Shown here: one piece after another, positions 1 through 64,000 of the stretch | How the letters are laid out: every line of letters starts with the position of its first letter | Position numbering within the stretch: position 1 is the stretch's first letter | Origin: Paracoccaceae bacterium | Lineage (GTDB): Bacteria; Pseudomonadota; Alphaproteobacteria; Rhodobacterales; Rhodobacteraceae | NCBI GenBank assembly: GCA_030950185.1 | Contig: JAUZRU010000015.1 | Coordinates: forward strand, 1 to 64,000 | Length of the DNA: 64,000 nucleotides | Direction of reading: 5' to 3' | Position numbers and translations under genes: made by a program | Notes under the pieces: generated by a model | Seen by the model: only the letters and a program-made list of their open reading frames with translations | Database searches by the model: none | Told to the model about the DNA's origin: nothing

Positions 1-192
1 CCTCGGTCTTTTCGGGTCGCGGAGGCGAGGGTGTTCTGGAGCACCGGCGCAAAGGTCTTCGCGCACGCGGAGTCGGAGGCACATGGATCAGCTGGCGAAC
101 TTCACCGTGCATTCCCCCCTGGCCCCGGGGACCTCGAGGCCTGGCGCGAATACCTCCGACACGCCCCGCACGCTGAACTCTCGACCAAGTAA
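1..192 (+). CDS. Possible 3' end of an unidentified protein gene (cut by window start)
   Basis: Frame 1 is open from the first base to a TAA at 190-192, giving about 63 residues that end in AELSTK. Third positions are mostly G or C, as in neighbouring genes, and the segment contains a plausible LEAWREYLRHAP-type helix. I do not recognise the family. The start lies outside the window, and an ORF this short can occur by chance in GC-rich DNA, so this is only a candidate. Bases 193-281 hold a short inverted repeat (TTGGCGG / CCGCCAA near 218-244) and nothing else I can name. Confidence 0.3.
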   Translation, partial: PRSFRVAEARVFWSTGAKVFAHAESEAHGSAGELHRAFPPGPGDLEAWREYLRHAPHAELSTK

Positions 193-281
193 AGGGGCGA
201 ATGTAAGGGGGGTTTCTTGGCGGTAGCCAAGAAGCTCCGCCAAGGGGGGCGAAACTCGGTGGCGGTAAGTATTTGAAAGAT

Positions 282-358
282 TGGTCGGAGTGAGAGGATT
301 CGAACCTCCGGCCCCTGCCTCCCGAAGACAGTGCTCTACCAGGCTGAGCTACACTCCG
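282..358 (-). tRNA. tRNA-Pro (anticodon CGG)
   Basis: Read on the minus strand this is a complete 77-nt cloverleaf. The acceptor stem CGGAGTG pairs with CACTCCG, the D arm is GCTC/GAGC, the anticodon stem CTGTC/GGCAG encloses loop TTCGGGA (anticodon CGG), and the T arm has loop TTCGAAT. The discriminator A is followed by an encoded CCA at 282-284. It decodes the proline codon CCG, which suits a GC-rich genome. Confidence 0.96.
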
Positions 359-435
359 CAACCAACGGCTTGGCGGATACACGCAACGGCCGGAAATGGC
401 AAGTGGCTGTGGAAAAAATCGCCCCTGACGCCGGC

Positions 436-633
436 CTATTCAAGCCGTCTTGCCTCGTCCACAAGCAGAACCGGGATACCGTCGCGGATAGGATATGCGA
501 GGCGTGCATTTCGCGAGACCAGTTCGCCGTTTTCCGAATCGAAAATGAGTGGCCCGTGGGTGAGGGGGCAAACCAGGGCCTCGAGCATCTTGCTGTCGGG
601 GCGCGGTCTGTGGTCAGGGGCTTCCTCGGTCAT
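436..633 (-). CDS. Trm112-like (UPF0434/YcaR) small zinc-ribbon-type protein
   Basis: This encodes 65 residues. The core has the pattern [13 protein letters not shown], then a hydrophilic turn, then [21 protein letters not shown], which is typical of the bacterial Trm112-like family. Only one of the cysteines found in zinc-binding members is evident, as is common for the YcaR branch. Eukaryotic Trm112 activates methyltransferases; the bacterial role is less clear. The start codon overlaps the stop of the upstream LON-domain gene by 4 bp, so the two are probably translationally coupled. Confidence 0.85.
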
Positions 634-1280
634 TGCAGATTCCTGTCTTCGCCGCCGCTGGCGAGGGCGAATTCCATCAGTGTTATCAGTGTCTGCCGCC
701 TGTCCGCCAATGTGCGGGATTCAAGCAATGCCTGTTTTTCCTCGTGATCGAATGGAAACATCATCGCCATCGAGTTTATCAGCAGCTCGTCTTCGGCCTT
801 TTCCAAGCTGGACCAGTCGGTATCTGATCCGCGGGCGTCCAGAAAACGGCCGAGGACATCAAGGAAATGCTGGCGGTCGAATCCGGGATCGCCCCGCGGC
901 TTGTCCAGGTCGTGATCAAATTCGGCCCAGTCGATCGATGCCGTCGGATATGGCTTGAATCCCGGCTGCAGGTCTGTGACCCGGAACCGTGCGACCCCGC
1001 CCAGGGTGATGCGATAACGCCCGTCCTCGGTTTCGACAAATGCCATGATCCTTCCTGCACAGCCGACCGCGTGAAGGGCTGAATCCGACCCTTCTTCGAC
1101 CTTGCCATCCAAGGGTTGCACCATTCCGATCAGTCGATGCGGGGTCGTCAGCGCATCTTCGGTCATGGCCAGATAGCGCGGTTCGAATATGTTAAGCGGC
1201 AGATGCGCCCGGGGCAGCAACAGCGCCCCGGGTAATGGGAACAGGGGAATCCGGTCGGGCAGGTCGGCAGGTTTGAACAT
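630..1280 (-). CDS. LON peptidase substrate-binding domain protein
   Basis: About 216 residues, all one LON N-terminal (PUA-like) domain, beginning [19 protein letters not shown] and continuing with the family motif [10 protein letters not shown]. There is no AAA or protease domain, so it is a stand-alone substrate-binding-domain protein, a class common in alphaproteobacteria; the molecular role is not established. I prefer the ATG at 1280, with an AGG about nine bases upstream; a GTG two codons earlier (1286) is also possible. It sits downstream of the thioredoxin-TPR gene and overlaps the Trm112-like gene. Confidence 0.88.
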
Positions 1281-1307
1281 GCTCACCAGCCTAGCCTTGT
1301 TCCGCGC

Positions 1308-2219
1308 TCAGGCAAAGAGCATTGACGAAAGTTTGCGCCGCCCCTTCAGAACAACCGGATCGTCGGGCTTGAGCGAATCGAATATCTTGAACAGCTGCTT
1401 GCGGGCGGCGTCGTCGTTCCACCCGCGGTCGCGACGGTAAAGCTCAAGCAGCTCGTCCACGGCGGCCTCGGTGTCGCCGGTGGCGGCAAGCGCGGTTGCC
1501 AGCTCAAAGCGGGCCTCGTGGTCGTCCGGATTGGCGTCGAGTTTTGCGCGAAGTTCGGGAATCGGGCCCGCCTCGGCAGCGGCCTCGGCCAGCTCGATCT
1601 GGGCCTTGATGGCGGCAATCTCGGGGGCTTCCCGGATAGGTTCAGGAACCGCATCCAGCAGGGCCTTGGCCTTGTCGGTGTCATCCATGGCCAGATGTGC
1701 CCGCACCAGCCCGGCATAGGCCGCAGCATTTTCAGGTTCTTCCTGCAGGACGGCCGCAAAGGTTTCGGCGGCATCAACGGCGGCGCCTTCGGCCAGCATT
1801 TCCTCGGCCGATTCGACGGCAGCGGCAAGGCCTTCGTCAGCGCCCCCGGCGAGATCGACCAGCTTGCCGATGAATTCCTTCAGCTTGGCCGGAGGCTGCG
1901 CCCCCATGAAGCCGTCGACCGGCTTGCCATCGTGAAAGGCATAGACGGTCGGGATCGACTGCACGCGCAGCTGCGCTGCGATCCCCTGGTTTTCGTCGAC
2001 ATTGATCTTGACCATCTTCACCTTGCCGCCGGCGGCCTGTATCTCGGCCTCGAGTGCCGGGCCAAGACTGCGGCACGGGCCGCACCAGGGCGCCCAGAAA
2101 TCGACCACGACCGGGGTGGTCTTGCTGGCCTCGATCACATCCTCCATGAAGGTCTGTTCAGACCCTTCCTTGATCAGGTCGTCTCCGCCCGCGGCGGCAT
2201 TGTTAGCACCAAGTTCCAT
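1308..2219 (-). CDS. Thioredoxin-domain TPR protein (CnoX/YbbN-like)
   Basis: This encodes 303 residues. Residues about 20-130 form a thioredoxin fold with active site WCGPC (C46, C49). The C-terminal half is alanine-rich helical TPR-like sequence, with repeats such as AAAYAGLVRAHLAMDDTDKA and a C-terminal TPR_20-type region. This matches the YbbN/CnoX architecture, a thioredoxin-like chaperone (chaperedoxin) that protects proteins and hands them to GroEL or DnaK under oxidative stress. E. coli CnoX has lost reductase activity because its motif is SQHC; here the full CGPC remains, so this protein could be redox active. Cytoplasmic, with no signal peptide. Confidence 0.92.
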   Translation of the reverse strand: MELGANNAAAGGDDLIKEGSEQTFMEDVIEASKTTPVVVDFWAPWCGPCRSLGPALEAEIQAAGGKVKMVKINVDENQGIAAQLRVQSIPTVYAFHDGKPVDGFMGAQPPAKLKEFIGKLVDLAGGADEGLAAAVESAEEMLAEGAAVDAAETFAAVLQEEPENAAAYAGLVRAHLAMDDTDKAKALLDAVPEPIREAPEIAAIKAQIELAEAAAEAGPIPELRAKLDANPDDHEARFELATALAATGDTEAAVDELLELYRRDRGWNDDAARKQLFKIFDSLKPDDPVVLKGRRKLSSMLFA

Positions 2220-2309
2220 TTTTCTACCTCTGTCCTTTCAACGGCGTTCCGCCGACGTTATCCCCTATTTAGGGAGCCTGTCCCCGCACCCCAAGCCCGC
2301 AATCCGGGA

Positions 2310-3098
2310 TCAGAGATCAAATGTCGCAAGGACCGGGGCGTGATCCGACGGTTTTTCCCATCCACGCAGCTCGCGCAGGATGCGGCTGGAATGGGCGCTG
2401 GCGGCAATGTCGGGGCTGGCCCAGACATGATCGAGGCGCCGCCCCCTGTCACTGCTGTCCCAGTCGCGTGCGCGATAGGACCACCATGAATACAGCTTGC
2501 CCTGCGGGATGTCCTGCCGTGTGACATCAATCCATCCGCCGGCCTGTTGTGTTTCTGCCAGATGCTCGACCTCGACCGGGGTGTGAGAGACGACTTTGAG
2601 CAGCTGCTTGTGGTTCCAGACATCGTCTTCGCGGGGCGCGATGTTGAGATCGCCGACCAGTATCGACTTGCGGGGTGTGTTGGCCCGAAAATGATCGCGC
2701 ATTTCGACCAGATAATCCAGTTTCTGGCCGAATTTCTCGTTCACCTTGCGGTCGGGGACATCGCCGCCAGCCGGGACATAGAAGTTGTGGATGACGACAC
2801 CGTTTTCCAGTTCGCCCGCAATGTGGCGGGCATGGCCCAATGATGCAAAATCCAGCCTGCCCACCTCGCGGACCGGCAGACGAGACAGGATGGCAACACC
2901 GTTATATCCCTTCTGACCATTGGCGATCATGTGGCCATAGCCGAGGCCGGCAAAACCCTGGGTGGGGATCTTTTCAACGGGCGACTTGCATTCCTGCAGG
3001 CACAGGATGTCCGGTTTTTCCTGGGCCAGAAACCTCAGCACCAGAGGTTCGCGCAAGCGGATCGAGTTGATGTTCCATGTTGCAATGGTAAAGGGCAT
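2310..3098 (-). CDS. xthA: Exodeoxyribonuclease III (AP endonuclease family)
   Basis: This encodes 262 residues, the usual ExoIII length. It starts with the N-terminal signature TWNINSIR (metal/substrate Asn), has LCLQECK with the metal-binding Glu, a central GDLNIAP catalytic Asp/Asn segment, and the C-terminal SDHAPVLATF with the catalytic His. It repairs abasic sites and trims 3' ends in base excision repair. It is transcribed in the same direction as the thioredoxin-TPR gene, 90 bp upstream of it; whether they share a transcript is unclear. Confidence 0.95.
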   Translation of the reverse strand: MPFTIATWNINSIRLREPLVLRFLAQEKPDILCLQECKSPVEKIPTQGFAGLGYGHMIANGQKGYNGVAILSRLPVREVGRLDFASLGHARHIAGELENGVVIHNFYVPAGGDVPDRKVNEKFGQKLDYLVEMRDHFRANTPRKSILVGDLNIAPREDDVWNHKQLLKVVSHTPVEVEHLAETQQAGGWIDVTRQDIPQGKLYSWWSYRARDWDSSDRGRRLDHVWASPDIAASAHSSRILRELRGWEKPSDHAPVLATFDL

Positions 3099-3177
3099 GG
3101 GGCCTCGCAGTCGGGGTAATCATTCGCAAGACCATAGGCCGCCCCAACAGGTGCTGCAACCACGCCGCGGCGAAAGG

Positions 3178-3828
3178 TTACAGCGGTTCGAACCTGCCCG
3201 AGATGCCGTCATAGGTTTCGATGCTGCCGGTTCCGATGTCGTGCCATAATCCATGCAGCGTCAGGGTTTCCTGTTCGACGGCGGAACTGACGAAAGGAAA
3301 GCTCATCAGGTTTTCCAGCGAGATCAGAATTCCCTCGCGTTCCAGTGCCGAAAGGCGCGCTGCCTCGTCTTCGATATCCTGCACCTTTTCATAGCCGGGG
3401 CGCAGCAGATCCATCCAGCGGCCGACAAAACTGGATTTCCGTTCCAGCTCTGGAGCGTTGCCTCGACACATGTCGTGGCATCCCTGAACCCCTCCGCATT
3501 GGGAATGCCCCATCACGATGATATGGGCGATGCCAAGGGATTTGACCGCATATTCGATGGCGGCAGATGTGCCGTGCAGGTCGCCGTCAGGCCGCCATGG
3601 CGGCACGAGGTTGGCGATATTGCGGTGGATGAAGAATTCGCCCGTTTCCGCCCCGAACAGCGATGTCACATGCACCCTGCTGTCGCAGCATGAAATGATC
3701 ATGGCCCTTGGGTGCTGGCCCATAGTGGCCAGCTTGCTGAACCAGGCCTTGTTTTGCGAAAACTCGGTTGCTTTCCACCCGTGATAGCGGGTGACAAGGT
3801 ATTTCGGCAGGGGGCGTGCATGTTTCAT
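3178..3828 (-). CDS. Beta-class carbonic anhydrase
   Basis: This encodes 216 residues. It carries the beta-CA zinc site: CCDSR (Cys ligand with the Asp-Arg dyad) and the later GHSQCGG supplying the His and Cys ligands. The stretch RNIANLVPP and the substrate-pocket segment GTSAAIEYAVKSLG also match the family. It interconverts CO2 and bicarbonate in the cytoplasm. The gene is divergent from the small plus-strand gene at 3966, leaving about 137 bp between starts for two promoters. Confidence 0.95.
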   Translation of the reverse strand: MKHARPLPKYLVTRYHGWKATEFSQNKAWFSKLATMGQHPRAMIISCCDSRVHVTSLFGAETGEFFIHRNIANLVPPWRPDGDLHGTSAAIEYAVKSLGIAHIIVMGHSQCGGVQGCHDMCRGNAPELERKSSFVGRWMDLLRPGYEKVQDIEDEAARLSALEREGILISLENLMSFPFVSSAVEQETLTLHGLWHDIGTGSIETYDGISGRFEPL

Positions 3829-3965
3829 GGCAACTGCAATATCCTGCCTTTCGCGTTCGGGAAAGAATTTTCGAAAATGCCTTGCATCTTTGTTGGCGCA
3901 GGTAATGTCCCGTTCAGCCTGTCATGGCAGGGTCTTCCCCCGGGGGCGCAGATCGGAGCATGATC

Positions 3966-4349
3966 ATGGTGGGTCGCTGTCGCCAACTGGAAATAAGGGA
4001 AAACATCGCACTGACAACGGGGATCGACGTGCCGCCTGGCGCGGGAAACGATCCGATGGCCCAGCAGGAGGCCATTGAAGAGGCCATTGTTCAGATTGCC
4101 GACGGCTTGGCCAGAATCGAACTGGCACAGCAGCAGGACAATCTTTTGCTGGCACACTCTGTCGCCGGTGAACTGGCCCCGGTTGCGTGCCAGCTGGGCC
4201 TGTCCCTTCTTGCCCGGGTGGCCGGTGACCTGGCTGATTGCGCGGAATTCGGGGATATGGTTTCTTTTCACGCGGTGGCCTCGCGGATTTCCAGGGTAGG
4301 CGAGGTTTCCCTTGCGGCTGTCATCGACCGCGTGGTTTCGAATGGATGA
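3966..4349 (+). CDS. Unidentified small cytoplasmic protein upstream of the M17 aminopeptidase
   Basis: About 127 residues, rich in Ala, Leu and Glu and probably all helical (segments such as QQEAIEEAIVQIADGLARIEL). No catalytic motif, signal peptide or membrane span is visible, and I do not recognise the family. ATG at 3966 has a GGAG about 8-9 bases upstream; ATG at 3960 is too close to it. It lies 81 bp before the aminopeptidase gene on the same strand and may share its transcript. A 400-codon open frame on the other strand across here (3825-5027) is a shadow of the aminopeptidase gene. Confidence 0.65.
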   Translation: MVGRCRQLEIRENIALTTGIDVPPGAGNDPMAQQEAIEEAIVQIADGLARIELAQQQDNLLLAHSVAGELAPVACQLGLSLLARVAGDLADCAEFGDMVSFHAVASRISRVGEVSLAAVIDRVVSNG

Positions 4350-4430
4350 CAGACAATCGGTTTTCGGCCTTTGCACCGCGGTGCGAAACGCATAATCATT
4401 GCGGCGTGCGGTTTCACGGAAAGGTTTGTC

Positions 4431-5819
4431 ATGGCACCGGTTTTTGCGAGAGATGCGGCAGGGGCGATCCCGATCAAGGTCATCAAGAAAGAGGCGTTGA
4501 AGCTGTGGCTGTCCGACCAGGATCGGTTTGTTATGAACTGGGTCCAGGGCGCGGGGTTTTCCGCCAGGTTGGGCGAAACCCTGATCATTCCAGGGGATGA
4601 TGGCCGGCCTTCTCAGGTCTTGTTCGGCTGGGGCGACATTCACGCCCGCGCGCGCGGCAGGTTTCATTTTGCTGCCGCCGCCGAGAAACTGCCCGCAGGC
4701 ACATATCGCATCGAATCGGGCCTGACGGCAATCGAGACCGAAGAATCGGCGCTGGCGTGGTTGCTGGCCGGTTACCGTTTCGACCGATACAAGCAGTCTG
4801 GCACAGAGACGCCGTCGCTGGTTGCACCCGATGGGGTGGATGCCGGAACGGTCGAGGCCATCGCGACGGCCGAATTTCTGGCGCGCGACCTTATCAACAC
4901 GCCGGCCAGCGACATGGGCCCCGACGCGCTTGAGGCCGCGCTTGTCGATCTGGCAAAGGATTTCGGGGCCGAGACGCGATCGATTGTCGGTCAGGCATTG
5001 CTGGAACAGAATCTGCCGCTCATTCACGCCGTTGGGCGCGCTGCGGCGCAGGAACCGCGCCTGCTTGAACTTCGCTGGGGCGAAGAAGGCAATCCCTCGC
5101 TGACATTGGTGGGCAAGGGTGTCTGTTTCGACACCGGTGGGCTGAACCTCAAGCCGGGGTCTTCCATGGGGTTGATGAAAAAGGACATGGGGGGCGCGGC
5201 AACCGTCATGGGGCTTGCGCGCATGATCATGTCTCTGGATATGCCGGTGCGGCTGCGGGTTCTGATCCCTGCTGTGGAAAACGCGGTTTCGGGCCCGTCC
5301 ATGCGGCCGGGGGATGTTTTGACTTCCCGCAAGGGGGTGACGGTCGAGGTGAACAACACCGACGCCGAGGGGCGCCTTGTTCTGGCCGATGCGCTGGCAA
5401 TGGCCGACGAGGAAGCCCCCGATTACCTGATCTGCATGGCCACCCTGACAGGTGCGGCGCGCGTGGCGTTGGGGCCGGATCTTGCGCCTTACTATACCGA
5501 TGATGACAGCTTTTCACACCAGCTGGCGCGTGCCGCCCGTCGGGTGCGTGACCCGGTCTGGCGCATGCCCTTTTGGGAGCCATATGAAAAAAAGATCGAA
5601 CCCGCCATTGCCGATCTGGACAATGCCCCGTCGGGGGGCTTTGCCGGCTCGATCACGGCGGCGCTGTTCCTTCGGCGTTTTGTCGAGAACGCCGATATCT
5701 TTGCCCATTTCGACATATTCGGCTGGAACCCCGACCCGGCCCCAGCCCGGCCAAAGGGCGCGGCATTCCAGGCTGCACGTGCGATATTCGAGACCCTGAA
5801 ACGTGGGTTGGACAGTTGA
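4431..5819 (+). CDS. Leucyl aminopeptidase family protein (peptidase M17)
   Basis: This encodes 462 residues. The C-terminal catalytic domain has the M17 signature NTDAEGRLVLADAL (metal-binding Asp and Glu, catalytic Arg) and GKGVCFDTGGLNLKP, which contributes the metal-site Asp, followed by the catalytic-Lys region MKKDMGGAA. The N-terminal domain is divergent, as in the PepB-like branch. It is a cytoplasmic two-metal aminopeptidase acting in peptide turnover. ATG at 4431 follows ACGGAAAGG; an in-frame ATG at 4371 lacks a good ribosome site. The stop overlaps the start of the following NlpC/P60 gene. Confidence 0.92.
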   Translation: MAPVFARDAAGAIPIKVIKKEALKLWLSDQDRFVMNWVQGAGFSARLGETLIIPGDDGRPSQVLFGWGDIHARARGRFHFAAAAEKLPAGTYRIESGLTAIETEESALAWLLAGYRFDRYKQSGTETPSLVAPDGVDAGTVEAIATAEFLARDLINTPASDMGPDALEAALVDLAKDFGAETRSIVGQALLEQNLPLIHAVGRAAAQEPRLLELRWGEEGNPSLTLVGKGVCFDTGGLNLKPGSSMGLMKKDMGGAATVMGLARMIMSLDMPVRLRVLIPAVENAVSGPSMRPGDVLTSRKGVTVEVNNTDAEGRLVLADALAMADEEAPDYLICMATLTGAARVALGPDLAPYYTDDDSFSHQLARAARRVRDPVWRMPFWEPYEKKIEPAIADLDNAPSGGFAGSITAALFLRRFVENADIFAHFDIFGWNPDPAPARPKGAAFQAARAIFETLKRGLDS

Positions 5820-6640
5820 CCCACCCACGCCTGATAGCGGCAAACGGCCATGTGGCCCACATTTCGCTGAAGGGCCTGGTTTCGGCCGAAACCTATGTCG
5901 AGGGCCGCTTGATGCAGGTTATTCGCCCAGTGGCCGATCTGTTGCGCAAGCCGGGGGGCGGGTTGGATTGCCAGCTGCTTTGCGGCAGCCGGTTTCTGGT
6001 TCTTGAGGATCGGGACGGCCATTCCTTTGGCCAGCATCAACGCGATGGCTATGTCGGCTATGTTGCTACCGATGCGTTGGGTCCGCTCGCCGAAATCACG
6101 CATCGGGTCTGTGCCCGGTCAACGCATGTCTATCCAGATCCGGACATGAAAACCCGCCCGTTGGAAGCGCTGCCATTCGGCGCCCGCATTTCGGTGATCG
6201 ATGAACAGCCCGGTTTTTTCAAGTTGCCCCATGGCTATGTCCCCACGCAGCACGCATGCCCCGTTTCAAGGCCGGCAGCCGATCCTGTGGAGGTTATCGA
6301 ATCTTTCCTCGGCATACCTTATCTATGGGGGGGCAACAGTGTCTGGGGAATCGATTGTTCGGGGGCTGTTCAGCTGGCACTTGATGCCTGCGATATCGAA
6401 TGCCCCCGTGATACCGACATGCAGGAAGCAGCGCTGGGCCGGTCGCTTGCCCCTGACGAGCCATTGCTGCGAGGCGATATCGTTTTCTGGAAGGGTCATG
6501 TGGGCATGATGCGGGATCCTGTGACCGTGATTCACGCAAACGCCCATCACATGGCCGTCGCAAGCGAATCTCTTGCCATTGCCAGAATGCGCATCGAACA
6601 GGTCGGGGGTGGCCCCGTGACCTCGATCCGACGTCTATAG
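5816..6640 (+). CDS. NlpC/P60 family cell-wall peptidase with N-terminal SH3-like region
   Basis: This encodes 274 residues with a C-terminal NlpC/P60 domain: catalytic Cys in WGIDCSGAVQLAL and catalytic His in GHVGMM. The first 150 residues are SH3-like (for example VEGRLMQVIRPVADLLRKP and GYVGYVATDALGP), a layout seen in gamma-D-glutamyl-diamino-acid endopeptidases. No clear signal peptide is present, so it may act on imported muropeptides, consistent with its cotranscribed aminopeptidase partner. The start is a TTG at 5816 whose last bases overlap the aminopeptidase stop (TTGA), indicating translational coupling. Confidence 0.88.
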   Translation: MTHPRLIAANGHVAHISLKGLVSAETYVEGRLMQVIRPVADLLRKPGGGLDCQLLCGSRFLVLEDRDGHSFGQHQRDGYVGYVATDALGPLAEITHRVCARSTHVYPDPDMKTRPLEALPFGARISVIDEQPGFFKLPHGYVPTQHACPVSRPAADPVEVIESFLGIPYLWGGNSVWGIDCSGAVQLALDACDIECPRDTDMQEAALGRSLAPDEPLLRGDIVFWKGHVGMMRDPVTVIHANAHHMAVASESLAIARMRIEQVGGGPVTSIRRL

Positions 6641-6961
6641 CGCGCGAATCAACTTGCGTTCGAGCACCCGCAACACCGTCGCAAGGTCATGGCCGCGCCG
6701 CAATATTCGGCCGTCCATGCCGAGAACCGCATATTGCCCCTGTGCCCTGGCCAGCCGGGGGCGTTTTTCAATTCGATAGACTGGATGTTCTGCCGTGCGG
6801 CGGAAAACGGCAAAGACCGCCACATCTCTGAGATGGGAAATCCCGTAGTCGCGCCATTCACCTGCCGCGACCATGCGGCCATAAAGGGAAAGAATCACGT
6901 TCAGTTCCTTGCGGTGAAAGGCGACCTTTTCATCAAGCCTGGCTGAACAGACATCCCTCAT
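6635..6961 (-). CDS. DUF2794 domain protein
   Basis: About 108 residues matching DUF2794, a family largely confined to alphaproteobacteria. Characteristic segments are VAFHRKELNVILSLYGRMV, AAGEWRDYGISHLRDVAVF and RIEKRPRLARAQGQYAVL. The function is unknown. ATG 6961 has a GGA just upstream; an in-frame GTG at 7009 would add 16 residues but lacks a ribosome-binding site. It is convergent with, and overlaps by 6 bp, the NlpC/P60 gene end. Confidence 0.85.
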   Translation of the reverse strand: MRDVCSARLDEKVAFHRKELNVILSLYGRMVAAGEWRDYGISHLRDVAVFAVFRRTAEHPVYRIEKRPRLARAQGQYAVLGMDGRILRRGHDLATVLRVLERKLIRAL

Positions 6962-7103
6962 TGTTCCAATTTGCAGCCAAGTGCTGCGTGAATCAAGTGA
7001 ATTGGCCACATATGGAAACCAAACAAGACTTCTCCTTACTCGCGCCGTCAGAAAATCAGATTCCGTCCCTTTTTCCGCCCCCTTTCCCCGTCAAAACAAT
7101 ACC

Positions 7104-7223
7104 TGTAGCGAGTGACAGCTCACCCCGGTGCCGCCGAATATCAGCCCCCACCCAGATCGGCGGCGCCGGGGACTACAACGAACGAGAGCCCCTGCCCCCG
7201 CCTTTTGTCGGGGGCATTTTTTT
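7104..7223 (+). ncRNA. Structured RNA, copy 1 of a tandem pair (three-way junction plus terminator)
   Basis: A gene-free stretch (6962-7539) holds two related units. Copy 1 has a closing stem GTAG 7105-7108 / CTAC 7173-7176, a small hairpin GAGT 7110-7113 / GCTC 7118-7121, and a long 15-bp stem 7123-7137 / 7157-7171 whose loop contains ATCAGCCCCCACCCAGA. A terminator hairpin follows at 7193-7216 with seven Ts, which sets the strand as plus. The loop and closing stem match copy 2, while stem sequences differ in compensatory ways. I cannot assign a known RNA family. The 5' end is approximate. Confidence 0.7.
7193..7223 (+). terminator. Rho-independent terminator of structured RNA copy 1
   Basis: Perfect stem TGCCCCCG / CGGGGGCA (7193-7200 and 7209-7216), loop of eight bases, followed by TTTTTTT at 7217-7223. 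Confidence 0.9.
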
Positions 7224-7351
7224 GCCTGTCTGACCGGCTCCTTGATTGTCCCGGAAATGGAAACCCAGAATTTCCACAATTTGCCCGAGTCGCCGCTATT
7301 TTGCCCGGATTCCATCCTGCTTCGGCCCAGATTCCCCGCGATAAGGAAGCT

Positions 7352-7467
7352 GTAGCGAGCGAAGGCTCACCCCGGTACCGCGGTTATATCAGCCCCCACC
7401 CAGATCCGCGGTACCGGGAGCTACCAGAAGCCTGACTGCCCTGCCAAATTGGCGGGGCATTTTCTTT
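7352..7467 (+). ncRNA. Structured RNA, copy 2 of a tandem pair
   Basis: This is the second unit, 248 bases after the first. The closing stem is GTAG 7352-7355 / CTAC 7421-7424; the small hairpin is GAGC 7357-7360 / GCTC 7365-7368 (GAGT in copy 1, so a GC pair replaces a GU pair). The long stem is CCCGGTACCGCGG 7371-7383 / 7406-7418 and is perfectly paired even though several base pairs differ from copy 1. The loop keeps ATATCAGCCCCCACCCAGAT unchanged. A terminator hairpin ends the unit. Identity of loop with covariation of stems argues for selection on RNA structure. No ORF of note lies inside. Confidence 0.7.
7437..7467 (+). terminator. Rho-independent terminator of structured RNA copy 2
   Basis: Stem TGCCCTGCC / GGCGGGGCA (7437-7445 and 7451-7459, one GT wobble) with loop AAATT, then TTTTCTTT at 7460-7467. 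Confidence 0.85.
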
Positions 7468-7539
7468 GGGCCAAGGCTGTTTCTGACAATTCCTGAAATG
7501 GGCTGAAGGCGTGATTGATGCAGGCAGAACCACCCCGCC

Positions 7540-8457
7540 TTATGATGTAGCCCGCCTGATATAATCGCTGGTCATCAGGTCGAGATGTGCGCCGCCGCCA
7601 TTCTTGAACAAGGTGATTTCGTCATCATTCTGGCGGGCAAAGCGTCCGGTTTCAAGTTCGCGGTAATCGGCGATGATGTCCCGTTCGGTAATGATTCCGG
7701 TTTCAATGGGGATCATGAGCTCGCCCGTTTCCAGCGCCGTCTTGCGTGAATCCGCAAATATCCGCGCGCGCCCCAGGGCGTCGTCGTCGGTTTCGCGCAT
7801 GTCGGGCAGATAGGCACCGATCAGGTCGATATGTTGCCCCGGTCGCAGCCAGCTGCCGCGCAGGATGGGGGATTTTGTCATGGTGCATGTGCAGATGATA
7901 TCGGCAGATGTCGCGGCGCTGGCCAGATCATCGGCGCGGGCGATCTGGCGGTCAGGGTATTCGGTGATGATGGCATCGACCTTTTCCATGGTGCGGTTCC
8001 AGATGGCAAAGCGCGCGTCAGGAAACAGGGCGCTATAGGCCTCGACCAACGACCGGGCAACCGTGCCGGCGCCGATGATCAGGATATCGCGGCTGTCGGG
8101 GCGTGCTAGCCGGCGCGCGGCAAGCAGGCTGTCGCCGGCGGTTTTCCATTTCGTGACAAGGTGAAAATCGATCACCGCCTCAAGCAGCCCGGTGGTATCG
8201 CTGAACAGCGTGACCACGCCGTTGATCGATGGCAGGCCATGCCGGGCGTGGTTTTCGGGAAAGATCTGGCAGGTCTTGACCGCGATGCCCAGCCCGTCGA
8301 TCCAGGCGTGGCGCGACAGCATCGTGTCGGGCGCGCGGTGCATGACGACGTCTTCAAGTTGCGCCTCGGGCAGCCGGTGCCCTGCGGCCAGCGCGTCGGT
8401 CAGGTCGATCCAGTCGAGCCGGGGCTCGGCCGAGCTATCGATGATCTGAAACGTCAT
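7540..8457 (-). CDS. Ornithine cyclodeaminase family protein
   Basis: This encodes 305 residues of the ornithine cyclodeaminase/mu-crystallin family. Features are an NAD-binding Rossmann segment DILIIGAGTVARSLVEAY, the substrate-side K in LVTKWKTAGDSLLAARRLA, and the C-terminal motif FKNGGGAHLDLMT. Such enzymes convert ornithine to proline or reduce ketimines; substrate cannot be fixed from sequence. Start ATG 8457 follows AAAGGAAA; an upstream extension would overlap the UPF0178 gene. The gene lies 10 bp after that gene on the same strand, so the two likely form an operon. Confidence 0.85.
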   Translation of the reverse strand: MTFQIIDSSAEPRLDWIDLTDALAAGHRLPEAQLEDVVMHRAPDTMLSRHAWIDGLGIAVKTCQIFPENHARHGLPSINGVVTLFSDTTGLLEAVIDFHLVTKWKTAGDSLLAARRLARPDSRDILIIGAGTVARSLVEAYSALFPDARFAIWNRTMEKVDAIITEYPDRQIARADDLASAATSADIICTCTMTKSPILRGSWLRPGQHIDLIGAYLPDMRETDDDALGRARIFADSRKTALETGELMIPIETGIITERDIIADYRELETGRFARQNDDEITLFKNGGGAHLDLMTSDYIRRATS

Positions 8458-8467
8458 GGCTTTCCTT

Positions 8468-8920
8468 TCAACGGTTTGTTGCGGCGCGAACAAGTTGTTC
8501 CAGCCTGTCCAGAAAACGGGATTTGTCGCGCTTGCCAAAGGTCTTTCCACTGCCCTTGAGAAACGGATCCGAACCCCTGAGATCGGCCATCAGGTCACGC
8601 ATGGCCAGCCGGTTGCCGATATTGGCGGGCGTGAACAGGTCGCCGTCATGGCGCAGGGCCGTTGCCCCGTTTTCGATGACGCGCGCCGCAAGCGGGATGT
8701 CGGCGGTAATCACGATGTCGCCCTCGGTTGCGCGGTCGGCGATCCATTTGTCGGCCTCATCCGCGCCGGCGGCGACAATGATTGTCTTGACCAGGGGGTG
8801 GAGGCTTGGTCGGATGCCGCCATTGGACACTATATACAATGTAACGCCGTGCCGTTCGGCGACCTTCAGGGCCTCGGGTTTTACCGGGCAGGCATCGGCA
8901 TCGACATAGATCGCGGTCAT
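8468..8920 (-). CDS. UPF0178 (YaiI/YqxD, DUF188) family protein
   Basis: This encodes 150 residues. The N-terminus [11 protein letters not shown] and the central segments [10 protein letters not shown] and [13 protein letters not shown] are the signature of the YaiI/YqxD family, which has a PIN-like fold with conserved acidic residues. Nuclease activity is suspected for the fold but not proven for the family. It is the first gene of a two-gene minus-strand unit and is divergent from glpK. Confidence 0.9.
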
Positions 8921-9056
8921 CGAGGGGCATCCCTTGCATTGCGTGGCGCAGCCTAACGCTGTGTTGGCAGGCCTTCAAGCGGGCCCTCACGGCGCGGTTG
9001 TAATCAGGTTCTGCTTGGGCAAGAAAGATGTCAGGCAAAATATCGGAGGGCCCCGC

Positions 9057-10553
9057 ATGCGATACCTTTTGGCAATAGATCAGGGTACGACCTCAAGCCG
9101 CGCGATCCTGTTCGACGAGGATCTGCAACCCTGTGCTACGGGGCAGAAAGAGTTCACCCAGCATTTCCCGCGCTCGGGCTGGGTCGAGCATGACCCCGAG
9201 GAAATCTGGCAGACCACGCTGGAAACCTGTCGCACAGCACTGGCGGGCATCACGGCCAATGACGTTGCGGCCATCGGCATCACCAACCAGCGCGAAACGG
9301 TTGTTGTCTGGGATGCGGAAACCGGCGAGCCAATTCATAATGCGATCGTCTGGCAAGACCGCCGCACTGCCGATCATTGCGCGCGCCTGCGCGAAGATGG
9401 TCTGGAACAGATGATCACGCAAAAGACGGGGCTGTTGCTGGATCCCTATTTCTCGGCCTCCAAGATCGCCTGGCTGCTCGAGAACATTCCCGGCGCAAGA
9501 GAACGGGCCAACAAGGGCAGGCTGCGTTTCGGGACAATTGACAGTTTTCTGATCTGGCGTCTGACTGGCGGGAAGGTGCATGCCACTGATGCGACAAACG
9601 CCTCGCGTACGATGCTGTTCGACATCGGCAACTCGGCCTGGGATGACGAGCTGATGCAGCTGTTCGGTATTCCGGCGTCGATGTTGCCGGAGGTGCGCGA
9701 TTGTGCCGCTGATTTTGGCGAAACGGATCCGGCGCTGTTGGGCTGCGCCATTCCCATTCGCGGGGTTGCCGGGGACCAGCAGGCGGCGACCATCGGGCAG
9801 GCCTGCTTTGTGCCGGGCATGGCCAAGTCGACCTATGGTACCGGCTGTTTTGCATTGATGAATACGGGGACAGAAAAAGTCATTTCCAGCAACCGTCTGC
9901 TGACCACGGTTGCCTATCGTCTTGATGGCAAGACGACCTTTGCCCTTGAGGGGTCGATCTTTGTTGCCGGGGCAGTCGTTCAATGGTTGCGCGACGGTTT
10001 GCGGATCATCAATGACGCCGCCGAAACCCAGGCGTTGGCCGAGGCGGCCGATCCAGGGCAGCAAGTTTATCTTGTCCCCGCATTTACGGGTCTTGGTGCG
10101 CCCTATTGGGATGCCGAGTGCCGGGGCGCGATCTATGGTCTTACGCGGGGCACCGGCCCGGCCGAGATCGCGCGTGCCGCGCTGGAAAGCGTTGCTTTCC
10201 AGACCCGCGATCTGATCGAGGCGATGAAGGCCGACTGGGATGGTGCACGGGATACGGTGCTGAGGGTCGATGGAGGCATGACTGCAAGTGACTGGACCAT
10301 GCAGGCCATTGCCGACCAGCTTGCCGCGCCCGTGGATCGGCCGGAGATTACGGAAACAACCGCCCTGGGGGCGGCCTATCTTGCCGGTCTTGCCAGCGGA
10401 TTGTGCCCCGCGCCCGAAGGTTTTGCCAAAAGCTGGAAGTTGAATCACAGGTTTGAGCCGCGTCTTGATGATGAAAGACGCGCCCAGGCGTATGCAGGCT
10501 GGAAAGATGCCGTGCGCCGCACGCTTGGCGCCATCGGGCAGGGCCATGCCTGA
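9057..10553 (+). CDS. glpK: Glycerol kinase
   Basis: This encodes 498 residues, the standard glycerol kinase length. The N-terminal phosphate-binding motif is [12 protein letters not shown], followed by [11 protein letters not shown], the glycerol-contact segment [11 protein letters not shown], and the C-terminal FGGY signature region [13 protein letters not shown]. It phosphorylates glycerol to sn-glycerol 3-phosphate with ATP. ATG 9057 follows a strong GGAGGG. No glpF, glpD or glpR lies nearby, so it stands alone here. Confidence 0.96.
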
Positions 10554-10577
10554 AGCAGGGGTCGCATGGGCGCATCA

Positions 10578-11306
10578 TCATGCGGTGACGGAAATTTCTT
10601 TTCGCAGGCGTTCCAGTGCAGCCGGGTCGTTGTTGTAAACCGCGTCAATGGCGGCCCGATTAATCTCGGGGCTCAAGCCGTCTTGCCGGATCAATGCCTT
10701 GATCGCGATCAGCCCCCTGGCGTTTTCTTCGCCGGCCTCGGCAAGGTTGGAGATGGTTTCCCGCATTCGCCCAGCGTTCTCTACCGCATCGATCAGCCCC
10801 CAGGCAAGCGCCTGCGCCGAAGTTATCCTTTGGGCGGCCAGCAGGATCATGCCGGTACGCGCCGGCCCGATCAGGCGTTTCATGCGCCGCACATCGGATG
10901 GTTGGGGTAAAAAGCCGTTCTTGAGAACCGGATAAAAGAACCCGGCCCCTTCGACAGCGATCCGCAGGTCGCAGGCCAGCGCAAGCCCGAACCCGCCCCC
11001 CGCAAGGGTGCCGTTCAGCGCGCAGATGGTCAGGCAGGGCAGCCCCGCAAGACGCGACGAAACGCGTTCCCAGATCGGGTCGGTGGTGAAAAGGGGATCT
11101 TGCCGCGCCTCTGCAAGATCGGCACCAGCGCAAAACACCTTGTCGCCCGCCCCGGTAATCACAACCGTCCGAAGCTCTTCTGCCCCGGCAGCCTCGAGAA
11201 ATATCTCATCCAGCCGTGCAAGCATGTCACGTGTCAGCGCATTTGCCTTGTCAGCCCGGTCAAGGGTGATCGTCCATCGGTTTGCGGTCTTTTCCAGCCT
11301 GATCAT
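10578..11306 (-). CDS. Crotonase-family protein (enoyl-CoA hydratase/isomerase-like) without the catalytic glutamates
   Basis: This encodes 242 residues of crotonase fold. The oxyanion-hole segments are present: FCAGADLAEA and NGTLAGGGFGLALACDLRIA. Aligned without gaps to classical enoyl-CoA hydratase, the PEILLG glutamate (Glu144 in the rat enzyme) falls on Val in YPVLKNG, and the second glutamate (Glu164) falls on Met in RTGMILLA. Hydratase activity is therefore unlikely; an isomerase, hydrolase or other CoA-thioester reaction is possible. ATG 11306 was chosen because homologues begin near IRLEK. The gene is convergent with glpK. Confidence 0.85.
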   Translation of the reverse strand: MIRLEKTANRWTITLDRADKANALTRDMLARLDEIFLEAAGAEELRTVVITGAGDKVFCAGADLAEARQDPLFTTDPIWERVSSRLAGLPCLTICALNGTLAGGGFGLALACDLRIAVEGAGFFYPVLKNGFLPQPSDVRRMKRLIGPARTGMILLAAQRITSAQALAWGLIDAVENAGRMRETISNLAEAGEENARGLIAIKALIRQDGLSPEINRAAIDAVYNNDPAALERLRKEISVTA

Positions 11307-11425
11307 GGTCAGTCCCCATTTCCCGGATGTTTCGGCGCAGCTTTTTCGATGTCCATGACATGACCCGGACGAGGCTTGCAAGGCAAGGGCTGCGGTGGCA
11401 CGGGGTGTTTGTGGCGTTACGGCAC

Positions 11426-11454
11426 TTGCACCGCTTGTTTCATTATTCTATACG
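11426..11454 (+). promoter_or_regulatory. Predicted sigma-70 promoter for the rplO-secY-adk unit
   Basis: TTGCAC (11426-11431) and TATACG (11449-11454) are separated by exactly 17 bases, about 100 bp before rplO. The untranslated leader between them and the start codon contains GC-rich inverted repeats. This promoter is expected because the gene upstream of rplO runs in the opposite direction. Confidence 0.65.
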
Positions 11455-11550
11455 CCCCCGGTGGCCCCTTCGGGCCCGACTCGGACATCAACATATGCCG
11501 TGGTCGTCCCATCTCGCTTCGGGGACGTATCCGGCTTGAAAGGAAGCGAC

Positions 11551-12024
11551 ATGAAACTCAATGAACTGCGTGATAATCCCGGCGCGACCAAGAAACGCAA
11601 GCGCATCGGTCGCGGGCCCGGCTCGGGCACCGGCAAAACCGGTGGCCGCGGCATCAAGGGCCAGAAATCCCGTTCGGGGGTTGCGCTGAACGGTTATGAA
11701 GGCGGCCAGATGCCGCTTTACATGCGTCTGCCCAAGCGCGGCTTCAACAACATCAACCGCAAGCGTCACGCGGTGGTCAATCTGGGCCTGCTGCAGAAAT
11801 TCATCGACGCGAAAAAGATTGATCCGAAAAAACCGATCACCGAAGAGGTGCTTGTTGAATCGGGGCTGGTGCGTCGTGTGCGTGACGGTGTGCGCATCCT
11901 TGCAAAGGGCGAATTCAAGGCCAAGGTTGACCTGCAGGTCACCGGTGCTTCGAAATCGGCCATTGCTGCGGTCGAGGCTGCCGGTGGCAAGCTGACCACA
12001 CGCCAGGCGGACGCGGCCGAATAA
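11551..12024 (+). CDS. rplO: 50S ribosomal protein L15
   Basis: This encodes 157 residues. The N-terminus [20 protein letters not shown] and the glycine-rich stretch [15 protein letters not shown] are typical of L15, followed by [18 protein letters not shown]-type sequence (here [18 protein letters not shown]). L15 is a large-subunit assembly protein. ATG 11551 is preceded by AAAGGAAG. It is the first gene of the distal spc segment here; the usual upstream neighbours rpsE and rpmD are absent. Confidence 0.97.
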
Positions 12025-12129
12025 GCCTTGTGGGGGGCGGATCGGCCCCTTACATGAGAAGGCGAAGAATTTTACGTGCCGCGTGGCCTGAAATTCGGGT
12101 CAGGCGGCATTATTGCGAAAGGGACGGGC

Positions 12130-13494
12130 ATGGCTTCGGCAGCTGAACAAATGGCAGCCAACCTGAGTTGGAGCACCTTGGGAAAGGCGACCGAGTTACG
12201 GCAGAGGATCTTCTTTGCCATCGGGTTGCTGATGGTTTACCGCCTTGGCACATATATCCCTGTTCCGGGCATCGACGCCGCAGCGCTCAAGGAATTCGTC
12301 GATAACGCCCAATCGGGCATCGGCGGGATGTTGCAGATGTTCACCGGTGGCGCGATTGGCCGGATGGCCATTTTTGCGCTCGGGATCATGCCCTACATTT
12401 CGGCCTCGATCATCGTCCAGCTGATGACTGCGATGGTTCCGCAGCTTGAGCAGCTCAAGAAAGAAGGCGAGCAGGGCCGCAAGAAGATAAACCAGTACAC
12501 CCGCTATGGCACGGTAATTCTGGCGACATTCCAGGCGTACGCGCTGGCCGTCAGTATCGAGGCCGGCGATCTGGCCATTGATCCGGGCTGGTTCTTCCGT
12601 ATTTCCACCGTTGTCACGCTGGTCGGCGGCACCATGTTCCTGATGTGGTTGGGCGAGCAGATCACCGCCCGGGGCATCGGCAACGGCGTTTCCCTGATCA
12701 TCTTTGTGGGGATCGTTGCCCGCATCCCCTCGGCCATCGCCCAGTTTCTGGCGCAGGGCCGTTCGGGCGCCGTCAGCCCGGCCCTGATCGTAGGGGTGGT
12801 TATCGTTGTCATTGCCGTGATCACCTTTGTCGTCTTTGTGGAAAGGGCGATGCGAAAGGTGCATATCCAGTATCCCCGCCGACAGGTGGGGATGAAGATG
12901 TATGGAGGCGAAAGCAGCCACCTGCCCATCAAGCTGAACCCGTCGGGCGTCATCCCGGTGATCTTTGCCTCATCGCTTCTGCTTCTGCCGACAACGATCA
13001 GCACGTTTTCGGGCACCCAGGACTCGGGCATCATGAACACGATCCTGGCCTATTTCGGGCGTGGCCAGCCGCTGTATCTGATCTTTTTTGCGGGGATGAT
13101 CGTCTTCTTCTCGTATTTCTATACCGCGAATGTCGCCTTCAAGACCGATGAGGTTGCCGAAAACCTGAAGAGCCAAAACGGGTTTGTGCCGGGTATCCGG
13201 CCGGGTGCAAAGACTGCCGAGTATTTCGATTATGTGGTCAACCGGCTGCTGGTTGTCGGTTCTCTCTACCTTGTGGCGGTTGCCCTGTTGCCCGAGGTCC
13301 TGCAGTCGCAACTCAGCGTTCCGTTCTATTTCGGGGGCACCTCGGTGCTGATTGTCGTGTCAGTCACCATGGACACCATAAGCCAGGTTCAGTCGCACAT
13401 GCTGGCGCACCAGTATGAGGGCCTGATCGAGAAATCCAAACTGCGCGGCAAGGGCCGCAAGGGTAAGGCGCGGAAGGGACCCGCTCGCAGATGA
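12130..13494 (+). CDS. secY: Protein translocase subunit SecY
   Basis: This encodes 454 residues with the ten-helix SecY topology. Recognisable parts are TYIPVPGID near the plug, the segment [17 protein letters not shown], and the C-terminal [19 protein letters not shown]. With SecE and SecG it forms the inner-membrane Sec channel. The start at 12130 is preceded by GAAAGGGACGG; later in-frame ATGs are possible. The stop overlaps adk by 4 bp (ATGA), the usual secY-adk coupling. Confidence 0.97.
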
Positions 13495-14147
13495 ACATCA
13501 TACTTCTTGGTCCGCCGGGAGCCGGCAAGGGTACACAGGCACGTCGTCTTGTCGAGACCCGTAACATGATACAGCTTTCCACTGGCGACATGCTGCGCGA
13601 GGCCCGCAATTCGGGCACGGCGATGGGTAAGCGGGTTGCCGAGGTCATGGACCGGGGCGATCTGGTGACAGACGAGATCGTGATCGGGCTGATCGAGGAA
13701 AGGTTGATCTCAGGCAGCGCCGAAGGTGGGTTCATCTTTGACGGATTTCCCCGCACTCTGGCCCAGGCTGACGCGCTGGGCGAGCTGCTTGACCGGATCG
13801 GCCAGAAGCTGGATGCCGTAATCGAGATGAAGGTTGATGACGATGCGCTGGTCGAGCGCATCACCGGCCGCTACACCTGCGGTGATTGCGGCGAGAGTTA
13901 TCACGATACCGCCAAACCGACCAAGGTGCCGGGAAAGTGCGATGCGTGTGGTTCGGAAAACCTCAAGCGGCGCGCCGACGACAACGAAGAATCGCTGCGC
14001 ACCCGGCTGCTGAATTATTACCGCGATACCTCGCCCCTGATCGGTTACTATTACTGCAAGGGGTTGTTGCACACGGTTGACGGCCTTGGAACGATGGATG
14101 CAGTTGCCAAGGCAATCAGCGCCGCGCTTGACAAGGCGGATGCTTAG
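13491..14147 (+). CDS. adk: Adenylate kinase (zinc-LID, long form)
   Basis: This encodes 218 residues. The P-loop GPPGAGKGT is at residues 7-15 and the AMP-binding motif is [10 protein letters not shown]. The long LID domain carries four cysteines in CGDCG and CDACG, a zinc-binding arrangement. It catalyses ATP + AMP to 2 ADP. The start codon overlaps the secY stop (ATGA), so translation is likely coupled. Confidence 0.97.
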
Positions 14148-14362
14148 GCAGCAATGCCCTCTTGACGTCTGGGGCGTTACCCCCTAAACGACACCATCCC
14201 GCACGCGGGAATCGCTTGATATATTGGGGTTTGGGCCCCGAATCGGGCGCTCCTCAAGTCCCCGGAAACCGGGGCACGGCCCAGCCGCCATTCGGGTGCT
14301 GGGCCTTGGTTGTGAAAAAAGGTTCTGGAACTACGGAACCGCAATGAAAGTTAGGAGCCAAC

Positions 14363-14731
14363 GTGGCACGTATTGCTGGCGTTAACATTCCGGCCCAGAA
14401 ACCGGTACATATCGCGCTTACCTATATTCACGGCATTGGCCGTAGCTCGGCCGAGCAGATCTGCGAAGCCGTCGGCATCGACAAGATGCGCCGTGTGAAC
14501 GAATTGTCGGACGCCGAAGTTCTGGCAATCCGCGAACATATCGACGCGAACTTCATCGTCGAGGGTGACCTTCGCCGTGAGGTTCAGATGAACATCAAGC
14601 GTCTGATGGACCTCGGCTGCTATCGTGGCCTGCGCCATCGTCGCGGCCTTCCCGTTCGCGGTCAGCGGACTCATACCAACGCACGGACCCGCAAGGGCCC
14701 GGCCCGGCCCATCGCCGGCAAGAAGAAGTAA
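14363..14731 (+). CDS. rpsM: 30S ribosomal protein S13
   Basis: This encodes 122 residues. It starts [10 protein letters not shown] and has the helix-two-turn-helix core [20 protein letters not shown] and the C-terminal [19 protein letters not shown] that contacts the decoding-centre tRNA and S19. The 215-bp gap after adk holds hairpins (CCCGGAAACCGGG; GGCCCAGC/GCTGGGCC near 14278-14308) that could be a weak terminator or a leader structure. GTTAGGAGCC gives a ribosome-binding site. Confidence 0.97.
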
Positions 14732-14746
14732 GGGAGGGTTCGAACA

Positions 14747-15136
14747 ATGGCACGTGAAAAGACACGCATCAAACGCAAGGAACGCAAGAACATCGCAACC
14801 GGCGTTGCACATGTAAACGCATCCTTCAACAACACCAAGATCCTCATCTCCGACGTACAAGGCAACGCGATCGCCTGGTCGTCGGCCGGCACGGTCGGTT
14901 TCAAGGGGTCGCGCAAGTCCACTCCCTATGCCGCACAGCTGGCAGCCGAGGATGCAGGCCGCAAGGCCCAGGAGCATGGCGTCAAGACCCTCGAAGTCGA
15001 GGTTCAGGGCCCCGGTTCCGGCCGTGAAAGCGCTTTGCGCGCGCTGGCCGCTGTCGGTTTCAACATCACGGCAATCCGTGATGTGACCCCGATTCCGCAT
15101 AACGGCTGTCGTCCACCCAAGCGTCGCCGCGTATAA
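14747..15136 (+). CDS. rpsK: 30S ribosomal protein S11
   Basis: This encodes 129 residues. Diagnostic stretches are [29 protein letters not shown] and the C-terminal [20 protein letters not shown]11 sits on the 30S platform near the mRNA exit region. It begins 15 bp after rpsM, with GGGAGGG as ribosome-binding site, so the two share a transcript. Confidence 0.97.
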
Positions 15137-15144
15137 GATTGTTT

Positions 15145-15187
15145 TTCGGACGGCCGTTTTGGTGACGGCTGTCCGAATCCGTTTTTT
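15145..15187 (+). terminator. Terminator-like hairpin between rpsK and rpoA
   Basis: A 13-bp stem TTCGGACGGCCGT / ACGGCTGTCCGAA (15145-15157 and 15165-15177, one GT wobble) with a 7-base loop is followed by TCCGTTTTTT. This looks like an intrinsic terminator inside the alpha operon. Since rpoA must be expressed, it probably acts as a partial terminator, or rpoA has its own promoter in 15188-15250. Confidence 0.7.
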
Positions 15188-15250
15188 CAATACCTCGGGA
15201 GTTCATCTGCCAAAGGATCCGGGCCGGTGAACAGGAATGGAGGCTAACAC

Positions 15251-16267
15251 ATGATCCACAAGAATTGGCAAGAACTCATCCGGCCGACGGCGCTTGATAT
15301 CAAGCCCGGCGCGGATCCTCTGCGTCAGGCGGTTGTCGTCGCTGAACCGCTTGAGCGCGGCTTTGGTCTGACATTGGGCAACGCCCTGCGCCGTGTGCTG
15401 CTGTCGTCGTTGCAAGGTGCTGCGATCACCAGCGTCCAGATTGATAACGTTCTGCACGAATTTTCGTCGGTTGCTGGCGTGCGCGAAGACGTCACCGACA
15501 TTGTTCTCAACCTCAAGGGCGTCGCCATCTCGATGGAAGTCGAGGGGCCAAAGCGTGTGTCGATTTCGGCCAAGGGGCCGGGCGTTGTCACCGCTGGCGA
15601 CATATCCGAAACTGCAGGCATCGAGATTCTGAACAAGGATCATGTGATCTGCCACCTGGACGAAGGCGCAAGCCTGTTCATGGAGCTGACGGTCGAAACC
15701 GGCAAGGGCTATGTCGCCGCCGACAAGAACCGGCCGGAAGACGCGCCCATCGGCCTTATCCCGATTGACGCGATCTTTTCGCCGATCCGCAAGGTCAGCT
15801 ACGATGTGCAGCCGACCCGTGAAGGCCAGGTTCTGGACTATGACAAACTGACCCTCAAGGTCGAAACCGATGGTTCGGTCACGCCGGAAGATGCCGTTGC
15901 CTTTGCCGCGCGTATCCTTCAGGACCAGCTGTCGATCTTTGTCAACTTCGAAGAGCCCGAGGCCGCAGGCCGCGCCGAAGAGGAAGACGATCTCGAGTTC
16001 AACCCGCTGCTGCTGAAAAAGGTGGACGAGCTGGAGCTGTCCGTCCGTTCGGCAAACTGCCTGAAGAACGACAACATCGTCTATATCGGTGATCTGATCC
16101 AGAAAACCGAAGCCGAGATGTTGCGGACGCCGAACTTTGGCCGCAAGTCGCTTAACGAGATCAAGGAAGTCCTGACCTCGATGGGCCTGCATCTGGGCAT
16201 GGATATCGTTGACTGGCCGCCCGACAATATCGAAGAGCTGGCCAAGAAATACGAAGACCACTTCTAG
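15251..16267 (+). CDS. rpoA: DNA-directed RNA polymerase subunit alpha
   Basis: This encodes 338 residues. The N-terminal dimerisation domain has [17 protein letters not shown], and the C-terminal domain (about residues 250-338) has [16 protein letters not shown] and the DNA-binding [18 protein letters not shown]. It dimerises to nucleate RNA polymerase assembly and binds UP elements and activators. ATG 15251 follows GGAGG. Confidence 0.98.
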
Positions 16268-16403
16268 TATCGTGCGGGCCGGTTGAACCCGGTCCGCCGA
16301 CAAATGCCCGCATTTGCGGGGAATGACATGGGCAATGGTGCCCCAAGGTGAGCGGCCCCCAACGCAGGGGCTGCCGGACAAAGCATAAGGAAGGACCGAT
16401 ATC

Positions 16404-16814
16404 ATGCGTCACAAAAAAGGCTATCGTCGCCTCAATCGAACACACGAGCACCGCAAGGCGCTGTTTGCCAACATGGCCGGCGCCCTGATCGAGCACGAGC
16501 AGATCAAGACGACCCTGCCCAAGGCCAAGGAACTGCGCCGCGTTGTCGAAAAACTGATCACGCTGGGCAAGCGGGGCGATCTGCACGCCCGTCGCCAGGC
16601 CGCGGCGCGCCTCAAGCAGGACAAGCACGTCGCCAAGCTGTTCGAGGTTCTCGGCCCCCGCTACAAGGAACGTCAGGGCGGTTATGTCCGCGTTCTGAAG
16701 GCTGGTTTCCGTTACGGTGACATGGCGCCGATGGCGATCATCGAACTGGTTGATCGGGATCCCGATGCCAAGGGTGCCGCAGACAAGGCGCGCCTGGCCG
16801 AGCAGGAAGACTGA
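16404..16814 (+). CDS. rplQ: 50S ribosomal protein L17
   Basis: This encodes 136 residues. It starts [20 protein letters not shown] and continues with the family core [20 protein letters not shown], ending in a short acidic-basic tail. L17 lines the polypeptide exit tunnel region. It is the last gene of the ribosomal cluster and is followed by a strong terminator. Confidence 0.97.
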
Positions 16815-16867
16815 TTCCAGCATCGCTTTTGCCTGTTGCCGCAGACGCTGGCGACAGGCCAGAATGA

Positions 16868-16906
16868 GCAGAGCCCCGCAACCATCATGCGGGGCTCTGC
16901 CTGTTT
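16868..16906 (+). terminator. Rho-independent terminator after rplQ
   Basis: Perfect 13-bp stem GCAGAGCCCCGCA / TGCGGGGCTCTGC (16868-16880, 16888-16900) with a 7-base loop, followed by CTGTTTT. It closes the ribosomal transcription unit. Confidence 0.92.
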
Positions 16907-17029
16907 TAAGGCACTGTTCCTCGAATTCGTGTTCCAGGGTCAACCGGTCGGGATACGAGGTGGCCACCTTGACGGCGGCACCATGCCTTACCTGATAAAG
17001 CTGAACTCGTTACAAGGGTCAATTTACGG

Positions 17030-17058
17030 TTGACTTGCAATTTTTCAACCTGTCTAAA
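17030..17058 (+). promoter_or_regulatory. Predicted promoter of luxR
   Basis: TTGACT (17030-17035) and TCTAAA (17053-17058) are 17 bases apart. The luxR start codon at 17064 is only six bases past the -10 box, so a transcript from here would be leaderless or nearly so. No convincing 20-bp lux-box palindrome was seen. Confidence 0.45.
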
Positions 17059-17063
17059 AAGGC

Positions 17064-17675
17064 ATGCCTAAAAGTACAACACTCGATCAGATTCTGAACC
17101 AGCTCGCAAACGAGGCGCCCGCCGGGTATTTTGCCGGGTTGCATATCCGTTTTGCCGGACCGCTTGTTCAGTTTCAGACATATAATTCCGAATGGTTAGA
17201 TCACTATACCGAGCAGGGCTATGCGCTGCGCGATCCAATGATTGCGTGGGGCTTTGCCAAGGAGGGGGCCTCGCGGTGGAGCGAGATCGATCTGCCGGAT
17301 CCGTTCGGAATCCTGACAAAGGCGGCGGATTTCGGGCTGAGGTTCGGCGTCGTTGTTGCCCTGGGCCGCTTGTCATCCCGTTCAATTGTGGGATGTGCTC
17401 GTGGTGACCGGGAGTTCAATGATGAAGAAATAGGGAGGATACAGAAACTGGTCAAACGCTTGCACGAGGTCACGGAACCGCCCGGCAGTTTGACCAAAGC
17501 ACAAAAACAAGCCCTGCAGCTGATTGCAGACGGTCACCGCCATGCGGCTGCGGCCGCGATGTTGGGGATTTCCGAAAGTGCGCTCAAGGCCAGGCTCAAC
17601 TCTGCTCGGAGCAGGCTGATGGCGCGCACCACTGCGGAGGCAATCCAACGGGCAAAGGATTACCGACTGCTTTAA
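17064..17675 (+). CDS. LuxR-family quorum-sensing regulator
   Basis: This encodes 203 residues. The N-terminal autoinducer-binding domain keeps the usual pocket residues W44, Y48, D57, P58 and W72 (segment EWLDHYTEQGYALRDPMIAW). The C-terminal LuxR-type helix-turn-helix is SLTKAQKQALQLIADGH followed by AAMLGISESALKARLNSAR. It should bind an acyl-homoserine lactone made by the adjacent LuxI homologue and regulate transcription. The site just before ATG 17064 (AAAAAGGC) is too close for a normal Shine-Dalgarno. Gene order next to rplQ resembles QS loci of other Rhodobacterales; that is from memory. Confidence 0.92.
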   Translation: MPKSTTLDQILNQLANEAPAGYFAGLHIRFAGPLVQFQTYNSEWLDHYTEQGYALRDPMIAWGFAKEGASRWSEIDLPDPFGILTKAADFGLRFGVVVALGRLSSRSIVGCARGDREFNDEEIGRIQKLVKRLHEVTEPPGSLTKAQKQALQLIADGHRHAAAAAMLGISESALKARLNSARSRLMARTTAEAIQRAKDYRLL

Positions 17676-17682
17676 CAGATAA

Positions 17683-17722
17683 CTCCAGCTGCGGGGGCAA
17701 TGGTTTCACAACCAAGCTGGAG
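17683..17722 (+). promoter_or_regulatory. Hairpin occluding the luxI Shine-Dalgarno
   Basis: In the luxR-luxI gap, CTCCAGCT (17683-17690) is fully complementary to AGCTGGAG (17715-17722), which contains most of the luxI GGAGG (17719-17723). An inner stem TGGTT 17701-17705 / AACCA 17710-17714 stacks directly on it, leaving a 10-base bulge on the 5' side. Folded in RNA, this would hide the ribosome-binding site. Confidence 0.6.
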
Positions 17723-17728
17723 GCTGCC

Positions 17729-18316
17729 ATGGAAGCTACAACCTTATCCTTCGCGAACATGCATGTTCACGGAGAACTTTTTGCAAATCTGCTCAGGGCG
17801 CGACGCGAGTCGTTCATCGTCCGAAACAAATGGGATCTCCCCGAGGCCAACGGGATGGAGTACGATCAGTACGACACCCCCGCCAGCCGGTGGATCGCAG
17901 TGCATGAATTCGGCGAAATCCTTGCGGGAATTCGTCTGACACCGACGACGGCCCGCTGCGGAATATATTCATACATGATCCGAGACGCGCAGAGGGGGCT
18001 GCTCGACTCGATCCCGCAGGATCTGCTGTATTTCGAAGCGCCGGTCGCGCCCCATATCTGGGAATCCTCGCGGGTTTTCGTTTCCCAATCGGTTCCGGCA
18101 AACAAGCGGATGCGGGTTCAGGCCAATCTGATGGGCGAGATGGTCAGTGCGGCACGTATGCTTGGCGCGACCCAGATCCTCGGGCTCGTGCCCGCCGTAT
18201 GGTCGCGCTGGATTGCGCGCCTTGGGCTTGATGCCCAGGCCGCAGGGCCAAAGATGGAAATCGACGGCTCGATGACGCAGGTTGCCATGATGAATCTTGC
18301 AGGCAACATGCACTGA
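17729..18316 (+). CDS. LuxI-family acyl-homoserine-lactone synthase
   Basis: This encodes 195 residues. The invariant residues of AHL synthases are visible: R26, F29 and W35 in RRESFIVRNKW, E44-D46-D49 in EYDQYD, R69 in IRLTPTT, and E112/R115 in WESSRVFV. It should make an acyl-homoserine lactone from S-adenosylmethionine and acyl-ACP; chain length cannot be read reliably from sequence. ATG 17729 lies five bases after GGAGG. It is 53 bp downstream of luxR, and a terminator follows, so the pair forms a self-contained unit. Confidence 0.93.
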   Translation: MEATTLSFANMHVHGELFANLLRARRESFIVRNKWDLPEANGMEYDQYDTPASRWIAVHEFGEILAGIRLTPTTARCGIYSYMIRDAQRGLLDSIPQDLLYFEAPVAPHIWESSRVFVSQSVPANKRMRVQANLMGEMVSAARMLGATQILGLVPAVWSRWIARLGLDAQAAGPKMEIDGSMTQVAMMNLAGNMH

Positions 18317-18368
18317 TCCACAAGGCGGGCAGCCGTCATCTGAACTGCCCACCTGTTGTAAGGGGTTC

Positions 18369-18409
18369 ACTCCTCCCTCCGGGCCGATGCCTGGAAGGAG
18401 GAGTTTTTT
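18369..18409 (+). terminator. Rho-independent terminator after luxI
   Basis: Stem ACTCCTCC / GGAGGAGT (18369-18376, 18397-18404), extended inside by CCGGGC / GCCTGG, followed by TTTTTT. Confidence 0.9.
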
Positions 18410-18537
18410 GTCAAGGCTTGGTTCTGGTCCCGATTTGTTGAAATGATCGTGCCGCGGATCGCAGGATTGTGCTGTTGTATTTGCTTGCCCAAAAGCCATA
18501 TTCTTGCGTGTCAGCCATGATTGCACCGGGCGTAGCC

Positions 18538-19923
18538 ATGAAAAAGATCCTGCTTTCCATCATCCTGGGTTCCTCGCTTGTGCTGGCTTCGCCGGTGGCG
18601 GCGCGGGTTCCCCAGTCGAAACCCGAAATCACCCTCAGCTTTGCACCGGTCGTGCGCAAGGCAACCCCGGCGGTCGTCAACATCTATGCCAAGCGAATCA
18701 TTGCGGCCCAACCCAGCCCCTTCGCCAATGATCCGTTCTTTTCGGAATTTTTCCGCAGTTTCGGCAAGCCGGTCCCGCGTGTGCAACAGTCGCTGGGGTC
18801 CGGGGTCATCCTTTCACCTGACGGGCTGGTCGTGTCGAACTATCACGTCGTTGGCGGGGCGACCGAGATCAGGGTCGCTCTCAACGACCGGCGGGAATTC
18901 GATGCCAGGGTCCTGCTGGCCGACAAGACGGCCGATCTGGCGGTTCTGAAACTTGTCGGGGCGCATGATTTGCCAACGCTGTCGTTGCGATCGGCGCGCG
19001 ATATCGAAGTGGGCGATCTGGTGCTGGCCATCGGCAACCCCTTTGGTGTTGGCCAGACCGTTTCCAGCGGCATCGTTTCAGGCCTTGCAAGGTCGGGCGG
19101 TGCGGTCGGCAATGCGCGCGCCTATTTCATCCAGACGGATGCGCCGATAAACCCGGGCAACTCGGGCGGGGCGTTGGTCGATATGAGCGGCGCGCTGGTG
19201 GGGATCAATACCTCGATCCTGACAAAATCGGGGGGCTCGAACGGGATCGGTTTTGCCATTCCTTCCGACCTTGTCGCGGCTTTCCTCAAACAGGCCAAGG
19301 CCGGCAACCGCAAGTTTGTCAGACCATGGGCCGGGATGATCGGCCAGATGGTGGACAGCAATCTGGCGCAGGGGCTGCGGTTGGACCGCCCCGAAGGGAT
19401 GGTCGTTGTCGAGTTCCACCGCGCCAGCCCTTTTTACAAGGCCGGCCTGCGACCGGGTGACATCATCGTCAGGTTCAACGGTCAACCGGTGAACGGCCCG
19501 GCCGAGCTGCTTTACCACATGACCGTTGCCGGTGTGGGCGCGAAGGCCAAGATCACCTATGTTCGCGACGGGCGCAAGAAAACGGTCTGGGTCCGCATGA
19601 TCAAGGCGCCCGATGTGCCCCCCCGCAATGAAACCCTGATTCGCGGGCAGTCGCCGCTAGAGGGATTGCGGGTTGCCCGCATCAATCCGGCGGTAACAGC
19701 CGAGATGGATATCCCGATGTCGGCGCAAGGGGTGGTCGTGCTGGGTGCCGAGGGGATCGGCGCGCAGCTGGGCTTTCAGCGCGGTGACATCATCAAGGAG
19801 GTCAACGGGGTAAGTATCGCAACTGTTGCCGATTTGGTTGCCGCATCGCAGATGCGCACCCGCGTGTGGTCGATCACGATCAAGCGCAACGGTCAGCTGA
19901 TGACCATGCGGCTGAAGGTCTGA
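18538..19923 (+). CDS. Do-like (DegP/HtrA) periplasmic serine protease
   Basis: This encodes 461 residues with an N-terminal signal peptide (MKKILLSIILGSSLVLASPVAA, cleavage after about residue 22). The trypsin-like domain has the triad H103 (SNYHVVGG), D133 (TADLAVLKL) and S209 (NPGNSGGAL). Two PDZ domains follow (about 260-350 and 370-460; RPGDIIVRFNGQPV and QRGDIIKEVNGVSI). It degrades or chaperones misfolded envelope proteins. ATG 18538 was preferred to 18469 because it gives a clean signal peptide. The stop touches the rarA start. Confidence 0.94.
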   Translation: MKKILLSIILGSSLVLASPVAARVPQSKPEITLSFAPVVRKATPAVVNIYAKRIIAAQPSPFANDPFFSEFFRSFGKPVPRVQQSLGSGVILSPDGLVVSNYHVVGGATEIRVALNDRREFDARVLLADKTADLAVLKLVGAHDLPTLSLRSARDIEVGDLVLAIGNPFGVGQTVSSGIVSGLARSGGAVGNARAYFIQTDAPINPGNSGGALVDMSGALVGINTSILTKSGGSNGIGFAIPSDLVAAFLKQAKAGNRKFVRPWAGMIGQMVDSNLAQGLRLDRPEGMVVVEFHRASPFYKAGLRPGDIIVRFNGQPVNGPAELLYHMTVAGVGAKAKITYVRDGRKKTVWVRMIKAPDVPPRNETLIRGQSPLEGLRVARINPAVTAEMDIPMSAQGVVVLGAEGIGAQLGFQRGDIIKEVNGVSIATVADLVAASQMRTRVWSITIKRNGQLMTMRLKV

Positions 19924-21240
19924 ATGGCCGATCTGTTCGATCAATCATCGGATGCGGCAGGCGAAAAGCCGGCGCATCAGCCTCTTGCCGACAGGTTGCG
20001 GCCGCGCAAGCTGGCCGAGGTCATCGGGCAGCAGCATATCCTGGGCCCTGATGGCCCGCTGGCTGCCATGCTGACGGCCGGGTCGCTTGCAAACATCATT
20101 TTCTGGGGGCCGCCGGGTGTTGGCAAGACCACGATCGCGCGCCTGTTGGCGGATGAAACCGATCTTGCCTTTGTCCAGATCAGCGCGATTTTCACCGGTG
20201 TGCCGGAATTGCGCAAGGTGTTCGAGGCCGCGCGGATGCGCCGGCAGAATGGCAAGGGCACATTGCTGTTCGTCGATGAGATCCACCGTTTCAACAAGGC
20301 CCAGCAGGACGGCTTTCTTCCGCATATGGAGGATGGGACCATCACCCTTGTCGGGGCGACAACCGAAAACCCCTCGTTCGAGTTGAACGCCGCGCTGCTT
20401 TCCAGATCCCAGGTGCTTGTTCTTGAACGGTTGACGCTGGCCGAGCTGGAGCTGCTTGCCCAGCGGGCCGAGGCCGAGATGGGCACCCCCTTGCAGCTTG
20501 CAGCCGAAGCGCGCGAGCAGCTTCTTGAGATGGCCGATGGCGACGGGCGCGCGCTGCTCAATCTGCTGGAGCAGGTCTTTGCGTGGAAGCCCGACCATCC
20601 CCTGAGCGTGGACGAACTGGCCTTTCGCCTTACCCGCAGGGCGCCGAAATACGACAAGTCGGGGGAAGAGCATTACAACCTGATTTCCGCATTGCACAAA
20701 TCGGTTCGTGGCTCTGATCCCGACGCCGCGCTGTACTGGCTGGCGCGGATGCTGAAGGGGGGCGAAGACCCTCGTTATCTGGCGCGCCGCATCACCCGCA
20801 TGGCGGTCGAAGACATAGGGCTTGCCGACCCCGGTGCTCAGGCATTGTGCCTGCATGCGTGGGAAGTCTATGAACGTCTTGGCAGCCCCGAAGGAGAGCT
20901 GGCCCTCGCGCAGGCGGTTATCTATCTGGCATTGGCCCCCAAATCGAACGCCGCCTACAGCGCCTACAAGGCGGCAATGGCGGCGGCATCGAAATTCGGA
21001 TCAAAACCGCCGCCCAAACATGTTCTCAACGCGCCGACCGCGATGATGAAGGAGCAGGGATATGGCGCGGGTTATGTCTATGACCATGATGCCGAAGACG
21101 GGTTTTCGGGGCAGAACTATTTTCCTGACGATATGCCCAGAGGGGTTTATTATGTGCCGCCAGAGCGCGGGCACGAGCGCGAGTTGAAAAAACGGCTGGA
21201 CTATTTCGTAAAGCTGCGGGCCCGGCGATCGGGCAAATGA
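19924..21240 (+). CDS. rarA: Replication-associated recombination protein A (RarA/MgsA)
   Basis: This encodes 438 residues of clamp-loader-like AAA+ ATPase. Walker A is GPPGVGKTT, Walker B is LLFVDEIHRF, and sensor 1 lies in VGATTENPSFELN. The C-terminal oligomerisation domain includes EEHYNLISALHKSVRGSDPDAALYW. It acts at stalled replication forks. The ATG directly abuts the protease stop codon (TGAATG), so the two genes are probably cotranscribed. Confidence 0.96.
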   Translation: MADLFDQSSDAAGEKPAHQPLADRLRPRKLAEVIGQQHILGPDGPLAAMLTAGSLANIIFWGPPGVGKTTIARLLADETDLAFVQISAIFTGVPELRKVFEAARMRRQNGKGTLLFVDEIHRFNKAQQDGFLPHMEDGTITLVGATTENPSFELNAALLSRSQVLVLERLTLAELELLAQRAEAEMGTPLQLAAEAREQLLEMADGDGRALLNLLEQVFAWKPDHPLSVDELAFRLTRRAPKYDKSGEEHYNLISALHKSVRGSDPDAALYWLARMLKGGEDPRYLARRITRMAVEDIGLADPGAQALCLHAWEVYERLGSPEGELALAQAVIYLALAPKSNAAYSAYKAAMAAASKFGSKPPPKHVLNAPTAMMKEQGYGAGYVYDHDAEDGFSGQNYFPDDMPRGVYYVPPERGHERELKKRLDYFVKLRARRSGK

Positions 21241-21308
21241 CCAGGCCGTGCGCTTGACATTGCCAGACCGTTGAGTCCTTAGCAGGTGGCATGTGAAAAA
21301 CACGGAAA

Positions 21309-21698
21309 ATGACAATGATCTGGACGATCCTTCAAGTTGGGGCAGGGGGCGCATTGGGTGCCATCGGCCGGTATACGACCGGCCTTGCCGCCGCACGGCT
21401 GTTGGGGCCGGGTTTTCCCTTTGGAACATTCGCCGCAAATGTGATCGGATCTTTCATCATGGGCCTGGCCTATGTGTTTCTGATGACGCGCAGCGAACAG
21501 GTTTCGCCGCTTGTGCCGCTGGTCATGACCGGATTTCTTGGGGGATATACGACGTTTTCGGCCTTCAACCTTGATCTGTGGACGCTGATCGACCAGGAGC
21601 GGATCATTGCTGCGGGGCTGTATTTCGGGGGATCCGTCGGTGTGGCGTTTGTCGCGCTTCTTGGCGGCATCGCGCTTGCACGGGGTATTGTCGGATGA
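21309..21698 (+). CDS. crcB: Fluoride exporter CrcB/Fluc
   Basis: This encodes 129 residues with four membrane helices. Fluc motifs are GGALGAIGRY, FPFGTFAANVIGSFIMG and GFLGGYTTFSAFNLD (the TTFS segment lines the fluoride pathway). It works as a dual-topology dimer in the inner membrane. The 68-bp gap before it contains no fluoride riboswitch that I can recognise. Its stop overlaps the start of the pseudouridine synthase gene (ATGA). Confidence 0.95.
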   Translation: MTMIWTILQVGAGGALGAIGRYTTGLAAARLLGPGFPFGTFAANVIGSFIMGLAYVFLMTRSEQVSPLVPLVMTGFLGGYTTFSAFNLDLWTLIDQERIIAAGLYFGGSVGVAFVALLGGIALARGIVG

Positions 21699-22741
21699 GC
21701 CGAGTCCAGCTGATAGAAGTTGCCGAAGACGACGCCGAAATGCGGCTGGATCGGTGGTTGCGCAAGCGGTTTCCGCAATTGCGGCAGGGCCGGATCGAAA
21801 AGATGTGCCGCAAGGGCGAACTGCGCGTTGACGGTGGCAGGGTCAAGGCGGCCACAAGGCTGGAACCGGGGCAGACGGTAAGGGTGCCGCCACTGCCTGA
21901 CGGGCCCGGGCCGGAAAACCTGCCGCGACAGGAAGAGATTTCCCCCGAAGACGTGCGCATGATCCGCGAGGCGGTGATCTATCGCGATGACGACATCATC
22001 GCCCTGAACAAGCCGGCGGGTCTGCCGGTTCAGGGCGGATCGGGGCAGAAACGTCATGTTGACGGGCTGGCTGTTGCGCTGAAATTCGGGCTGGACGAAA
22101 AACCCCGCCTGGTTCACAGGCTGGACAAGGATACCTCGGGGATCTTGTTGCTGGCACGAAACGGGCGTACGGCCCGTGCCCTGACCCGCGCATTTGCCGC
22201 GCGTTCCACCCGCAAGATATACTGGGCCGCAGTTGCCGGCGTGCCGGCCCCGCGCATGGGTACGATACGGTTCGGTCTGGTCAAGGCCGCCGGTCATGGG
22301 CCGCATGGCGCGGGCGAAAAGATGATCTGCATTCACCCCGATGACGTGGCCTCTACACCCGAGGCCAAACACGCGACCACGGATTACGCGGTGCTTGAAA
22401 CGGTGGCAAAACGCGCAGCCTGGGTTGCGATGGTGCCGGTGACCGGGCGTACGCACCAGCTGCGCGCCCATATGGCGGAAACAGGCCATCCCGTGGTTGG
22501 TGACGGCAAATACGGGACCAACCGTCAAACCAACGAAGGCGATGGCTGGGGCGCCCAGCTGGGCGGCGAGGTCAGCCGCAAGCTGCATCTGCACGCGCGG
22601 ATGCTGACGATACAACACCCGGTATCGGGCAAGCCTCTGACGCTGACCGCGCCGATGCCGGAACATATGAAAAAGACATGGGATCTTTTCGGCTGGAACG
22701 AAAATGATGTGCCGGCCGACCCGTTCGCCGAGGAGATCTGA
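21695..22741 (+). CDS. rluC: RluC-type 23S rRNA pseudouridine synthase
   Basis: This encodes 348 residues. An N-terminal S4 RNA-binding domain (MRLDRWLRKRFPQLRQGRIEKM) precedes the RluA-family catalytic domain with VHRLDKDTSGILLLARN (catalytic Asp) and GRTHQLRAHMAETGHPVVGD. RluC modifies U955, U2504 and U2580 of 23S rRNA in E. coli; RluD is the alternative assignment. ATG 21695 overlaps the crcB stop by 4 bp. Confidence 0.88.
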   Translation: MSRVQLIEVAEDDAEMRLDRWLRKRFPQLRQGRIEKMCRKGELRVDGGRVKAATRLEPGQTVRVPPLPDGPGPENLPRQEEISPEDVRMIREAVIYRDDDIIALNKPAGLPVQGGSGQKRHVDGLAVALKFGLDEKPRLVHRLDKDTSGILLLARNGRTARALTRAFAARSTRKIYWAAVAGVPAPRMGTIRFGLVKAAGHGPHGAGEKMICIHPDDVASTPEAKHATTDYAVLETVAKRAAWVAMVPVTGRTHQLRAHMAETGHPVVGDGKYGTNRQTNEGDGWGAQLGGEVSRKLHLHARMLTIQHPVSGKPLTLTAPMPEHMKKTWDLFGWNENDVPADPFAEEI

Positions 22742-22743
22742 AC

Positions 22744-23457
22744 ATGTTTCCGGCCGTGAAAAAGCGCTTCTGGAAGGAAGTGACCGTCGAGCCATGCGAA
22801 ACTGGCCATGCCATCCTGCTGGATGGGCGTAATATCAGAACGCCGGCGAAAACGCCGGTCGTGTTGCCGACAAAAGCATTGGCCGAAGAGATCGCCGTCG
22901 AATGGCGAAACGTGGAACAGGAAGTAGACCCGGCCGACATGCCCATGACCCGGCGCGCGAATGCGGCGCTTGATCGCGTATCCCGACAGCGGCAAGAGGT
23001 TGCGGAGATGCTGGCATCCTACGCCGAGACCGACCTGATCTGTTACCGCGCAACCCATCCGGCAGAGCTGATCCGACGGCAGGCCGAGGCGTGGGATCCC
23101 CTGCTTGAATGGGTGCAGGATACGTTTGAAATCCGTCTGGTTGCAACCAGCGGCGTGATCCATGTATCGCAGGACACGGCATCACTGCAAAGGCTGGGCC
23201 AGGTCGTCTCGGAGATGGGGGTTTTCCCGCTGACGGGGTTTCATGATCTAGTTACGCTGACGGGGTCTCTGGTCATAGCGCTGGCAGCAATCAGGCGTTA
23301 CCGCCCGCTTGACGAGATGTGGCAATTGTCGCGTGTGGACGAAGCTTGGCAAGAGCAGCTGTGGGGCGCTGATGAAGAGGCCGTCGCGCAGGAAAAACAC
23401 AAGCGAGCCGACTTTCTGGACGGCTTTCGATTCTACAGATTGTCGCAAATGAATTGA
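22744..23457 (+). CDS. ATP12 family F1-ATPase assembly chaperone
   Basis: This encodes 237 residues resembling ATP12: an N-terminal segment LDGRNIRTPAKTPVVLPTKALAEEIAVEW, the central SYAETDLICYRATHPAEL, and WDPLLEWVQDTF. Mitochondrial ATP12 binds the F1 alpha subunit during ATP synthase assembly; alphaproteobacterial homologues are common but less studied. It starts 3 bp after the rluC stop and is the last gene of the degP-rarA-crcB-rluC run. Confidence 0.9.
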   Translation: MFPAVKKRFWKEVTVEPCETGHAILLDGRNIRTPAKTPVVLPTKALAEEIAVEWRNVEQEVDPADMPMTRRANAALDRVSRQRQEVAEMLASYAETDLICYRATHPAELIRRQAEAWDPLLEWVQDTFEIRLVATSGVIHVSQDTASLQRLGQVVSEMGVFPLTGFHDLVTLTGSLVIALAAIRRYRPLDEMWQLSRVDEAWQEQLWGADEEAVAQEKHKRADFLDGFRFYRLSQMN

Positions 23458-23601
23458 TTTTCCGTTGCAACTAACACGAATTCATGCCCTGGCAAGGTTA
23501 CGAAGCAGCAACGGATCAACCTCACCGCGCAATATTATTATTGGAGCGTGAAACGAATCACTTTTCGTAGGTTGAGTCGTAGTCAATACATAAATGTGCC
23601 C

Positions 23602-23627
23602 TTGACCTTATGTTCAAGATTTGAACA
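23602..23627 (+). promoter_or_regulatory. Promoter element with operator-like palindrome upstream of aapJ
   Basis: A TTGACC (23602-23607) is followed by a perfect palindrome, TGTTCAA-GAT-TTGAACA at 23611-23627. It overlaps where a spacer and -10 box would lie, so a bound protein would block or remodel the promoter. The leader that follows (23631-23727) has GC-rich hairpins. Confidence 0.5.
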
Positions 23628-23727
23628 AACTCCCCGTCACTGGGGGTAAATTCCCGGTAATTTTGAGACCGGCCATTGTGGCCGGAAAACCGCCTCGCAG
23701 GGGGCGGACCATCAGGAAGAGGTAAAC

Positions 23728-24744
23728 ATGAAAAAATCTGCATTTTTCGGCGCGCTGACGGTAGCTGGCTTCGCCGCTGCCATGGCGTCTGCCGGCACTC
23801 TTGACGATGTCAAAGCGAAAGGCTTCCTTCAGTGTGGCGTTTCGACCGGCCTCGTCGGTTTTGCTGCTCCGGATTCCAATGGCAACTGGGCCGGCTTTGA
23901 CGTCAGCCTTTGCCGCGCTGTTGCTGCTGCCGTTCTCGGCGATCCGCAAGCTGTCAAATTCACCCCGACCACCGGCAAGACCCGCTTTACCGCGCTTGCC
24001 TCGGGCGAAGTCGACATGCTGGCCCGCAACACCACGTGGACCTTCTCGCGCGACGTTGACCTGAAGTTCACCTTCGACGGCATCAACTACTACGATGGTC
24101 AGGGCTTCATGGTTCCGAAATCGCTGGGTGTTTCGTCGGCCAAGGAACTGGACGGCGCAACCGTCTGTATCCAGACCGGCACCACGACCGAACTGAACCT
24201 GGCCGATTTCTTCCGTGCCAACAAGATGAAGTACGAGCCGGTTCCGATCGAAACCAACGCCGAAGCTCGCCAGCAGTTCCTGGCCGGCGCTTGTGACGTG
24301 TACACCACCGACCGTTCGGGTCTGGCTGCTACGCGCGCAACCTTTGAAAACCCCGACAACTATGTGGTTCTGCCGGAAGTCATTTCGAAAGAGCCGCTCG
24401 GCCCGCTCACCCGTCAGGGCGACGACCAGTGGTCGGACATCGTTCGTTGGACTCTGAACGCGCTGATCTCGGCTGAAGAGCTGGGCATCACCTCGGCCAA
24501 CATCGACGAGCTGGCCAAGGGCACCAACAACCCGGAAATCAACCGTATCCTCGGCACCGAGGGTAACCTCGGCGGCATGCTGGGCCTCGACAAGAAATGG
24601 GCCTACAACGCGATCAAAGCCGGTGGTAACTACGGCGAGATCTTCGAGAAGTACATCGGTGAGAAAACTGCGATTGGCCTTTCGCGTGGCCTGAACGCAC
24701 AATGGAAAGATGGCGGCCTGATCTACTCGCCCCCCTTCCGTTAA
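23728..24744 (+). CDS. aapJ: General L-amino acid ABC transporter, periplasmic binding protein AapJ/BztA
   Basis: This encodes 338 residues with a signal peptide (MKKSAFFGALTVAGFAAAMASA). The solute-binding fold starts TLDDVKAKGFLQCGVSTGL and has the family motif GFDVSLCRAVAAAVLGDP. Homologues (AapJ of Rhizobium, BztA of Rhodobacter capsulatus) bind a broad range or acidic amino acids and their amides. It heads the aapJQMP operon and is followed by an internal terminator, which should raise its level above the membrane parts. GGAAGAGG precedes the ATG. Confidence 0.95.
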   Translation: MKKSAFFGALTVAGFAAAMASAGTLDDVKAKGFLQCGVSTGLVGFAAPDSNGNWAGFDVSLCRAVAAAVLGDPQAVKFTPTTGKTRFTALASGEVDMLARNTTWTFSRDVDLKFTFDGINYYDGQGFMVPKSLGVSSAKELDGATVCIQTGTTTELNLADFFRANKMKYEPVPIETNAEARQQFLAGACDVYTTDRSGLAATRATFENPDNYVVLPEVISKEPLGPLTRQGDDQWSDIVRWTLNALISAEELGITSANIDELAKGTNNPEINRILGTEGNLGGMLGLDKKWAYNAIKAGGNYGEIFEKYIGEKTAIGLSRGLNAQWKDGGLIYSPPFR

Positions 24745-24759
24745 TAGTCACTCCGGAAA

Positions 24760-24784
24760 GGGCGCGGCAAGTTCGCGCCCTTTT
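24760..24784 (+). terminator. Intra-operon terminator between aapJ and aapQ
   Basis: Stem GGGCGCG / CGCGCCC (24760-24766, 24774-24780) with a 7-base loop and TTTT. It lies 15 bp after the aapJ stop, so most transcripts may end here and read-through supplies the permease genes. Confidence 0.75.
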
Positions 24785-24878
24785 CATATCTTGTTATTGT
24801 TCAAGAATTGCACGGACCGTCCAGTATCGTGTGAAGATGTGAAACGCGAACGGGTCCGAGCTCAGCAGGGAAACAGAT

Positions 24879-26129
24879 ATGTCTGCGTTCACCGATCCTC
24901 CCAAGGAGTCCTTTCGGCTCGGGATGTTGATCTACGACACCCGGTATCGGTCCATGACCATCCAGATTGTCGCACTGATCGCGTTCCTGGCGGGGGCTGC
25001 CTGGCTCGTCAACAACGCCGCTAACAACCTCGCAGCGCTTGGCAAGCCGCTTCAGTTCTCATTCCTGTGGGAACCTTCCGGCTATGATATCAACCAGCGC
25101 CTGATCGAATACAACTCGCAAAGCCCGCATATTCGGGCGGCATTCGTCGGTCTGATCAACACCTTGATCATTGCCGTCATGGGGTGCACCACGGCAACCA
25201 TTCTTGGTGTTGTTATCGGTGTCTTGCGCCTGTCCAAGAACTGGTTGGTTTCCAAGCTCATGACCGTCTATATCGAGACGTTCAGAAACGTACCGGTTCT
25301 GCTGTGGATCGTGTTCACGATGGCGATCTTCATCGAAACGATGCCGGCCCCGCGTGAATTCAGATCAGGTGCCGCAACGATGAAGCTGTTTGACAGCGTG
25401 GCATTCACCAACCGGGGCTTTTATATTCCAGAACCGCTGTTTTCCAATTCGCTTGGAAATATAGACGTGTTCGGAATCTTCAAGATCAGTAACGACCTGC
25501 TGGCGGTCATCGCCGTTCTGGTTGTCAGCTTCCTTCTGCAGCGGGCGGTCAAGCGCCGCGCCGACAAGATTCAGGAAGCAACCGGCATCCGCCCCGTGAC
25601 CTGGTGGCAGAGGGTCGGGCTGATGTTCATCCCGATCGTGGTTCTGTTGTATGTTCTGGGCTTTCACCTGGGGTATCCCGAATTGAAGGGTTTCAATTTC
25701 AAGGGCGGTATCCATCTGCGCAACTCGCTGATCTCGTTGTGGATCGCACTGTCGCTTTATACGGCAGCGTTCATCGCCGAGGCTGTTCGTGCGGGGATCA
25801 TGGCGGTTTCCAAAGGGCAGAGTGAAGCGGCCTTCGCGCTGGGCCTTACTGCGTCGCAGACGATGAACCTTGTGATCCTGCCGCAGGCGCTGCGGGTGAT
25901 CATTCCGCCACTGATTTCACAATACCTGAACCTGACCAAGAACTCGTCTCTGGCGATCGCGGTCGGTTATATGGACATCACGGGCACTCTGGCCGGCATC
26001 ACGCTGAACCAGACCGGGCGCGAGATGGAAACCCTGATCTTGTTGATGCTGGTCTATCTCACGATTTCGCTTTCGATCTCGTCGGTGATGAACTGGTACA
26101 ACAACGCCGTCAAACTGAAGGAGCGGTGA
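24879..26129 (+). CDS. aapQ: General L-amino acid ABC transporter permease AapQ/BztB
   Basis: This encodes 416 residues with several membrane helices. It starts with a cytoplasmic stretch ending YDTRYRSM. The inner-membrane permease EAA loop near the C-terminus reads EAVRAGIMAVSKGQSEAAFALGL, where the ATPase docks. The long loop between helices is typical of the AapQ/BztB type. It pairs with AapM to form the channel. Confidence 0.94.
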   Translation: MSAFTDPPKESFRLGMLIYDTRYRSMTIQIVALIAFLAGAAWLVNNAANNLAALGKPLQFSFLWEPSGYDINQRLIEYNSQSPHIRAAFVGLINTLIIAVMGCTTATILGVVIGVLRLSKNWLVSKLMTVYIETFRNVPVLLWIVFTMAIFIETMPAPREFRSGAATMKLFDSVAFTNRGFYIPEPLFSNSLGNIDVFGIFKISNDLLAVIAVLVVSFLLQRAVKRRADKIQEATGIRPVTWWQRVGLMFIPIVVLLYVLGFHLGYPELKGFNFKGGIHLRNSLISLWIALSLYTAAFIAEAVRAGIMAVSKGQSEAAFALGLTASQTMNLVILPQALRVIIPPLISQYLNLTKNSSLAIAVGYMDITGTLAGITLNQTGREMETLILLMLVYLTISLSISSVMNWYNNAVKLKER

Positions 26130-26130
26130 T

Positions 26131-27432
26131 ATGAGTGATGTTGCTTATGTCCGCACCGAGATGGTGCCGGAGAAGGCTCCGCCAGCATCTCAGGTCGGCC
26201 CGATCAAGTGGGTGCGGGAAAACCTGTTTCCCGACATCCCGAACTCGGTCCTGACTATCCTGGCGCTGTATTTCCTTTATCTGGCGCTTTCGGCGCTGCT
26301 GCCTTGGATATTTCATTCGGCTGTTCATGCAAATTCGCTGAACGAATGCCGGGAAATCATCCGCGAGGCCTATGGTCCAGATGCTGTCGGGGCCTGCTGG
26401 GGTGTGATCGTCGATCGCTGGCACCAGTTGCTGTTCGGCTTTTATCCGCAAGATATGTACTGGCGCCCCGTTACGGCGTTTGTGCTGTTGCTTGTGGCAT
26501 TGTCGCCGGTGCTGTTTTCGCAGGTTCCGCGCAAGATGCTGATGTTCACGGCCGTCTACCCTTTCATCATGTATTTCCTGCTGTGGGGCGGGTCGATCTG
26601 GCTGCCGCTCAGCGTGATGTTCGGTTTCGTTCTGGCACCGATTTCGCACAAGATCGTCGCGCCGCTGGCGGGCAATCTGGCAGGTGTCATTGCCGGGTTT
26701 GCCGTTCCCATCCTGTGGTGGGGGCTGGCGGCGGGACCGGTGGCAGAGTACCTGCATTCGGTTGCCCCTGTCGGAATCGAATACATCGAGTCGGCCAAGT
26801 TCGGCGGGTTCATGCTCTCGATCACCATCGGCATCACCGGGATCGCGCTGTCGTTGCCCCTGGGCATCGTTCTGGCGCTGGGCCGGCGGTCTGATCTGCT
26901 GATCATCAAGTCGCTGTCGATCGGGTTCATCGAGTTCATCAGGGGCGTGCCGCTTATCACGCTGCTGTTTGTGGCTTCGACGCTGCTGAACTACTTCCTG
27001 CCACCGGGGACTACTTTTGACATCATCCTGCGGGTCATGATCATGGTCACGCTGTTCTCGGCCGCCTATATGGCAGAGGTCATCCGTGGCGGGCTGGCAG
27101 CCTTGCCCAAAGGCCAGTACGAGGCGGCCGATGCGCTTGGCCTTGACTACTGGAAGGCGCAGCGTCTGATCATCATGCCGCAGGCGCTGAAGATCTCGAT
27201 CCCCGGTATCGTCGGCACATTCATCGGTCTGTTCAAGGATACGACGCTGGTCTCGATCATCGGCCTGATGGACCCGTTGGGCCTGTCAAACGCCATTCGG
27301 GCCGACCAGGCGTGGAACGGCATCCTGTGGGAGCTGTATGCTTTCATCGCTGCCATGTTCTGGATCGTCTGTTTCTCGATGTCCCGTTATTCCATGTACC
27401 TGGAGCGCAAGCTTCAGACAGACCATCGCTAA
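26131..27432 (+). CDS. aapM: General L-amino acid ABC transporter permease AapM/BztC
   Basis: This encodes 433 residues with multiple membrane helices and the EAA loop [23 protein letters not shown]. The long N-terminal region with several helices before the transport domain is characteristic of AapM/BztC. It begins one base after the aapQ stop, so the two are surely cotranslated. Partner of AapQ in the inner membrane. Confidence 0.94.
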
Positions 27433-27445
27433 AGGAGTTCGCAAA

Positions 27446-28237
27446 ATGTCTGAACTTGCAACAAACCGCGAAATCGATCGCAGCCAGATGAAGGTGTCCG
27501 ATGAGGTCGCCATCGAAATCATGGATATGAACAAATGGTATGGTTCATTCCACGTGCTGCGCGACATCAACCTGACCGTCCAGCGGGGTGAGCGGATCGT
27601 TATCTGTGGCCCGTCCGGTTCGGGCAAGTCAACGCTGATCCGCTGTATCAACCGCCTGGAAGAGCACCAGCAGGGACGGATTGTCGTTGACGGGACCGAG
27701 CTGTCGTCGGACCTCAAGAACATCGACAAGATCCGCCGCGAAGTGGGCATGGTGTTCCAGCATTTCAACCTGTTCCCGCATCTGACGATTCTGGAGAACT
27801 GCACGCTGGCCCCGATCTGGGTGCGCAAGACGCCCAAGAAAGAAGCCGAAGAAATCGCGATGCACTATCTGGAAAAGGTCAAGATCCCCGAGCAGGCCGA
27901 CAAATATCCCGGCCAGCTTTCGGGTGGCCAGCAGCAGCGTGTGGCAATTGCACGTTCGCTGTGCATGAAGCCGCGCATCATGTTGTTTGACGAACCGACC
28001 TCGGCCCTTGACCCGGAAATGATCAAGGAGGTGCTCGACACCATGATCGAGCTGGCCGAAGAGGGCATGACCATGCTGGTGGTGACCCACGAGATGGGCT
28101 TTGCCCGTCAGGTGGCCAACCGCGTAATCTTCATGGACCAGGGCCAGATCGTGGAACAGAACGAACCGGAAGAGTTTTTTCACAACCCGAAATCGGAACG
28201 GACCAAGCTGTTTCTCAGCCAGATCCTCGGCCACTGA
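27446..28237 (+). CDS. aapP: General L-amino acid ABC transporter ATP-binding protein AapP/BztD
   Basis: This encodes 263 residues. Walker A is GPSGSGKST, the signature motif is [15 protein letters not shown], Walker B is [15 protein letters not shown] and the switch is VVTHEM. It is the polar-amino-acid-type ATPase that energises AapQM. ATG 27446 follows AAAGGAG, 13 bp after aapM. A terminator follows its stop. Confidence 0.96.
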
Positions 28238-28260
28238 GGTCTGCACTCAAGACAAAAAGA

Positions 28261-28288
28261 AACCCCGGCCATCCTGCCGGGGTTTTTT
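28261..28288. terminator. Terminator between aapP and the convergent sixA-like gene
   Basis: Stem AACCCCGGC / GCCGGGGTT (28261-28269, 28275-28283) with a T run on the plus strand and an A-rich 5' side, so it can serve both the aap operon and the minus-strand gene ending at 28290. Confidence 0.85.
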
Positions 28289-28289
28289 G

Positions 28290-28790
28290 TTAAAGTTCCC
28301 GTGGGGTGATGTAGCTGTGAACAACGCCCGTTCCGGGTTGCAGTGCCGACCAGTCGTCCGTGTTGAAATCAAGGATCGTGACAGCCCCGGTTGGGTACTT
28401 GCTGAACACTTCGTGCTGGGGCGGCGGATCTCTGCGCATTTCGCGGGCAAAGTCGCCGATGCCGGGCATATGGGCGATGATGATGACATTATCGCCTGAT
28501 GCAGTTTTCAGGATAGCCATGATTTCACGTTCATCGGCCAGATATAATCGGTCTTCAATACGGATCTTCGCATCGGTCTTCAGCGCCGGGGCCATGCGAT
28601 CCCATGTTTCCTGACATCTCTGGGCCGAGGAACAGATGATCTCGTCGGGTATCAGTTCCTGTTCATCAAGCCATCGCCCGACCTTTTTTGCAGCCTCACG
28701 CCCGCGCGCGTTCAGCGGTCTGTCCTTGTCGGAGATACCGGGTTCGTCCCAGCTGGATTTGGCGTGTCGTACAAGGATCAGGCGTTTCAT
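28290..28790 (-). CDS. sixA: SixA-like histidine phosphatase
   Basis: This encodes 166 residues. The histidine-phosphatase RHG-type motif is LVRHAKSSWDEP near the N-terminus and the second catalytic His is in IIAHMPGIGDFA. SixA removes phosphate from phosphohistidine, in E. coli from the nitrogen PTS protein NPr. Substrate here is unknown. ATG 28790 follows AAAGGTCC; an upstream in-frame start at 28817 is less likely. Confidence 0.85.
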   Translation of the reverse strand: MKRLILVRHAKSSWDEPGISDKDRPLNARGREAAKKVGRWLDEQELIPDEIICSSAQRCQETWDRMAPALKTDAKIRIEDRLYLADEREIMAILKTASGDNVIIIAHMPGIGDFAREMRRDPPPQHEVFSKYPTGAVTILDFNTDDWSALQPGTGVVHSYITPREL

Positions 28791-28889
28791 GGCGGACCTT
28801 TCATGAGAATGGCGCATGAGCTGCGCCTGAACTGATGATTTCAGCCTGCCATGTTTCAGGGTAGGGGTGCAAGCGTGCCTGGAGGCGGG

Positions 28890-29756
28890 TCACTCGGCCT
28901 TGATCAGGCTGCCCGCACCATGCTCGGTGAACAGTTCCAGCAACACGGCGTTGCGGGCCCGCCCGTCAAGGATGACAACGGCCCTGACGCCGCCTTCCAT
29001 CGCCTTGAGCGCGGTTTCGGTCTTGGGGATCATGCCGCCGCTGATGATACCCTGTTCGGTCAGTTCGCGCACCTGTGTGGGCGTCAGCTGGGTAACGACC
29101 TCGCCGCTTGCATCCTTGACGCCGGAAACATCGGTCAACAGCAGCAGTCGATCGGCCTTGAGGGCAGCGGCAATCGCGCCTGCGGCGGTGTCGCCATTGA
29201 CGTTGAAGGTTTCGCCGTTCCGGCCGGCGCCAAGAGGGGCGACGACGGGGATATAGCCCGAGCCGGAAAGTTCTGTCAGAACCCGCGGGTTGATCTCGAC
29301 CGGCTCGCCCACAAATCCCAGGTCGGGCGAGGCGGTTTCACAGATCATCAGGTGGGCATCCTTGCCCGACAGGCCGACAGCGTTGCCCCCTTGTACATTG
29401 ATCGCCTGTACGATCTTCTTGTTGATCAGGCCGGAAAGCACCATTTCGACAACCTCGACGGTTGGCGCGTCACTTACACGTTTGCCGCCGACGAATTCGG
29501 ACTTGATTTCCAGCTTGTCCAGCATCCGGTTGATCGTCGGCCCGCCCCCATGAACGATCACCGGGTTCACGCCGACCTGTTTCATCAGCACGATGTCACG
29601 GGCAAAGCTGTTCATCGCCTCATCGTCGCCCATTGCGTGGCCGCCGAACTTGACGACCACGATTGCCCCGTCATAGCGCTGCAGATAGGGCAGGGCCTCG
29701 CTCAGCGTGCGGGCGGTGGCGATCCAGTCGCGTTTCATTGCTGTCTGCTTCTCCAT
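28890..29756 (-). CDS. argB: Acetylglutamate kinase
   Basis: This encodes 288 residues of the amino-acid-kinase fold. Motifs include [12 protein letters not shown] (phosphate-binding Lys-Gly-Gly), [14 protein letters not shown] (acetylglutamate binding) and [28 protein letters not shown]. It performs the second step of arginine biosynthesis. The gene is divergent from the SDR gene at 29844. In many Rhodobacterales it follows engB; here the SDR gene separates them. Confidence 0.96.
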
Positions 29757-29843
29757 GACGGGTGTCCTCTGGTTTCAACCTAAACCCCTTGGAAGGGCGC
29801 CTGCAACATGCCAAACTCGGCCGGCGATTCAACAGGAAACGGC

Positions 29844-30584
29844 ATGACACAACAGAAAAGACAGAAAACACTGCTTTTGACCGGCGCCAGCCGGGGTATA
29901 GGGCACGCCACGGTCAAGTGTTTCTCGGATCGGGGCTGGCGGGTTCTGACCTGTTCGCGCCACCCGTTTTCGCCCCATTGCCCGTGGCCGGGGGGCGAGG
30001 AAAACCATATCCAGATCGACCTGTCCGACCCGACAAGGACAATGGCCGCCATCGAAGGCATACGGGAAAAGCTCGACGGTTCCCTGGATGCGCTGGTCAA
30101 TAATGCCGGCATTTCCCCCAAGGGTGAAGGGGGGCGCCGACTGAACACAATCGACACCGACCTTCAGACATGGGGGCAGGTTTTTCACGTCAATTTTTTT
30201 GCCCCTATCGTGCTGGCACGCGGGTTGCGGCGTGAATTGCAGGCGGCCAAGGGGGCGGTCGTCAATGTAACCTCGATCGCCGGCGGCAGGGTGCATCCCT
30301 TTGCGGGGGCGGCCTATTCGACATCCAAGGCCGCACTTGCGGCGCTGACCCGCGAGATGGCCCATGATTTCGGCCCGCTTGGAGTGCGCGTCAACGCGAT
30401 TGCGCCGGGCGAGATCGAAACCGCGATCCTTTCCCCCGGCACCGAGAAACTGACAGAAACGATTCCCCTGCGCCGCCTTGGCCAGCCCGAGGAGGTTGCC
30501 AGCGTGATCTATTTCCTGTGTTCTGGCGAAAGTTCATATGTCTCGGGCGTCGAGATCGAGGTCAACGGCGCCCAGCATGTATGA
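29844..30584 (+). CDS. Short-chain dehydrogenase/reductase (SDR)
   Basis: This encodes 246 residues of a classical SDR. The cofactor motif is TGASRGIG, then NNAGIS, a catalytic Ser in NVTSIAGG, and the YxxxK motif in AAYSTSKAAL. The C-terminus SSYVSGVEIEVNGAQ follows the FabG-like pattern. The substrate cannot be told from sequence. ATG 29844 follows AGGAAACGGC; an upstream ATG at 29808 lies in a weaker context. It sits as the only plus-strand gene between argB and engB. Confidence 0.88.
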   Translation: MTQQKRQKTLLLTGASRGIGHATVKCFSDRGWRVLTCSRHPFSPHCPWPGGEENHIQIDLSDPTRTMAAIEGIREKLDGSLDALVNNAGISPKGEGGRRLNTIDTDLQTWGQVFHVNFFAPIVLARGLRRELQAAKGAVVNVTSIAGGRVHPFAGAAYSTSKAALAALTREMAHDFGPLGVRVNAIAPGEIETAILSPGTEKLTETIPLRRLGQPEEVASVIYFLCSGESSYVSGVEIEVNGAQHV

Positions 30585-30590
30585 GCGGAT

Positions 30591-31241
30591 CTACTCGATC
30601 CCGGCGATGATCGCGCGGAGGGTTTCGATGCCCTCTTTCTTCTCGGCCGAGGTCAGGGTGATTTCAGGATAGGCGGCTGGATGTCGTGACAGGGCCGTTC
30701 GGGTCTGGTCGATGACCTTGTCTAGCGCGCCCTTTTTCAGCTTGTCCGTCTTGGTGAGGACAGCTTGAAACGTTACGGCGCATTTGTCGAGCAGGGCCAT
30801 GATTTCCTCGTCAACCTTCTTGGGGCCGTGGCGTGCGTCGATCAACAGGAATACCCGCCGCAGATTTGCACGCCCCGACAGATAGGCCTTCATCAGATTC
30901 TGCCATTTCTCGACGACATGCACAGGCGCCTGGGCAAAGCCGTAGCCGGGCAGGTCGACCAGATAATGCGACGAACCCAGCGTGAAGAAATTGATTTCCT
31001 GCGTACGCCCAGGCGTGTTCGAGGATCGCGCAAGGTTTTTTTGCCCGACAAGTGCGTTGATCAGTGACGACTTGCCCACGTTTGACCGGCCCGCGAAACA
31101 GACCTCGATACGGGTGTCGGGCGGCAGGCCGTCCATGGCGACCACGCCCTTGAGGAAATCGCAAGGCCCTGCAAACAGCTTGCGCCCCGTTTCGGCGGTC
31201 AGCCGATCAGGGGCCTGTGATATGGGAAACCGGGCTTCCAT
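30591..31241 (-). CDS. engB: Ribosome biogenesis GTP-binding protein EngB (YihA/YsxC)
   Basis: This encodes 216 residues. GTPase motifs are FAGRSNVGKSSLINAL (G1), the G3 region VDLPGYGFA and TKTDK (G4). EngB takes part in 50S subunit assembly. The gene starts directly after the yidC stop codon with no gap, so the two are translationally linked. Confidence 0.95.
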   Translation of the reverse strand: MEARFPISQAPDRLTAETGRKLFAGPCDFLKGVVAMDGLPPDTRIEVCFAGRSNVGKSSLINALVGQKNLARSSNTPGRTQEINFFTLGSSHYLVDLPGYGFAQAPVHVVEKWQNLMKAYLSGRANLRRVFLLIDARHGPKKVDEEIMALLDKCAVTFQAVLTKTDKLKKGALDKVIDQTRTALSRHPAAYPEITLTSAEKKEGIETLRAIIAGIE

Positions 31242-33101
31242 CTATTTGCGCGCCGTCTTGTCGTCCTTGGGCTTGCGTTTGAACGACGAGATGATGTTGC
31301 CGAACACATCGGGTTTGGCCCCCTGGCTGCGCAGGATGATGTATTGCTGGGTAAAGGTGATCGTGTTGTTGGCGATCCAGTACAGCACCAGCCCGCTGGG
31401 GAAACGTCCCAGCATGAACATGAACACCCAGGGCATCCAGGCAAAGATCTGTGCCTGCATCTTGTCGGCAGGGGCCGGGTTCAGTTTTTGTTGCAGCCAC
31501 ATGCTGATACCCAGCAGGATCGGCAGAACGCCAAGCGAAAGGATGCCAAGCGCGCTTCCGTGTCCCGGGGCATCCCAGGGAAGCAGCCCGAACAGGTTGA
31601 GGATCGAGGTGGGATCAGGTGCAGACAGGTCCTTGATCCACAGGATGAAGGGCGCGTGGTAAAGTTCGATCGTGACAAAGATCACCTTGTACAGCGAAAA
31701 GAAGATCGGGATCTGCAACAGGATTGGCAAACAGCCGGCTGCGGGGTTCACCTTCTTTTCCTTGTAGAGCTTCATCATTTCCTGCTGAAGCTTCTGCTTG
31801 TCTTCGCCCACGCGCTCTTTCAGCTTTTCTATTTCCGGCTGCAATTCCTTCATCCGCGCCATCGAGACATAGGATTTGTAGGCCAGCGGAAACATCAGCG
31901 CCTTGATCAGGATGGTCAGGCTGATGATTGCCCAGCCCATATTGCCAAGAACCTTGTTCATGAAGTGCAAGACCTGAAAGATCGGCTTGGTCAGGAAAAA
32001 GAACCAGCCCCAGTCGATCGAGTCGATGAACTGTACGATGCCAAGATTGTCCTGATAGTGACGGATGGTTTCATATTCCTTGGCCCCGGCAAACAACATG
32101 GTTTTGACCGATGCCGTCTTGCCCGGCTCTACCGTCATGATCGGCATGCGCACGTCGGTCTGATAGATCGAGGCCTGTGGCAGATACTTGGCGACCGATT
32201 TGAATTTCTGGCCATTCTCGGGGATCAGGGTGGTCATCCAGTATTTGTCGGTAAAGCCGATCCAGCCGGCCTTGCCGATATCATGGGCCTCGCCCACACC
32301 CGGTTCGTCCTGCAACGGGTCGCGCTTCTTCAGTTTCTTGTAGGTGATCTCGATCAGCTTGCCATCGGCCGAGGCAACCACGCCTTCGTGCAGGATGTAG
32401 AAGCCCGCGACCTTGGGGTCGCCATGGCGTGCTATGATGCCGTAAGGGGCAACCTTCAGCGGACTGGCGCCGTTGTTGGTCACGGTCTGCCTGACCGAAA
32501 ACATGTAGTTGTCGTCAACCGATATGGTTCTGCGGAACGTCAGGCCCTTGCCGTTGTCCCAGACAAGGGTGACCGGGGTGTCCGCGGTCAGCGTGTTGCC
32601 CTTTTCAACCTTCCACTGGGTGTTGGCGCCAGGAACGTCAGCATAATCAAGCTTGCCAACGGGGGCCCAGCCATACAGGGCGTAATAGGCGCCAGGGCCG
32701 CCCGCTGGCGAAAGCAGGGTGACCTTGGGTGATTTGGGATCGATTTCGGTGTGGTAGTCGTTGAGTTCAAGGTCGTCAATGCGCCCGCCCATCAGCGAGA
32801 TGGAGCCGCTTAGCCGCGGTGTCTCGATCCTGATCCGTTTCGTCTTTGCCAGCGCCTTGTCGCGTGTTTCCTGCGCCGTGGTCGTCAGGTTGGGGGTGAC
32901 GGCCTTTGAACCGGCCGCTGTCGGGGCGGCAGGTGCCTGCGCGGTATCCGCGGGTTGCGATGCGGCCGGGGCGGATGTCGTTTGCTGGTTGCCCTGCGTG
33001 GTTGGGGGCGGCGTCTGAGGTGGGAAGAAGGTAACCCAGACAAGAATGACGAGCGCCGAGAGCGCTGTTGCAAGTATCAGGTTCTTGTTCTGATCGTCCA
33101 T
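31242..33101 (-). CDS. yidC: Membrane protein insertase YidC
   Basis: This encodes 619 residues. An N-terminal transmembrane anchor (NLILATALSALVILVWVTFF) is followed by a proline/alanine-rich linker, the large periplasmic domain typical of Gram-negative YidC, and the C-terminal five-helix insertase core starting near FFFLTKPIFQVLHFM with the conserved MARMKELQPEIEKLKER loop. It inserts and folds inner-membrane proteins with or without SecYEG. ATG 33101 preferred; 33113 also in frame. Confidence 0.96.
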   Translation of the reverse strand: MDDQNKNLILATALSALVILVWVTFFPPQTPPPTTQGNQQTTSAPAASQPADTAQAPAAPTAAGSKAVTPNLTTTAQETRDKALAKTKRIRIETPRLSGSISLMGGRIDDLELNDYHTEIDPKSPKVTLLSPAGGPGAYYALYGWAPVGKLDYADVPGANTQWKVEKGNTLTADTPVTLVWDNGKGLTFRRTISVDDNYMFSVRQTVTNNGASPLKVAPYGIIARHGDPKVAGFYILHEGVVASADGKLIEITYKKLKKRDPLQDEPGVGEAHDIGKAGWIGFTDKYWMTTLIPENGQKFKSVAKYLPQASIYQTDVRMPIMTVEPGKTASVKTMLFAGAKEYETIRHYQDNLGIVQFIDSIDWGWFFFLTKPIFQVLHFMNKVLGNMGWAIISLTILIKALMFPLAYKSYVSMARMKELQPEIEKLKERVGEDKQKLQQEMMKLYKEKKVNPAAGCLPILLQIPIFFSLYKVIFVTIELYHAPFILWIKDLSAPDPTSILNLFGLLPWDAPGHGSALGILSLGVLPILLGISMWLQQKLNPAPADKMQAQIFAWMPWVFMFMLGRFPSGLVLYWIANNTITFTQQYIILRSQGAKPDVFGNIISSFKRKPKDDKTARK

Positions 33102-33230
33102 TCCGGAATCCACCTCGTGGTTTTTCGCTAGGGTGGTTCAACAGATGTGGGCTGGAAAGGTCAAGCGGTTTTCACCCTGTTTGGCCCTTGGGGGCCCTTT
33201 GTTTCACAGCTATGTGTGCGGTATTGGCCT

Positions 33231-34775
33231 TCAGCCGGCCTTGCGCGCGGGCCCGGCGCCTTTTTGCAGTTTTTCGTGATGTTGCGCCAGCCACGCAAGG
33301 GTGTCGTCCAGAGGCATTGGTCTGGCAATGCCGTAACCCTGAACCTGCCGGCAGCCGAGGCGCGCAAGGCATTCCTGTTCGCCGATGGTTTCAACCCCTT
33401 CGGCCAGGGTTTCAATCCCCAGGCTTTCGGCCATGCGGATGATTGCCGCAGTCATGGCGCGTTGGTCGGGGTCATGGTCGAGGCCTGTCACAAAACTGCG
33501 GTCGATCTTGATCCTGCTGACCGGAAAGCGGCGAAGATTGGCGATCGAGGCATTTCCGGTGCCAAAATCGTCAAGATCGATATTGAAGCCCTGCGCTGCA
33601 AGTGATCGGATATTGCGGACCATCACGTCATCATTCTGGCCCCATATCACGTCTTCAAGAATTTCGATGGTGATGCGGCAGGGGGCAATGTCGAACCTGT
33701 CGGTTTCCCATTTGATCTTTTCGGTCAGCCTGGGATTCTGCAAGTCACGGGCCGAGAAGTTGACACCAAGCGAGGGCACCCTGAAACCGGCTTTGTCCCA
33801 GGCGCGAATTGCATTCAGGCCATGGAAAAGGATGATCTCGCTCAGGCGCTCGGACTGACCGGAGGCCTCGATCATCGGCATGAAGCCGGCCGGTGTCATC
33901 ACCCCGTTGCGCGGATGTTCCCAGCGGGCAAGGGCCTCGAACCCTACGACCTCGCCGGTGTCGGTGCAGATCTGCGGCTGAAACCACGGGCGGATTTCGG
34001 CATTTTCCAGCGCATCCCGGAGTTCGCCGGATAGCCGGATCAGTCTGCGGCTGTCCTGTTTCATGCCTGGCGTGAAATACCTGATTGCCGCCGGGCCGGC
34101 GCGGCGGGCCATGGTCAGGGCGGTTTCCGCGCCTTCCATCAGCGAATTTGCATCACTTCCGGGCGCGCGACTTGCAACACATACCCCGACCGAGCAGCTC
34201 AGATGGCAGGCCAGGTCGTCAATCACAAAGGGATGGGCAATGGCGGCCTGGACCCGTTCCGCGATGGAAATCGCGATCGCGATGTCAAATCGCCTGATCG
34301 GCCGTGGGATCAGTGCAAAACCGTCGCCATCAATACGGCAGACAATGTCACCGTCGCGCAGGCAGGATCCCAGCCGTTCACCGATCTCGCGCAACACCTT
34401 GTCGCCAACGGTCAGGCCGAAGCGTTCGTTCACCGTGCGAAAGCGGTCGACATCCACGACAAGCACCACCTTTTCGTGGCCTTTTGCCGACGGGTCGTTC
34501 AGATATTCATCCAGCCGCGCAAGGGCGGCCTGGCGGTTGGGCAGGCCGGTCAGCGGGTCGATCTGCGGCCCCATCTCTTCCTGTCGCGCATGCCAGCGCT
34601 TGCTTATGCCATCAAGTGCCAGCAGGAACGGAAAGATGACGGTCACGACCACAAGGACCGCGCGCACATTGCTCCAGTAAGCGATGACAACCAGCAGCGG
34701 GAAGAGGGCCATCAGGTCGGAGTCAAGCCGGAAACGGAAGCCCCTGCTGTTACGATTGCTGTCTTTCCAAACCAT
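33231..34775 (-). CDS. Membrane GGDEF-EAL protein with degenerate GGDEF, probable c-di-GMP phosphodiesterase
   Basis: This encodes 514 residues. Two hydrophobic helices (about residues 21-55) anchor it in the inner membrane. The GGDEF domain (75-235) has DGDGF at 149-153 in place of GGDEF, losing key active-site residues. The EAL domain (255-500) looks intact: EALARW at 280, NFSARDL, EILED, DDFGTG, a KID lysine and AEGVET. Expected activity is hydrolysis of cyclic di-GMP, with the degenerate domain perhaps sensing GTP. It lies between ttcA and yidC, an unusual insertion in an otherwise conserved order. Confidence 0.9.
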   Translation of the reverse strand: MVWKDSNRNSRGFRFRLDSDLMALFPLLVVIAYWSNVRAVLVVVTVIFPFLLALDGISKRWHARQEEMGPQIDPLTGLPNRQAALARLDEYLNDPSAKGHEKVVLVVDVDRFRTVNERFGLTVGDKVLREIGERLGSCLRDGDIVCRIDGDGFALIPRPIRRFDIAIAISIAERVQAAIAHPFVIDDLACHLSCSVGVCVASRAPGSDANSLMEGAETALTMARRAGPAAIRYFTPGMKQDSRRLIRLSGELRDALENAEIRPWFQPQICTDTGEVVGFEALARWEHPRNGVMTPAGFMPMIEASGQSERLSEIILFHGLNAIRAWDKAGFRVPSLGVNFSARDLQNPRLTEKIKWETDRFDIAPCRITIEILEDVIWGQNDDVMVRNIRSLAAQGFNIDLDDFGTGNASIANLRRFPVSRIKIDRSFVTGLDHDPDQRAMTAAIIRMAESLGIETLAEGVETIGEQECLARLGCRQVQGYGIARPMPLDDTLAWLAQHHEKLQKGAGPARKAG

Positions 34776-34882
34776 GATTTCCCGCGCTCGATAAAACTGC
34801 CCACCTCGCAGGAGGGTATGAATGTCGAACGGAGGTTTCGTTAATACGCGCCGGGAAAGCGAATGGCATTCGGTTCAAACTT

Positions 34883-35713
34883 TCACGAATTCCGAGCTTC
34901 CAGACCGGCAAAATCAAACAGCCTGGGGTCGAGCAGATGGCTGGGCCGGGCGTTCATCAGGGCGCGAAACATCACCTGACGGCGCCCCGGGTGGCGGGCT
35001 TCCCATTCATCCAGCATCTGCTTGACCTGCTGGCGTTGCAGCCCGTCCTGGCTGCCGCACAGATCGCAGGGGATGATGGGGTAGTTCATCGCGCGGGCGA
35101 ATTTTTCGCAATCGGCCTCGGCGACAAAGGCAAGGGGGCGATAGACGAACAGGTCGCCTTCCTCGTTCAACAGCTTGGGCGGCATGGTGGCCAGGCGCCC
35201 GCCGTGAAACAGATTCATCATGAATGTTTCAAGGATGTCGTCGCGGTGGTGACCCAGCACAATGGCGCTGCACCCCTCTTCGCGGGCGATGCGATACAGG
35301 TTGCCGCGACGCAGGCGTGAACATAGCGCGCAATAGGTGCGGGTTTCGGGGATCTTGTCCTTCACGATGGAATAGGTGTCCTGATATTCGATCCGGTGGG
35401 GCACCTGCATGCGTTCAAGAAACTCCGGCAGCACCGTCGAGGGAAAGCCCGGCTGCCCCTGGTCGAGATTGCAGGCCAGCAGCTCGACCGGCAGCAGGCC
35501 GCGCCATTTCAGCTCGTACAAGGCGGCAAGCAGGGTATAGCTGTCCTTGCCGCCTGACAGGCAGACCAGCCATTTCGCGCCGCGCTGGATCATGCCATAG
35601 GCTTCGATCGCTTCGCGCACCTGGCGGATGATGCGCTTGCGCAGCTTCTTGAACTGCGTTGTGGTCGGCGCGTTCGCGAATAAAGGGTGGATGTCTGTGT
35701 TGTCGTCAAGCAT
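34883..35713 (-). CDS. ttcA: tRNA 2-thiocytidine(32) synthetase TtcA
   Basis: This encodes 276 residues. The PP-loop ATP-binding motif is [15 protein letters not shown] and CDLC supply the cysteines for an iron-sulfur cluster. The segment [19 protein letters not shown] is diagnostic. TtcA thiolates cytidine 32 in certain tRNAs, including tRNA-Arg species. ATG 35713 gives the family-typical N-terminus; an upstream in-frame start exists at 35773. Confidence 0.95.
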
Positions 35714-35781
35714 GTCCGGGCCCGTCCTGCAGGGTGCGGCCCCTCTATAGACGGGCCCGCCAGCGCCCGGCAAGCGGTGTG

Positions 35782-36015
35782 TCAGTCATCCTTGCGTTCC
35801 GGTACCGGGTCATAGCCCGTGCCGCCCAGCGGATGGCAACGGCCGATCCGGCGGATGGCCAGCCAGCTGCCCTTGATGCCGCCGTGTTTTTCAAGCGCCT
35901 CGAGCGCATAGGCCGAGCAGGTCGGTTGATACCGGCAGCCATGACCGACCCACGGGCTGAACAACAGTCGATAGGCGCGTACGGGCAGCGAGAGCACAAA
36001 GGCAAGAGGGGTCAT
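35782..36015 (-). CDS. yidD: Membrane protein insertion efficiency factor YidD
   Basis: This encodes 77 residues. The core [22 protein letters not shown] and the C-terminal [15 protein letters not shown] are the hallmark of YidD, an amphipathic-helix inner-membrane protein that helps YidC. Classic order is rpmH-rnpA-yidD-yidC; here ttcA and an EAL gene separate it from yidC. Confidence 0.94.
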
Positions 36016-36100
36016 GACACGGTTCCGGCAATCTGTTGGCCTGTTCCAAGCATATATGGAGGTCAGTCGCATGTTTCCAGCCGCCCGCGCGGAAAATGAA

Positions 36101-36133
36101 ACGGGACCAGGGCCAGGTCGGCCGCGGTCCCGT
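36101..36133 (-). terminator. Terminator of the DsrC-like gene
   Basis: On the minus strand, ACGGGACC / GGTCCCGT (36126-36133 and 36101-36108) brackets a GC-rich loop and is followed by TTCATTTTCC, 27 bp downstream of the DsrC-like stop. Confidence 0.65.
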
Positions 36134-36159
36134 TCGCGGTGGTCGGGCGAAGGAGGAGG

Positions 36160-36498
36160 TCAGTATCCGCCCTTGCGCCGGCTTTCCGGCAGGCCCGCAA
36201 TGCGCGCACCCTGTTTGGATGGATCATGCGGGAAAAGGTCATACAGATCCTTTTGCGAGGGTTTCGCGCCCCATTTCACCGTCATCGCCTTGATGATTGC
36301 GCGGGTGTTGGGCTGGTTCTGGTGATTGTCGTAATATTCTTCACGCAGAAAGTTGATCACATCCCAATGTTTTTCACCCAGCTCGATCCCTTCGGCCGAG
36401 GCCATGACGTTTGCCAGCTCTTCGCTCCAGTCGTCGAGGTTTTCCAGATACCCCTTTTCATTGGTCTCGATGGTCTTGCCGTTGAATTCGATCGCCAA
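36160..36498 (-). CDS. Cysteine-free TusE/DsrC-family protein
   Basis: This encodes 112 residues of the DsrC/TusE fold: MAIEFNGKTIETNEKGYL, DDWSEELA, HWDVINFLREEYYDNHQNQPNTRAI and KAMTVKWGAK. In functional DsrC/TusE the C-terminal arm carries one or two redox cysteines (as in KQACKIAGLP and a penultimate Cys). Here the arm reads KQGARIAGLPESRRKGGY and the whole protein lacks cysteine. It therefore cannot relay persulfide and may be a regulatory homologue (the RspA-type group). An AT-rich stretch (36535-36560) upstream may hold its promoter. Confidence 0.88.
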   Translation of the reverse strand: MAIEFNGKTIETNEKGYLENLDDWSEELANVMASAEGIELGEKHWDVINFLREEYYDNHQNQPNTRAIIKAMTVKWGAKPSQKDLYDLFPHDPSKQGARIAGLPESRRKGGY

Positions 36499-36614
36499 GA
36501 TATGCTCCTTTCATTTTCCCTGAAGGCCGCGTTTATTCATATATTATGATATAATCAAGTTAATCTCAAGCGGACGGTGATCCGGGGATGAACAGGGTCA
36601 GGCGGGCAGGGTGG

Positions 36615-37034
36615 TCAGCGCTGGTGAACCCGGTCAAGCGCCTTGGCGAGATCCTCGACAAGCCTGTCGAACGGCAGCGAGGCCGTCACATCACGTTTGC
36701 CGATCAGTACATAATCCCAGCCGGGGCGACCGCGAGTGGGTATGACAAGGCGCGCCGCTTCTCGCAGGCGCCGCTTGGCGCGATTGCGGGCAACGGCATT
36801 GCCCAGTTTTTTCGAACAGGTGAAGCCCACGCGAATCGGGGTGTCTTCGGCATCTTGCATATCCCGCTTGCGGGCCAACAGGATGAATCCCCCGGCCTGC
36901 TGTCGTTTTCCGCGATTGGCGCGCAGAAAATCGGCGCGGTTTTTCAACCTTTCGATACGGCACAAGGAAACCGCCGGTGGCGATTGACCGGCCCGGCCCG
37001 TCTGGCCTGCCTGTGTCGCCTCCGGCGGTGTCAT
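36615..37034 (-). CDS. rnpA: Ribonuclease P protein component
   Basis: This encodes 139 residues. The family core is RLKNRADFLRANRG and the RNR motif RVGFTCSKKLGNAVARNRAKRRLREAAR. It binds RNase P RNA to process pre-tRNA 5' ends. It lies 24 bp after rpmH, the universal pairing. The first 20 or so residues are variable, so a later start is possible. Confidence 0.94.
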   Translation of the reverse strand: MTPPEATQAGQTGRAGQSPPAVSLCRIERLKNRADFLRANRGKRQQAGGFILLARKRDMQDAEDTPIRVGFTCSKKLGNAVARNRAKRRLREAARLVIPTRGRPGWDYVLIGKRDVTASLPFDRLVEDLAKALDRVHQR

Positions 37035-37058
37035 GTTCGTGCCTTTCGGCCGGTTGTC

Positions 37059-37193
37059 TTATGCAGACAGAACCTTGCGGCCCTGTGCACGACGACGATT
37101 CAGGATCTTGCGCCCGGCCTTGGTGGCCATGCGCGCACGGAACCCGTGGCGACGTTTGCGAACAAGGTTGCTCGGCTGATAGGTGCGTTTCAT
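37059..37193 (-). CDS. rpmH: 50S ribosomal protein L34
   Basis: This encodes 44 residues, [18 protein letters not shown] then [19 protein letters not shown], the near-invariant L34 sequence. ATG 37193 is the conserved start. It heads the rpmH-rnpA unit; dnaA is not present nearby, so this is not an obvious replication-origin region. Confidence 0.97.
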
Positions 37194-37264
37194 TGCATCA
37201 ACTCCAGGTGCGGCTTGGACGCGGGTCGTGCGCGGACCCGTGTCCAGTGTCATTCGGAAGCCGC

Positions 37265-37293
37265 TGTTTAGTCCCGGTCATCTGATAAGTCAA
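37265..37293 (-). promoter_or_regulatory. Predicted sigma-70 promoter of rpmH-rnpA
   Basis: On the minus strand, TTGACT (37293-37288) and TAAACA (37270-37265) are separated by exactly 17 bases, about 72 bp before the rpmH start codon. The rest of the gap to 37474 shows nothing further. Confidence 0.65.
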
Positions 37294-37474
37294 TTCGCAG
37301 GGCCCCGGTTTATTGCAACATTTCGGTGAAAAGGACAGGTTGCGCCCCGATCTGCGGGAAAATGGCCCCCGAGGTCGAAATAATGCATCACCTGTGTTCA
37401 ACGCGGCGTGATGCCCCTACCATTTTGCACATGATCCGGCCCACATGGTGAGGACGGCAGACAGAGGCGAGTGA

Positions 37475-38218
37475 ATGGAACAGGAAACGACAATGAGCGG
37501 ACAGCGCAAAAGCAGGGCAGCGGCACGGCGTTTCCTGCCGCTGGGCGTGATCGTGATTGTGGCGATTGCGGGCTATTTCACGCTGCGCGACTATCTGACA
37601 TTCGAAATGCTGCGCGACAACCGCGCGGCGTTGTTGGCCTATCGCGATCAGCATTACGCGCTGTCGGTGGTGGGATTCCTGTTGATTTACATCGCCATCG
37701 TGTCGTTCTCGCTGCCGGGTGCGGCGGTGGCCTCTTTGACCGGGGGCTTCCTTTTCGGGCTGTTTCCGGGGGTTCTGTTCAACATGACCGCCGCAACCAT
37801 CGGGGCAACATTCATCTTTCTTGCGGCCCGCATGGGGCTGGGCGAGTGGTTGAACGGCAAGATTGACGCCTCGGACGGCGCCGTGCGCAGGTTGCGGGAA
37901 GGTTTGCGCGAGAACGAACTTTCCTTTCTGTTCCTGATGCGGCTGGTGCCCGCTGTTCCTTTTTTCGTGGCCAATCTGGTGCCGGCGCTTGTGGGGGTCG
38001 GGCTTGGGCGGTTTGTTTTCACCACATTTTTCGGCATCATCCCCGGTGCGCTGGTCTATACTTGGGTCGGAGCCGGCCTTGGCGAGGTCTTTGCCCGCGG
38101 CGAATCGCCCGATCTCGGCCTGATTTTCGAGCCACGGATCCTGGGGCCGATTCTGGCATTATGCGCGTTGGCGTTGTTGCCAGTGATCGTGAAAAGATTT
38201 CGCAGCGGCAGGGTCTGA
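37475..38218 (+). CDS. TVP38/TMEM64 (VTT/DedA-superfamily) membrane protein
   Basis: This encodes 247 residues with about five hydrophobic helices. The VTT/SNARE-assoc domain motif is SLPGAAVASLTGGFLFGLFPG, and RLVPAVPFFVANLVPALVGVG contains the second conserved reentrant segment. Function in bacteria is unsettled; DedA relatives move lipids across the membrane. The next gene, an FAD-disulfide oxidoreductase, starts 3 bp later; this pair recurs across bacteria. ATG 37475 follows AGAGG; 37493 is also plausible. Confidence 0.9.
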   Translation: MEQETTMSGQRKSRAAARRFLPLGVIVIVAIAGYFTLRDYLTFEMLRDNRAALLAYRDQHYALSVVGFLLIYIAIVSFSLPGAAVASLTGGFLFGLFPGVLFNMTAATIGATFIFLAARMGLGEWLNGKIDASDGAVRRLREGLRENELSFLFLMRLVPAVPFFVANLVPALVGVGLGRFVFTTFFGIIPGALVYTWVGAGLGEVFARGESPDLGLIFEPRILGPILALCALALLPVIVKRFRSGRV

Positions 38219-38221
38219 CCG

Positions 38222-39637
38222 ATGGCGACAATCAAGACTGATCTATGTGTGATCGGTGCCGGCTCTGGCGGGTTGTCGGTCGCTGCAGGCGCCGCCCAGA
38301 TGGGGGCCGATGTCGTGCTGGTCGAGGGCGGCAGGATGGGGGGGGACTGCCTGAATTACGGCTGCGTGCCCTCCAAGGCGCTGATCGCCGCGGGAAAGCA
38401 TGCCCATGCGATGACAACAGGGGCACCATTCGGGGTGCAGCCGGTTCAGCCACGGATCGACTATGAAGCAGCAAAGGACCATGTCGCGAGGGTGATCGCC
38501 GGGATCGCACCCCATGACAGTGTCGAGCGGTTCGAATCGCTGGGCGTGCGGGTTGTCCAGGCCTATGGGGCGTTTATTTCCCCGCGCGAATTGCGGGCCG
38601 GTGACCAGGTGATCCGCGCCCGGCGTTTTGTGATAGCCACCGGATCATCGCCCCTGTTACCGCCGATACCGGGGCTCGAGAGCGTTCCCTATCTGACCAA
38701 CGAGACCGTTTTCGAGCTGCGCGAACAGCCGGAACATCTGATCATCATTGGCGGCGGGCCCATCGGCATGGAGCTTGCGCAGGCGCATCGGCGGCTGGGA
38801 TCACGGGTGACGGTTCTCGAGGGGCAGAAGGCGCTGGGCAAGGATGACCCCGAACTGGCAGCCATCGCGCTGGAACGCATTCGTGCCGAGGGCGTGGAAA
38901 TCATCGAAGGCGCCCTGGCTGAAAGGATCGCCGGCAAGGCAGGGTCGATTGCTGTGCACGTCAAGGAAGGCGAAGTGTTCAACGGCACGCATCTGCTGGT
39001 CGCGGTCGGACGCAAACCGAACACCGAGCGCCTGAACCTTTCCGCCGCGGGGGTCGAGGTCGCGCGAGGTGCAATAAAGGTCAATGCCGCTCTCAAGACA
39101 GCCAACCGCCGCATCTATGCGATTGGCGATGTCATCGGCGGGCTGCAATTTACCCATATGGCAAATTATCACGCGGGTATCGTCATTCGTTCGGCCCTGT
39201 TCGGACTGCCGGCCAGGGCCAGCAGCGCCCATATCCCCTGGGCAACCTATACCGACCCCGAAATCGCCCAGGTTGGCCTGACCGAGGCCGAGGCCCGTGA
39301 CCGATACGGGGCCCGCCTGGAGGTCGTTCGCTTTGACTACGCCGAAAATGATCGCGCCCGCGCCGAGCTGGCCACGACCGGCCTGATCAAGGTCATGGTC
39401 GTCAAGGGCCGGCCGGTGGGCGCCTCGATTGTCGGGGCGCAGGCGGGCGAGCTGATCCAGATCTGGGCGCTGGCAATCGCAAACCGCCTCAAGATGGGGG
39501 CGATTGCCGCGATGGTGTCGCCTTATCCGACATTGGGCGAGATCAACAAGCGTGCCGCGGGGGCCTATTTCGGCCCGAGATTGTTCGAAAGCCGCAAGGT
39601 CAAGGCAATGGTGCGTCTGGTGCAGCGGCTGAGATAA
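38222..39637 (+). CDS. Dihydrolipoamide dehydrogenase/mercuric reductase-like flavoprotein
   Basis: This encodes 471 residues. The FAD motif is CVIGAGSGGLSVAAGAAQMG and the redox disulfide is GGDCLNYGCVPSK (C43, C48). The NAD(P) motif is IIGGGPIGMELAQAHRRLG. The dimerisation domain ends SPYPTLGEINKRA; in lipoamide dehydrogenase this position is HAHPTLSE, so the catalytic His is replaced by Tyr. It is unlikely to be a true lipoamide dehydrogenase. Linked to the TVP38 membrane protein by a 3-bp gap. No MerA heavy-metal domain or vicinal C-terminal cysteines are present. Confidence 0.88.
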   Translation: MATIKTDLCVIGAGSGGLSVAAGAAQMGADVVLVEGGRMGGDCLNYGCVPSKALIAAGKHAHAMTTGAPFGVQPVQPRIDYEAAKDHVARVIAGIAPHDSVERFESLGVRVVQAYGAFISPRELRAGDQVIRARRFVIATGSSPLLPPIPGLESVPYLTNETVFELREQPEHLIIIGGGPIGMELAQAHRRLGSRVTVLEGQKALGKDDPELAAIALERIRAEGVEIIEGALAERIAGKAGSIAVHVKEGEVFNGTHLLVAVGRKPNTERLNLSAAGVEVARGAIKVNAALKTANRRIYAIGDVIGGLQFTHMANYHAGIVIRSALFGLPARASSAHIPWATYTDPEIAQVGLTEAEARDRYGARLEVVRFDYAENDRARAELATTGLIKVMVVKGRPVGASIVGAQAGELIQIWALAIANRLKMGAIAAMVSPYPTLGEINKRAAGAYFGPRLFESRKVKAMVRLVQRLR

Positions 39638-39705
39638 GATGATCACGCGCTTGAAGAGCGGACCCACCCAACATAGTTTGGGGCCAAAGGGGAAGAACGC
39701 GGCGC

Positions 39706-41115
39706 ATGTTTCTGAAATCTCTCTCCGGGCGGTTCCTGCTGCTGACAGTCGTTTTCGTCATGCTGGCGGAAGTGCTGATCTTTGTGCCGTCGGTTGCCCG
39801 GTTTCGCGAAGACTACCTTCAGGCGAGGCTTGAGCGCGGCCAGATCGCATCGCTTGCGGTTCTGGCCGGCCCAGACGAAATGGTCAGCCCGGAACTGGAA
39901 CGCGAATTGTTGAAAAATGCGGGTGTTCTGAACGTTGTCCTGCGCCGCAATGCCGTGCGCGAGCTGGTTCTTTCCTCGCCGATGCCTGCGCCTGTCTATC
40001 GCACTTTCGACTTGCGCTCGGCCACGCCGTGGGAATTGATCCGCGACGCGCTCACGCGGCTTTTCGACCCGCATGACCGTATCATCCGGGTGATCGGCAA
40101 GCCGGTCAACAAGGCGGGCCTCGAGATCGAAATCACCCTGCACACCAGCGACCTGCGGCAGCGGATGCTGGATTATGGCCTTCGGGTTTTCTTGCTGTCA
40201 CTGGTGATCTCGATCATTACCGCGACGCTGCTGTTTCTGGCCGTGCGCCGATTTCTGGTTGCGCCGATCAGCCGTGTCGTCTTTCACATCACCGCCTACA
40301 AGGAGGCGCCCGAGGATCACCGCCTGATCATCGAGCCGCGCGCCGGCATCACCGAACTGCATGAGGCCGAGGTTGCCTTGCGCGAAATGCAGATCGAGCT
40401 GAGCAAGGCCCTCAAGCAAAAGGACCGGCTGGCAACGCTGGGCGGTGCTGTCGCCAAGATCAGCCATGACTTGCGCAACATGCTGACAACGGCGCAGCTG
40501 CTGGCCGACCGGATGGAGATGAGCGATGACCCCTCGGTTCAGCGCACTGCGCCCAAGCTGGTCGGCTCTCTCACCCGCGCTGTCAGCCTGTGCGAAAGCA
40601 CATTGGCCTTTGGCAAGGCGGAGGAACCGGCGCCGGAGCCGACCGACCTGAAGATCCGGCAGTTGATCGAGGATGTGATCGAGAACGAGCAGCTGTCCAT
40701 ATCCGAAGACAAGGTGCGCTTCGAAACGGATGTCCCGCCGGAGTTGGTCGTGCGCGCCGACCCCGAGCAGATGTTCAGGGTACTCAGCAACCTTGTCCAT
40801 AATGCCAGCCAGGCGATTCAGGCGACCGGCAAGCCGGGCAGCGTGTCTGTCGCGGTCAAGGAAGATGCCGACAGCTGGATCATAACGGTATGCGATACCG
40901 GGCCCGGCCTGCCCCGGCGGGCGCTGGAAAACCTGTTCCGGCCGTTCGAAGGAGGGGCCCGAAAAGGGGGCACCGGCCTGGGGCTGGCGATTGCGTCAGA
41001 GCTTGTGCGCGGGCATGGAGGCAAGCTTGAACTGGTCAAGACCGGCGAGGATGGCACCTGTTTCCGCATCACCATGCCCCGCCGCGTGGCATCAGGAAAT
41101 TCGTCAACAAGCTGA
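39706..41115 (+). CDS. Orphan membrane sensor histidine kinase
   Basis: This encodes 469 residues. Two membrane helices (about 9-29 and 165-187) flank a periplasmic sensor region of 135 residues. A coiled linker leads to the phosphoacceptor H254 in KISHDLRNML. The ATPase domain has NLVHNASQAIQ (N box), DTGPGLP (G1) and GGTGLGLAIASELV (G2). No response regulator gene is adjacent; the next feature is tRNA-Arg. GGGGAAG precedes ATG 39706. Confidence 0.92.
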   Translation: MFLKSLSGRFLLLTVVFVMLAEVLIFVPSVARFREDYLQARLERGQIASLAVLAGPDEMVSPELERELLKNAGVLNVVLRRNAVRELVLSSPMPAPVYRTFDLRSATPWELIRDALTRLFDPHDRIIRVIGKPVNKAGLEIEITLHTSDLRQRMLDYGLRVFLLSLVISIITATLLFLAVRRFLVAPISRVVFHITAYKEAPEDHRLIIEPRAGITELHEAEVALREMQIELSKALKQKDRLATLGGAVAKISHDLRNMLTTAQLLADRMEMSDDPSVQRTAPKLVGSLTRAVSLCESTLAFGKAEEPAPEPTDLKIRQLIEDVIENEQLSISEDKVRFETDVPPELVVRADPEQMFRVLSNLVHNASQAIQATGKPGSVSVAVKEDADSWIITVCDTGPGLPRRALENLFRPFEGGARKGGTGLGLAIASELVRGHGGKLELVKTGEDGTCFRITMPRRVASGNSSTS

Positions 41116-41162
41116 TTTCGGCCTTGCAATGGCGGCCATGCAGCGATAAATCCCCCTGCGAC

Positions 41163-41239
41163 GGACCGATAGCTCAGCTGGATAGAGTACCTGACTACGA
41201 ATCAGGGGGTCGGGGGTTCGAATCCTCCTCGGTCCGCCA
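41163..41239 (+). tRNA. tRNA-Arg (anticodon ACG)
   Basis: This is a complete 77-nt cloverleaf. Acceptor GGACCGA pairs with TCGGTCC, the anticodon stem CCTGA/TCAGG encloses loop CTACGAA (anticodon ACG, normally edited to ICG), the T loop is TTCGAAT and CCA is encoded at 41237-41239. It decodes CGU, CGC and CGA. Confidence 0.96.
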
Positions 41240-41254
41240 TCACTCACTGGGTCC

Positions 41255-41296
41255 ATACCGGACATATGGGTTACGGATTATTCCCGAGACATAGGT
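41255..41296. repeat. Two diverged direct repeats just after tRNA-Arg
   Basis: On the minus strand, ACCCATATGTCCGGTAT (41271-41255) and ACCTATGTCTCGGGAAT (41296-41280) share ACC, TATGTC and CGG in order. Repeats of this kind occur at insertion-sequence ends. No transposase remains in 41297-41478; that stretch holds only short open frames and no gene I can support. Confidence 0.35.
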
Positions 41297-41478
41297 AATA
41301 CGTTTTCCCGAAGGGATCATCTATCGGTTCCAGCCGGCAGGTCCAATACCGGTTATCGCCCAAGCGAGGGCCCTGGTCAGCTGCACAGCATATCCATCTG
41401 GACGGCAATATCCCCTATATCGAGATCAAACCGCCAGGGCGCGCCCTGAAGACGAGGAGATCGGAAGGACAGTTTCCA

Positions 41479-42300
41479 TTACGATAGTGACGTGCGGTCT
41501 TCCATCTGGTGAACGCGTGGCATGGTGGCTCCGGCATTGAGCCGCAGTTGAAATCCGTCAGTACAGGTAACAAACGCTGGTTTCCTGCCATGCAGACCAA
41601 GGCGCCGCAGGTTTTCCGCCATTCGGTGCTGGCTGTCCGAGACCCGTAGTCGGATCGATCCGGGAAGGCATAACCTGCCACCACCACGGGTGATCGCGGT
41701 TGTTCGCAGTGTTTTTCCCTGCATCGTCGAAAACAGAATGGGTGAGATCAACGGGGCGGGCAGGCAAGGGCCGGTTTTGCCGCTCAACTCCAGGATTTCG
41801 CCGCTTCCGTGCGGCTCCATCACCGCGCCCGAGAAAGTCCTGCCTTTGAGAGAAAACGAAATTGCGGTGACGAATTTTGGATAACCCCAGATCTCGCGGC
41901 CGGCGGCACAGGCGGCTGCGGTGGTCACGGGCAGGTCGATTACATGAAACCCGGTCTGGTGATTATCAGGGTGCCTGAACAATGACAGCAGAGGCATGCG
42001 CCCGGCCGATATCCCCTGAGGCGTAGCTGCGATTGCGACCCCAACCTCGTTATAAGCGCCGATGGATGTCTGGCGATATTCGTAGAATGCCACGCCGATC
42101 AGCGCCTTGCCATTGCCAAAGCGTATGGGGGTGAAACCCGAATCCCCGATCATATCTTGTGCGCAACGCATATCGGCAAAAAACATCGCCATGAAATTCG
42201 AGGCCTGATAATACAGGATGGGCAGCGTGACATCGCCCTCGGATGTTTTGTGAACGACTTGCGGGTGCTGAAAGAACGGATCATTTTCGAACCTGGTCAT
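41479..42300 (-). CDS. Acetoacetate decarboxylase family protein
   Basis: This encodes 273 residues of the ADC-like fold. Family segments are NFMAMFFADM, GVAFYEYRQTSIGAYNEVGVAI, AGREIWGYPKFV and the later EPHGSGEILELSGKTG. Whether the Schiff-base lysine of true acetoacetate decarboxylase is present is not clear: the K in GYPKFV fits that area. Related proteins act on other beta-keto or enolate substrates. ATG 42300 follows GGAG, one base after the upstream dehydrogenase stop, so it is the last gene of a three-gene operon. Confidence 0.8.
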   Translation of the reverse strand: MTRFENDPFFQHPQVVHKTSEGDVTLPILYYQASNFMAMFFADMRCAQDMIGDSGFTPIRFGNGKALIGVAFYEYRQTSIGAYNEVGVAIAATPQGISAGRMPLLSLFRHPDNHQTGFHVIDLPVTTAAACAAGREIWGYPKFVTAISFSLKGRTFSGAVMEPHGSGEILELSGKTGPCLPAPLISPILFSTMQGKTLRTTAITRGGGRLCLPGSIRLRVSDSQHRMAENLRRLGLHGRKPAFVTCTDGFQLRLNAGATMPRVHQMEDRTSLS

Positions 42301-42301
42301 T

Positions 42302-43684
42302 TCATACTCCGACACTATTCGGGCCATGCGCGGACCCAAGCAGGGTTTCCTGCCAATCTTCCATGACTGCCAGACGATTGATCTGGTTCGTGCCTTCGAA
42401 AATCCTTGTCAGGCGCACATCGCGAAACACTTTTTCGATGTGCGCTTCGTGCAGGCTGCCATGACCTGCCAGCAGATCCATGGCCATTTCACATATGTGC
42501 TGCGCCCGATCTGTCACGTGGAACTTGCAAGCCGATGCCATAAGTTGCCGAGGGCGCCAGGCATGACGGGCCTCCTGCCAGACAAGGCTGCGCAGGGCCC
42601 GAGTTTCTGCCAGCATGGTCGCAATCCGCATCTGGACATCCTGGTAGTTCAGCAATATCTTGCCGCCAAGCTTGTATGTCCGGGCAAAATCCAGGGCAAT
42701 TCTGGTCGCTGCCGCAGCAAAGCCGACCCCCATTGCGGCCACAGGAATGCGCGAAAAATTCAATGTTGCCCGGTTGATGGCCCATCCCCCCCTGAGCTTG
42801 CCAATAATCCTGTCAGTGGGAACGAAGACATCCCTAAATTCCAGTTCCGCCGCACCGGATGCGCGCATACCCATCTTGAGCTCGGTCCGGTTGACCCTGA
42901 AGCCGGGGCTCTTGCCGTCGACATGGAAGCAGGTCCAGGATTCCATGCCCTCGCCCTCGAGTGCCGCGAAAACGGTCGCGGATCGGCACAAATCGCCGCC
43001 GCTGATGAATATCTTGCGCCCGTTCAGCAGATAACCGCCGGGCACAGGCGTTGCCACCACGCCCGGCCGATATTGCGCTGCACCATGCCCGTCTTCGACA
43101 TCTGAGCCCGCCTCGGGTTCGGTGATGGCAAAGGCAACCAGATGGGGGTCACCCTTCAGGCAGCTCTGATAGATCGGGCGAAGCTGCCCGATGATCACCT
43201 TGGGGCTTCCTGACAGGACAAGCGGCATGCAGCCCAGGTGATGTGCCGACAACAGCAGCATCAGCCCCCCGCAGACGCGGCTGAATTCCTCGATGACAAG
43301 GCAGCTTTGCCAGACCGGCGAGTGAATCGCTGCGCCAAGTGGCATGCTGCCAATCGGGGCTGGCAGAAAGTAGCTCAGGAAACCTTCTTTCCCGGCGCGT
43401 CGCAGTATCTCGGCTGCCTTTGGGTGAATTTCGCCCGGGGGCAGATGGGGGGCGAGATCAAGTTCTGCGGCCGCAGGCGCCAGAACTTCGTGGGCAAATC
43501 TTTGGGCGCGGCGCCGCAGTCGGGCAAGAGGGGCGGGCAGGCGTCTGGTATCTGTTTCCCACAAATCGGTTGCCGGATGGTTGGTGAATTGCCGAACCGG
43601 GAACGGCATCTGAGCGAACCCGTTACGTGGGAAAAGCGCATGGTCGGTTGGTAGATGGCCGTCGAGATGGTGTGAACCCTTCAT
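42302..43684 (-). CDS. Acyl-CoA dehydrogenase (catalytic-type subunit)
   Basis: This encodes 460 residues, longer than usual because of a 50-residue N-terminal extension. Typical acyl-CoA dehydrogenase parts are AFAITEPEAGSDVE (FAD contact), LNGRKIFISGGD and the C-terminal RLTRIFEGTNQINRL, which carries the catalytic base Glu in EGT. The start overlaps the upstream dehydrogenase stop (ATGA), so the two polypeptides are likely made in step and may form one enzyme. Substrate unknown. Confidence 0.88.
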   Translation of the reverse strand: MKGSHHLDGHLPTDHALFPRNGFAQMPFPVRQFTNHPATDLWETDTRRLPAPLARLRRRAQRFAHEVLAPAAAELDLAPHLPPGEIHPKAAEILRRAGKEGFLSYFLPAPIGSMPLGAAIHSPVWQSCLVIEEFSRVCGGLMLLLSAHHLGCMPLVLSGSPKVIIGQLRPIYQSCLKGDPHLVAFAITEPEAGSDVEDGHGAAQYRPGVVATPVPGGYLLNGRKIFISGGDLCRSATVFAALEGEGMESWTCFHVDGKSPGFRVNRTELKMGMRASGAAELEFRDVFVPTDRIIGKLRGGWAINRATLNFSRIPVAAMGVGFAAAATRIALDFARTYKLGGKILLNYQDVQMRIATMLAETRALRSLVWQEARHAWRPRQLMASACKFHVTDRAQHICEMAMDLLAGHGSLHEAHIEKVFRDVRLTRIFEGTNQINRLAVMEDWQETLLGSAHGPNSVGV

Positions 43685-44820
43685 GCCCCGGCCCCCCTCA
43701 ACCCATCAAGAAACAGATCTATTTCCCGCAATCCACCGGTTTCCAACCGCAGCATGTTGATATCTCGCAGGATCTTTTCAGGACCGGTGTCACGCATGTA
43801 TCCTGATCCACCATGCACCTGCACCACCTGATTTGCAGCGTGGCACAGCGCGTGGTGAACATGTTTCCGCGCTGCCGCGATCCTCGCCAGATCGATCGAT
43901 TCGACCTCGCCGGCAAGGGCCCGCAAGGCCAAGCCTGTTTCGCTCAGACTGGTTTCGATATCGGCAAGAAGCTGCTTGACTGCGGGATGTTGTCGGATCA
44001 CAGACCCACCTTGTCGTCGCAGCGAAGCATATTCCATCGCCAGGGAAAATCCGTGATCAAGGGCACCTGCACCGATTGCCATCTGTCCCAACATGTCACG
44101 CACAAGCACAGAGCGAAACAATACACGGGCTGTATCGAGATCCGGTCGGTAAACGGTACCGGATGCTATATCTGCCGAAATCCTGAAGGCCCTCAACTCG
44201 TCAAACCCATGCTGCGGATCAAGCCTGTCCACCCGCATCTTGTTGCGATCGATCCATTGCCAGCCAACCGTGCCGTCTGCCCAGATCGGCCAGATGACGC
44301 TTTCCCAGTTTTCCCTGGCGATCATCACGGTCATGTGGTTGTCGCGGTCAAGCCAGTCGGCTAGCAGGTTCCGATCATCCTCGTCGATCAATTCGTGGGA
44401 AAGCCATTTCGCCAGACTGCTGCGCCCCAGTCCGTAATGACCAACCGGCACAAGGATTGCCCCTAACGGACTGTTGTCGGCAAGATCAGCCCCCACCCGA
44501 CGTATTACATGGTTCGCAAGCGCCAACCTGTGCCACGCAAAGGCCAGTCCGGGGCAACGGGAAGCGACCAACCGCAACATGCCCGTATTCAACGCCATGC
44601 TTTCGGCTGTCGTGCTGGTTTCCCACAGAGCGATTCCCGTCTCGGCACTGCCGCTTGGTAACATTCCCAGTTCCAGAGCTTCCTGGCTGAGCTGTTCGAA
44701 AATCGCGTTTGATATGGGGTGTTCGGGGCGCTGGCAAGCTGGAGTTATCCGCCCTTCGACAAACGAGCCGATTTCGTCGAGCAGATATTCAAGATCGTCA
44801 ATTTCAAGTTTGATAGCCAT
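43681..44820 (-). CDS. Acyl-CoA dehydrogenase homologue (probable non-catalytic partner)
   Basis: This encodes 379 residues. The C-terminal helical domain has QVVQVHGGSGYMRDTGPEKILRDINML and then RLETGG where catalytic members have a YEGT motif; aligned to IYEGTSEI, the base Glu falls on Thr. The middle domain is also divergent (no clear TEPxxGSD). It could bind FAD or CoA but probably does not abstract the alpha proton itself. First gene of the operon, divergent from the AraC regulator. ATG 44820 was chosen as the start; 44886 is in frame but intrudes into the promoter gap. Confidence 0.8.
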   Translation of the reverse strand: MAIKLEIDDLEYLLDEIGSFVEGRITPACQRPEHPISNAIFEQLSQEALELGMLPSGSAETGIALWETSTTAESMALNTGMLRLVASRCPGLAFAWHRLALANHVIRRVGADLADNSPLGAILVPVGHYGLGRSSLAKWLSHELIDEDDRNLLADWLDRDNHMTVMIARENWESVIWPIWADGTVGWQWIDRNKMRVDRLDPQHGFDELRAFRISADIASGTVYRPDLDTARVLFRSVLVRDMLGQMAIGAGALDHGFSLAMEYASLRRQGGSVIRQHPAVKQLLADIETSLSETGLALRALAGEVESIDLARIAAARKHVHHALCHAANQVVQVHGGSGYMRDTGPEKILRDINMLRLETGGLREIDLFLDGLRGAGA

Positions 44821-44938
44821 GTCAGTGTGCACAACCTGGAATCGATGCGACAGTTTACCCTTGAATTCATCGCTCGGCATCTGCACCGTCGGGACAAAAA
44901 ATCAACTTTACAGGACAAGGGTGTATAGGAGGGCCTCT

Positions 44939-45958
44939 TTGACCACGGATCCATTCTTTGAGCGCAAGATTACCAGTGTTCGCCTGTTGAGCGAATTCGC
45001 GGCATCACGAGGGGTGGACATGAAGGCGTTGCTTGCGGGGACCGGAATTTTGCAGGAATCCCTGGATGATCACACGATATCCGTTTCAGCCAAACAGGAA
45101 TTGCGTGTCATTGCCAATTTGCTCGGGCTGCTTCCCGCTGTTCCGGCGCTCGGGGTCGAGGTCGGTCTGCGGTACCATTTCACAGCGTTTGGTCCGCTGG
45201 GCTTTGCGATGGCTTCCAGTCCGAATCTACGTGCAGTTCTGGAGACGACGCTGCGATATTTCAGTCTGACATTTGCCCTCAGTACGTTTCATGCCCGAGA
45301 CAGGCGGGATTTGACCGAGGTCATGGTCACGGCCGATCATCTGCCCGATGAAACCCGCGCCTTTGTTCTGGAACGCGACGTCGCGGCGATGATCCGCGTC
45401 CAGCGTGATCTCTTGCCTGTTTCAGGGCTTGTCAAGGGGGTGGACTTTCCGTTTCCTTGTCCACGGCATACCGGCCGGTATCAAGAGCTCCTTTCGATCG
45501 AGCCACGTTTCGATGCCCCGCATTGCGTGCTGAAAATCGATCGGCAGGCAATACTTGCGCCGCTGCCATATGCCAATGCGATTGCACACAGGGCGGCCCA
45601 GGATCAGTGCAGGCAATTGATCACGACCGATGAGATCAGTCAGGATCTTGATCAGTTGGTACAAGATTATCTGATGCGCTCTTTCCCCAGGATGCCCGAC
45701 ATGGAAATGGCCGCCCGTAATTTTCACATGACCAGCCGGACCCTCAGGCGCCGCCTCCGGCAAAAGAACGTGTCTTTCACAAACATTCGAGATCGCGTGC
45801 GACAGACCGTTGCCAAGGAATTGCTGCTGACAACGACGCAGAGCATTGCCGAAATTTCAGGCCATCTGGGGTTTGCCGGAACAACCAGCTTTATCAATGC
45901 GTTCAAGAGGTGGACCGGCAAAACGCCACTATCGTACCGAAAGGATAATTGGCCCTGA
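44939..45958 (+). CDS. AraC-family transcriptional regulator (OruR/ArgR-type N-terminal domain)
   Basis: This encodes 339 residues. The N-terminal arabinose_bd/OruR-type sensor domain (about 1-200) has GLRYHFTAFGPLGFAMASSPNLR. The C-terminal double helix-turn-helix is MAARNFHMTSRTLRRRLRQK and IAEISGHLGFAGTTSFINAFKRWTG. The start is a TTG at 44939, set by a very strong AGGAGGG six to seven bases upstream. It is divergent from the acyl-CoA dehydrogenase operon, 118 bp apart, and is its likely regulator. Confidence 0.88.
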   Translation: MTTDPFFERKITSVRLLSEFAASRGVDMKALLAGTGILQESLDDHTISVSAKQELRVIANLLGLLPAVPALGVEVGLRYHFTAFGPLGFAMASSPNLRAVLETTLRYFSLTFALSTFHARDRRDLTEVMVTADHLPDETRAFVLERDVAAMIRVQRDLLPVSGLVKGVDFPFPCPRHTGRYQELLSIEPRFDAPHCVLKIDRQAILAPLPYANAIAHRAAQDQCRQLITTDEISQDLDQLVQDYLMRSFPRMPDMEMAARNFHMTSRTLRRRLRQKNVSFTNIRDRVRQTVAKELLLTTTQSIAEISGHLGFAGTTSFINAFKRWTGKTPLSYRKDNWP

Positions 45959-46063
45959 TCCTGCCGACCCTCTGGGAAGGCACGGCGTTCTGCAAAGCGG
46001 CGGGATGCCGGACATCAGATCGCAGGTGACCAGGATCGCGCCAGCTTCACAGGAAAAACCCCT

Positions 46064-47059
46064 TCAGATCAACCCGTGTTCGCGGAACAGCTCCTTGAGG
46101 TCGCGCTCGGGCCGGGCACCGATATGGCTGATCACCTCGGCGGCGGCAACACAGCCCATGCGCGCGCAGGTCAGCATGTCGTAGCCGTGTGTGAGGCCAT
46201 ACAGGAACCCGCTGGCGAACAGATCGCCGGCGCCGGTTGCATCGACGATATCGGTCGGAATCGCATTGGCGTGTTCCATGCCTCCGCCATTCAGCACATA
46301 GGCACCCTTTTCCGAGGCCGTGCAGACCACGATATCGACCTCGGCAGCGGCCATGCGCATTGATGTTTCAAGATCGTCGGCCTGATACATCGCCTGCATT
46401 TCATGGACATTGCAGAACAGCAGATCAACGTGATCGCGGATCATCTGGCGAAATGCATCGCGGTGGCGTTCGACACAGAACGGATCTGACAGTGTCAATG
46501 CAACCCGCCCGCCGGCGGCCTTGCAGGCATCGATCGCCTTGGCAAAGGCCTCGTGGCTTTCGGGGCCGTCGAAACGGTAGCCTTCGAGGTAGATCCATTC
46601 GGTCGAGGCCATCAGGTCGGGGTCGATATCCGCTGGCGTCAGCTGTTCGGACACGCCGAGATAGGTGTTCAACGTACGCTCGCCATCGGGGGTCACCAGA
46701 ACCATGCAACGCCCGGTTTCGGCCTCTGCACTGGCAGGGGCCAGGGGGGTATCGTAATCGGCACCCTGCGCGCGCAGGTCGTGGGCAAAGATCGCCCCCA
46801 GCTGGTCATCGCGCACTTTGCCCACATAGGCAGTACGCCCGCCCAGCGCGGCGATGCCGGCAATGGTATTGGCAGCCGATCCTCCAGAGACCTCTTCGGC
46901 GGGGCCCATCTTGCCGTAAAGCTCGGACGCGCGGGCAGTGTCGATCAGCTGCATGACCCCCTTGGTGATACCGTTCTCGGCAAGGAAGTCATCCTGGGCA
47001 TGGCTGAGGATATCCACCATGGCATTGCCGATGCCGACAACCTGGTATTTCTTTTTCAT
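46064..47059 (-). CDS. PfkB-family kinase, probable adenosine kinase
   Basis: This encodes 331 residues. PfkB signatures are GGSAANTIAGIAALGG (first) and DATGAGDLFASGFLYG (second, catalytic Asp). The N-terminus VGIGNAMVDIL is typical of the adenosine-kinase branch common in Rhodobacterales. It phosphorylates a nucleoside or sugar with ATP; adenosine is the most likely substrate. ATG 47059 overlaps the nth stop by 4 bp. Confidence 0.88.
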   Translation of the reverse strand: MKKKYQVVGIGNAMVDILSHAQDDFLAENGITKGVMQLIDTARASELYGKMGPAEEVSGGSAANTIAGIAALGGRTAYVGKVRDDQLGAIFAHDLRAQGADYDTPLAPASAEAETGRCMVLVTPDGERTLNTYLGVSEQLTPADIDPDLMASTEWIYLEGYRFDGPESHEAFAKAIDACKAAGGRVALTLSDPFCVERHRDAFRQMIRDHVDLLFCNVHEMQAMYQADDLETSMRMAAAEVDIVVCTASEKGAYVLNGGGMEHANAIPTDIVDATGAGDLFASGFLYGLTHGYDMLTCARMGCVAAAEVISHIGARPERDLKELFREHGLI

Positions 47060-47700
47060 ATTGTCTTGTCCTTTGAATGGCACAGATCCGCAATGATGCA
47101 GTTGGTGCAGACGGGCTTGCGCGCCTTGCAGACATAGCGCCCGTGCAGGATCATCCAGTGGTGCGCATGTTTCTGAAACTCGGCGGGCACGTTGTCTTCG
47201 ATCGCGCGCTCGACGGCAAGCACATCCTTGCCGGCAGCAACACCCGTGCGGTTGGCAAAGCGGAAGATATGGGTATCGACCGCCTGTGCAGGCATTCCGA
47301 ACCAGATATTCAGCACCACATTGGCCGTCTTGCGCCCGACACCGGGCAACGACTGCAACGCCGCGCGTGACGAGGGCACCTGGCCGTCATATTCGTCAAC
47401 CAGTATCCGGCTTAGCCTGATGACGTTCCTTGCCTTCTGCCGATACAGGCCGATCGTCTTGATATGCTCGATCAGCCCCTCTTCGCCCAGTGCCAGCATG
47501 GCGGCGGGGTTGTCTGCGACCCGGAACAGCTTTTCGGTGGCCTTGTTCACGCCCACATCGGTTGCTTGTGCCGACAGAGCCACCGCCACCAGCAGCGTAT
47601 AGGCGTTGGAGTGGTTCAGCTCGCCCCTGGGTTCGGGCTCGCTTTCGCGGAATCGCGTAAAGATCGCGTGGATCGTATGATAGTCGAGTTGGGCCGTCAT
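47056..47700 (-). CDS. nth: Endonuclease III
   Basis: This encodes 214 residues. The helix-hairpin-helix LPGVGRKTANVVLN precedes the catalytic Asp segment AVDTHIFRFANR, and the 4Fe-4S cluster cysteines occur as C-X6-C-X2-C-X5-C in VCKARKPVCTNCIIADLC. It removes oxidised pyrimidines and cleaves abasic sites. ATG 47700 agrees with the family start. Divergent from the Ada remnant. Confidence 0.96.
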   Translation of the reverse strand: MTAQLDYHTIHAIFTRFRESEPEPRGELNHSNAYTLLVAVALSAQATDVGVNKATEKLFRVADNPAAMLALGEEGLIEHIKTIGLYRQKARNVIRLSRILVDEYDGQVPSSRAALQSLPGVGRKTANVVLNIWFGMPAQAVDTHIFRFANRTGVAAGKDVLAVERAIEDNVPAEFQKHAHHWMILHGRYVCKARKPVCTNCIIADLCHSKDKTI

Positions 47701-47806
47701 GGAGCGCGTTTTGACAGGTCTGCATCCGGATTCCAAGCCGTTTGCCGCAGGATTCGGGTGGATCAATGACCAATGGCGCGCCATTCTTGCCGGAGAGGGG
47801 GAACAG

Positions 47807-48070
47807 ATGAACGACAACGCCTATCGCTATCATGTCGTGCGCCGCGCAATCGACTGGATCGAGCATAATCATGCGCAAAACCCGTCTCTTGGCGATGTCG
47901 CGGCGGCCGTGGGGCGCAATCCGGTCGGCTGGCTCATTCCCTGTCACCGGGTGTTGCGCAAGTCGGGCGCGCTGGGCGGATACCATTGGGGCCTGCCGAT
48001 AAAGCGCGCCTTGCTGGCACGCGAAGCAGCCCGGCGCGACAGCGGGGATCGTGCATCCCCGGTTTCGTGA
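47807..48070 (+). pseudogene. Internally deleted Ada/O6-methylguanine-DNA methyltransferase remnant
   Basis: The 87-residue frame starts MNDNAYRYHVVRRAIDWIE, the N-terminus of an AraC-type HTH as in two-domain Ada proteins. At about residue 35 it jumps to AAAVGRNPVGWLIPCHRVLRK and GALGGYHWGLPIKRALLAREA, the C-terminal end of the methyltransferase with its acceptor Cys. The rest of the HTH and most of the methyltransferase domain, roughly 170-190 residues, are missing, yet the frame is intact. Most simply it is a pseudogene from an in-frame deletion at similar sequences; a functional mini-protein is unlikely. Confidence 0.78.
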
Positions 48071-48111
48071 AAATCAGGCGGGCATCGCGTGGCCCGGTAG
48101 CGCAATGACTA

Positions 48112-48130
48112 TGGTAAAATCTTTTTACCA
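48112..48130. promoter_or_regulatory. Perfect palindromic operator upstream of the GntR gene
   Basis: TGGTAAAA-TCT-TTTTACCA is a perfect 8+3+8 palindrome, ending 45 bp before the regulator's start codon. TGGT...ACCA half-sites are usual for GntR/FCD regulators such as PdhR and GlcC, though those are more closely spaced. Autoregulation is the natural reading. Confidence 0.65.
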
Positions 48131-48175
48131 GTGGCAGGATCACGAAAGGAAAAACTGCTTGGGGACTGCGCCGGA

Positions 48176-48946
48176 ATGCCGTTTCAGAAGGTTCACGCGG
48201 AAAAGATCGCAACATCCGTCATCCGGCAGATCGAAAGCCTGATCTTGCGCGGCATCCTGCGGCCGGGCGAGCGGCTGCCATCCGAACGTGTGCTGGCCGA
48301 AAAGATGGGGGTGTCGCGCCCCTCGCTGCGCGAAGCGATATCAGAGCTGGAAAAACGCGACCTGCTTGTGACGCGGCCGGGGGCAGGCGTTTTCGTGGCC
48401 GAGGTGCTGGGATCGGCCTTTTCCAAACCGCTGATCGATCTGTTCTCGACACATGATGAGGCGTTGTTCGATTACCTGTCTTTCCGGCGCGACCTTGAAG
48501 GGCTCGCGGCCGAGCGCGCGGCCCGGCTGGGCAGTGACACCGACCTGCAGCTTGTGGACATCATCTTTCGCAAGATGGAGGCGGCAAATTCCCGCAAGAA
48601 CCCGGCCGAAGAAGCACGCCTTGATGCGGAATTCCACCTGTCGATCATCGAGGCATCGCATAATGTCATCATGCTGCACATGATGCGGTCGATGTTCGAC
48701 ATGCTGCGATCAGGCGTGTTTTACAATCGACAGATGGTCTTTCAGCAACGCAACACCCGGGCAACCCTGCTGGACCAGCACCGCGCCATCAACGACGCCC
48801 TTCAGGCACGCGACGCACAGGCCGCCAGGGCCGCCGTGGAAAGCCATCTTGGTTTTGTCGAGGGAGCGATGAAAGATCAGAAACGCATCGAACATAACGA
48901 AAAGATAGCGCGCTTGCGGTTCGATCACGAAAAAAGCCGCGATTGA
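48176..48946 (+). CDS. GntR-family (FadR/FCD) transcriptional regulator, PdhR/LldR-like
   Basis: This encodes 256 residues. The winged helix (about 10-75) has RPGERLPSERVLAEKMGVSRPSLREAI. The FCD ligand domain keeps metal-binding His/Asp positions in LDAEFHLSIIEASHN, LDQHRAIND and ESHLGFVEG. It should respond to a small carboxylate such as pyruvate, lactate or glycolate; which is not decidable. ATG 48176 starts the conserved PFQKV; no typical metabolic operon follows on this strand. Confidence 0.9.
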   Translation: MPFQKVHAEKIATSVIRQIESLILRGILRPGERLPSERVLAEKMGVSRPSLREAISELEKRDLLVTRPGAGVFVAEVLGSAFSKPLIDLFSTHDEALFDYLSFRRDLEGLAAERAARLGSDTDLQLVDIIFRKMEAANSRKNPAEEARLDAEFHLSIIEASHNVIMLHMMRSMFDMLRSGVFYNRQMVFQQRNTRATLLDQHRAINDALQARDAQAARAAVESHLGFVEGAMKDQKRIEHNEKIARLRFDHEKSRD

Positions 48947-48995
48947 TACGGGTGCACCCCGGACAAGATGACGTTCAGCGTCCCCGCAATATCGG

Positions 48996-49829
48996 TCATC
49001 GTATGGGAATGTTGCCTGAAGCCAGTAGATAGACCCACCCGGAAATCGCTATCGCCGCCACCGGAATCACCGGCGGCGCCAGTTTTGGAAAGACTGCCAA
49101 CGCGGCCATGGCGAGGGTGACAAGGCCGAACAGGCTGATCGGCAACAGATTGCTTCCGGCCTGCGCTGGGTCGGGCTGAATCAACACCGTGCCGCCAGCC
49201 CCCGAAAACCCGCCGGCCAACCCGGAAAACGTCGGAAAGTGCAGGCTGATCCCGGTTGCGGCGACCCCGGCAAGGGTCAGTGTGCACAGCAACCCCATTC
49301 CCAGGCCGATTGCACGCGGATATGTCGGCAGTCCATGCACGACCGTGTACCAGTAACCGCCCCAGAAAAACAGGCGCCCAAACACCCACAGGATTGTCAT
49401 CACCGTCACCAACCTCAACCAGGGTTCGGTCAGAAATGGGGTGGCGGCCATCAGCGCGGCGGAAAACATGACAAACTGTTCGGTCGTGTTGCTCAGGAAC
49501 TGGGTATGAACCCGGTTGTGGAGGTTGGTTCTCGCAATCGCGTCGCCCGCGGCGGCCGGATTGGCCGAGGGATCTGCCGTCTCGATCTGCCAGCGTGTGG
49601 CGCCTGCAGCCAAAAAGCCGAGAAACAGCAGCAGGCTGGCGCTGAACAGATGCGCCAGCGCGAAAACCATGCGTGCCTCGAAGGTAGCGCCATCGCGGGT
49701 CATATTCGCCGGAATCAGCTGCCATGTAACGAACAGGACCAGAAAGAAGCTGGCCCAACCTGTTGCGATCCAGCCCGCCAGCATCCGCTTGTTGGATGCA
49801 ATCTGCTGCGCTTTGTCGGTATCCGTCAT
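48996..49829 (-). CDS. MAPEG-family membrane protein
   Basis: This encodes 277 residues with about seven hydrophobic stretches. The MAPEG region around residues 100-160 reads ARTNLHNRVHTQFLSNTTEQFVMF and then RLFFWGGYWY, resembling the membrane-associated eicosanoid/glutathione metabolism family (RxxHxNxxE-like pattern is HNRVHTQFLSNTTEQ). Beyond the usual four helices there are extra C-terminal helices. Function unknown. It is convergent with the GntR gene. ATG 49829 has only a weak ribosome site. Confidence 0.75.
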   Translation of the reverse strand: MTDTDKAQQIASNKRMLAGWIATGWASFFLVLFVTWQLIPANMTRDGATFEARMVFALAHLFSASLLLFLGFLAAGATRWQIETADPSANPAAAGDAIARTNLHNRVHTQFLSNTTEQFVMFSAALMAATPFLTEPWLRLVTVMTILWVFGRLFFWGGYWYTVVHGLPTYPRAIGLGMGLLCTLTLAGVAATGISLHFPTFSGLAGGFSGAGGTVLIQPDPAQAGSNLLPISLFGLVTLAMAALAVFPKLAPPVIPVAAIAISGWVYLLASGNIPIR

Positions 49830-49921
49830 CGTTACCCCCCGTTCCCGGAAAAATCTCTGGCAAGGGGGGCAAGTGTCGGTCGGCCAGACCAGCCTGTCAA
49901 CTGCGCGCCAACCCGGCACCC

Positions 49922-50908
49922 TTACAGCATCGAGGGAACCACCTGATCGGGAGGCCGGTGACCATCGGCAAAGGTCTTGATGTTGATGATCACCTTTTCG
50001 CCCATTTCGATACGGCCTTCCTCGGTGGCCGAGCCCATATGCGGCAGCAGCACCGTGTTTTCCAGCTCTCGCAGGCGGGGGTTCACATCGGGACCCTTTT
50101 CGAACACATCCAGCCCGGCGCCGGCCAGCTCGCCCGCGCGCAACATACGGGTAAAGGCGTTTTCGTCGATCACCTCTCCGCGCGAGGTATTGACGATATA
50201 GGCGGTCTTTTTCATCAGCTTCAGCCGCCGCGCGTTCAGTAGATGATAGGTGGCCGGGGTGTGCGGGCAGTTGATCGACAATATGTCCACCCGGCTGAGC
50301 ATCTGGTCCAGGCTTTCCCAATAGGTTGCTTCAAGCTCGGCCTCGATGTCGGGATGAACCCTCTTGCGGTTGTGATAGTGGATCTGCAGGCCGAACGCCT
50401 TGGCACGACGTGCGACCGCCTGCCCGATCCGACCCATGCCGAGGATGCCCAGACGCTTGCCCCCAACCCGGCTGCCAAGAAAGGCGGTCGGCGACCAGCC
50501 GCCCCACTCGCCCGATTCCATGATATGCAGCCCTTTCTTGAACCCGCGCATGACCGCCAGAATCAGCGCCATGGTCATGTCGGCGGTATCATCTGTCAGC
50601 ACGCCCGGCGTGTTCGACACCAGAATGCCGCGCTGCCGCGCCGTCTGCACGTCGATATGGTCAAATCCGGCCCCGTAATTCGCGATCAGTTTGAGCTTGT
50701 CACCCGCCTGTGCCAACAGCGCCGCGTCGATGACATCGGTCAGGGTCGGAACCAGAACATCGGCCCGCTGCATGGCAGCGGCAAGCTGCCCTCGGGTAAA
50801 GGGTTCGTCAGTTTCGTTCAGCTCGACATCGAACAATTCCTTCAGGCGCGTTTCGACGACCTCGGGCAGGCGGCGGGTAACGACGACACTCAGCTTCGGT
50901 GCGGGCAT
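49922..50908 (-). CDS. D-isomer-specific 2-hydroxyacid dehydrogenase (glyoxylate/hydroxypyruvate reductase type)
   Basis: This encodes 328 residues. The NAD(P)-binding motif is LGILGMGRIGQAVARRA. Catalytic residues are R in NTSRGEV, E in EKGPDVNP and H in LLPHMGSAT. The N-terminal half includes IANYGAGFDHID. It probably reduces glyoxylate or hydroxypyruvate. ATG 50908 follows AGGAG at 11 bases; 50944 is an alternative. Divergent from the SH3 gene. Confidence 0.9.
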   Translation of the reverse strand: MPAPKLSVVVTRRLPEVVETRLKELFDVELNETDEPFTRGQLAAAMQRADVLVPTLTDVIDAALLAQAGDKLKLIANYGAGFDHIDVQTARQRGILVSNTPGVLTDDTADMTMALILAVMRGFKKGLHIMESGEWGGWSPTAFLGSRVGGKRLGILGMGRIGQAVARRAKAFGLQIHYHNRKRVHPDIEAELEATYWESLDQMLSRVDILSINCPHTPATYHLLNARRLKLMKKTAYIVNTSRGEVIDENAFTRMLRAGELAGAGLDVFEKGPDVNPRLRELENTVLLPHMGSATEEGRIEMGEKVIINIKTFADGHRPPDQVVPSML

Positions 50909-51033
50909 GGGTTGAATATCTCCTACTGGATTTTTCGCCGCCATAGTGGCAAAATCACCCCCAAGGGGGCAAGGTGAAAGACGCCGCAGGACCCTCGGTC
51001 AACAACAATTCCAAAAATCGGGCAGGCGCAGCA

Positions 51034-51567
51034 ATGAACAGTTTTTCAAGGGCGGTCGCTGTCGTGTTGCTCATGGTCGCGACGGCGGTCTTTTCGGCGG
51101 CATCCTTTGCAGATGTTTCAAAACCGGCACCGGGCATGAAACGCGGCCCGGTTACAAACCTTCCGCTGCCACGATTCGTTTCCATGAAGGCCGACAAGGG
51201 GAATGTCCGGCGCGGCCCCGGTCTCAGCCATCGGGTTGACTGGGTCTTTACCCACAAGCACATGCCCCTTGAAATCACGGCCGAATACGGAAACTGGCGG
51301 CGGGTGCGCGACATGGATGGCGCGGGCGGATGGATGCATTATTCGCTGCTGTCAGGGGTCAGAACGGTTATCATTCTCAAGGATTACACGCCCCTGCGCA
51401 TCACCCCGGCCGTGGGCGCCGACCCGAACGCCTATGCCGAACAGGGTGTCATCGCCTTTCTTGGAAAATGCCTGCCGGAATGGTGTCGTGTAAGTGCTGG
51501 CGGTGAAAGCGGTTGGGTTCTGAAAACCGAAATCTGGGGTGTGCGGCCCGATGAACTACGCGACTGA
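51034..51567 (+). CDS. Exported SH3-domain protein
   Basis: This encodes 177 residues. A signal peptide (SRAVAVVLLMVATAVFSAASFA) is followed by two bacterial SH3-like repeats: FVSMKADKGNVRRGPGLSHRVDWVF with WRRVRDMDGAGGWMHYSLL, and TPLRITPAVGADPNAYAEQGVI with WCRVSAGGESGWVLKTEIWG. Such periplasmic proteins likely bind peptidoglycan. Two cysteines (CLPEWC) may form a disulfide. No enzyme domain is present. Confidence 0.86.
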   Translation: MNSFSRAVAVVLLMVATAVFSAASFADVSKPAPGMKRGPVTNLPLPRFVSMKADKGNVRRGPGLSHRVDWVFTHKHMPLEITAEYGNWRRVRDMDGAGGWMHYSLLSGVRTVIILKDYTPLRITPAVGADPNAYAEQGVIAFLGKCLPEWCRVSAGGESGWVLKTEIWGVRPDELRD

Positions 51568-51683
51568 ACCGGGCCAGCCACCGCGAATGTCGTTTTCTCA
51601 CATTCCCAAGTCGACTCTTCATAGCCAATACGCGGTTTTTTCTGCAACCTGTCCGAGGATGCATGCATATGGAGACCCGCGAA

Positions 51684-54176
51684 ATGAAAACCCATGTAAA
51701 AGCCTGCGTCGTCGGTGGCGGCGTGGTTGGAACCTCGATCGCCTACCATCTGGCCAGGGCCGGCTGGAAAGACGTCATCCTGCTGGAACGCGACGAGCTG
51801 ACCTCGGGTTCCACATGGCACGCGGCGGGTCTGCTTCCGCTGTTCAACATGGGTTACGCGGCTGGGCATATTCACGACTATTCGGTAAAATTCTACAAGA
51901 CGCTCGAGGCGGAAACCGGCCTCGACGTGGGCTTCAAGGTGGTGGGCAATCTGCGCATGGCGCAAACCCGCGCGCGCATGGAGGAATTCCAGCTTTACGC
52001 CACAACGGCCGAAACGCTGGGTATCCCTTACGAATGGATCTCGCCCGGGGAAATTGCCGAACGCTGGCCGCTGTTTCGCACCGATGATCTGGTCGGCGCG
52101 CTGTATCACCCGACCGACGGCTATATCAACCCGGCCGATGTGACCCAGGCCATGGCCAAGGGCGCGCGTCAACGCGGTGTAGAAATCATCCGCAGGCGAC
52201 AGGTCAATTCCTATGAATGGACCGGCAGCGAATGGATTATCCGCGGCGTTGTCATGGCCGAACGCGGCAACTCGCTGGTCGAGACCGAAGAAAGCTTTGA
52301 AATTCATGCTGAGCACGTCGTCACCGCCACCGGCAACCACGCCCAGCGCACGGCCCGCCTGCTGGGCATCAAGATCCCCGCAATCCCGGTCGAGCACACC
52401 TATATCGTGACCGAACCCGACCCCGCGCTGGTCGAGTGGCGCAAATCCAACCCCGAACACCCGGTGATGCGCGATGCCGATGCCAAGAACTATATCCGCG
52501 AAGAACGCGGCGGCTGGATCGCCGGCTTTTACGAACGCGGCGCGCCGGCGCGCTTTCGCTTTGGCGTGCCCGACAGTTTCCGCGCCGATCTGTTCCAACT
52601 GGATCTTGACCGGCTCGAAGGCGAATACATGGGCATGATCCACCGCGTCCCCAGCGCCGAAACCGTGGGCCTCAAGGACGATTTCAATGGCCCGATCTGC
52701 TATACCCCCGACGGCAACCCGCTGGTCGGCCCGGCACCGGGGCTGCGCAACATGTGGCTGGCCGAGGGGTTTTCCTTTGGTATCACGGCTGCGGGCGGCA
52801 CCGGCCACTATCTGGCACAGATGATGGTCGAGGGCGAAGCCGAGATCGACATGGCCAGCCTCGACCCCAAGCGATACGGTCGCTGGATGACCACCGAATA
52901 TGCGGTGACCAAGAACGAGGAATGCTATTCCCACGTCTATATCCTGCACCACCCCGACGAGGAACGCCCCGCCGCGCGCCCCTTGCGCACATCGCCCGCA
53001 TACGACCGTCAAAAGGCGCTTGGCGCGCAATTCGGCCAGGTCAATGGCTGGGAACGCCCGAATTATTACGCCAAGATGGGGTTTGATGACGCGGCCGCGC
53101 GCAGCTTTCGCCGCGGTGGCTGGTGGCAATATGCGGCGGCCGAGGCCCGCGCCATCCGCAACGGCGTCGGCCTGATCGACGCAACCGCATTCGCCAAACA
53201 TGTCGTGCGCGGCCCCGGCGCTACCGCGTTTCTCAACCACTTCACCTGCAACCGCCTGCCCCGGATCGGACGCATCAACCTGACCTATGCGCTGACATCG
53301 GCGGGCACCGTGCGCACCGAATACACCATCCTGCGCACGGCCGAGAATGACTATACCCTGATCAGCGCAGGCGCCTGGCAGGAATATGACAGCGACTATT
53401 TGCGCAAGGCGGCCGAGGATTTCATGTCCGCAGGCGGGGCATGGGTAGACATTCACGATGTCACCAACCAGTGGGGCGTCTTTGCCATTGCCGGACCGAA
53501 AACCCGCGACGTGCTGAACGAAGTGCTGCGCGACGCCGACCCGGAAACAGCACTTTCAAACAAACGCTTCCCCTGGCTGAGCCTGCGCAATATCGAACTG
53601 GGCATGTGCCCGGTGCGCGCCGTGCGTGTCGCCTATACGGGCGAGCTGGGCTGGGAACTGCATCACCCGATCGAGATGCAGAACTACCTGTGGGACAAGC
53701 TGTTCGAGGCAGGCGCGGCACATGGCCTGAAACCCGTCGGTGCGCGGGCGCAGAACTGGCTGCGGCAGGAAAAATCTTATCGCGCCTTCGGCACCGAGCT
53801 GGGCCGCGACGCCACCCCGCTCGAGGCCGGGCTCGACCGTTTTGTCGATCTCGACAAGGATTTCCATGGCAAGCAGGCGATGCTCGAGGCCGGCATCCGC
53901 GCGCGCTGTGTGACGCTGTTGATCGACGGCCCCGACGACGCTGATCCCTGGGGGCGCGAGGCGCTGTATGACGGCGACAACATGGTTGGCCGCCTGACCT
54001 CGGGCGGCTATTCGGTCGCGTTCGGCAAATCTATCGGCATGGGCTATGTCAGGCCCGATCTCGCCGCGCCGGGGCAGAAACTGAAGGTCAGGATGTTCGA
54101 CCAGCTATGGGATGTCGAAATCACCGTGGATTCCCCCCACGACCCCAAAAACGAGCGCATCCGAAAAGACGGCTGA
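51684..54176 (+). CDS. FAD-dependent oxidoreductase/GcvT fusion (dimethylglycine or sarcosine dehydrogenase family)
   Basis: This encodes 830 residues. The N-terminal half is a DAO-type flavin domain with CVVGGGVVGTSIAYHLARAG and the covalent-FAD-type SGSTWHAAGLLP. The FAO-M linker domain is near residues 380-430. The C-terminal half is a GcvT folate-binding domain (VRVAYTGELGWELHHP; GLDRFVDLDKDFHGKQ). Relatives demethylate dimethylglycine or sarcosine and pass the methyl as methylene-THF. ATG 51684 gives the MKTHVKA start seen in relatives, with GGAG nine bases upstream; ATG 51663 is an alternative. No companion gene. Confidence 0.9.
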   Translation: MKTHVKACVVGGGVVGTSIAYHLARAGWKDVILLERDELTSGSTWHAAGLLPLFNMGYAAGHIHDYSVKFYKTLEAETGLDVGFKVVGNLRMAQTRARMEEFQLYATTAETLGIPYEWISPGEIAERWPLFRTDDLVGALYHPTDGYINPADVTQAMAKGARQRGVEIIRRRQVNSYEWTGSEWIIRGVVMAERGNSLVETEESFEIHAEHVVTATGNHAQRTARLLGIKIPAIPVEHTYIVTEPDPALVEWRKSNPEHPVMRDADAKNYIREERGGWIAGFYERGAPARFRFGVPDSFRADLFQLDLDRLEGEYMGMIHRVPSAETVGLKDDFNGPICYTPDGNPLVGPAPGLRNMWLAEGFSFGITAAGGTGHYLAQMMVEGEAEIDMASLDPKRYGRWMTTEYAVTKNEECYSHVYILHHPDEERPAARPLRTSPAYDRQKALGAQFGQVNGWERPNYYAKMGFDDAAARSFRRGGWWQYAAAEARAIRNGVGLIDATAFAKHVVRGPGATAFLNHFTCNRLPRIGRINLTYALTSAGTVRTEYTILRTAENDYTLISAGAWQEYDSDYLRKAAEDFMSAGGAWVDIHDVTNQWGVFAIAGPKTRDVLNEVLRDADPETALSNKRFPWLSLRNIELGMCPVRAVRVAYTGELGWELHHPIEMQNYLWDKLFEAGAAHGLKPVGARAQNWLRQEKSYRAFGTELGRDATPLEAGLDRFVDLDKDFHGKQAMLEAGIRARCVTLLIDGPDDADPWGREALYDGDNMVGRLTSGGYSVAFGKSIGMGYVRPDLAAPGQKLKVRMFDQLWDVEITVDSPHDPKNERIRKDG

Positions 54177-54239
54177 ACAGGTCTTCTTCTTTGCCCCAAT
54201 ACTCCCGCCGGAGGCACGGTGCCGCGCAAGCGGCGCCGT

Positions 54240-55214
54240 TCAACCCCTCACGCCCAAAGCCCGCGCAAACACGGCTTGGTCCACATTGCCGCCGGAAACC
54301 ACCGCGATCACATCGCCTTCGGGCAGCGCCTCTGCATGAAATAACGCCGCGGCCAGTGCCACCGCGCCGCCCGGCTCGACCACGATGCGCAGCCGCTCGA
54401 ATGCCAGCGCCATCGCGCGCAGCACGTCGCCCTCGGTGACCGCAAACCCCGGCTGGCAGAGGCGCTGCATGATCGGGAGTGTTACTTCGCCCGGGCTGGG
54501 CGTGATGATGGCATCGCAGATCGAGCCGCCACGCCTTGCGTTCACCTCGCGCCGGCCCGAGCGCAGTGAACGGATCGTATCGTCAAACCCCTCGGGTTCA
54601 CACGGGCGCACGACCATGTCGGGCGCATGTGCTTCAAGTGCCAGCGCAATACCCGAGGTCAGCCCGCCACCGCCACACGGCACCAGAACCTGTGCCGTGC
54701 CTATCCCGTGCTCGCCAGCCTGTGCCGCAATTTCCAGCCCGACCGTCCCTTGCCCGGCAACCACCAGCGGGTTGTCGAATGGCTTGACCAGCGTCAGGCC
54801 CCGTTCTGCCGCAAGCCGCGCGCCTGTTTCATCGCGGTCATCGGTTTCACGATCATGCAGCACCACCTCGGCCCCCAGCGCGCGGGTGTTCTCGATCTTC
54901 ACGCGCGGGGCGTCCGAGGGCATCAGGATCACCGCCCGCACCCCGTGCATCCGGGCCGCCAGCGCCACGCCCTGTGCGTGGTTGCCCGATGAATAGGCGA
55001 TCACCCCGCGGGCACGCGCATCAACAGCCATTCCCGACAGCGCCGACCATGCCCCGCGAAACTTGAAACTGCCGGTATGTTGCAGGCATTCGGGTTTCAC
55101 GAACACCCGCCGGCCTGCGATCTCATCCAGAAAGGGCGACGACAGCATCGGCGTTTGACGTGCGACACCCTGCGCACGCTGCGCCGCCGCCTCGATCATC
55201 GTGATGTTGGTCAT
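54240..55214 (-). CDS. PLP-dependent threonine/serine dehydratase family protein
   Basis: This encodes 324 residues, a fold-type II PLP enzyme. The PLP-lysine motif is TGSFKFRGAW, the phosphate-binding glycine loop is PCGGGGLTSGIA, and SSGNHAQGVA is typical of threonine dehydratases and serine racemases. There is no C-terminal ACT domain, so it is the catabolic or racemase-like short form. It is the last gene of a three-gene operon and its start overlaps the alpha/beta hydrolase stop by 4 bp. Confidence 0.88.
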   Translation of the reverse strand: MTNITMIEAAAQRAQGVARQTPMLSSPFLDEIAGRRVFVKPECLQHTGSFKFRGAWSALSGMAVDARARGVIAYSSGNHAQGVALAARMHGVRAVILMPSDAPRVKIENTRALGAEVVLHDRETDDRDETGARLAAERGLTLVKPFDNPLVVAGQGTVGLEIAAQAGEHGIGTAQVLVPCGGGGLTSGIALALEAHAPDMVVRPCEPEGFDDTIRSLRSGRREVNARRGGSICDAIITPSPGEVTLPIMQRLCQPGFAVTEGDVLRAMALAFERLRIVVEPGGAVALAAALFHAEALPEGDVIAVVSGGNVDQAVFARALGVRG

Positions 55215-56035
55215 GCGGTGCTTGCCAGAAACTCGTCGATCACCAGCAGGCTTTCATATTCGTCCAGCAGCGGGATATGCCCGCGATCCATGACCTCGGC
55301 AAAGATGATGTCGGGTCGGCGTTCCATCATGCGTTCGACCGCCGCCTCGGACAAGAGTTTCGAATTCTCGCCCCGCAGCAGCGCAACTGGCAGGCCCTTC
55401 ATTGCATCGAACAGCGGCCACATGTCCACCTCGGGGCCGTTCAGCGTGGCCTCGGTCGTGATGCGCAGCGCCGGGTCATAACGGTTGACCAGGCCATCGG
55501 GCGTCTGCCGCCACTGGCGCACCACCTCGATGGCCCAGCGTTCCGGGATGATATCGTCAAAACCGGGCATCTCGTCAGGCAGCTTGGCCGCCGCTTCCAG
55601 ATAATCGCGCCAGGGCGGGTTGCGACCGACATAGCCGGCGATGCGGGAAAGATCGCGGCGGTCAAGCTCCGGGCCGACATCGTTCAGCAGCACGCCGGTA
55701 ATGCGTTCCCTGGCGGTTGCGGCCAGAAACATGCCGATGATCCCGCCGCGGGATGATCCGATGATCGCGGCCTTTTCGATGCCCAGGTGATCGAGCAGCT
55801 CGACCGCATCGCGTGCCTCGACCGGCACGGTATAGTTCTGCGGGTTCGGGTCCCAGTCGGATTCGCCCCGGCCGCGGTAATCCATGCGGATCAGCCGCGC
55901 GCCCTTGATATAAGGCAGCATGTCATCGAAATCGCGATGGGTGCGGGTCAGCCCGGCAAGGCACAGAACGGCCTGCCCTTCGCCGTCATCCTCATAGGCA
56001 AGGGACAGGCCGTCGGATGTGGTAAATCGTTTCAT
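55211..56035 (-). CDS. Alpha/beta hydrolase
   Basis: This encodes 274 residues. The nucleophile elbow is GSSRGGIIG, the oxyanion region CLAGLTRTHRDFDDM, and the terminal catalytic His lies in MDRGHIPLLDEYES. YRGRGESDWDP is typical of the fold. Substrate unknown. The gene overlaps both neighbours by 4 bp, so it is part of a tightly coupled unit with a dehydratase and a type II HAD enzyme. Confidence 0.87.
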   Translation of the reverse strand: MKRFTTSDGLSLAYEDDGEGQAVLCLAGLTRTHRDFDDMLPYIKGARLIRMDYRGRGESDWDPNPQNYTVPVEARDAVELLDHLGIEKAAIIGSSRGGIIGMFLAATARERITGVLLNDVGPELDRRDLSRIAGYVGRNPPWRDYLEAAAKLPDEMPGFDDIIPERWAIEVVRQWRQTPDGLVNRYDPALRITTEATLNGPEVDMWPLFDAMKGLPVALLRGENSKLLSEAAVERMMERRPDIIFAEVMDRGHIPLLDEYESLLVIDEFLASTA

Positions 56036-56724
56036 TTCACACCTTTTGCAATTTCGGGAATGGTGGTGAGGTCGCCCACGATCACCTGTGGCTGCCAGGG
56101 CAGGCGGTCAACGGGGTCATTCGCGCGGTTGGCCCAGGCCGTGTAAAACCCGTTGCCGGCCGCCGCACAGGCATCCCAGCAGTTGGACGATACGAACAAC
56201 ACCTCGGCAGGGGAACAGACAAAGCGTTCCATCACCATGTCGTAAACCGATTTGTGGGGCTTGAAGACGCCCACATCCTCGACACTCAGCACATCGTCCA
56301 GAACATCGCCAATTCCGGCGGATTTCACCGCCCCTGCCAGCATGTCGGGCGAGCCATTCGACAGGATTGCGGTGTTCATCCCCATATCCCGCAGCGCGGC
56401 CAGCATTGCGGGCACCTCTGGATAGGCGGAAAGCTTCCAGTACAGCGCCAGCAGGCGTTCGCGCAGCTCGGCATCGCCTTCCAGCCCGGTGGCCTCGAGC
56501 GCATAGTCCAGCCCCTCTTGCGTTACGGTCCAGAAATCGGTGTGCGCATCGGCCAGTGCCCGCAGCCAGGTATATTGCAGCTGCTTGAGGCGCCAGATAT
56601 TCGCCAGCTCTTGCCACTTGGCGGCCAGCGCCTCGCGCCCCGGTTCGGCCGCGCATTCACGGGCGGCGGCAGAAACGTCGAACAGGGTTCCGTATGCGTC
56701 GAATATGCAGGTGGTGATCGCCAT
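56032..56724 (-). CDS. Type II haloacid dehalogenase family protein
   Basis: This encodes 230 residues. HAD motifs are FDAYGTLFDV (nucleophile Asp), ILSNGSPDML (Ser/Asn of motif II), KPHKSVYDM (Lys) and SSNCWDACAAAGNGF (acidic/SSN motif of L-2-haloacid dehalogenases). The SSNxWD motif is specific for the dehalogenase subgroup. First gene of the operon; ATG 56724 preferred over 56769. A natural halogenated substrate is not implied by context. Confidence 0.88.
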   Translation of the reverse strand: MAITTCIFDAYGTLFDVSAAARECAAEPGREALAAKWQELANIWRLKQLQYTWLRALADAHTDFWTVTQEGLDYALEATGLEGDAELRERLLALYWKLSAYPEVPAMLAALRDMGMNTAILSNGSPDMLAGAVKSAGIGDVLDDVLSVEDVGVFKPHKSVYDMVMERFVCSPAEVLFVSSNCWDACAAAGNGFYTAWANRANDPVDRLPWQPQVIVGDLTTIPEIAKGVK

Positions 56725-56824
56725 GGCCACATCCTTGTTCTGTTGCGCTCGGGGCAAGTCTGGCACCACGGGCAGCAGAATTACAGGGCTGTGCCGTCAC
56801 GTCACGCAAGGGTGAAGCGATGCG

Positions 56825-57595
56825 TCAAGCCCGTTCGACCCAGGTTACCTTGTCGTATCTCATCGCGCCGCGCCAACGCAACAGGGGAAGCGCGTAATAG
56901 TAATACCAGAACAGCAACACGAACAATCCCCCTGCAATGACAAAGGCCGCTGCGGTATTACCAAACACAAGCCTGGTCGGTATCAACACGGCCAGCTGCC
57001 CCAGGATCACGCTGGCCAGGAAAGGCAGCTGCCGGAAGATCTCTCGCCGCGCATAGCCTGACGGGTCTCCAGCGACACGCAGCCCCAACAGTTTCTTCCC
57101 CGGCGTCTGCCCTTTCCATCTTTTCAGCAGAAAGACAGACCCGAAAAAGAAAATGATAACCTGCAATATGGCATCGGGCACAAAGGGGTGAACCGGGCGC
57201 CCTTCGTTATCGACGGGGAACGAGATTCGTTTTGACCCACTGAATTTAATGCCGTTCTCCACCCATCCGCGCGCCCAGATCAGATGAACGTTTCTGCCAT
57301 TATCCATGCCGTATATGCGTGTGTCGCACATCACGATGAGATCGGGCGGCACCGTTCCACCGGTGTCTTTCAGCGCCGGCGGAAGCGTATCGACCTTCCA
57401 ACAACTGGTGGATTTGTAAAGACCACCCGAAAGACGGATATGATCGGGGTTGCCAAGAAACGGAAACACCAAAAGCTGTGCAAGAACCCCGGCCAGAGAT
57501 ATATCGACAATAAATGCAATCAGCCGGCGAAAAAAGAACCGCGGTCTGCGGGCAGCCTTCGGTGCATCCTGTTCCATTGATGCCCCGGTCATCAC
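56825..57595 (-). CDS. RDD family membrane protein
   Basis: This encodes 256 residues. The RDD signature lies near the N-terminus (RLIAFIVDISLAGVLAQLL), then a long periplasmic insert, then QTPGKKLLGLRVAG and two further membrane helices. Function of the family is mostly unknown; some transport ions. It overlaps the fabI stop by 4 bp, an unexpected partner for a fatty-acid gene. Confidence 0.85.
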   Translation of the reverse strand: MMTGASMEQDAPKAARRPRFFFRRLIAFIVDISLAGVLAQLLVFPFLGNPDHIRLSGGLYKSTSCWKVDTLPPALKDTGGTVPPDLIVMCDTRIYGMDNGRNVHLIWARGWVENGIKFSGSKRISFPVDNEGRPVHPFVPDAILQVIIFFFGSVFLLKRWKGQTPGKKLLGLRVAGDPSGYARREIFRQLPFLASVILGQLAVLIPTRLVFGNTAAAFVIAGGLFVLLFWYYYYALPLLRWRGAMRYDKVTWVERA

Positions 57596-58377
57596 TTGTC
57601 GCTTTGCAACATGCCCATGATGTGAAAGCCGCCATCGACATGGATGATCTCGCCGGTGGTGCAGGCGCCCTGATCGGATGCCAGATAGACGGCAGTGCCA
57701 CCCACGGCCTCGAGCGTGGCGTTGCTGCCAAGCGGCGCGTTTTCGCCGATCACCCTGTAAACCTTGCGCGCGCCGCCGATGGCGGCGCCGGCCAGCGTTT
57801 TCATCGGCCCCGGCGATATGGCGTTGACCCGGATGCCCTGCCGTCCCAGATCATTGGCCAGATAGCGCACGGCGCTTTCCAGTGCCGCCTTGGCCACGCC
57901 CATGACGTTATAATTGGGCTGCACCCGCTGGCTGCCCATATAGGTCAGCGTGATCAGGCTGCCGCCCTCGGTCATCAGGGGCTCGGCCCGGCGGGCGATG
58001 TCGATGAAGCTGTAGCAGGAGATATCCAGCGAGTTCAGGAAATTGCGCCGGCTGGTCTTGATAAACCGGCCGGTCAGCTCTTCCTTGTCGGAATAGGCGA
58101 TGGCGTGGATCACGAAATCAAGCCGCCCCCATTCCGTGGCTAGCCGGTCGAACACCGCGTCAAGCGAGGCTTCGTCTTGCACATCAGCCGGCAGCACAAG
58201 GTTTGACCCCACGCTTTCGGCCAGAGGTTGTACGCGCTTGCCGAATGCTTCGCCCTGATAGGTGAACGCAAGCTCGGCCCCCTCGTCGGCCAGTGCCTTT
58301 GCGATGCCCCATGCGATAGAGCGGTCATTGGCCACGCCCATGACCAGCCCGCGCTTGCCCTTCATCAAATCCGCCAT
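57592..58377 (-). CDS. fabI: Enoyl-[acyl-carrier-protein] reductase (NADH) FabI
   Basis: This encodes 261 residues of an SDR-type enoyl reductase. The N-terminus KGKRGLVMGVANDRSIAWGIA, the Y-x6-Y-x6-K active site YMGSQRVQPNYNVMGVAK, and GPMKTLAGAAIGG match FabI. It reduces the enoyl-ACP in the last elongation step of type II fatty-acid synthesis and is the usual target of triclosan-like inhibitors. It lies 38 bp downstream of fabB on the same strand. Confidence 0.95.
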   Translation of the reverse strand: MADLMKGKRGLVMGVANDRSIAWGIAKALADEGAELAFTYQGEAFGKRVQPLAESVGSNLVLPADVQDEASLDAVFDRLATEWGRLDFVIHAIAYSDKEELTGRFIKTSRRNFLNSLDISCYSFIDIARRAEPLMTEGGSLITLTYMGSQRVQPNYNVMGVAKAALESAVRYLANDLGRQGIRVNAISPGPMKTLAGAAIGGARKVYRVIGENAPLGSNATLEAVGGTAVYLASDQGACTTGEIIHVDGGFHIMGMLQSDK

Positions 58378-58415
58378 GTCCTGCCCCCGTTGGTTGTTTG
58401 CACGCGTTCAGCCGC

Positions 58416-59642
58416 TTATTCGTGATACTTGCTCAGCGCCAGCGTGGCGTTGGTGCCGCCAAAGCCGAAGCTGTTCGAGATCACGGTATCCAGTTCGACA
58501 TTGTCGCGCCGTTCGGTAACGATTTCCTCGGGCTTCAGAGCCGGGTCGAGTTCCTCGACATTGGCGGACGCGGCGATGAAGTTGTGTTGCATCATCAGCA
58601 GGCAATAGATGGTTTCCTGCACGCCCGTCGCACCCAGGCTGTGGCCCGTCAGCGATTTGGTCGAGCTGATCGGAGGCACATTGCCTTCGCCAAACACGCG
58701 GCGGACGGCCTCGACCTCGGTCACGTCGCCGGCAGGGGTCGAGGTGCCATGCGCGTTGATGTAATCCACCTTGCGGTCGCCGATGGTGGAGATGGCCAGC
58801 TTCATGCTGCGCTCGCCGCCCTCGCCCGAGGGGGCCACCATGTCGTGCCCGTCCGACGTGGCGCCATAGCCGGTGACCTCGGCATAGATTTTCGCCCCGC
58901 GCGCCCTGGCATGTTCCAGTTCTTCCAGCACCACGACACCGCCGCCCCCGGCAATCACGAAACCGTCGCGATTGGCGTCAAAGGCGCGGCTGGCCCGTTC
59001 CGGGGTGTCGTTGTATTTGCTGCTCATTGCGCCCATCGCGTCGAACAGGCAGGATAGCGTCCAGTCCAGTTCCTCGCCGCCGCCGGCAAAGATCACGTCC
59101 TGCTTGCCCATCTGGATCAGCTCGACCCCATTGCCGATGCAATGCGCGCTGGTCGAGCATGCCGAGGTGATCGAATAGTTGACCCCCTTGATCCTGAACG
59201 GTGTCGCCAGACAGGCCGAGTTTGTGGACGACATGCAGCGTGTCACCATGAAGGGGCCCATGCGTTTGGGCGCGCCTTTTTCGATGACGATCTGATGCGC
59301 GTTGAAGAAATTGCTGGTCGAGGGGCCGCCCGAGCCCACGATCAGCCCGGTGCGTTCGTTGGAAACCTCGTTCTCTTCCAGCCCGCTGTCGGCGATCGCC
59401 TGCTGCATGGCCAGAAAGTTGTAGGCCGCGCCCGGCCCCATGAACCGCATCTGTCGCTTGTCGATATGTTCGGCCGGGTTGATTTTCGGCATGCCGTGGA
59501 TCTGGCTGCGAAAGCCGTGTTCGGCATATTCGGGGGCAAACACGATACCGGAACGCCCCTCCTTCAGGGATTCCAGCACCTCATCGACATTGTTGCCGAT
59601 GGACGAGATGATTCCGATCCCGGTGATGACGACGCGACGCAT
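58416..59642 (-). CDS. fabB: Beta-ketoacyl-ACP synthase I FabB
   Basis: This encodes 408 residues. The condensing-enzyme Cys is in SACSTSAHC, and the two His are in [11 protein letters not shown] and [13 protein letters not shown] elongates unsaturated acyl chains after FabA. It is 46 bp downstream of fabA and upstream of fabI, giving fabA-fabB-fabI order, the classic anaerobic unsaturated fatty-acid pathway. Confidence 0.95.
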
Positions 59643-59688
59643 TGGCGCTCTCCTGTTCGTTATGTCTGCATATTCGCGGCTTTTCGCC

Positions 59689-60198
59689 CTAGCTTTCCGA
59701 CAGCGCGACCTTCATGTCCTTGACCAGGTAGATGACCTCGCCATCGGCCTCGACCCGCCCGTCTGCGACGCCCATGGTCAGGCGGCGGGTCTGGATGGCC
59801 TTGGTGAAATCGACATAATAGGTCAGCATCTTGCGGTCGGGGCGCACCATTCCGGTCAGCTTGACCTCGCCCACGCCCAGCGCATATCCACGACCCTGCC
59901 AACCCCGCCAGCCAAGGTTGAAGCCCGTCAGTTGCCACAGGGCATCGAGGCCCAGACAGCCGGGCATGATCGGGTTGCCGGGGAAGTGACATTCAAAGAA
60001 CCACAGATCCGGTTTGATGTCGAACTCGGCCACCACATGGCCCTTGCCGTGTTCGCCGCGATCTTCAGAAATATCGGTAATGCGATCCATCATCAGCATG
60101 GGCGGTGCGGGAAGCTGGGCATTGCCGGGGCCGAAAAGTTCGCCACGGGCACATTGCATCAGCCCTTCGAAATCAAAGCTGGTCGGGTATTTTGACAT
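59689..60198 (-). CDS. fabA: 3-hydroxydecanoyl-ACP dehydratase/isomerase FabA
   Basis: This encodes 169 residues. The catalytic His is in [13 protein letters not shown] and the Asp in GLDALWQ. FabA dehydrates 3-hydroxydecanoyl-ACP and isomerises it to the cis-3 form, which commits to unsaturated fatty acids. It starts the fabA-fabB-fabI unit. Divergent from irr, with 154 bp between starts. Confidence 0.96.
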
Positions 60199-60352
60199 GT
60201 CTGGTTAACCGCTCCGTCTGATGGTTCAGAATTCCTGTCACCCTGTAACACCGGGCGGGAAGTTGTGGCAATAGTAACAAGCCCGGCAACAATGGCGACA
60301 GGCAATTCCGGTATCCATTGAAATTCATCCCGTTTCAGTGAATACAAGAGGG

Positions 60353-60793
60353 ATGAACCGTCACATCAGAAATACCACCCCCGCGCATGCCTCGGAACGC
60401 GGGCTTAAATGGCTTCAGGGCGCGGGTCTGCGCCCCACGCGCCAGCGCCTGGTGCTGGCCGAGCTTCTGGTCGGTGACGGCAAGGATCGCCATGTCACCG
60501 CCGAAAGCCTGCATGCCGCCTCGCGCGACAGTGGCAACCCGGTTTCTCTGGCCACGGTCTACAACACGCTGCGCGCCTTTTGCGAAGCGGGACTGCTGGC
60601 AGAGATCCCGATGGACGGCAACAAATCGTATTTCGATACCCGCACCGATGACCACCCCCATTACTATTGGGAAGAAACCGGCGAACTGACCGACGCCCCG
60701 AAAGAGGATCTGCGCTTTGCCAGCCTGCCGTCGATACCTGACGGCATGGAAATCACCAAGGTCGATGTGGTGATCCGGATGCGCAAACGGTAA
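60353..60793 (+). CDS. irr: Iron response regulator Irr (Fur family)
   Basis: This encodes 146 residues of the Fur superfamily. The winged-helix region is GLRPTRQRLVLAELLV and SLATVYNTLRAFCEAGL; the dimerisation domain holds DDHPHYYWEETGEL, where Fur has HHDH-type metal ligands. That sequence and the position next to fabA are typical of alphaproteobacterial Irr, which represses haem and activates iron genes when iron is low and is destabilised by haem in Bradyrhizobium. No N-terminal haem-regulatory Cys-Pro motif is seen. Confidence 0.9.
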   Translation: MNRHIRNTTPAHASERGLKWLQGAGLRPTRQRLVLAELLVGDGKDRHVTAESLHAASRDSGNPVSLATVYNTLRAFCEAGLLAEIPMDGNKSYFDTRTDDHPHYYWEETGELTDAPKEDLRFASLPSIPDGMEITKVDVVIRMRKR

Positions 60794-60808
60794 TTGCGCG
60801 ACTGCTGC

Positions 60809-61669
60809 CTAGAACCACTGCCCCGGCTCCATCAGGCCAAGGTCAAGCAGCTGTTCCGAATGCCATTCGAACCGGACCGAGTTGAACCACAGAAAGCTTG
60901 GTATCTGCTGTGACGAACCGGGGTTTGTCTTCAACGCCTTGGCTGCGCGAAAGGAACACACCGCAGCCGTCAGGTTATGATGCCAAGGGCAGGAATAGGT
61001 GTTGTATTCCTCGTCGTTGAATGTGTGATCGGGGCGCATCTCAAGCCCCTTTTTCGCGCGAAACAATCCGATACGGTCAATTCGGCGCCGGTCCTCGGGC
61101 ACATGTTCCTCGAACCGCCACCGCAGCCCTCCATGCATGTCAAGCTGTCGCTCTATTCCCTGGCCATCGCGCCAGCGGCCAAGAGCGTAGTATCCGGCGC
61201 GGTCCAGATGGGCACTTTCAAGCGACACCCCATCAGGATATTTTGACAGGTCATCCGCATACAGGTCGATCACATAGGTCAGTACGGAGTCGCGCTTTTC
61301 CTCGGTCACAAAGCGGGTGACCTCGCCAATGCTGCGGGTTTCGCAGAATGGAAAGAACAGATATTCGGCGTTGAAACAATAATAGACCCAGCGCCCCTCG
61401 AATGCCGGCAACAGGGGATTGATCAGTGCGTTGGCACCACCGGGAACCACCGGGTCACGCCAGATATGATGCACTCTGTCCCGCAGATCTTTTTCAAGCG
61501 GCAGCTGTTCCGGGCCGATCACGATCAGATTCTGAAAGCCAAGGCGCAAATGATGCCGGAGGGTTGAATCGATCTCGACCCAATCCTCGACGATCACGAT
61601 GCCCACTGGCCCATCGACCAGACGGCGCGGACCCAGTTGCAGGAATTGGTTGATGCTTTGATACTTCAT
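60809..61669 (-). CDS. Unidentified protein with a glycosyltransferase-2-like N-terminus
   Basis: This encodes 286 residues. The early segment VIVEDWVEIDSTLRHHLRLGFQNLIVIG resembles Glyco_tranf_2_4-type proteins, where an EWxxHHLxxG motif opens the sugar-nucleotide domain. Later DLYADDL could supply a metal-binding acidic pair. No membrane span or signal peptide is evident. I do not recognise a specific family and would call it a putative glycosyltransferase only. Convergent with irr, 15 bp apart. ATG 61669 follows GGCAGG. Confidence 0.7.
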   Translation of the reverse strand: MKYQSINQFLQLGPRRLVDGPVGIVIVEDWVEIDSTLRHHLRLGFQNLIVIGPEQLPLEKDLRDRVHHIWRDPVVPGGANALINPLLPAFEGRWVYYCFNAEYLFFPFCETRSIGEVTRFVTEEKRDSVLTYVIDLYADDLSKYPDGVSLESAHLDRAGYYALGRWRDGQGIERQLDMHGGLRWRFEEHVPEDRRRIDRIGLFRAKKGLEMRPDHTFNDEEYNTYSCPWHHNLTAAVCSFRAAKALKTNPGSSQQIPSFLWFNSVRFEWHSEQLLDLGLMEPGQWF

Positions 61670-61855
61670 TGACCTGCCAGTTTGCCTGCCGTCAGACTCG
61701 GCCAATTTCATCATTATTGCAAGCGACCTCGCACACGACCCTCAATCGCATTCACGTTCGGCCCACTTTGCCGGAAAGCTGGGCAATAGCAGGGATTTGG
61801 CCTAACCTCCGGCTTGGCGGATTCGCCCTGCAACCCACCAACCAAGGACCGTGCC

Positions 61856-63310
61856 ATGACCTCAACCCCGCTTTGGTATCCGACTGACAAATGCTTTGTT
61901 TCCGGTGAATGGGTCGCGCCCAAGGGGGCCGAAACCCTGCCGGCGACAGATCCTTCGACGGGCCGTGAAATCGCCCGTATCGCGCGGGGCCGCGCCGCCG
62001 ATATCGATGCTGCCGTTGCTGCCGCCGAAAGCGCGCGCGATGGCAACTGGGGCCGCATGCCGGCGTTCGAGCGGGGCCGTATTCTTGCCCGCATGGGACA
62101 GATCGTGCTGGATCATGTCGAGGATCTCGCACAGATCGAGGCGCAGGATGTGGGCAAGCCCCTGACACAGGCGCGCAATGACGCGCTGGCGCTGGCCCGC
62201 TATCTGGAATTCTATGCAGGTGCTGCTGACAAGGTGATGGGCGAGACCATACCCTATCTGCAAGGCTATACCGTCTATACCCTGCGCGAGCCCCATGGGG
62301 TGACCGGCCATATCGTGCCATGGAACTATCCCATGCAGATCATCGGCCGCAGTGTGGGCGCGGCGCTGGCCATGGGCAATGCCTGCGTGCTGAAGCCCGC
62401 CGAAGAGGCCTGTCTGACGGCGCTGGCATTTGCCGATATCGCGCGCGAGGCGGGCTTGCCGGCCGGCGCGCTGAACGTGGTGCCGGGCCTTGGGGAAGAG
62501 GCCGGTGCGGCGCTGTCGTCGCATCCCGGCATCCAGCATATTTCGTTCACCGGATCGGTGGCGACCGGGGCGCTGATCCAGACCGCTGCCGCACAAAACA
62601 TCGTGCCGGTGACGCTGGAGCTGGGCGGAAAATCCCCGCAATTGGTTTTCGACGATGCCGATCTTGATACGGCGCTGCCCTTTCTGGTCAATGCCGGCAT
62701 TCAGAATGCAGGGCAGACATGCTCGGCCTCGTCGCGCATTCTGGTGCAGCGGGGGGTGTATGAGAGGGTTTGCCAGATGATGGCCGCACGCTATCGCGAA
62801 CTGGTCGTGGCGCCTGCGCTGGATGACCGCGACGTGGGGCCGTTGATCTCGGCGCGGCAGAAGGAAATCGTCGAAGGTTTCCTGAAAGCCGCCGATCCAG
62901 CGCGCATTCTGGCCCGCGCGCATCTGGTCGATAACCTGCCCGAGGGTGGCCATTACGTGGCGCCGGCTTTGTATGGCGGGGTCGATCCCGATGACCCGCT
63001 GGCACAAGCCGAAATTTTTGGTCCCGTGCAGGCACTCATCCCGTTCGAAGATGAAGAAGATGCCGTGAGGATCGCCAATGGGACACAATACGGGCTGGTG
63101 GCATCGGTCTGGACGCACGATGGCGCGCGCCAGTTGCGGCTGGCGAAACGGCTGCGTGCGGGGCAGGTGTTCATCAACAACTACGGCGCGGGCGGCGGGG
63201 TCGAACTGCCTTTTGGCGGTGTCGGGAAATCCGGGCATGGCCGCGAAAAGGGGTTCGAGGCGTTATACGGCTTCAGCGTGCTGAAAACGGTTGCAGCGCG
63301 CCACGGCTAG
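61856..63310 (+). CDS. NAD(P)-dependent aldehyde dehydrogenase
   Basis: This encodes 484 residues of the ALDH superfamily. Catalytic Glu is in TLELGGKSPQ, nucleophile Cys in NAGQTCSASSR; the cofactor segment is IVPWNYPMQI and FTGSVATGALI. Resemblance is to betaine/gamma-aminobutyraldehyde-type ALDHs, but the substrate is uncertain. ATG 61856 follows AAGGACCGTGCC; an upstream in-frame start at 61814 is less likely. Its stop overlaps the convergent permease gene by 4 bp. Confidence 0.9.
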   Translation: MTSTPLWYPTDKCFVSGEWVAPKGAETLPATDPSTGREIARIARGRAADIDAAVAAAESARDGNWGRMPAFERGRILARMGQIVLDHVEDLAQIEAQDVGKPLTQARNDALALARYLEFYAGAADKVMGETIPYLQGYTVYTLREPHGVTGHIVPWNYPMQIIGRSVGAALAMGNACVLKPAEEACLTALAFADIAREAGLPAGALNVVPGLGEEAGAALSSHPGIQHISFTGSVATGALIQTAAAQNIVPVTLELGGKSPQLVFDDADLDTALPFLVNAGIQNAGQTCSASSRILVQRGVYERVCQMMAARYRELVVAPALDDRDVGPLISARQKEIVEGFLKAADPARILARAHLVDNLPEGGHYVAPALYGGVDPDDPLAQAEIFGPVQALIPFEDEEDAVRIANGTQYGLVASVWTHDGARQLRLAKRLRAGQVFINNYGAGGGVELPFGGVGKSGHGREKGFEALYGFSVLKTVAARHG

Positions 63311-64000
63311 CCCAGAAAACCCCGACGCAGCAGGTTCAACCCGACGATCACCAGCACGAACAGGGTCAGACGGCGAAACCGCTGTTGATCCAGCCGGTCA
63401 TGCAGCCGCCTGCCCAGAAACAGCCCGCTCAATGCCGGCAGCAGCAGCATCGCCGAAAATGGCAGGGTCTGTGCGTTCAGCAGGCCCGATTTCAGATGCG
63501 CAATCACCAGAATGATCGCCCCCAACAGGAAGGTGACGCCAAGGGCGCGGGTCTGTTCCTCTTTCGGCAGGTTCAAGGCCAGAAGATACATGATCAGCGG
63601 CGGTCCCCACACCCCGCTCATGCCACCGATCACGCCCGAAACGATGGCAAGCAAGACCTCGGCCTTGCGGCGGCGATGCGGTGCGATGGTGATACGCACA
63701 CCAGCCAGCTGGATGCTGCCAAAGGCGACAACCACGAAGCCGATGATCACGAACATCAACGATCCGGGCACCTGCACAACCAGCTGCGCTGAAATGACGA
63801 TGGTCACGGCAAAGACGACATTATAGCGCCAGTATTTTCGCAGCTCGTCAACGGCGGCACCAAAGCCGTCGCGAAACATCTGCCAGAAGTTCGTGACCAG
63901 CGTCGGCAACAACAGCCCCGCCAGCGCGATCTGGGGCGACATGAACGACCCCAGACCACCTATCAGAATCATCGGCAGGGCAAAGCCCACCGCCCCCTTT
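63307..64000 (-). CDS. TauE/SafE-type (TSUP) membrane permease, 5' end outside the window
   Basis: At least 230 residues with about six or seven hydrophobic helices. The family motif KGAVGFALPMI is at the window edge and the repeat MSGVWGPPLIMYLL appears in the second half. Members export sulfite or sulfoacetate or import small sulfonates; substrate unknown. The reading frame is open to base 64000, so the N-terminus is missing. Confidence 0.88.
   Translation of the reverse strand, partial: KGAVGFALPMILIGGLGSFMSPQIALAGLLLPTLVTNFWQMFRDGFGAAVDELRKYWRYNVVFAVTIVISAQLVVQVPGSLMFVIIGFVVVAFGSIQLAGVRITIAPHRRRKAEVLLAIVSGVIGGMSGVWGPPLIMYLLALNLPKEEQTRALGVTFLLGAIILVIAHLKSGLLNAQTLPFSAMLLLPALSGLFLGRRLHDRLDQQRFRRLTLFVLVIVGLNLLRRGFLG

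Follow-up and report, generated by a model that had tools for sequence, protein, structure and literature searches.

The window, the 64,000-nucleotide stretch of DNA analysed here (contig JAUZRU010000015.1 of a Paracoccaceae bacterium), carries two tandem units that almost certainly belong to a selected RNA family. We file this family as a new one among trans-acting bacterial small RNAs and propose that it is probably controlled by the ChvGI envelope-stress system and acts through its C-rich loop. To this reading as a whole we give a probability of about 0.55.

Structure and selection of the RNA units

The units occupy positions 7105-7223 and 7352-7467 of the + strand, 247-248 bp apart, in a gap flanked by two - strand genes, a DUF2794 gene at 6635-7009 and a gene of the ornithine-cyclodeaminase family at 7540-8550. 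A preliminary description had placed two units here, and direct inspection of the sequence found both. A 21-nt stretch, ATATCAGCCCCCACCCAGATC, is the same in both. In each unit a GUAG/CUAC stem closes the fold and encloses a small hairpin (4 bp, 4-nt loop) and a longer one of 13-14 bp topped by a 21-22-nt loop; a separate intrinsic terminator follows. This is the architecture originally suggested. The predicted folds (-58.2 kcal/mol, z -5.05 for unit 1; -59.8 kcal/mol, z -6.23 for unit 2) were equalled in stability by none of 200 dinucleotide shuffles of either unit, and the reverse strands fold less distinctly (z -2.88 and -3.92). A scan for terminators gave three + strand matches, two of them overlapping at 7193-7216 and one at 7437-7459, compared with 0.9 (sd 1.1) in shuffled sequence. 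The features are given below, with scores from two models, R1 and R2, built from 19 same-genus units and from 123 units, respectively.

6635-7009, - strand: DUF2794 gene (PF10984, 135.5 bits), a marker of the locus outside the RNA
7033-7079, + strand: unit 1 upstream region, with C at the phased positions 7035, 7046, 7057, 7068 and 7079
7044-7046 and 7077-7079, + strand: GCC upstream of unit 1; strict GCC-N8-GCC absent
7105-7177, + strand: unit 1 structured core (fold, alignment; R1 92.2 bits, R2 87.4 bits)
7105-7108/7173-7176, 7110-7113/7118-7121 and 7123-7136/7158-7171, + strand: unit 1 closing stem, small hairpin and long stem
7144-7155, + strand: unit 1 constant loop GCCCCCACCCAG (95-100% per position in 123 units)
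7193-7223, + strand: unit 1 intrinsic terminator (fold and terminator scan)
7283-7327, + strand: unit 2 upstream region, with GCC at 7283-7285, 7292-7294, 7303-7305 and 7325-7327
7352-7425, + strand: unit 2 structured core (fold, alignment; R1 94.1 bits, R2 84 bits)
7352-7355/7421-7424, 7357-7360/7365-7368 and 7370-7383/7406-7419, + strand: unit 2 closing stem, small hairpin and long stem (outermost pair C/A)
7392-7403, + strand: unit 2 constant loop GCCCCCACCCAG (shared stretch and 123-unit alignment)
7437-7467, + strand: unit 2 intrinsic terminator (fold and terminator scan)

The preliminary description held that the stems differ between the copies and stay paired. The overall fold does hold in both, with the exception of a single C/A mismatch at the outermost pair, the foot, of the long stem of unit 2. 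The change from GAGU/GCUC to GAGC/GCUC, presented there as covariation, is one-sided (U-G to C-G) and not compensatory. Because two copies alone are thin evidence, the case for covariation is now carried by homologues. The absence of homologues with a kept loop and covarying stems had been named as grounds for refutation; the search found such homologues across the family, sharing the loop and showing compensatory changes in their stems, which upholds the proposal of a selected RNA.

The main alignment (A6) holds 123 units, 122 of them distinct, from the window and 93 of 139 loci; same-place repeats, chance matches and some near-identical Litoreibacter copies were left out. Two-sided changes occur in all 22 pairs. 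They affect 346 cells, compared with 82.2 (sd 12.3) after shuffling and 20-52 after displacement of the 3' partners by 1-3 columns. Pairing is possible in 94.6% of paired cells (81.5% shuffled), and the covariation score is 0.439 (0.198 shuffled, at most 0.097 with slid partners). None of 500 shuffles matched the observed covariation values, which come from an alignment fitted to the structure. When 19 units from nine same-genus genomes are aligned with MAFFT, 5 of the 22 pairs show two-sided changes compared with 1.1 after shuffling, and 99.0% of cells pair. By element, pairing in the 123 units is 98.8% in the long stem, 89.8% in the closing stem and 83.0% in the small hairpin.

The loop behaves differently from the stems. 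All 123 units anchor on CCCCACC, and mean identity is 84% over 18 loop columns compared with 68% in the long-stem arms. Each position of GCCCCCACCCAG is 95-100% constant, a figure somewhat overstated because the search favoured the loop: units were found by an exact-loop search and then by the loop-weighted model R1. A protein-coding reading was rejected, stop codons being present in 51, 61 and 114 of the 123 units in the three frames; core lengths are spread evenly over the three remainders, and no frame is kept open.

Distribution, subtypes and synteny

In the window, only two tRNAs reached the gathering score of an Rfam 15 family, and none was reached at six other loci of the RNA, in agreement with the earlier suggestion that the units lie outside described families. 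Relaxed thresholds gave seven matches, all below gathering score, the best on the opposite strand with 22.2 bits against a required 56.4; these were rejected. Among the papers covered by the literature search, none described this RNA family.

Rhodobacteraceae is a large, mostly marine bacterial family. A search for the exact 18-nt loop gave 45 stretches on named genome contigs, most of them from Litoreibacter and from Rhodobacteraceae metagenome-assembled genomes (MAGs); among these stretches, three without stems (L039, L045, L061) are chance matches and two (L026, L064) are incomplete. In one MAG the unit is dispersed as well as tandem. By blastn against 61 genomes, matches were obtained in the window genome, in all nine other genomes of its genus and in two further genera. 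Covariance model R1 detected the RNA in at least 226 of 394 Rhodobacteraceae genomes (E <= 0.001), or at least 225 of 393 by genus, a lower bound given the strict filters and the 12 candidates scored per genome. Model R2 matched 4 of 385 genomes in a class-wide sample, all four from the same family, and one genome of the family (G108) gave no match; because the class-sample matches are all of its own family, the RNA appears confined to Rhodobacteraceae as far as searched. Three queries against plasmids gave no match. Only the two window copies occur in the window genome at up to two loop mismatches, and R1 recovers the same two. A run of 14 loop letters, ATCAGCCCCCACCC, at 44485-44498 of the window lacks stems, lies within long open frames and is probably due to chance. 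At another locus (L094:1264-1331) a weak second unit (22.0 bits, R2) lies beside the main one; decay after duplication may occur.

The units fall into two subtypes at two syntenic places. Type A begins with GTAGCGAG and type B with GTAGCTG. An intrinsic terminator with a U-tract, a feature expected of Hfq-dependent small RNAs, is present in 56 of 73 type A units and 9 of 50 type B units, with 1 after shuffling in each case. The type A locus lies downstream of NlpC/P60 and DUF2794 genes and is followed by varying genes; the type B locus follows STAS and RsbW-like genes, presumably rbaV/rbaW, and precedes the gamma-glutamyltranspeptidase gene ggt (PF01019). The names STAS, RsbW and pepA were assigned by eye (to C3, C5 and C10), and C4 we take to be HspQ. 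In a set of 94 loci, some of them incomplete at their ends, the flanking genes separate the two places. DUF2794 precedes the array at 58 of the 61 loci whose first unit is type A and at none of the 33 whose first unit is type B; for STAS/RsbW the corresponding counts are 0 of 61 and 30 of 33. Downstream, ggt follows 34 of the 40 arrays whose last unit is B and 4 of the 54 whose last unit is A. The arrays detected were A (46), B (26), AA (8), AB (4), BB (4), BBB (3), AAB (2) and AAAB (1). The window genome has two A and no B by model R1, and in some same-genus relatives (L007, L008, L009, L014) A and B are adjacent before ggt.

A copy of the unit is also carried by two metagenomic viral contigs of 6.9 kb (L265:835-909) and 5.5 kb (L415:1306-1380), apparently from one phage, which matched the covariance model with 67.9 bits; among the viral matches listed, the next best of the other 79 loci reached 28.8 bits. 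This unit has a DUF6362 gene on one side and a DNA methyltransferase gene on the other, with genes for terminase subunits nearby; by eye, GCC, GTC and GCC stand at 11-bp steps upstream of it and a terminator-like hairpin downstream. Against named phages the window gave no match, and the phage copy gave ten matches, all short and unrelated.

Phased upstream repeats and ChvI as their probable regulator

Upstream sequences were compared for 117 of the 123 units, those with a [GA]TAG anchor and sufficient distinct upstream sequence. In these regions, aligned on GTAG, C is found at -26, -37, -48, -59 and -70 in 89, 81, 77, 87 and 62% of cases, and in 86 of the 117 at least four of these five positions are C; an A/T-rich stretch lies at -12 to -9. 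Pairs of GCC at a lag of 11 number 77, compared with 11.5 after shuffling (sd 3.3, highest 20) and with 7-17 at every other lag from 5 to 16. The motif GCC-N8-GCC is present in 67 of the regions (52 of 69 for type A, 15 of 48 for type B), compared with 10.5 in shuffles and with 65 of 760 random 95-mers of the loci. In the window, unit 1 has the phased Cs without strict GCC-N8-GCC; unit 2 has it, its GCC triplets at 7292-7294, 7303-7305 and 7325-7327 being separated by steps of 11 and 22. No TTGACA was seen in the aligned upstream regions, and a sigma-70 scan of window positions 6900-7600 detected no promoter-like site.

We consider it very likely that the phased repeats are the operator of a regulator. 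From the 11-bp geometry we infer an OmpR-type regulator binding side by side on one helix face, and ChvI is the probable, though less secure, candidate. Its consensus in S. meliloti is reported to be N-GCC-N8-GCC (Ratib et al. 2018, cited through PMC9731502), and the C. crescentus ChvI motif given in PMC9731502, TTGC-N3-GCAA, is different. CenR was rejected as the regulator: its R. sphaeroides motif, TGA-N8-TGA in the accessible part of PMC9275681, does not fit GCC repeats.

ChvI is present in the window genome (G000) and in all 13 genomes of the family that were checked. The protein of the window genome is 79% identical to the query ChvI, which adjoins a ChvG-like kinase and an HPr-kinase domain; that kinase scores 420 bits against the ChvG model (cut-off 740), and the HPr-kinase domain is above the Pfam cut-off. 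In the window genome, a kinase gene lies directly 3' of chvI, and its product has, by eye, a similar N-terminal membrane segment; a further gene beside chvI we take to be pckA. The ChvG sensor domain PF13756 has no match in the window genome and was discarded as a marker of ChvG, being too weak, with scores above cut-off in 5 of 61 genomes of the family.

Within 200 nt of the chvI start, GCC-N8-GCC was found in none of ten same-genus genomes (one with 47 nt of sequence, one with a copy at -247). The three-repeat pattern occurs 15 times elsewhere in the window genome, compared with 11 in the control, and no independent ChvI regulon was recovered. GCC-like 11-bp repeats also precede a gene of the window genome labelled by eye as tryptophanase/tyrosine phenol-lyase-like (L173, L174), which could be a regulon member or a chance occurrence.

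Proposed role of the loop and alternative explanations

In the mechanism we propose, the two window units would encode, in tandem, a regulatory RNA of about 115-120 nt that acts in trans; each would have its own promoter, with GCC repeats every 11 bp in its upstream part. An OmpR-type regulator, most likely ChvI of ChvG-ChvI, would bind these repeats side by side and activate transcription, and the type A RNA would have its 3' end at the intrinsic terminator. The closing stem and small hairpin may anchor the long hairpin as a rigid support displaying the 12-nt C-rich loop, probably the working part because the stem drifts freely while pairing is kept. This loop would pair with a G-rich, GGGUGGGGG-like stretch in one or a few mRNAs and thereby alter their translation or decay. 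Tandem copies and the second locus could provide a higher dose or added inputs.

The loop is the likely contact because it is what selection holds. Our estimates of how it acts follow from negative target tests: we give even odds to base pairing with a few mRNAs and consider binding by a protein conceivable but rather unlikely. Around 748 predicted starts in 800 kb of a relative carrying the RNA (G012), complements of the loop were not more frequent than those of permuted loops (6-mers 74 compared with 76.6, 7-mers 11 with 19.5, 8-mers 3 with 4.8). Around the RNA, the loci contain 105 complementary 8-mers outside the units, compared with 113 for the reversed loop, for which the units were left unmasked. 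Start codons in the G012 and porin tests were called by a simple script.

Several candidate targets were rejected. In the window genome, GGGTGGGGGC (L152:1501-1510) coincides with the ribosome binding site of a gene for a ChpT-like histidine phosphotransferase (PF10090); a sister genome (G008) has GGTTGGGGG instead, and a like site was found in none of 19 further start regions of the family, 21 of 30 loci having been looked at. For the major porins (PF13609), a start was accepted at 25 of 30 loci, a few of these starts (L406, L408) probably being wrong; at none did complementarity to the loop exceed that to permuted loops (lowest fraction 0.325). A test for GGTGGGGG-N-ATGA in 41 genomes was uninformative because AGTA, which is rare, occurs in the reversed control. 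Upstream of five porin starts (L398, L401, L402, L407, L412), within 60 nt, lies a possible hairpin like CCCAATTCGGATTCCCCTGAGTTGGG whose stem letters change together between genomes. On the - strand of L417, GGGTGGGGC abuts a predicted start codon at about 13073, of a protein beginning with MSLKEMLPEYMTEF, and is a possible target of the loop.

The protein-binding role may be pictured as a decoy: an RNA-binding protein would recognise the loop, and the induced RNA would titrate this protein in the manner of CsrB or 6S RNA. Titrating RNAs such as CsrB carry many such sites. The stems would then vary because only the loop is read, and several copies would mean more sites. Twelve near-constant bases on freely varying stems, the one to four units per locus and the lack of excess pairing sites near gene starts or in neighbouring genes all fit this explanation. 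It has no candidate protein and offers one loop per transcript, and G-rich pairing partners may exist outside start regions or in a few mRNAs; on balance we find it rather doubtful. The idea that the RNA blocks many ribosome binding sites as a general anti-Shine-Dalgarno RNA comes from the C-rich loop, whose resemblance to anti-Shine-Dalgarno loops was raised in the preliminary description, and from the role published for CCUCCUCCC loops (PMC3927594, in the text available). As a function this resemblance gained no support: CCUCCUCCC is absent from the listed unit loops, and the G012 result argues against a general role of this kind, not against a few targets. We regard it as very improbable.

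Type B units lie just 5' of ggt and have a terminator in only 9 of 50 cases, as might be expected of a leader or attenuator of the next gene, or of the 3' end of the preceding one. Such a cis-acting element is nevertheless improbable, as type A units usually end in their own terminator (56 of 73) before differing downstream genes, the next gene in the window is on the opposite strand, the phased upstream region accompanies both types, and in several Litoreibacter loci a promoter-like sequence is visible by eye between type B and ggt. A DNA-level repeat of the REP or attC kind, kept by a transposase or integrase, would explain GTAG at the base of a palindrome, the tandem copies, their dispersal in one MAG and the phage copy. 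Against it, synteny is fixed at two loci across genera, and the terminators, phased upstream repeats and G-U-tolerant pairing are traits of a transcribed RNA, making this explanation extremely improbable.

We do not assign the present family to the CCUCCUCCC, ChvR or LhrC groups. The CCUCCUCCC RNAs (SmelA075/SmelA099, and RSs0680a/CcsR1-4 of R. sphaeroides) are described, in the accessible part of PMC3927594, as stress-linked alphaproteobacterial small RNAs with a C-rich anti-Shine-Dalgarno loop; like them, the present family combines a constant C-rich loop with variable stems and several copies. CcsR1-4 derive from the ccaF1 3' UTR (excerpt of PMC8625941), whereas the present family adjoins DUF2794 or ggt and has its own phased GCC upstream region. 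Its loop is CCCCCACC, with CCUCCUCCC in none of the listed unit loops, and in place of two to four hairpins each unit has one C-rich loop before the terminator and a closing three-way junction. ChvR of Caulobacter crescentus, a ChvI-ChvG-controlled small RNA that is described as specific to C. crescentus and targets chvT (PMC6237742), may share its regulator with the present family, whose upstream region has the GCC-N8-GCC spacing reported for S. meliloti ChvI; the two RNAs were compared by description only, and R2 matches in the class-wide sample are limited to the family of the window genome. LhrC1-5 of Listeria monocytogenes are multicopy, under envelope-stress two-component control, and target lapB through three redundant CU-rich sites (available section of PMC4132741). 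The likeness lies in the multiple copies, the pyrimidine-rich pairing site and, probably, the envelope two-component system; the organism is unrelated, and one C-rich loop takes the place of three CU-rich sites.

A broader and frankly speculative possibility, unlikely at present, is a family-wide envelope-stress RNA arm, in which ChvI on up to five phased GCC boxes would drive two sibling loci, the loop would bind one conserved partner, either a sequestered protein or an important mRNA, and the phage copy would tap the host stress circuit. The phage copy raises the question of whether phages exploit the RNA. Both ends of the proposed circuit can be tested, the input (ChvGI) through the phased repeats and the output through the constant loop. 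More than half of the sampled Rhodobacteraceae genera carry a structured RNA that is absent from Rfam and that, if our reading is true, would correspond in this family to the envelope-stress small RNAs known in Caulobacter and Listeria.
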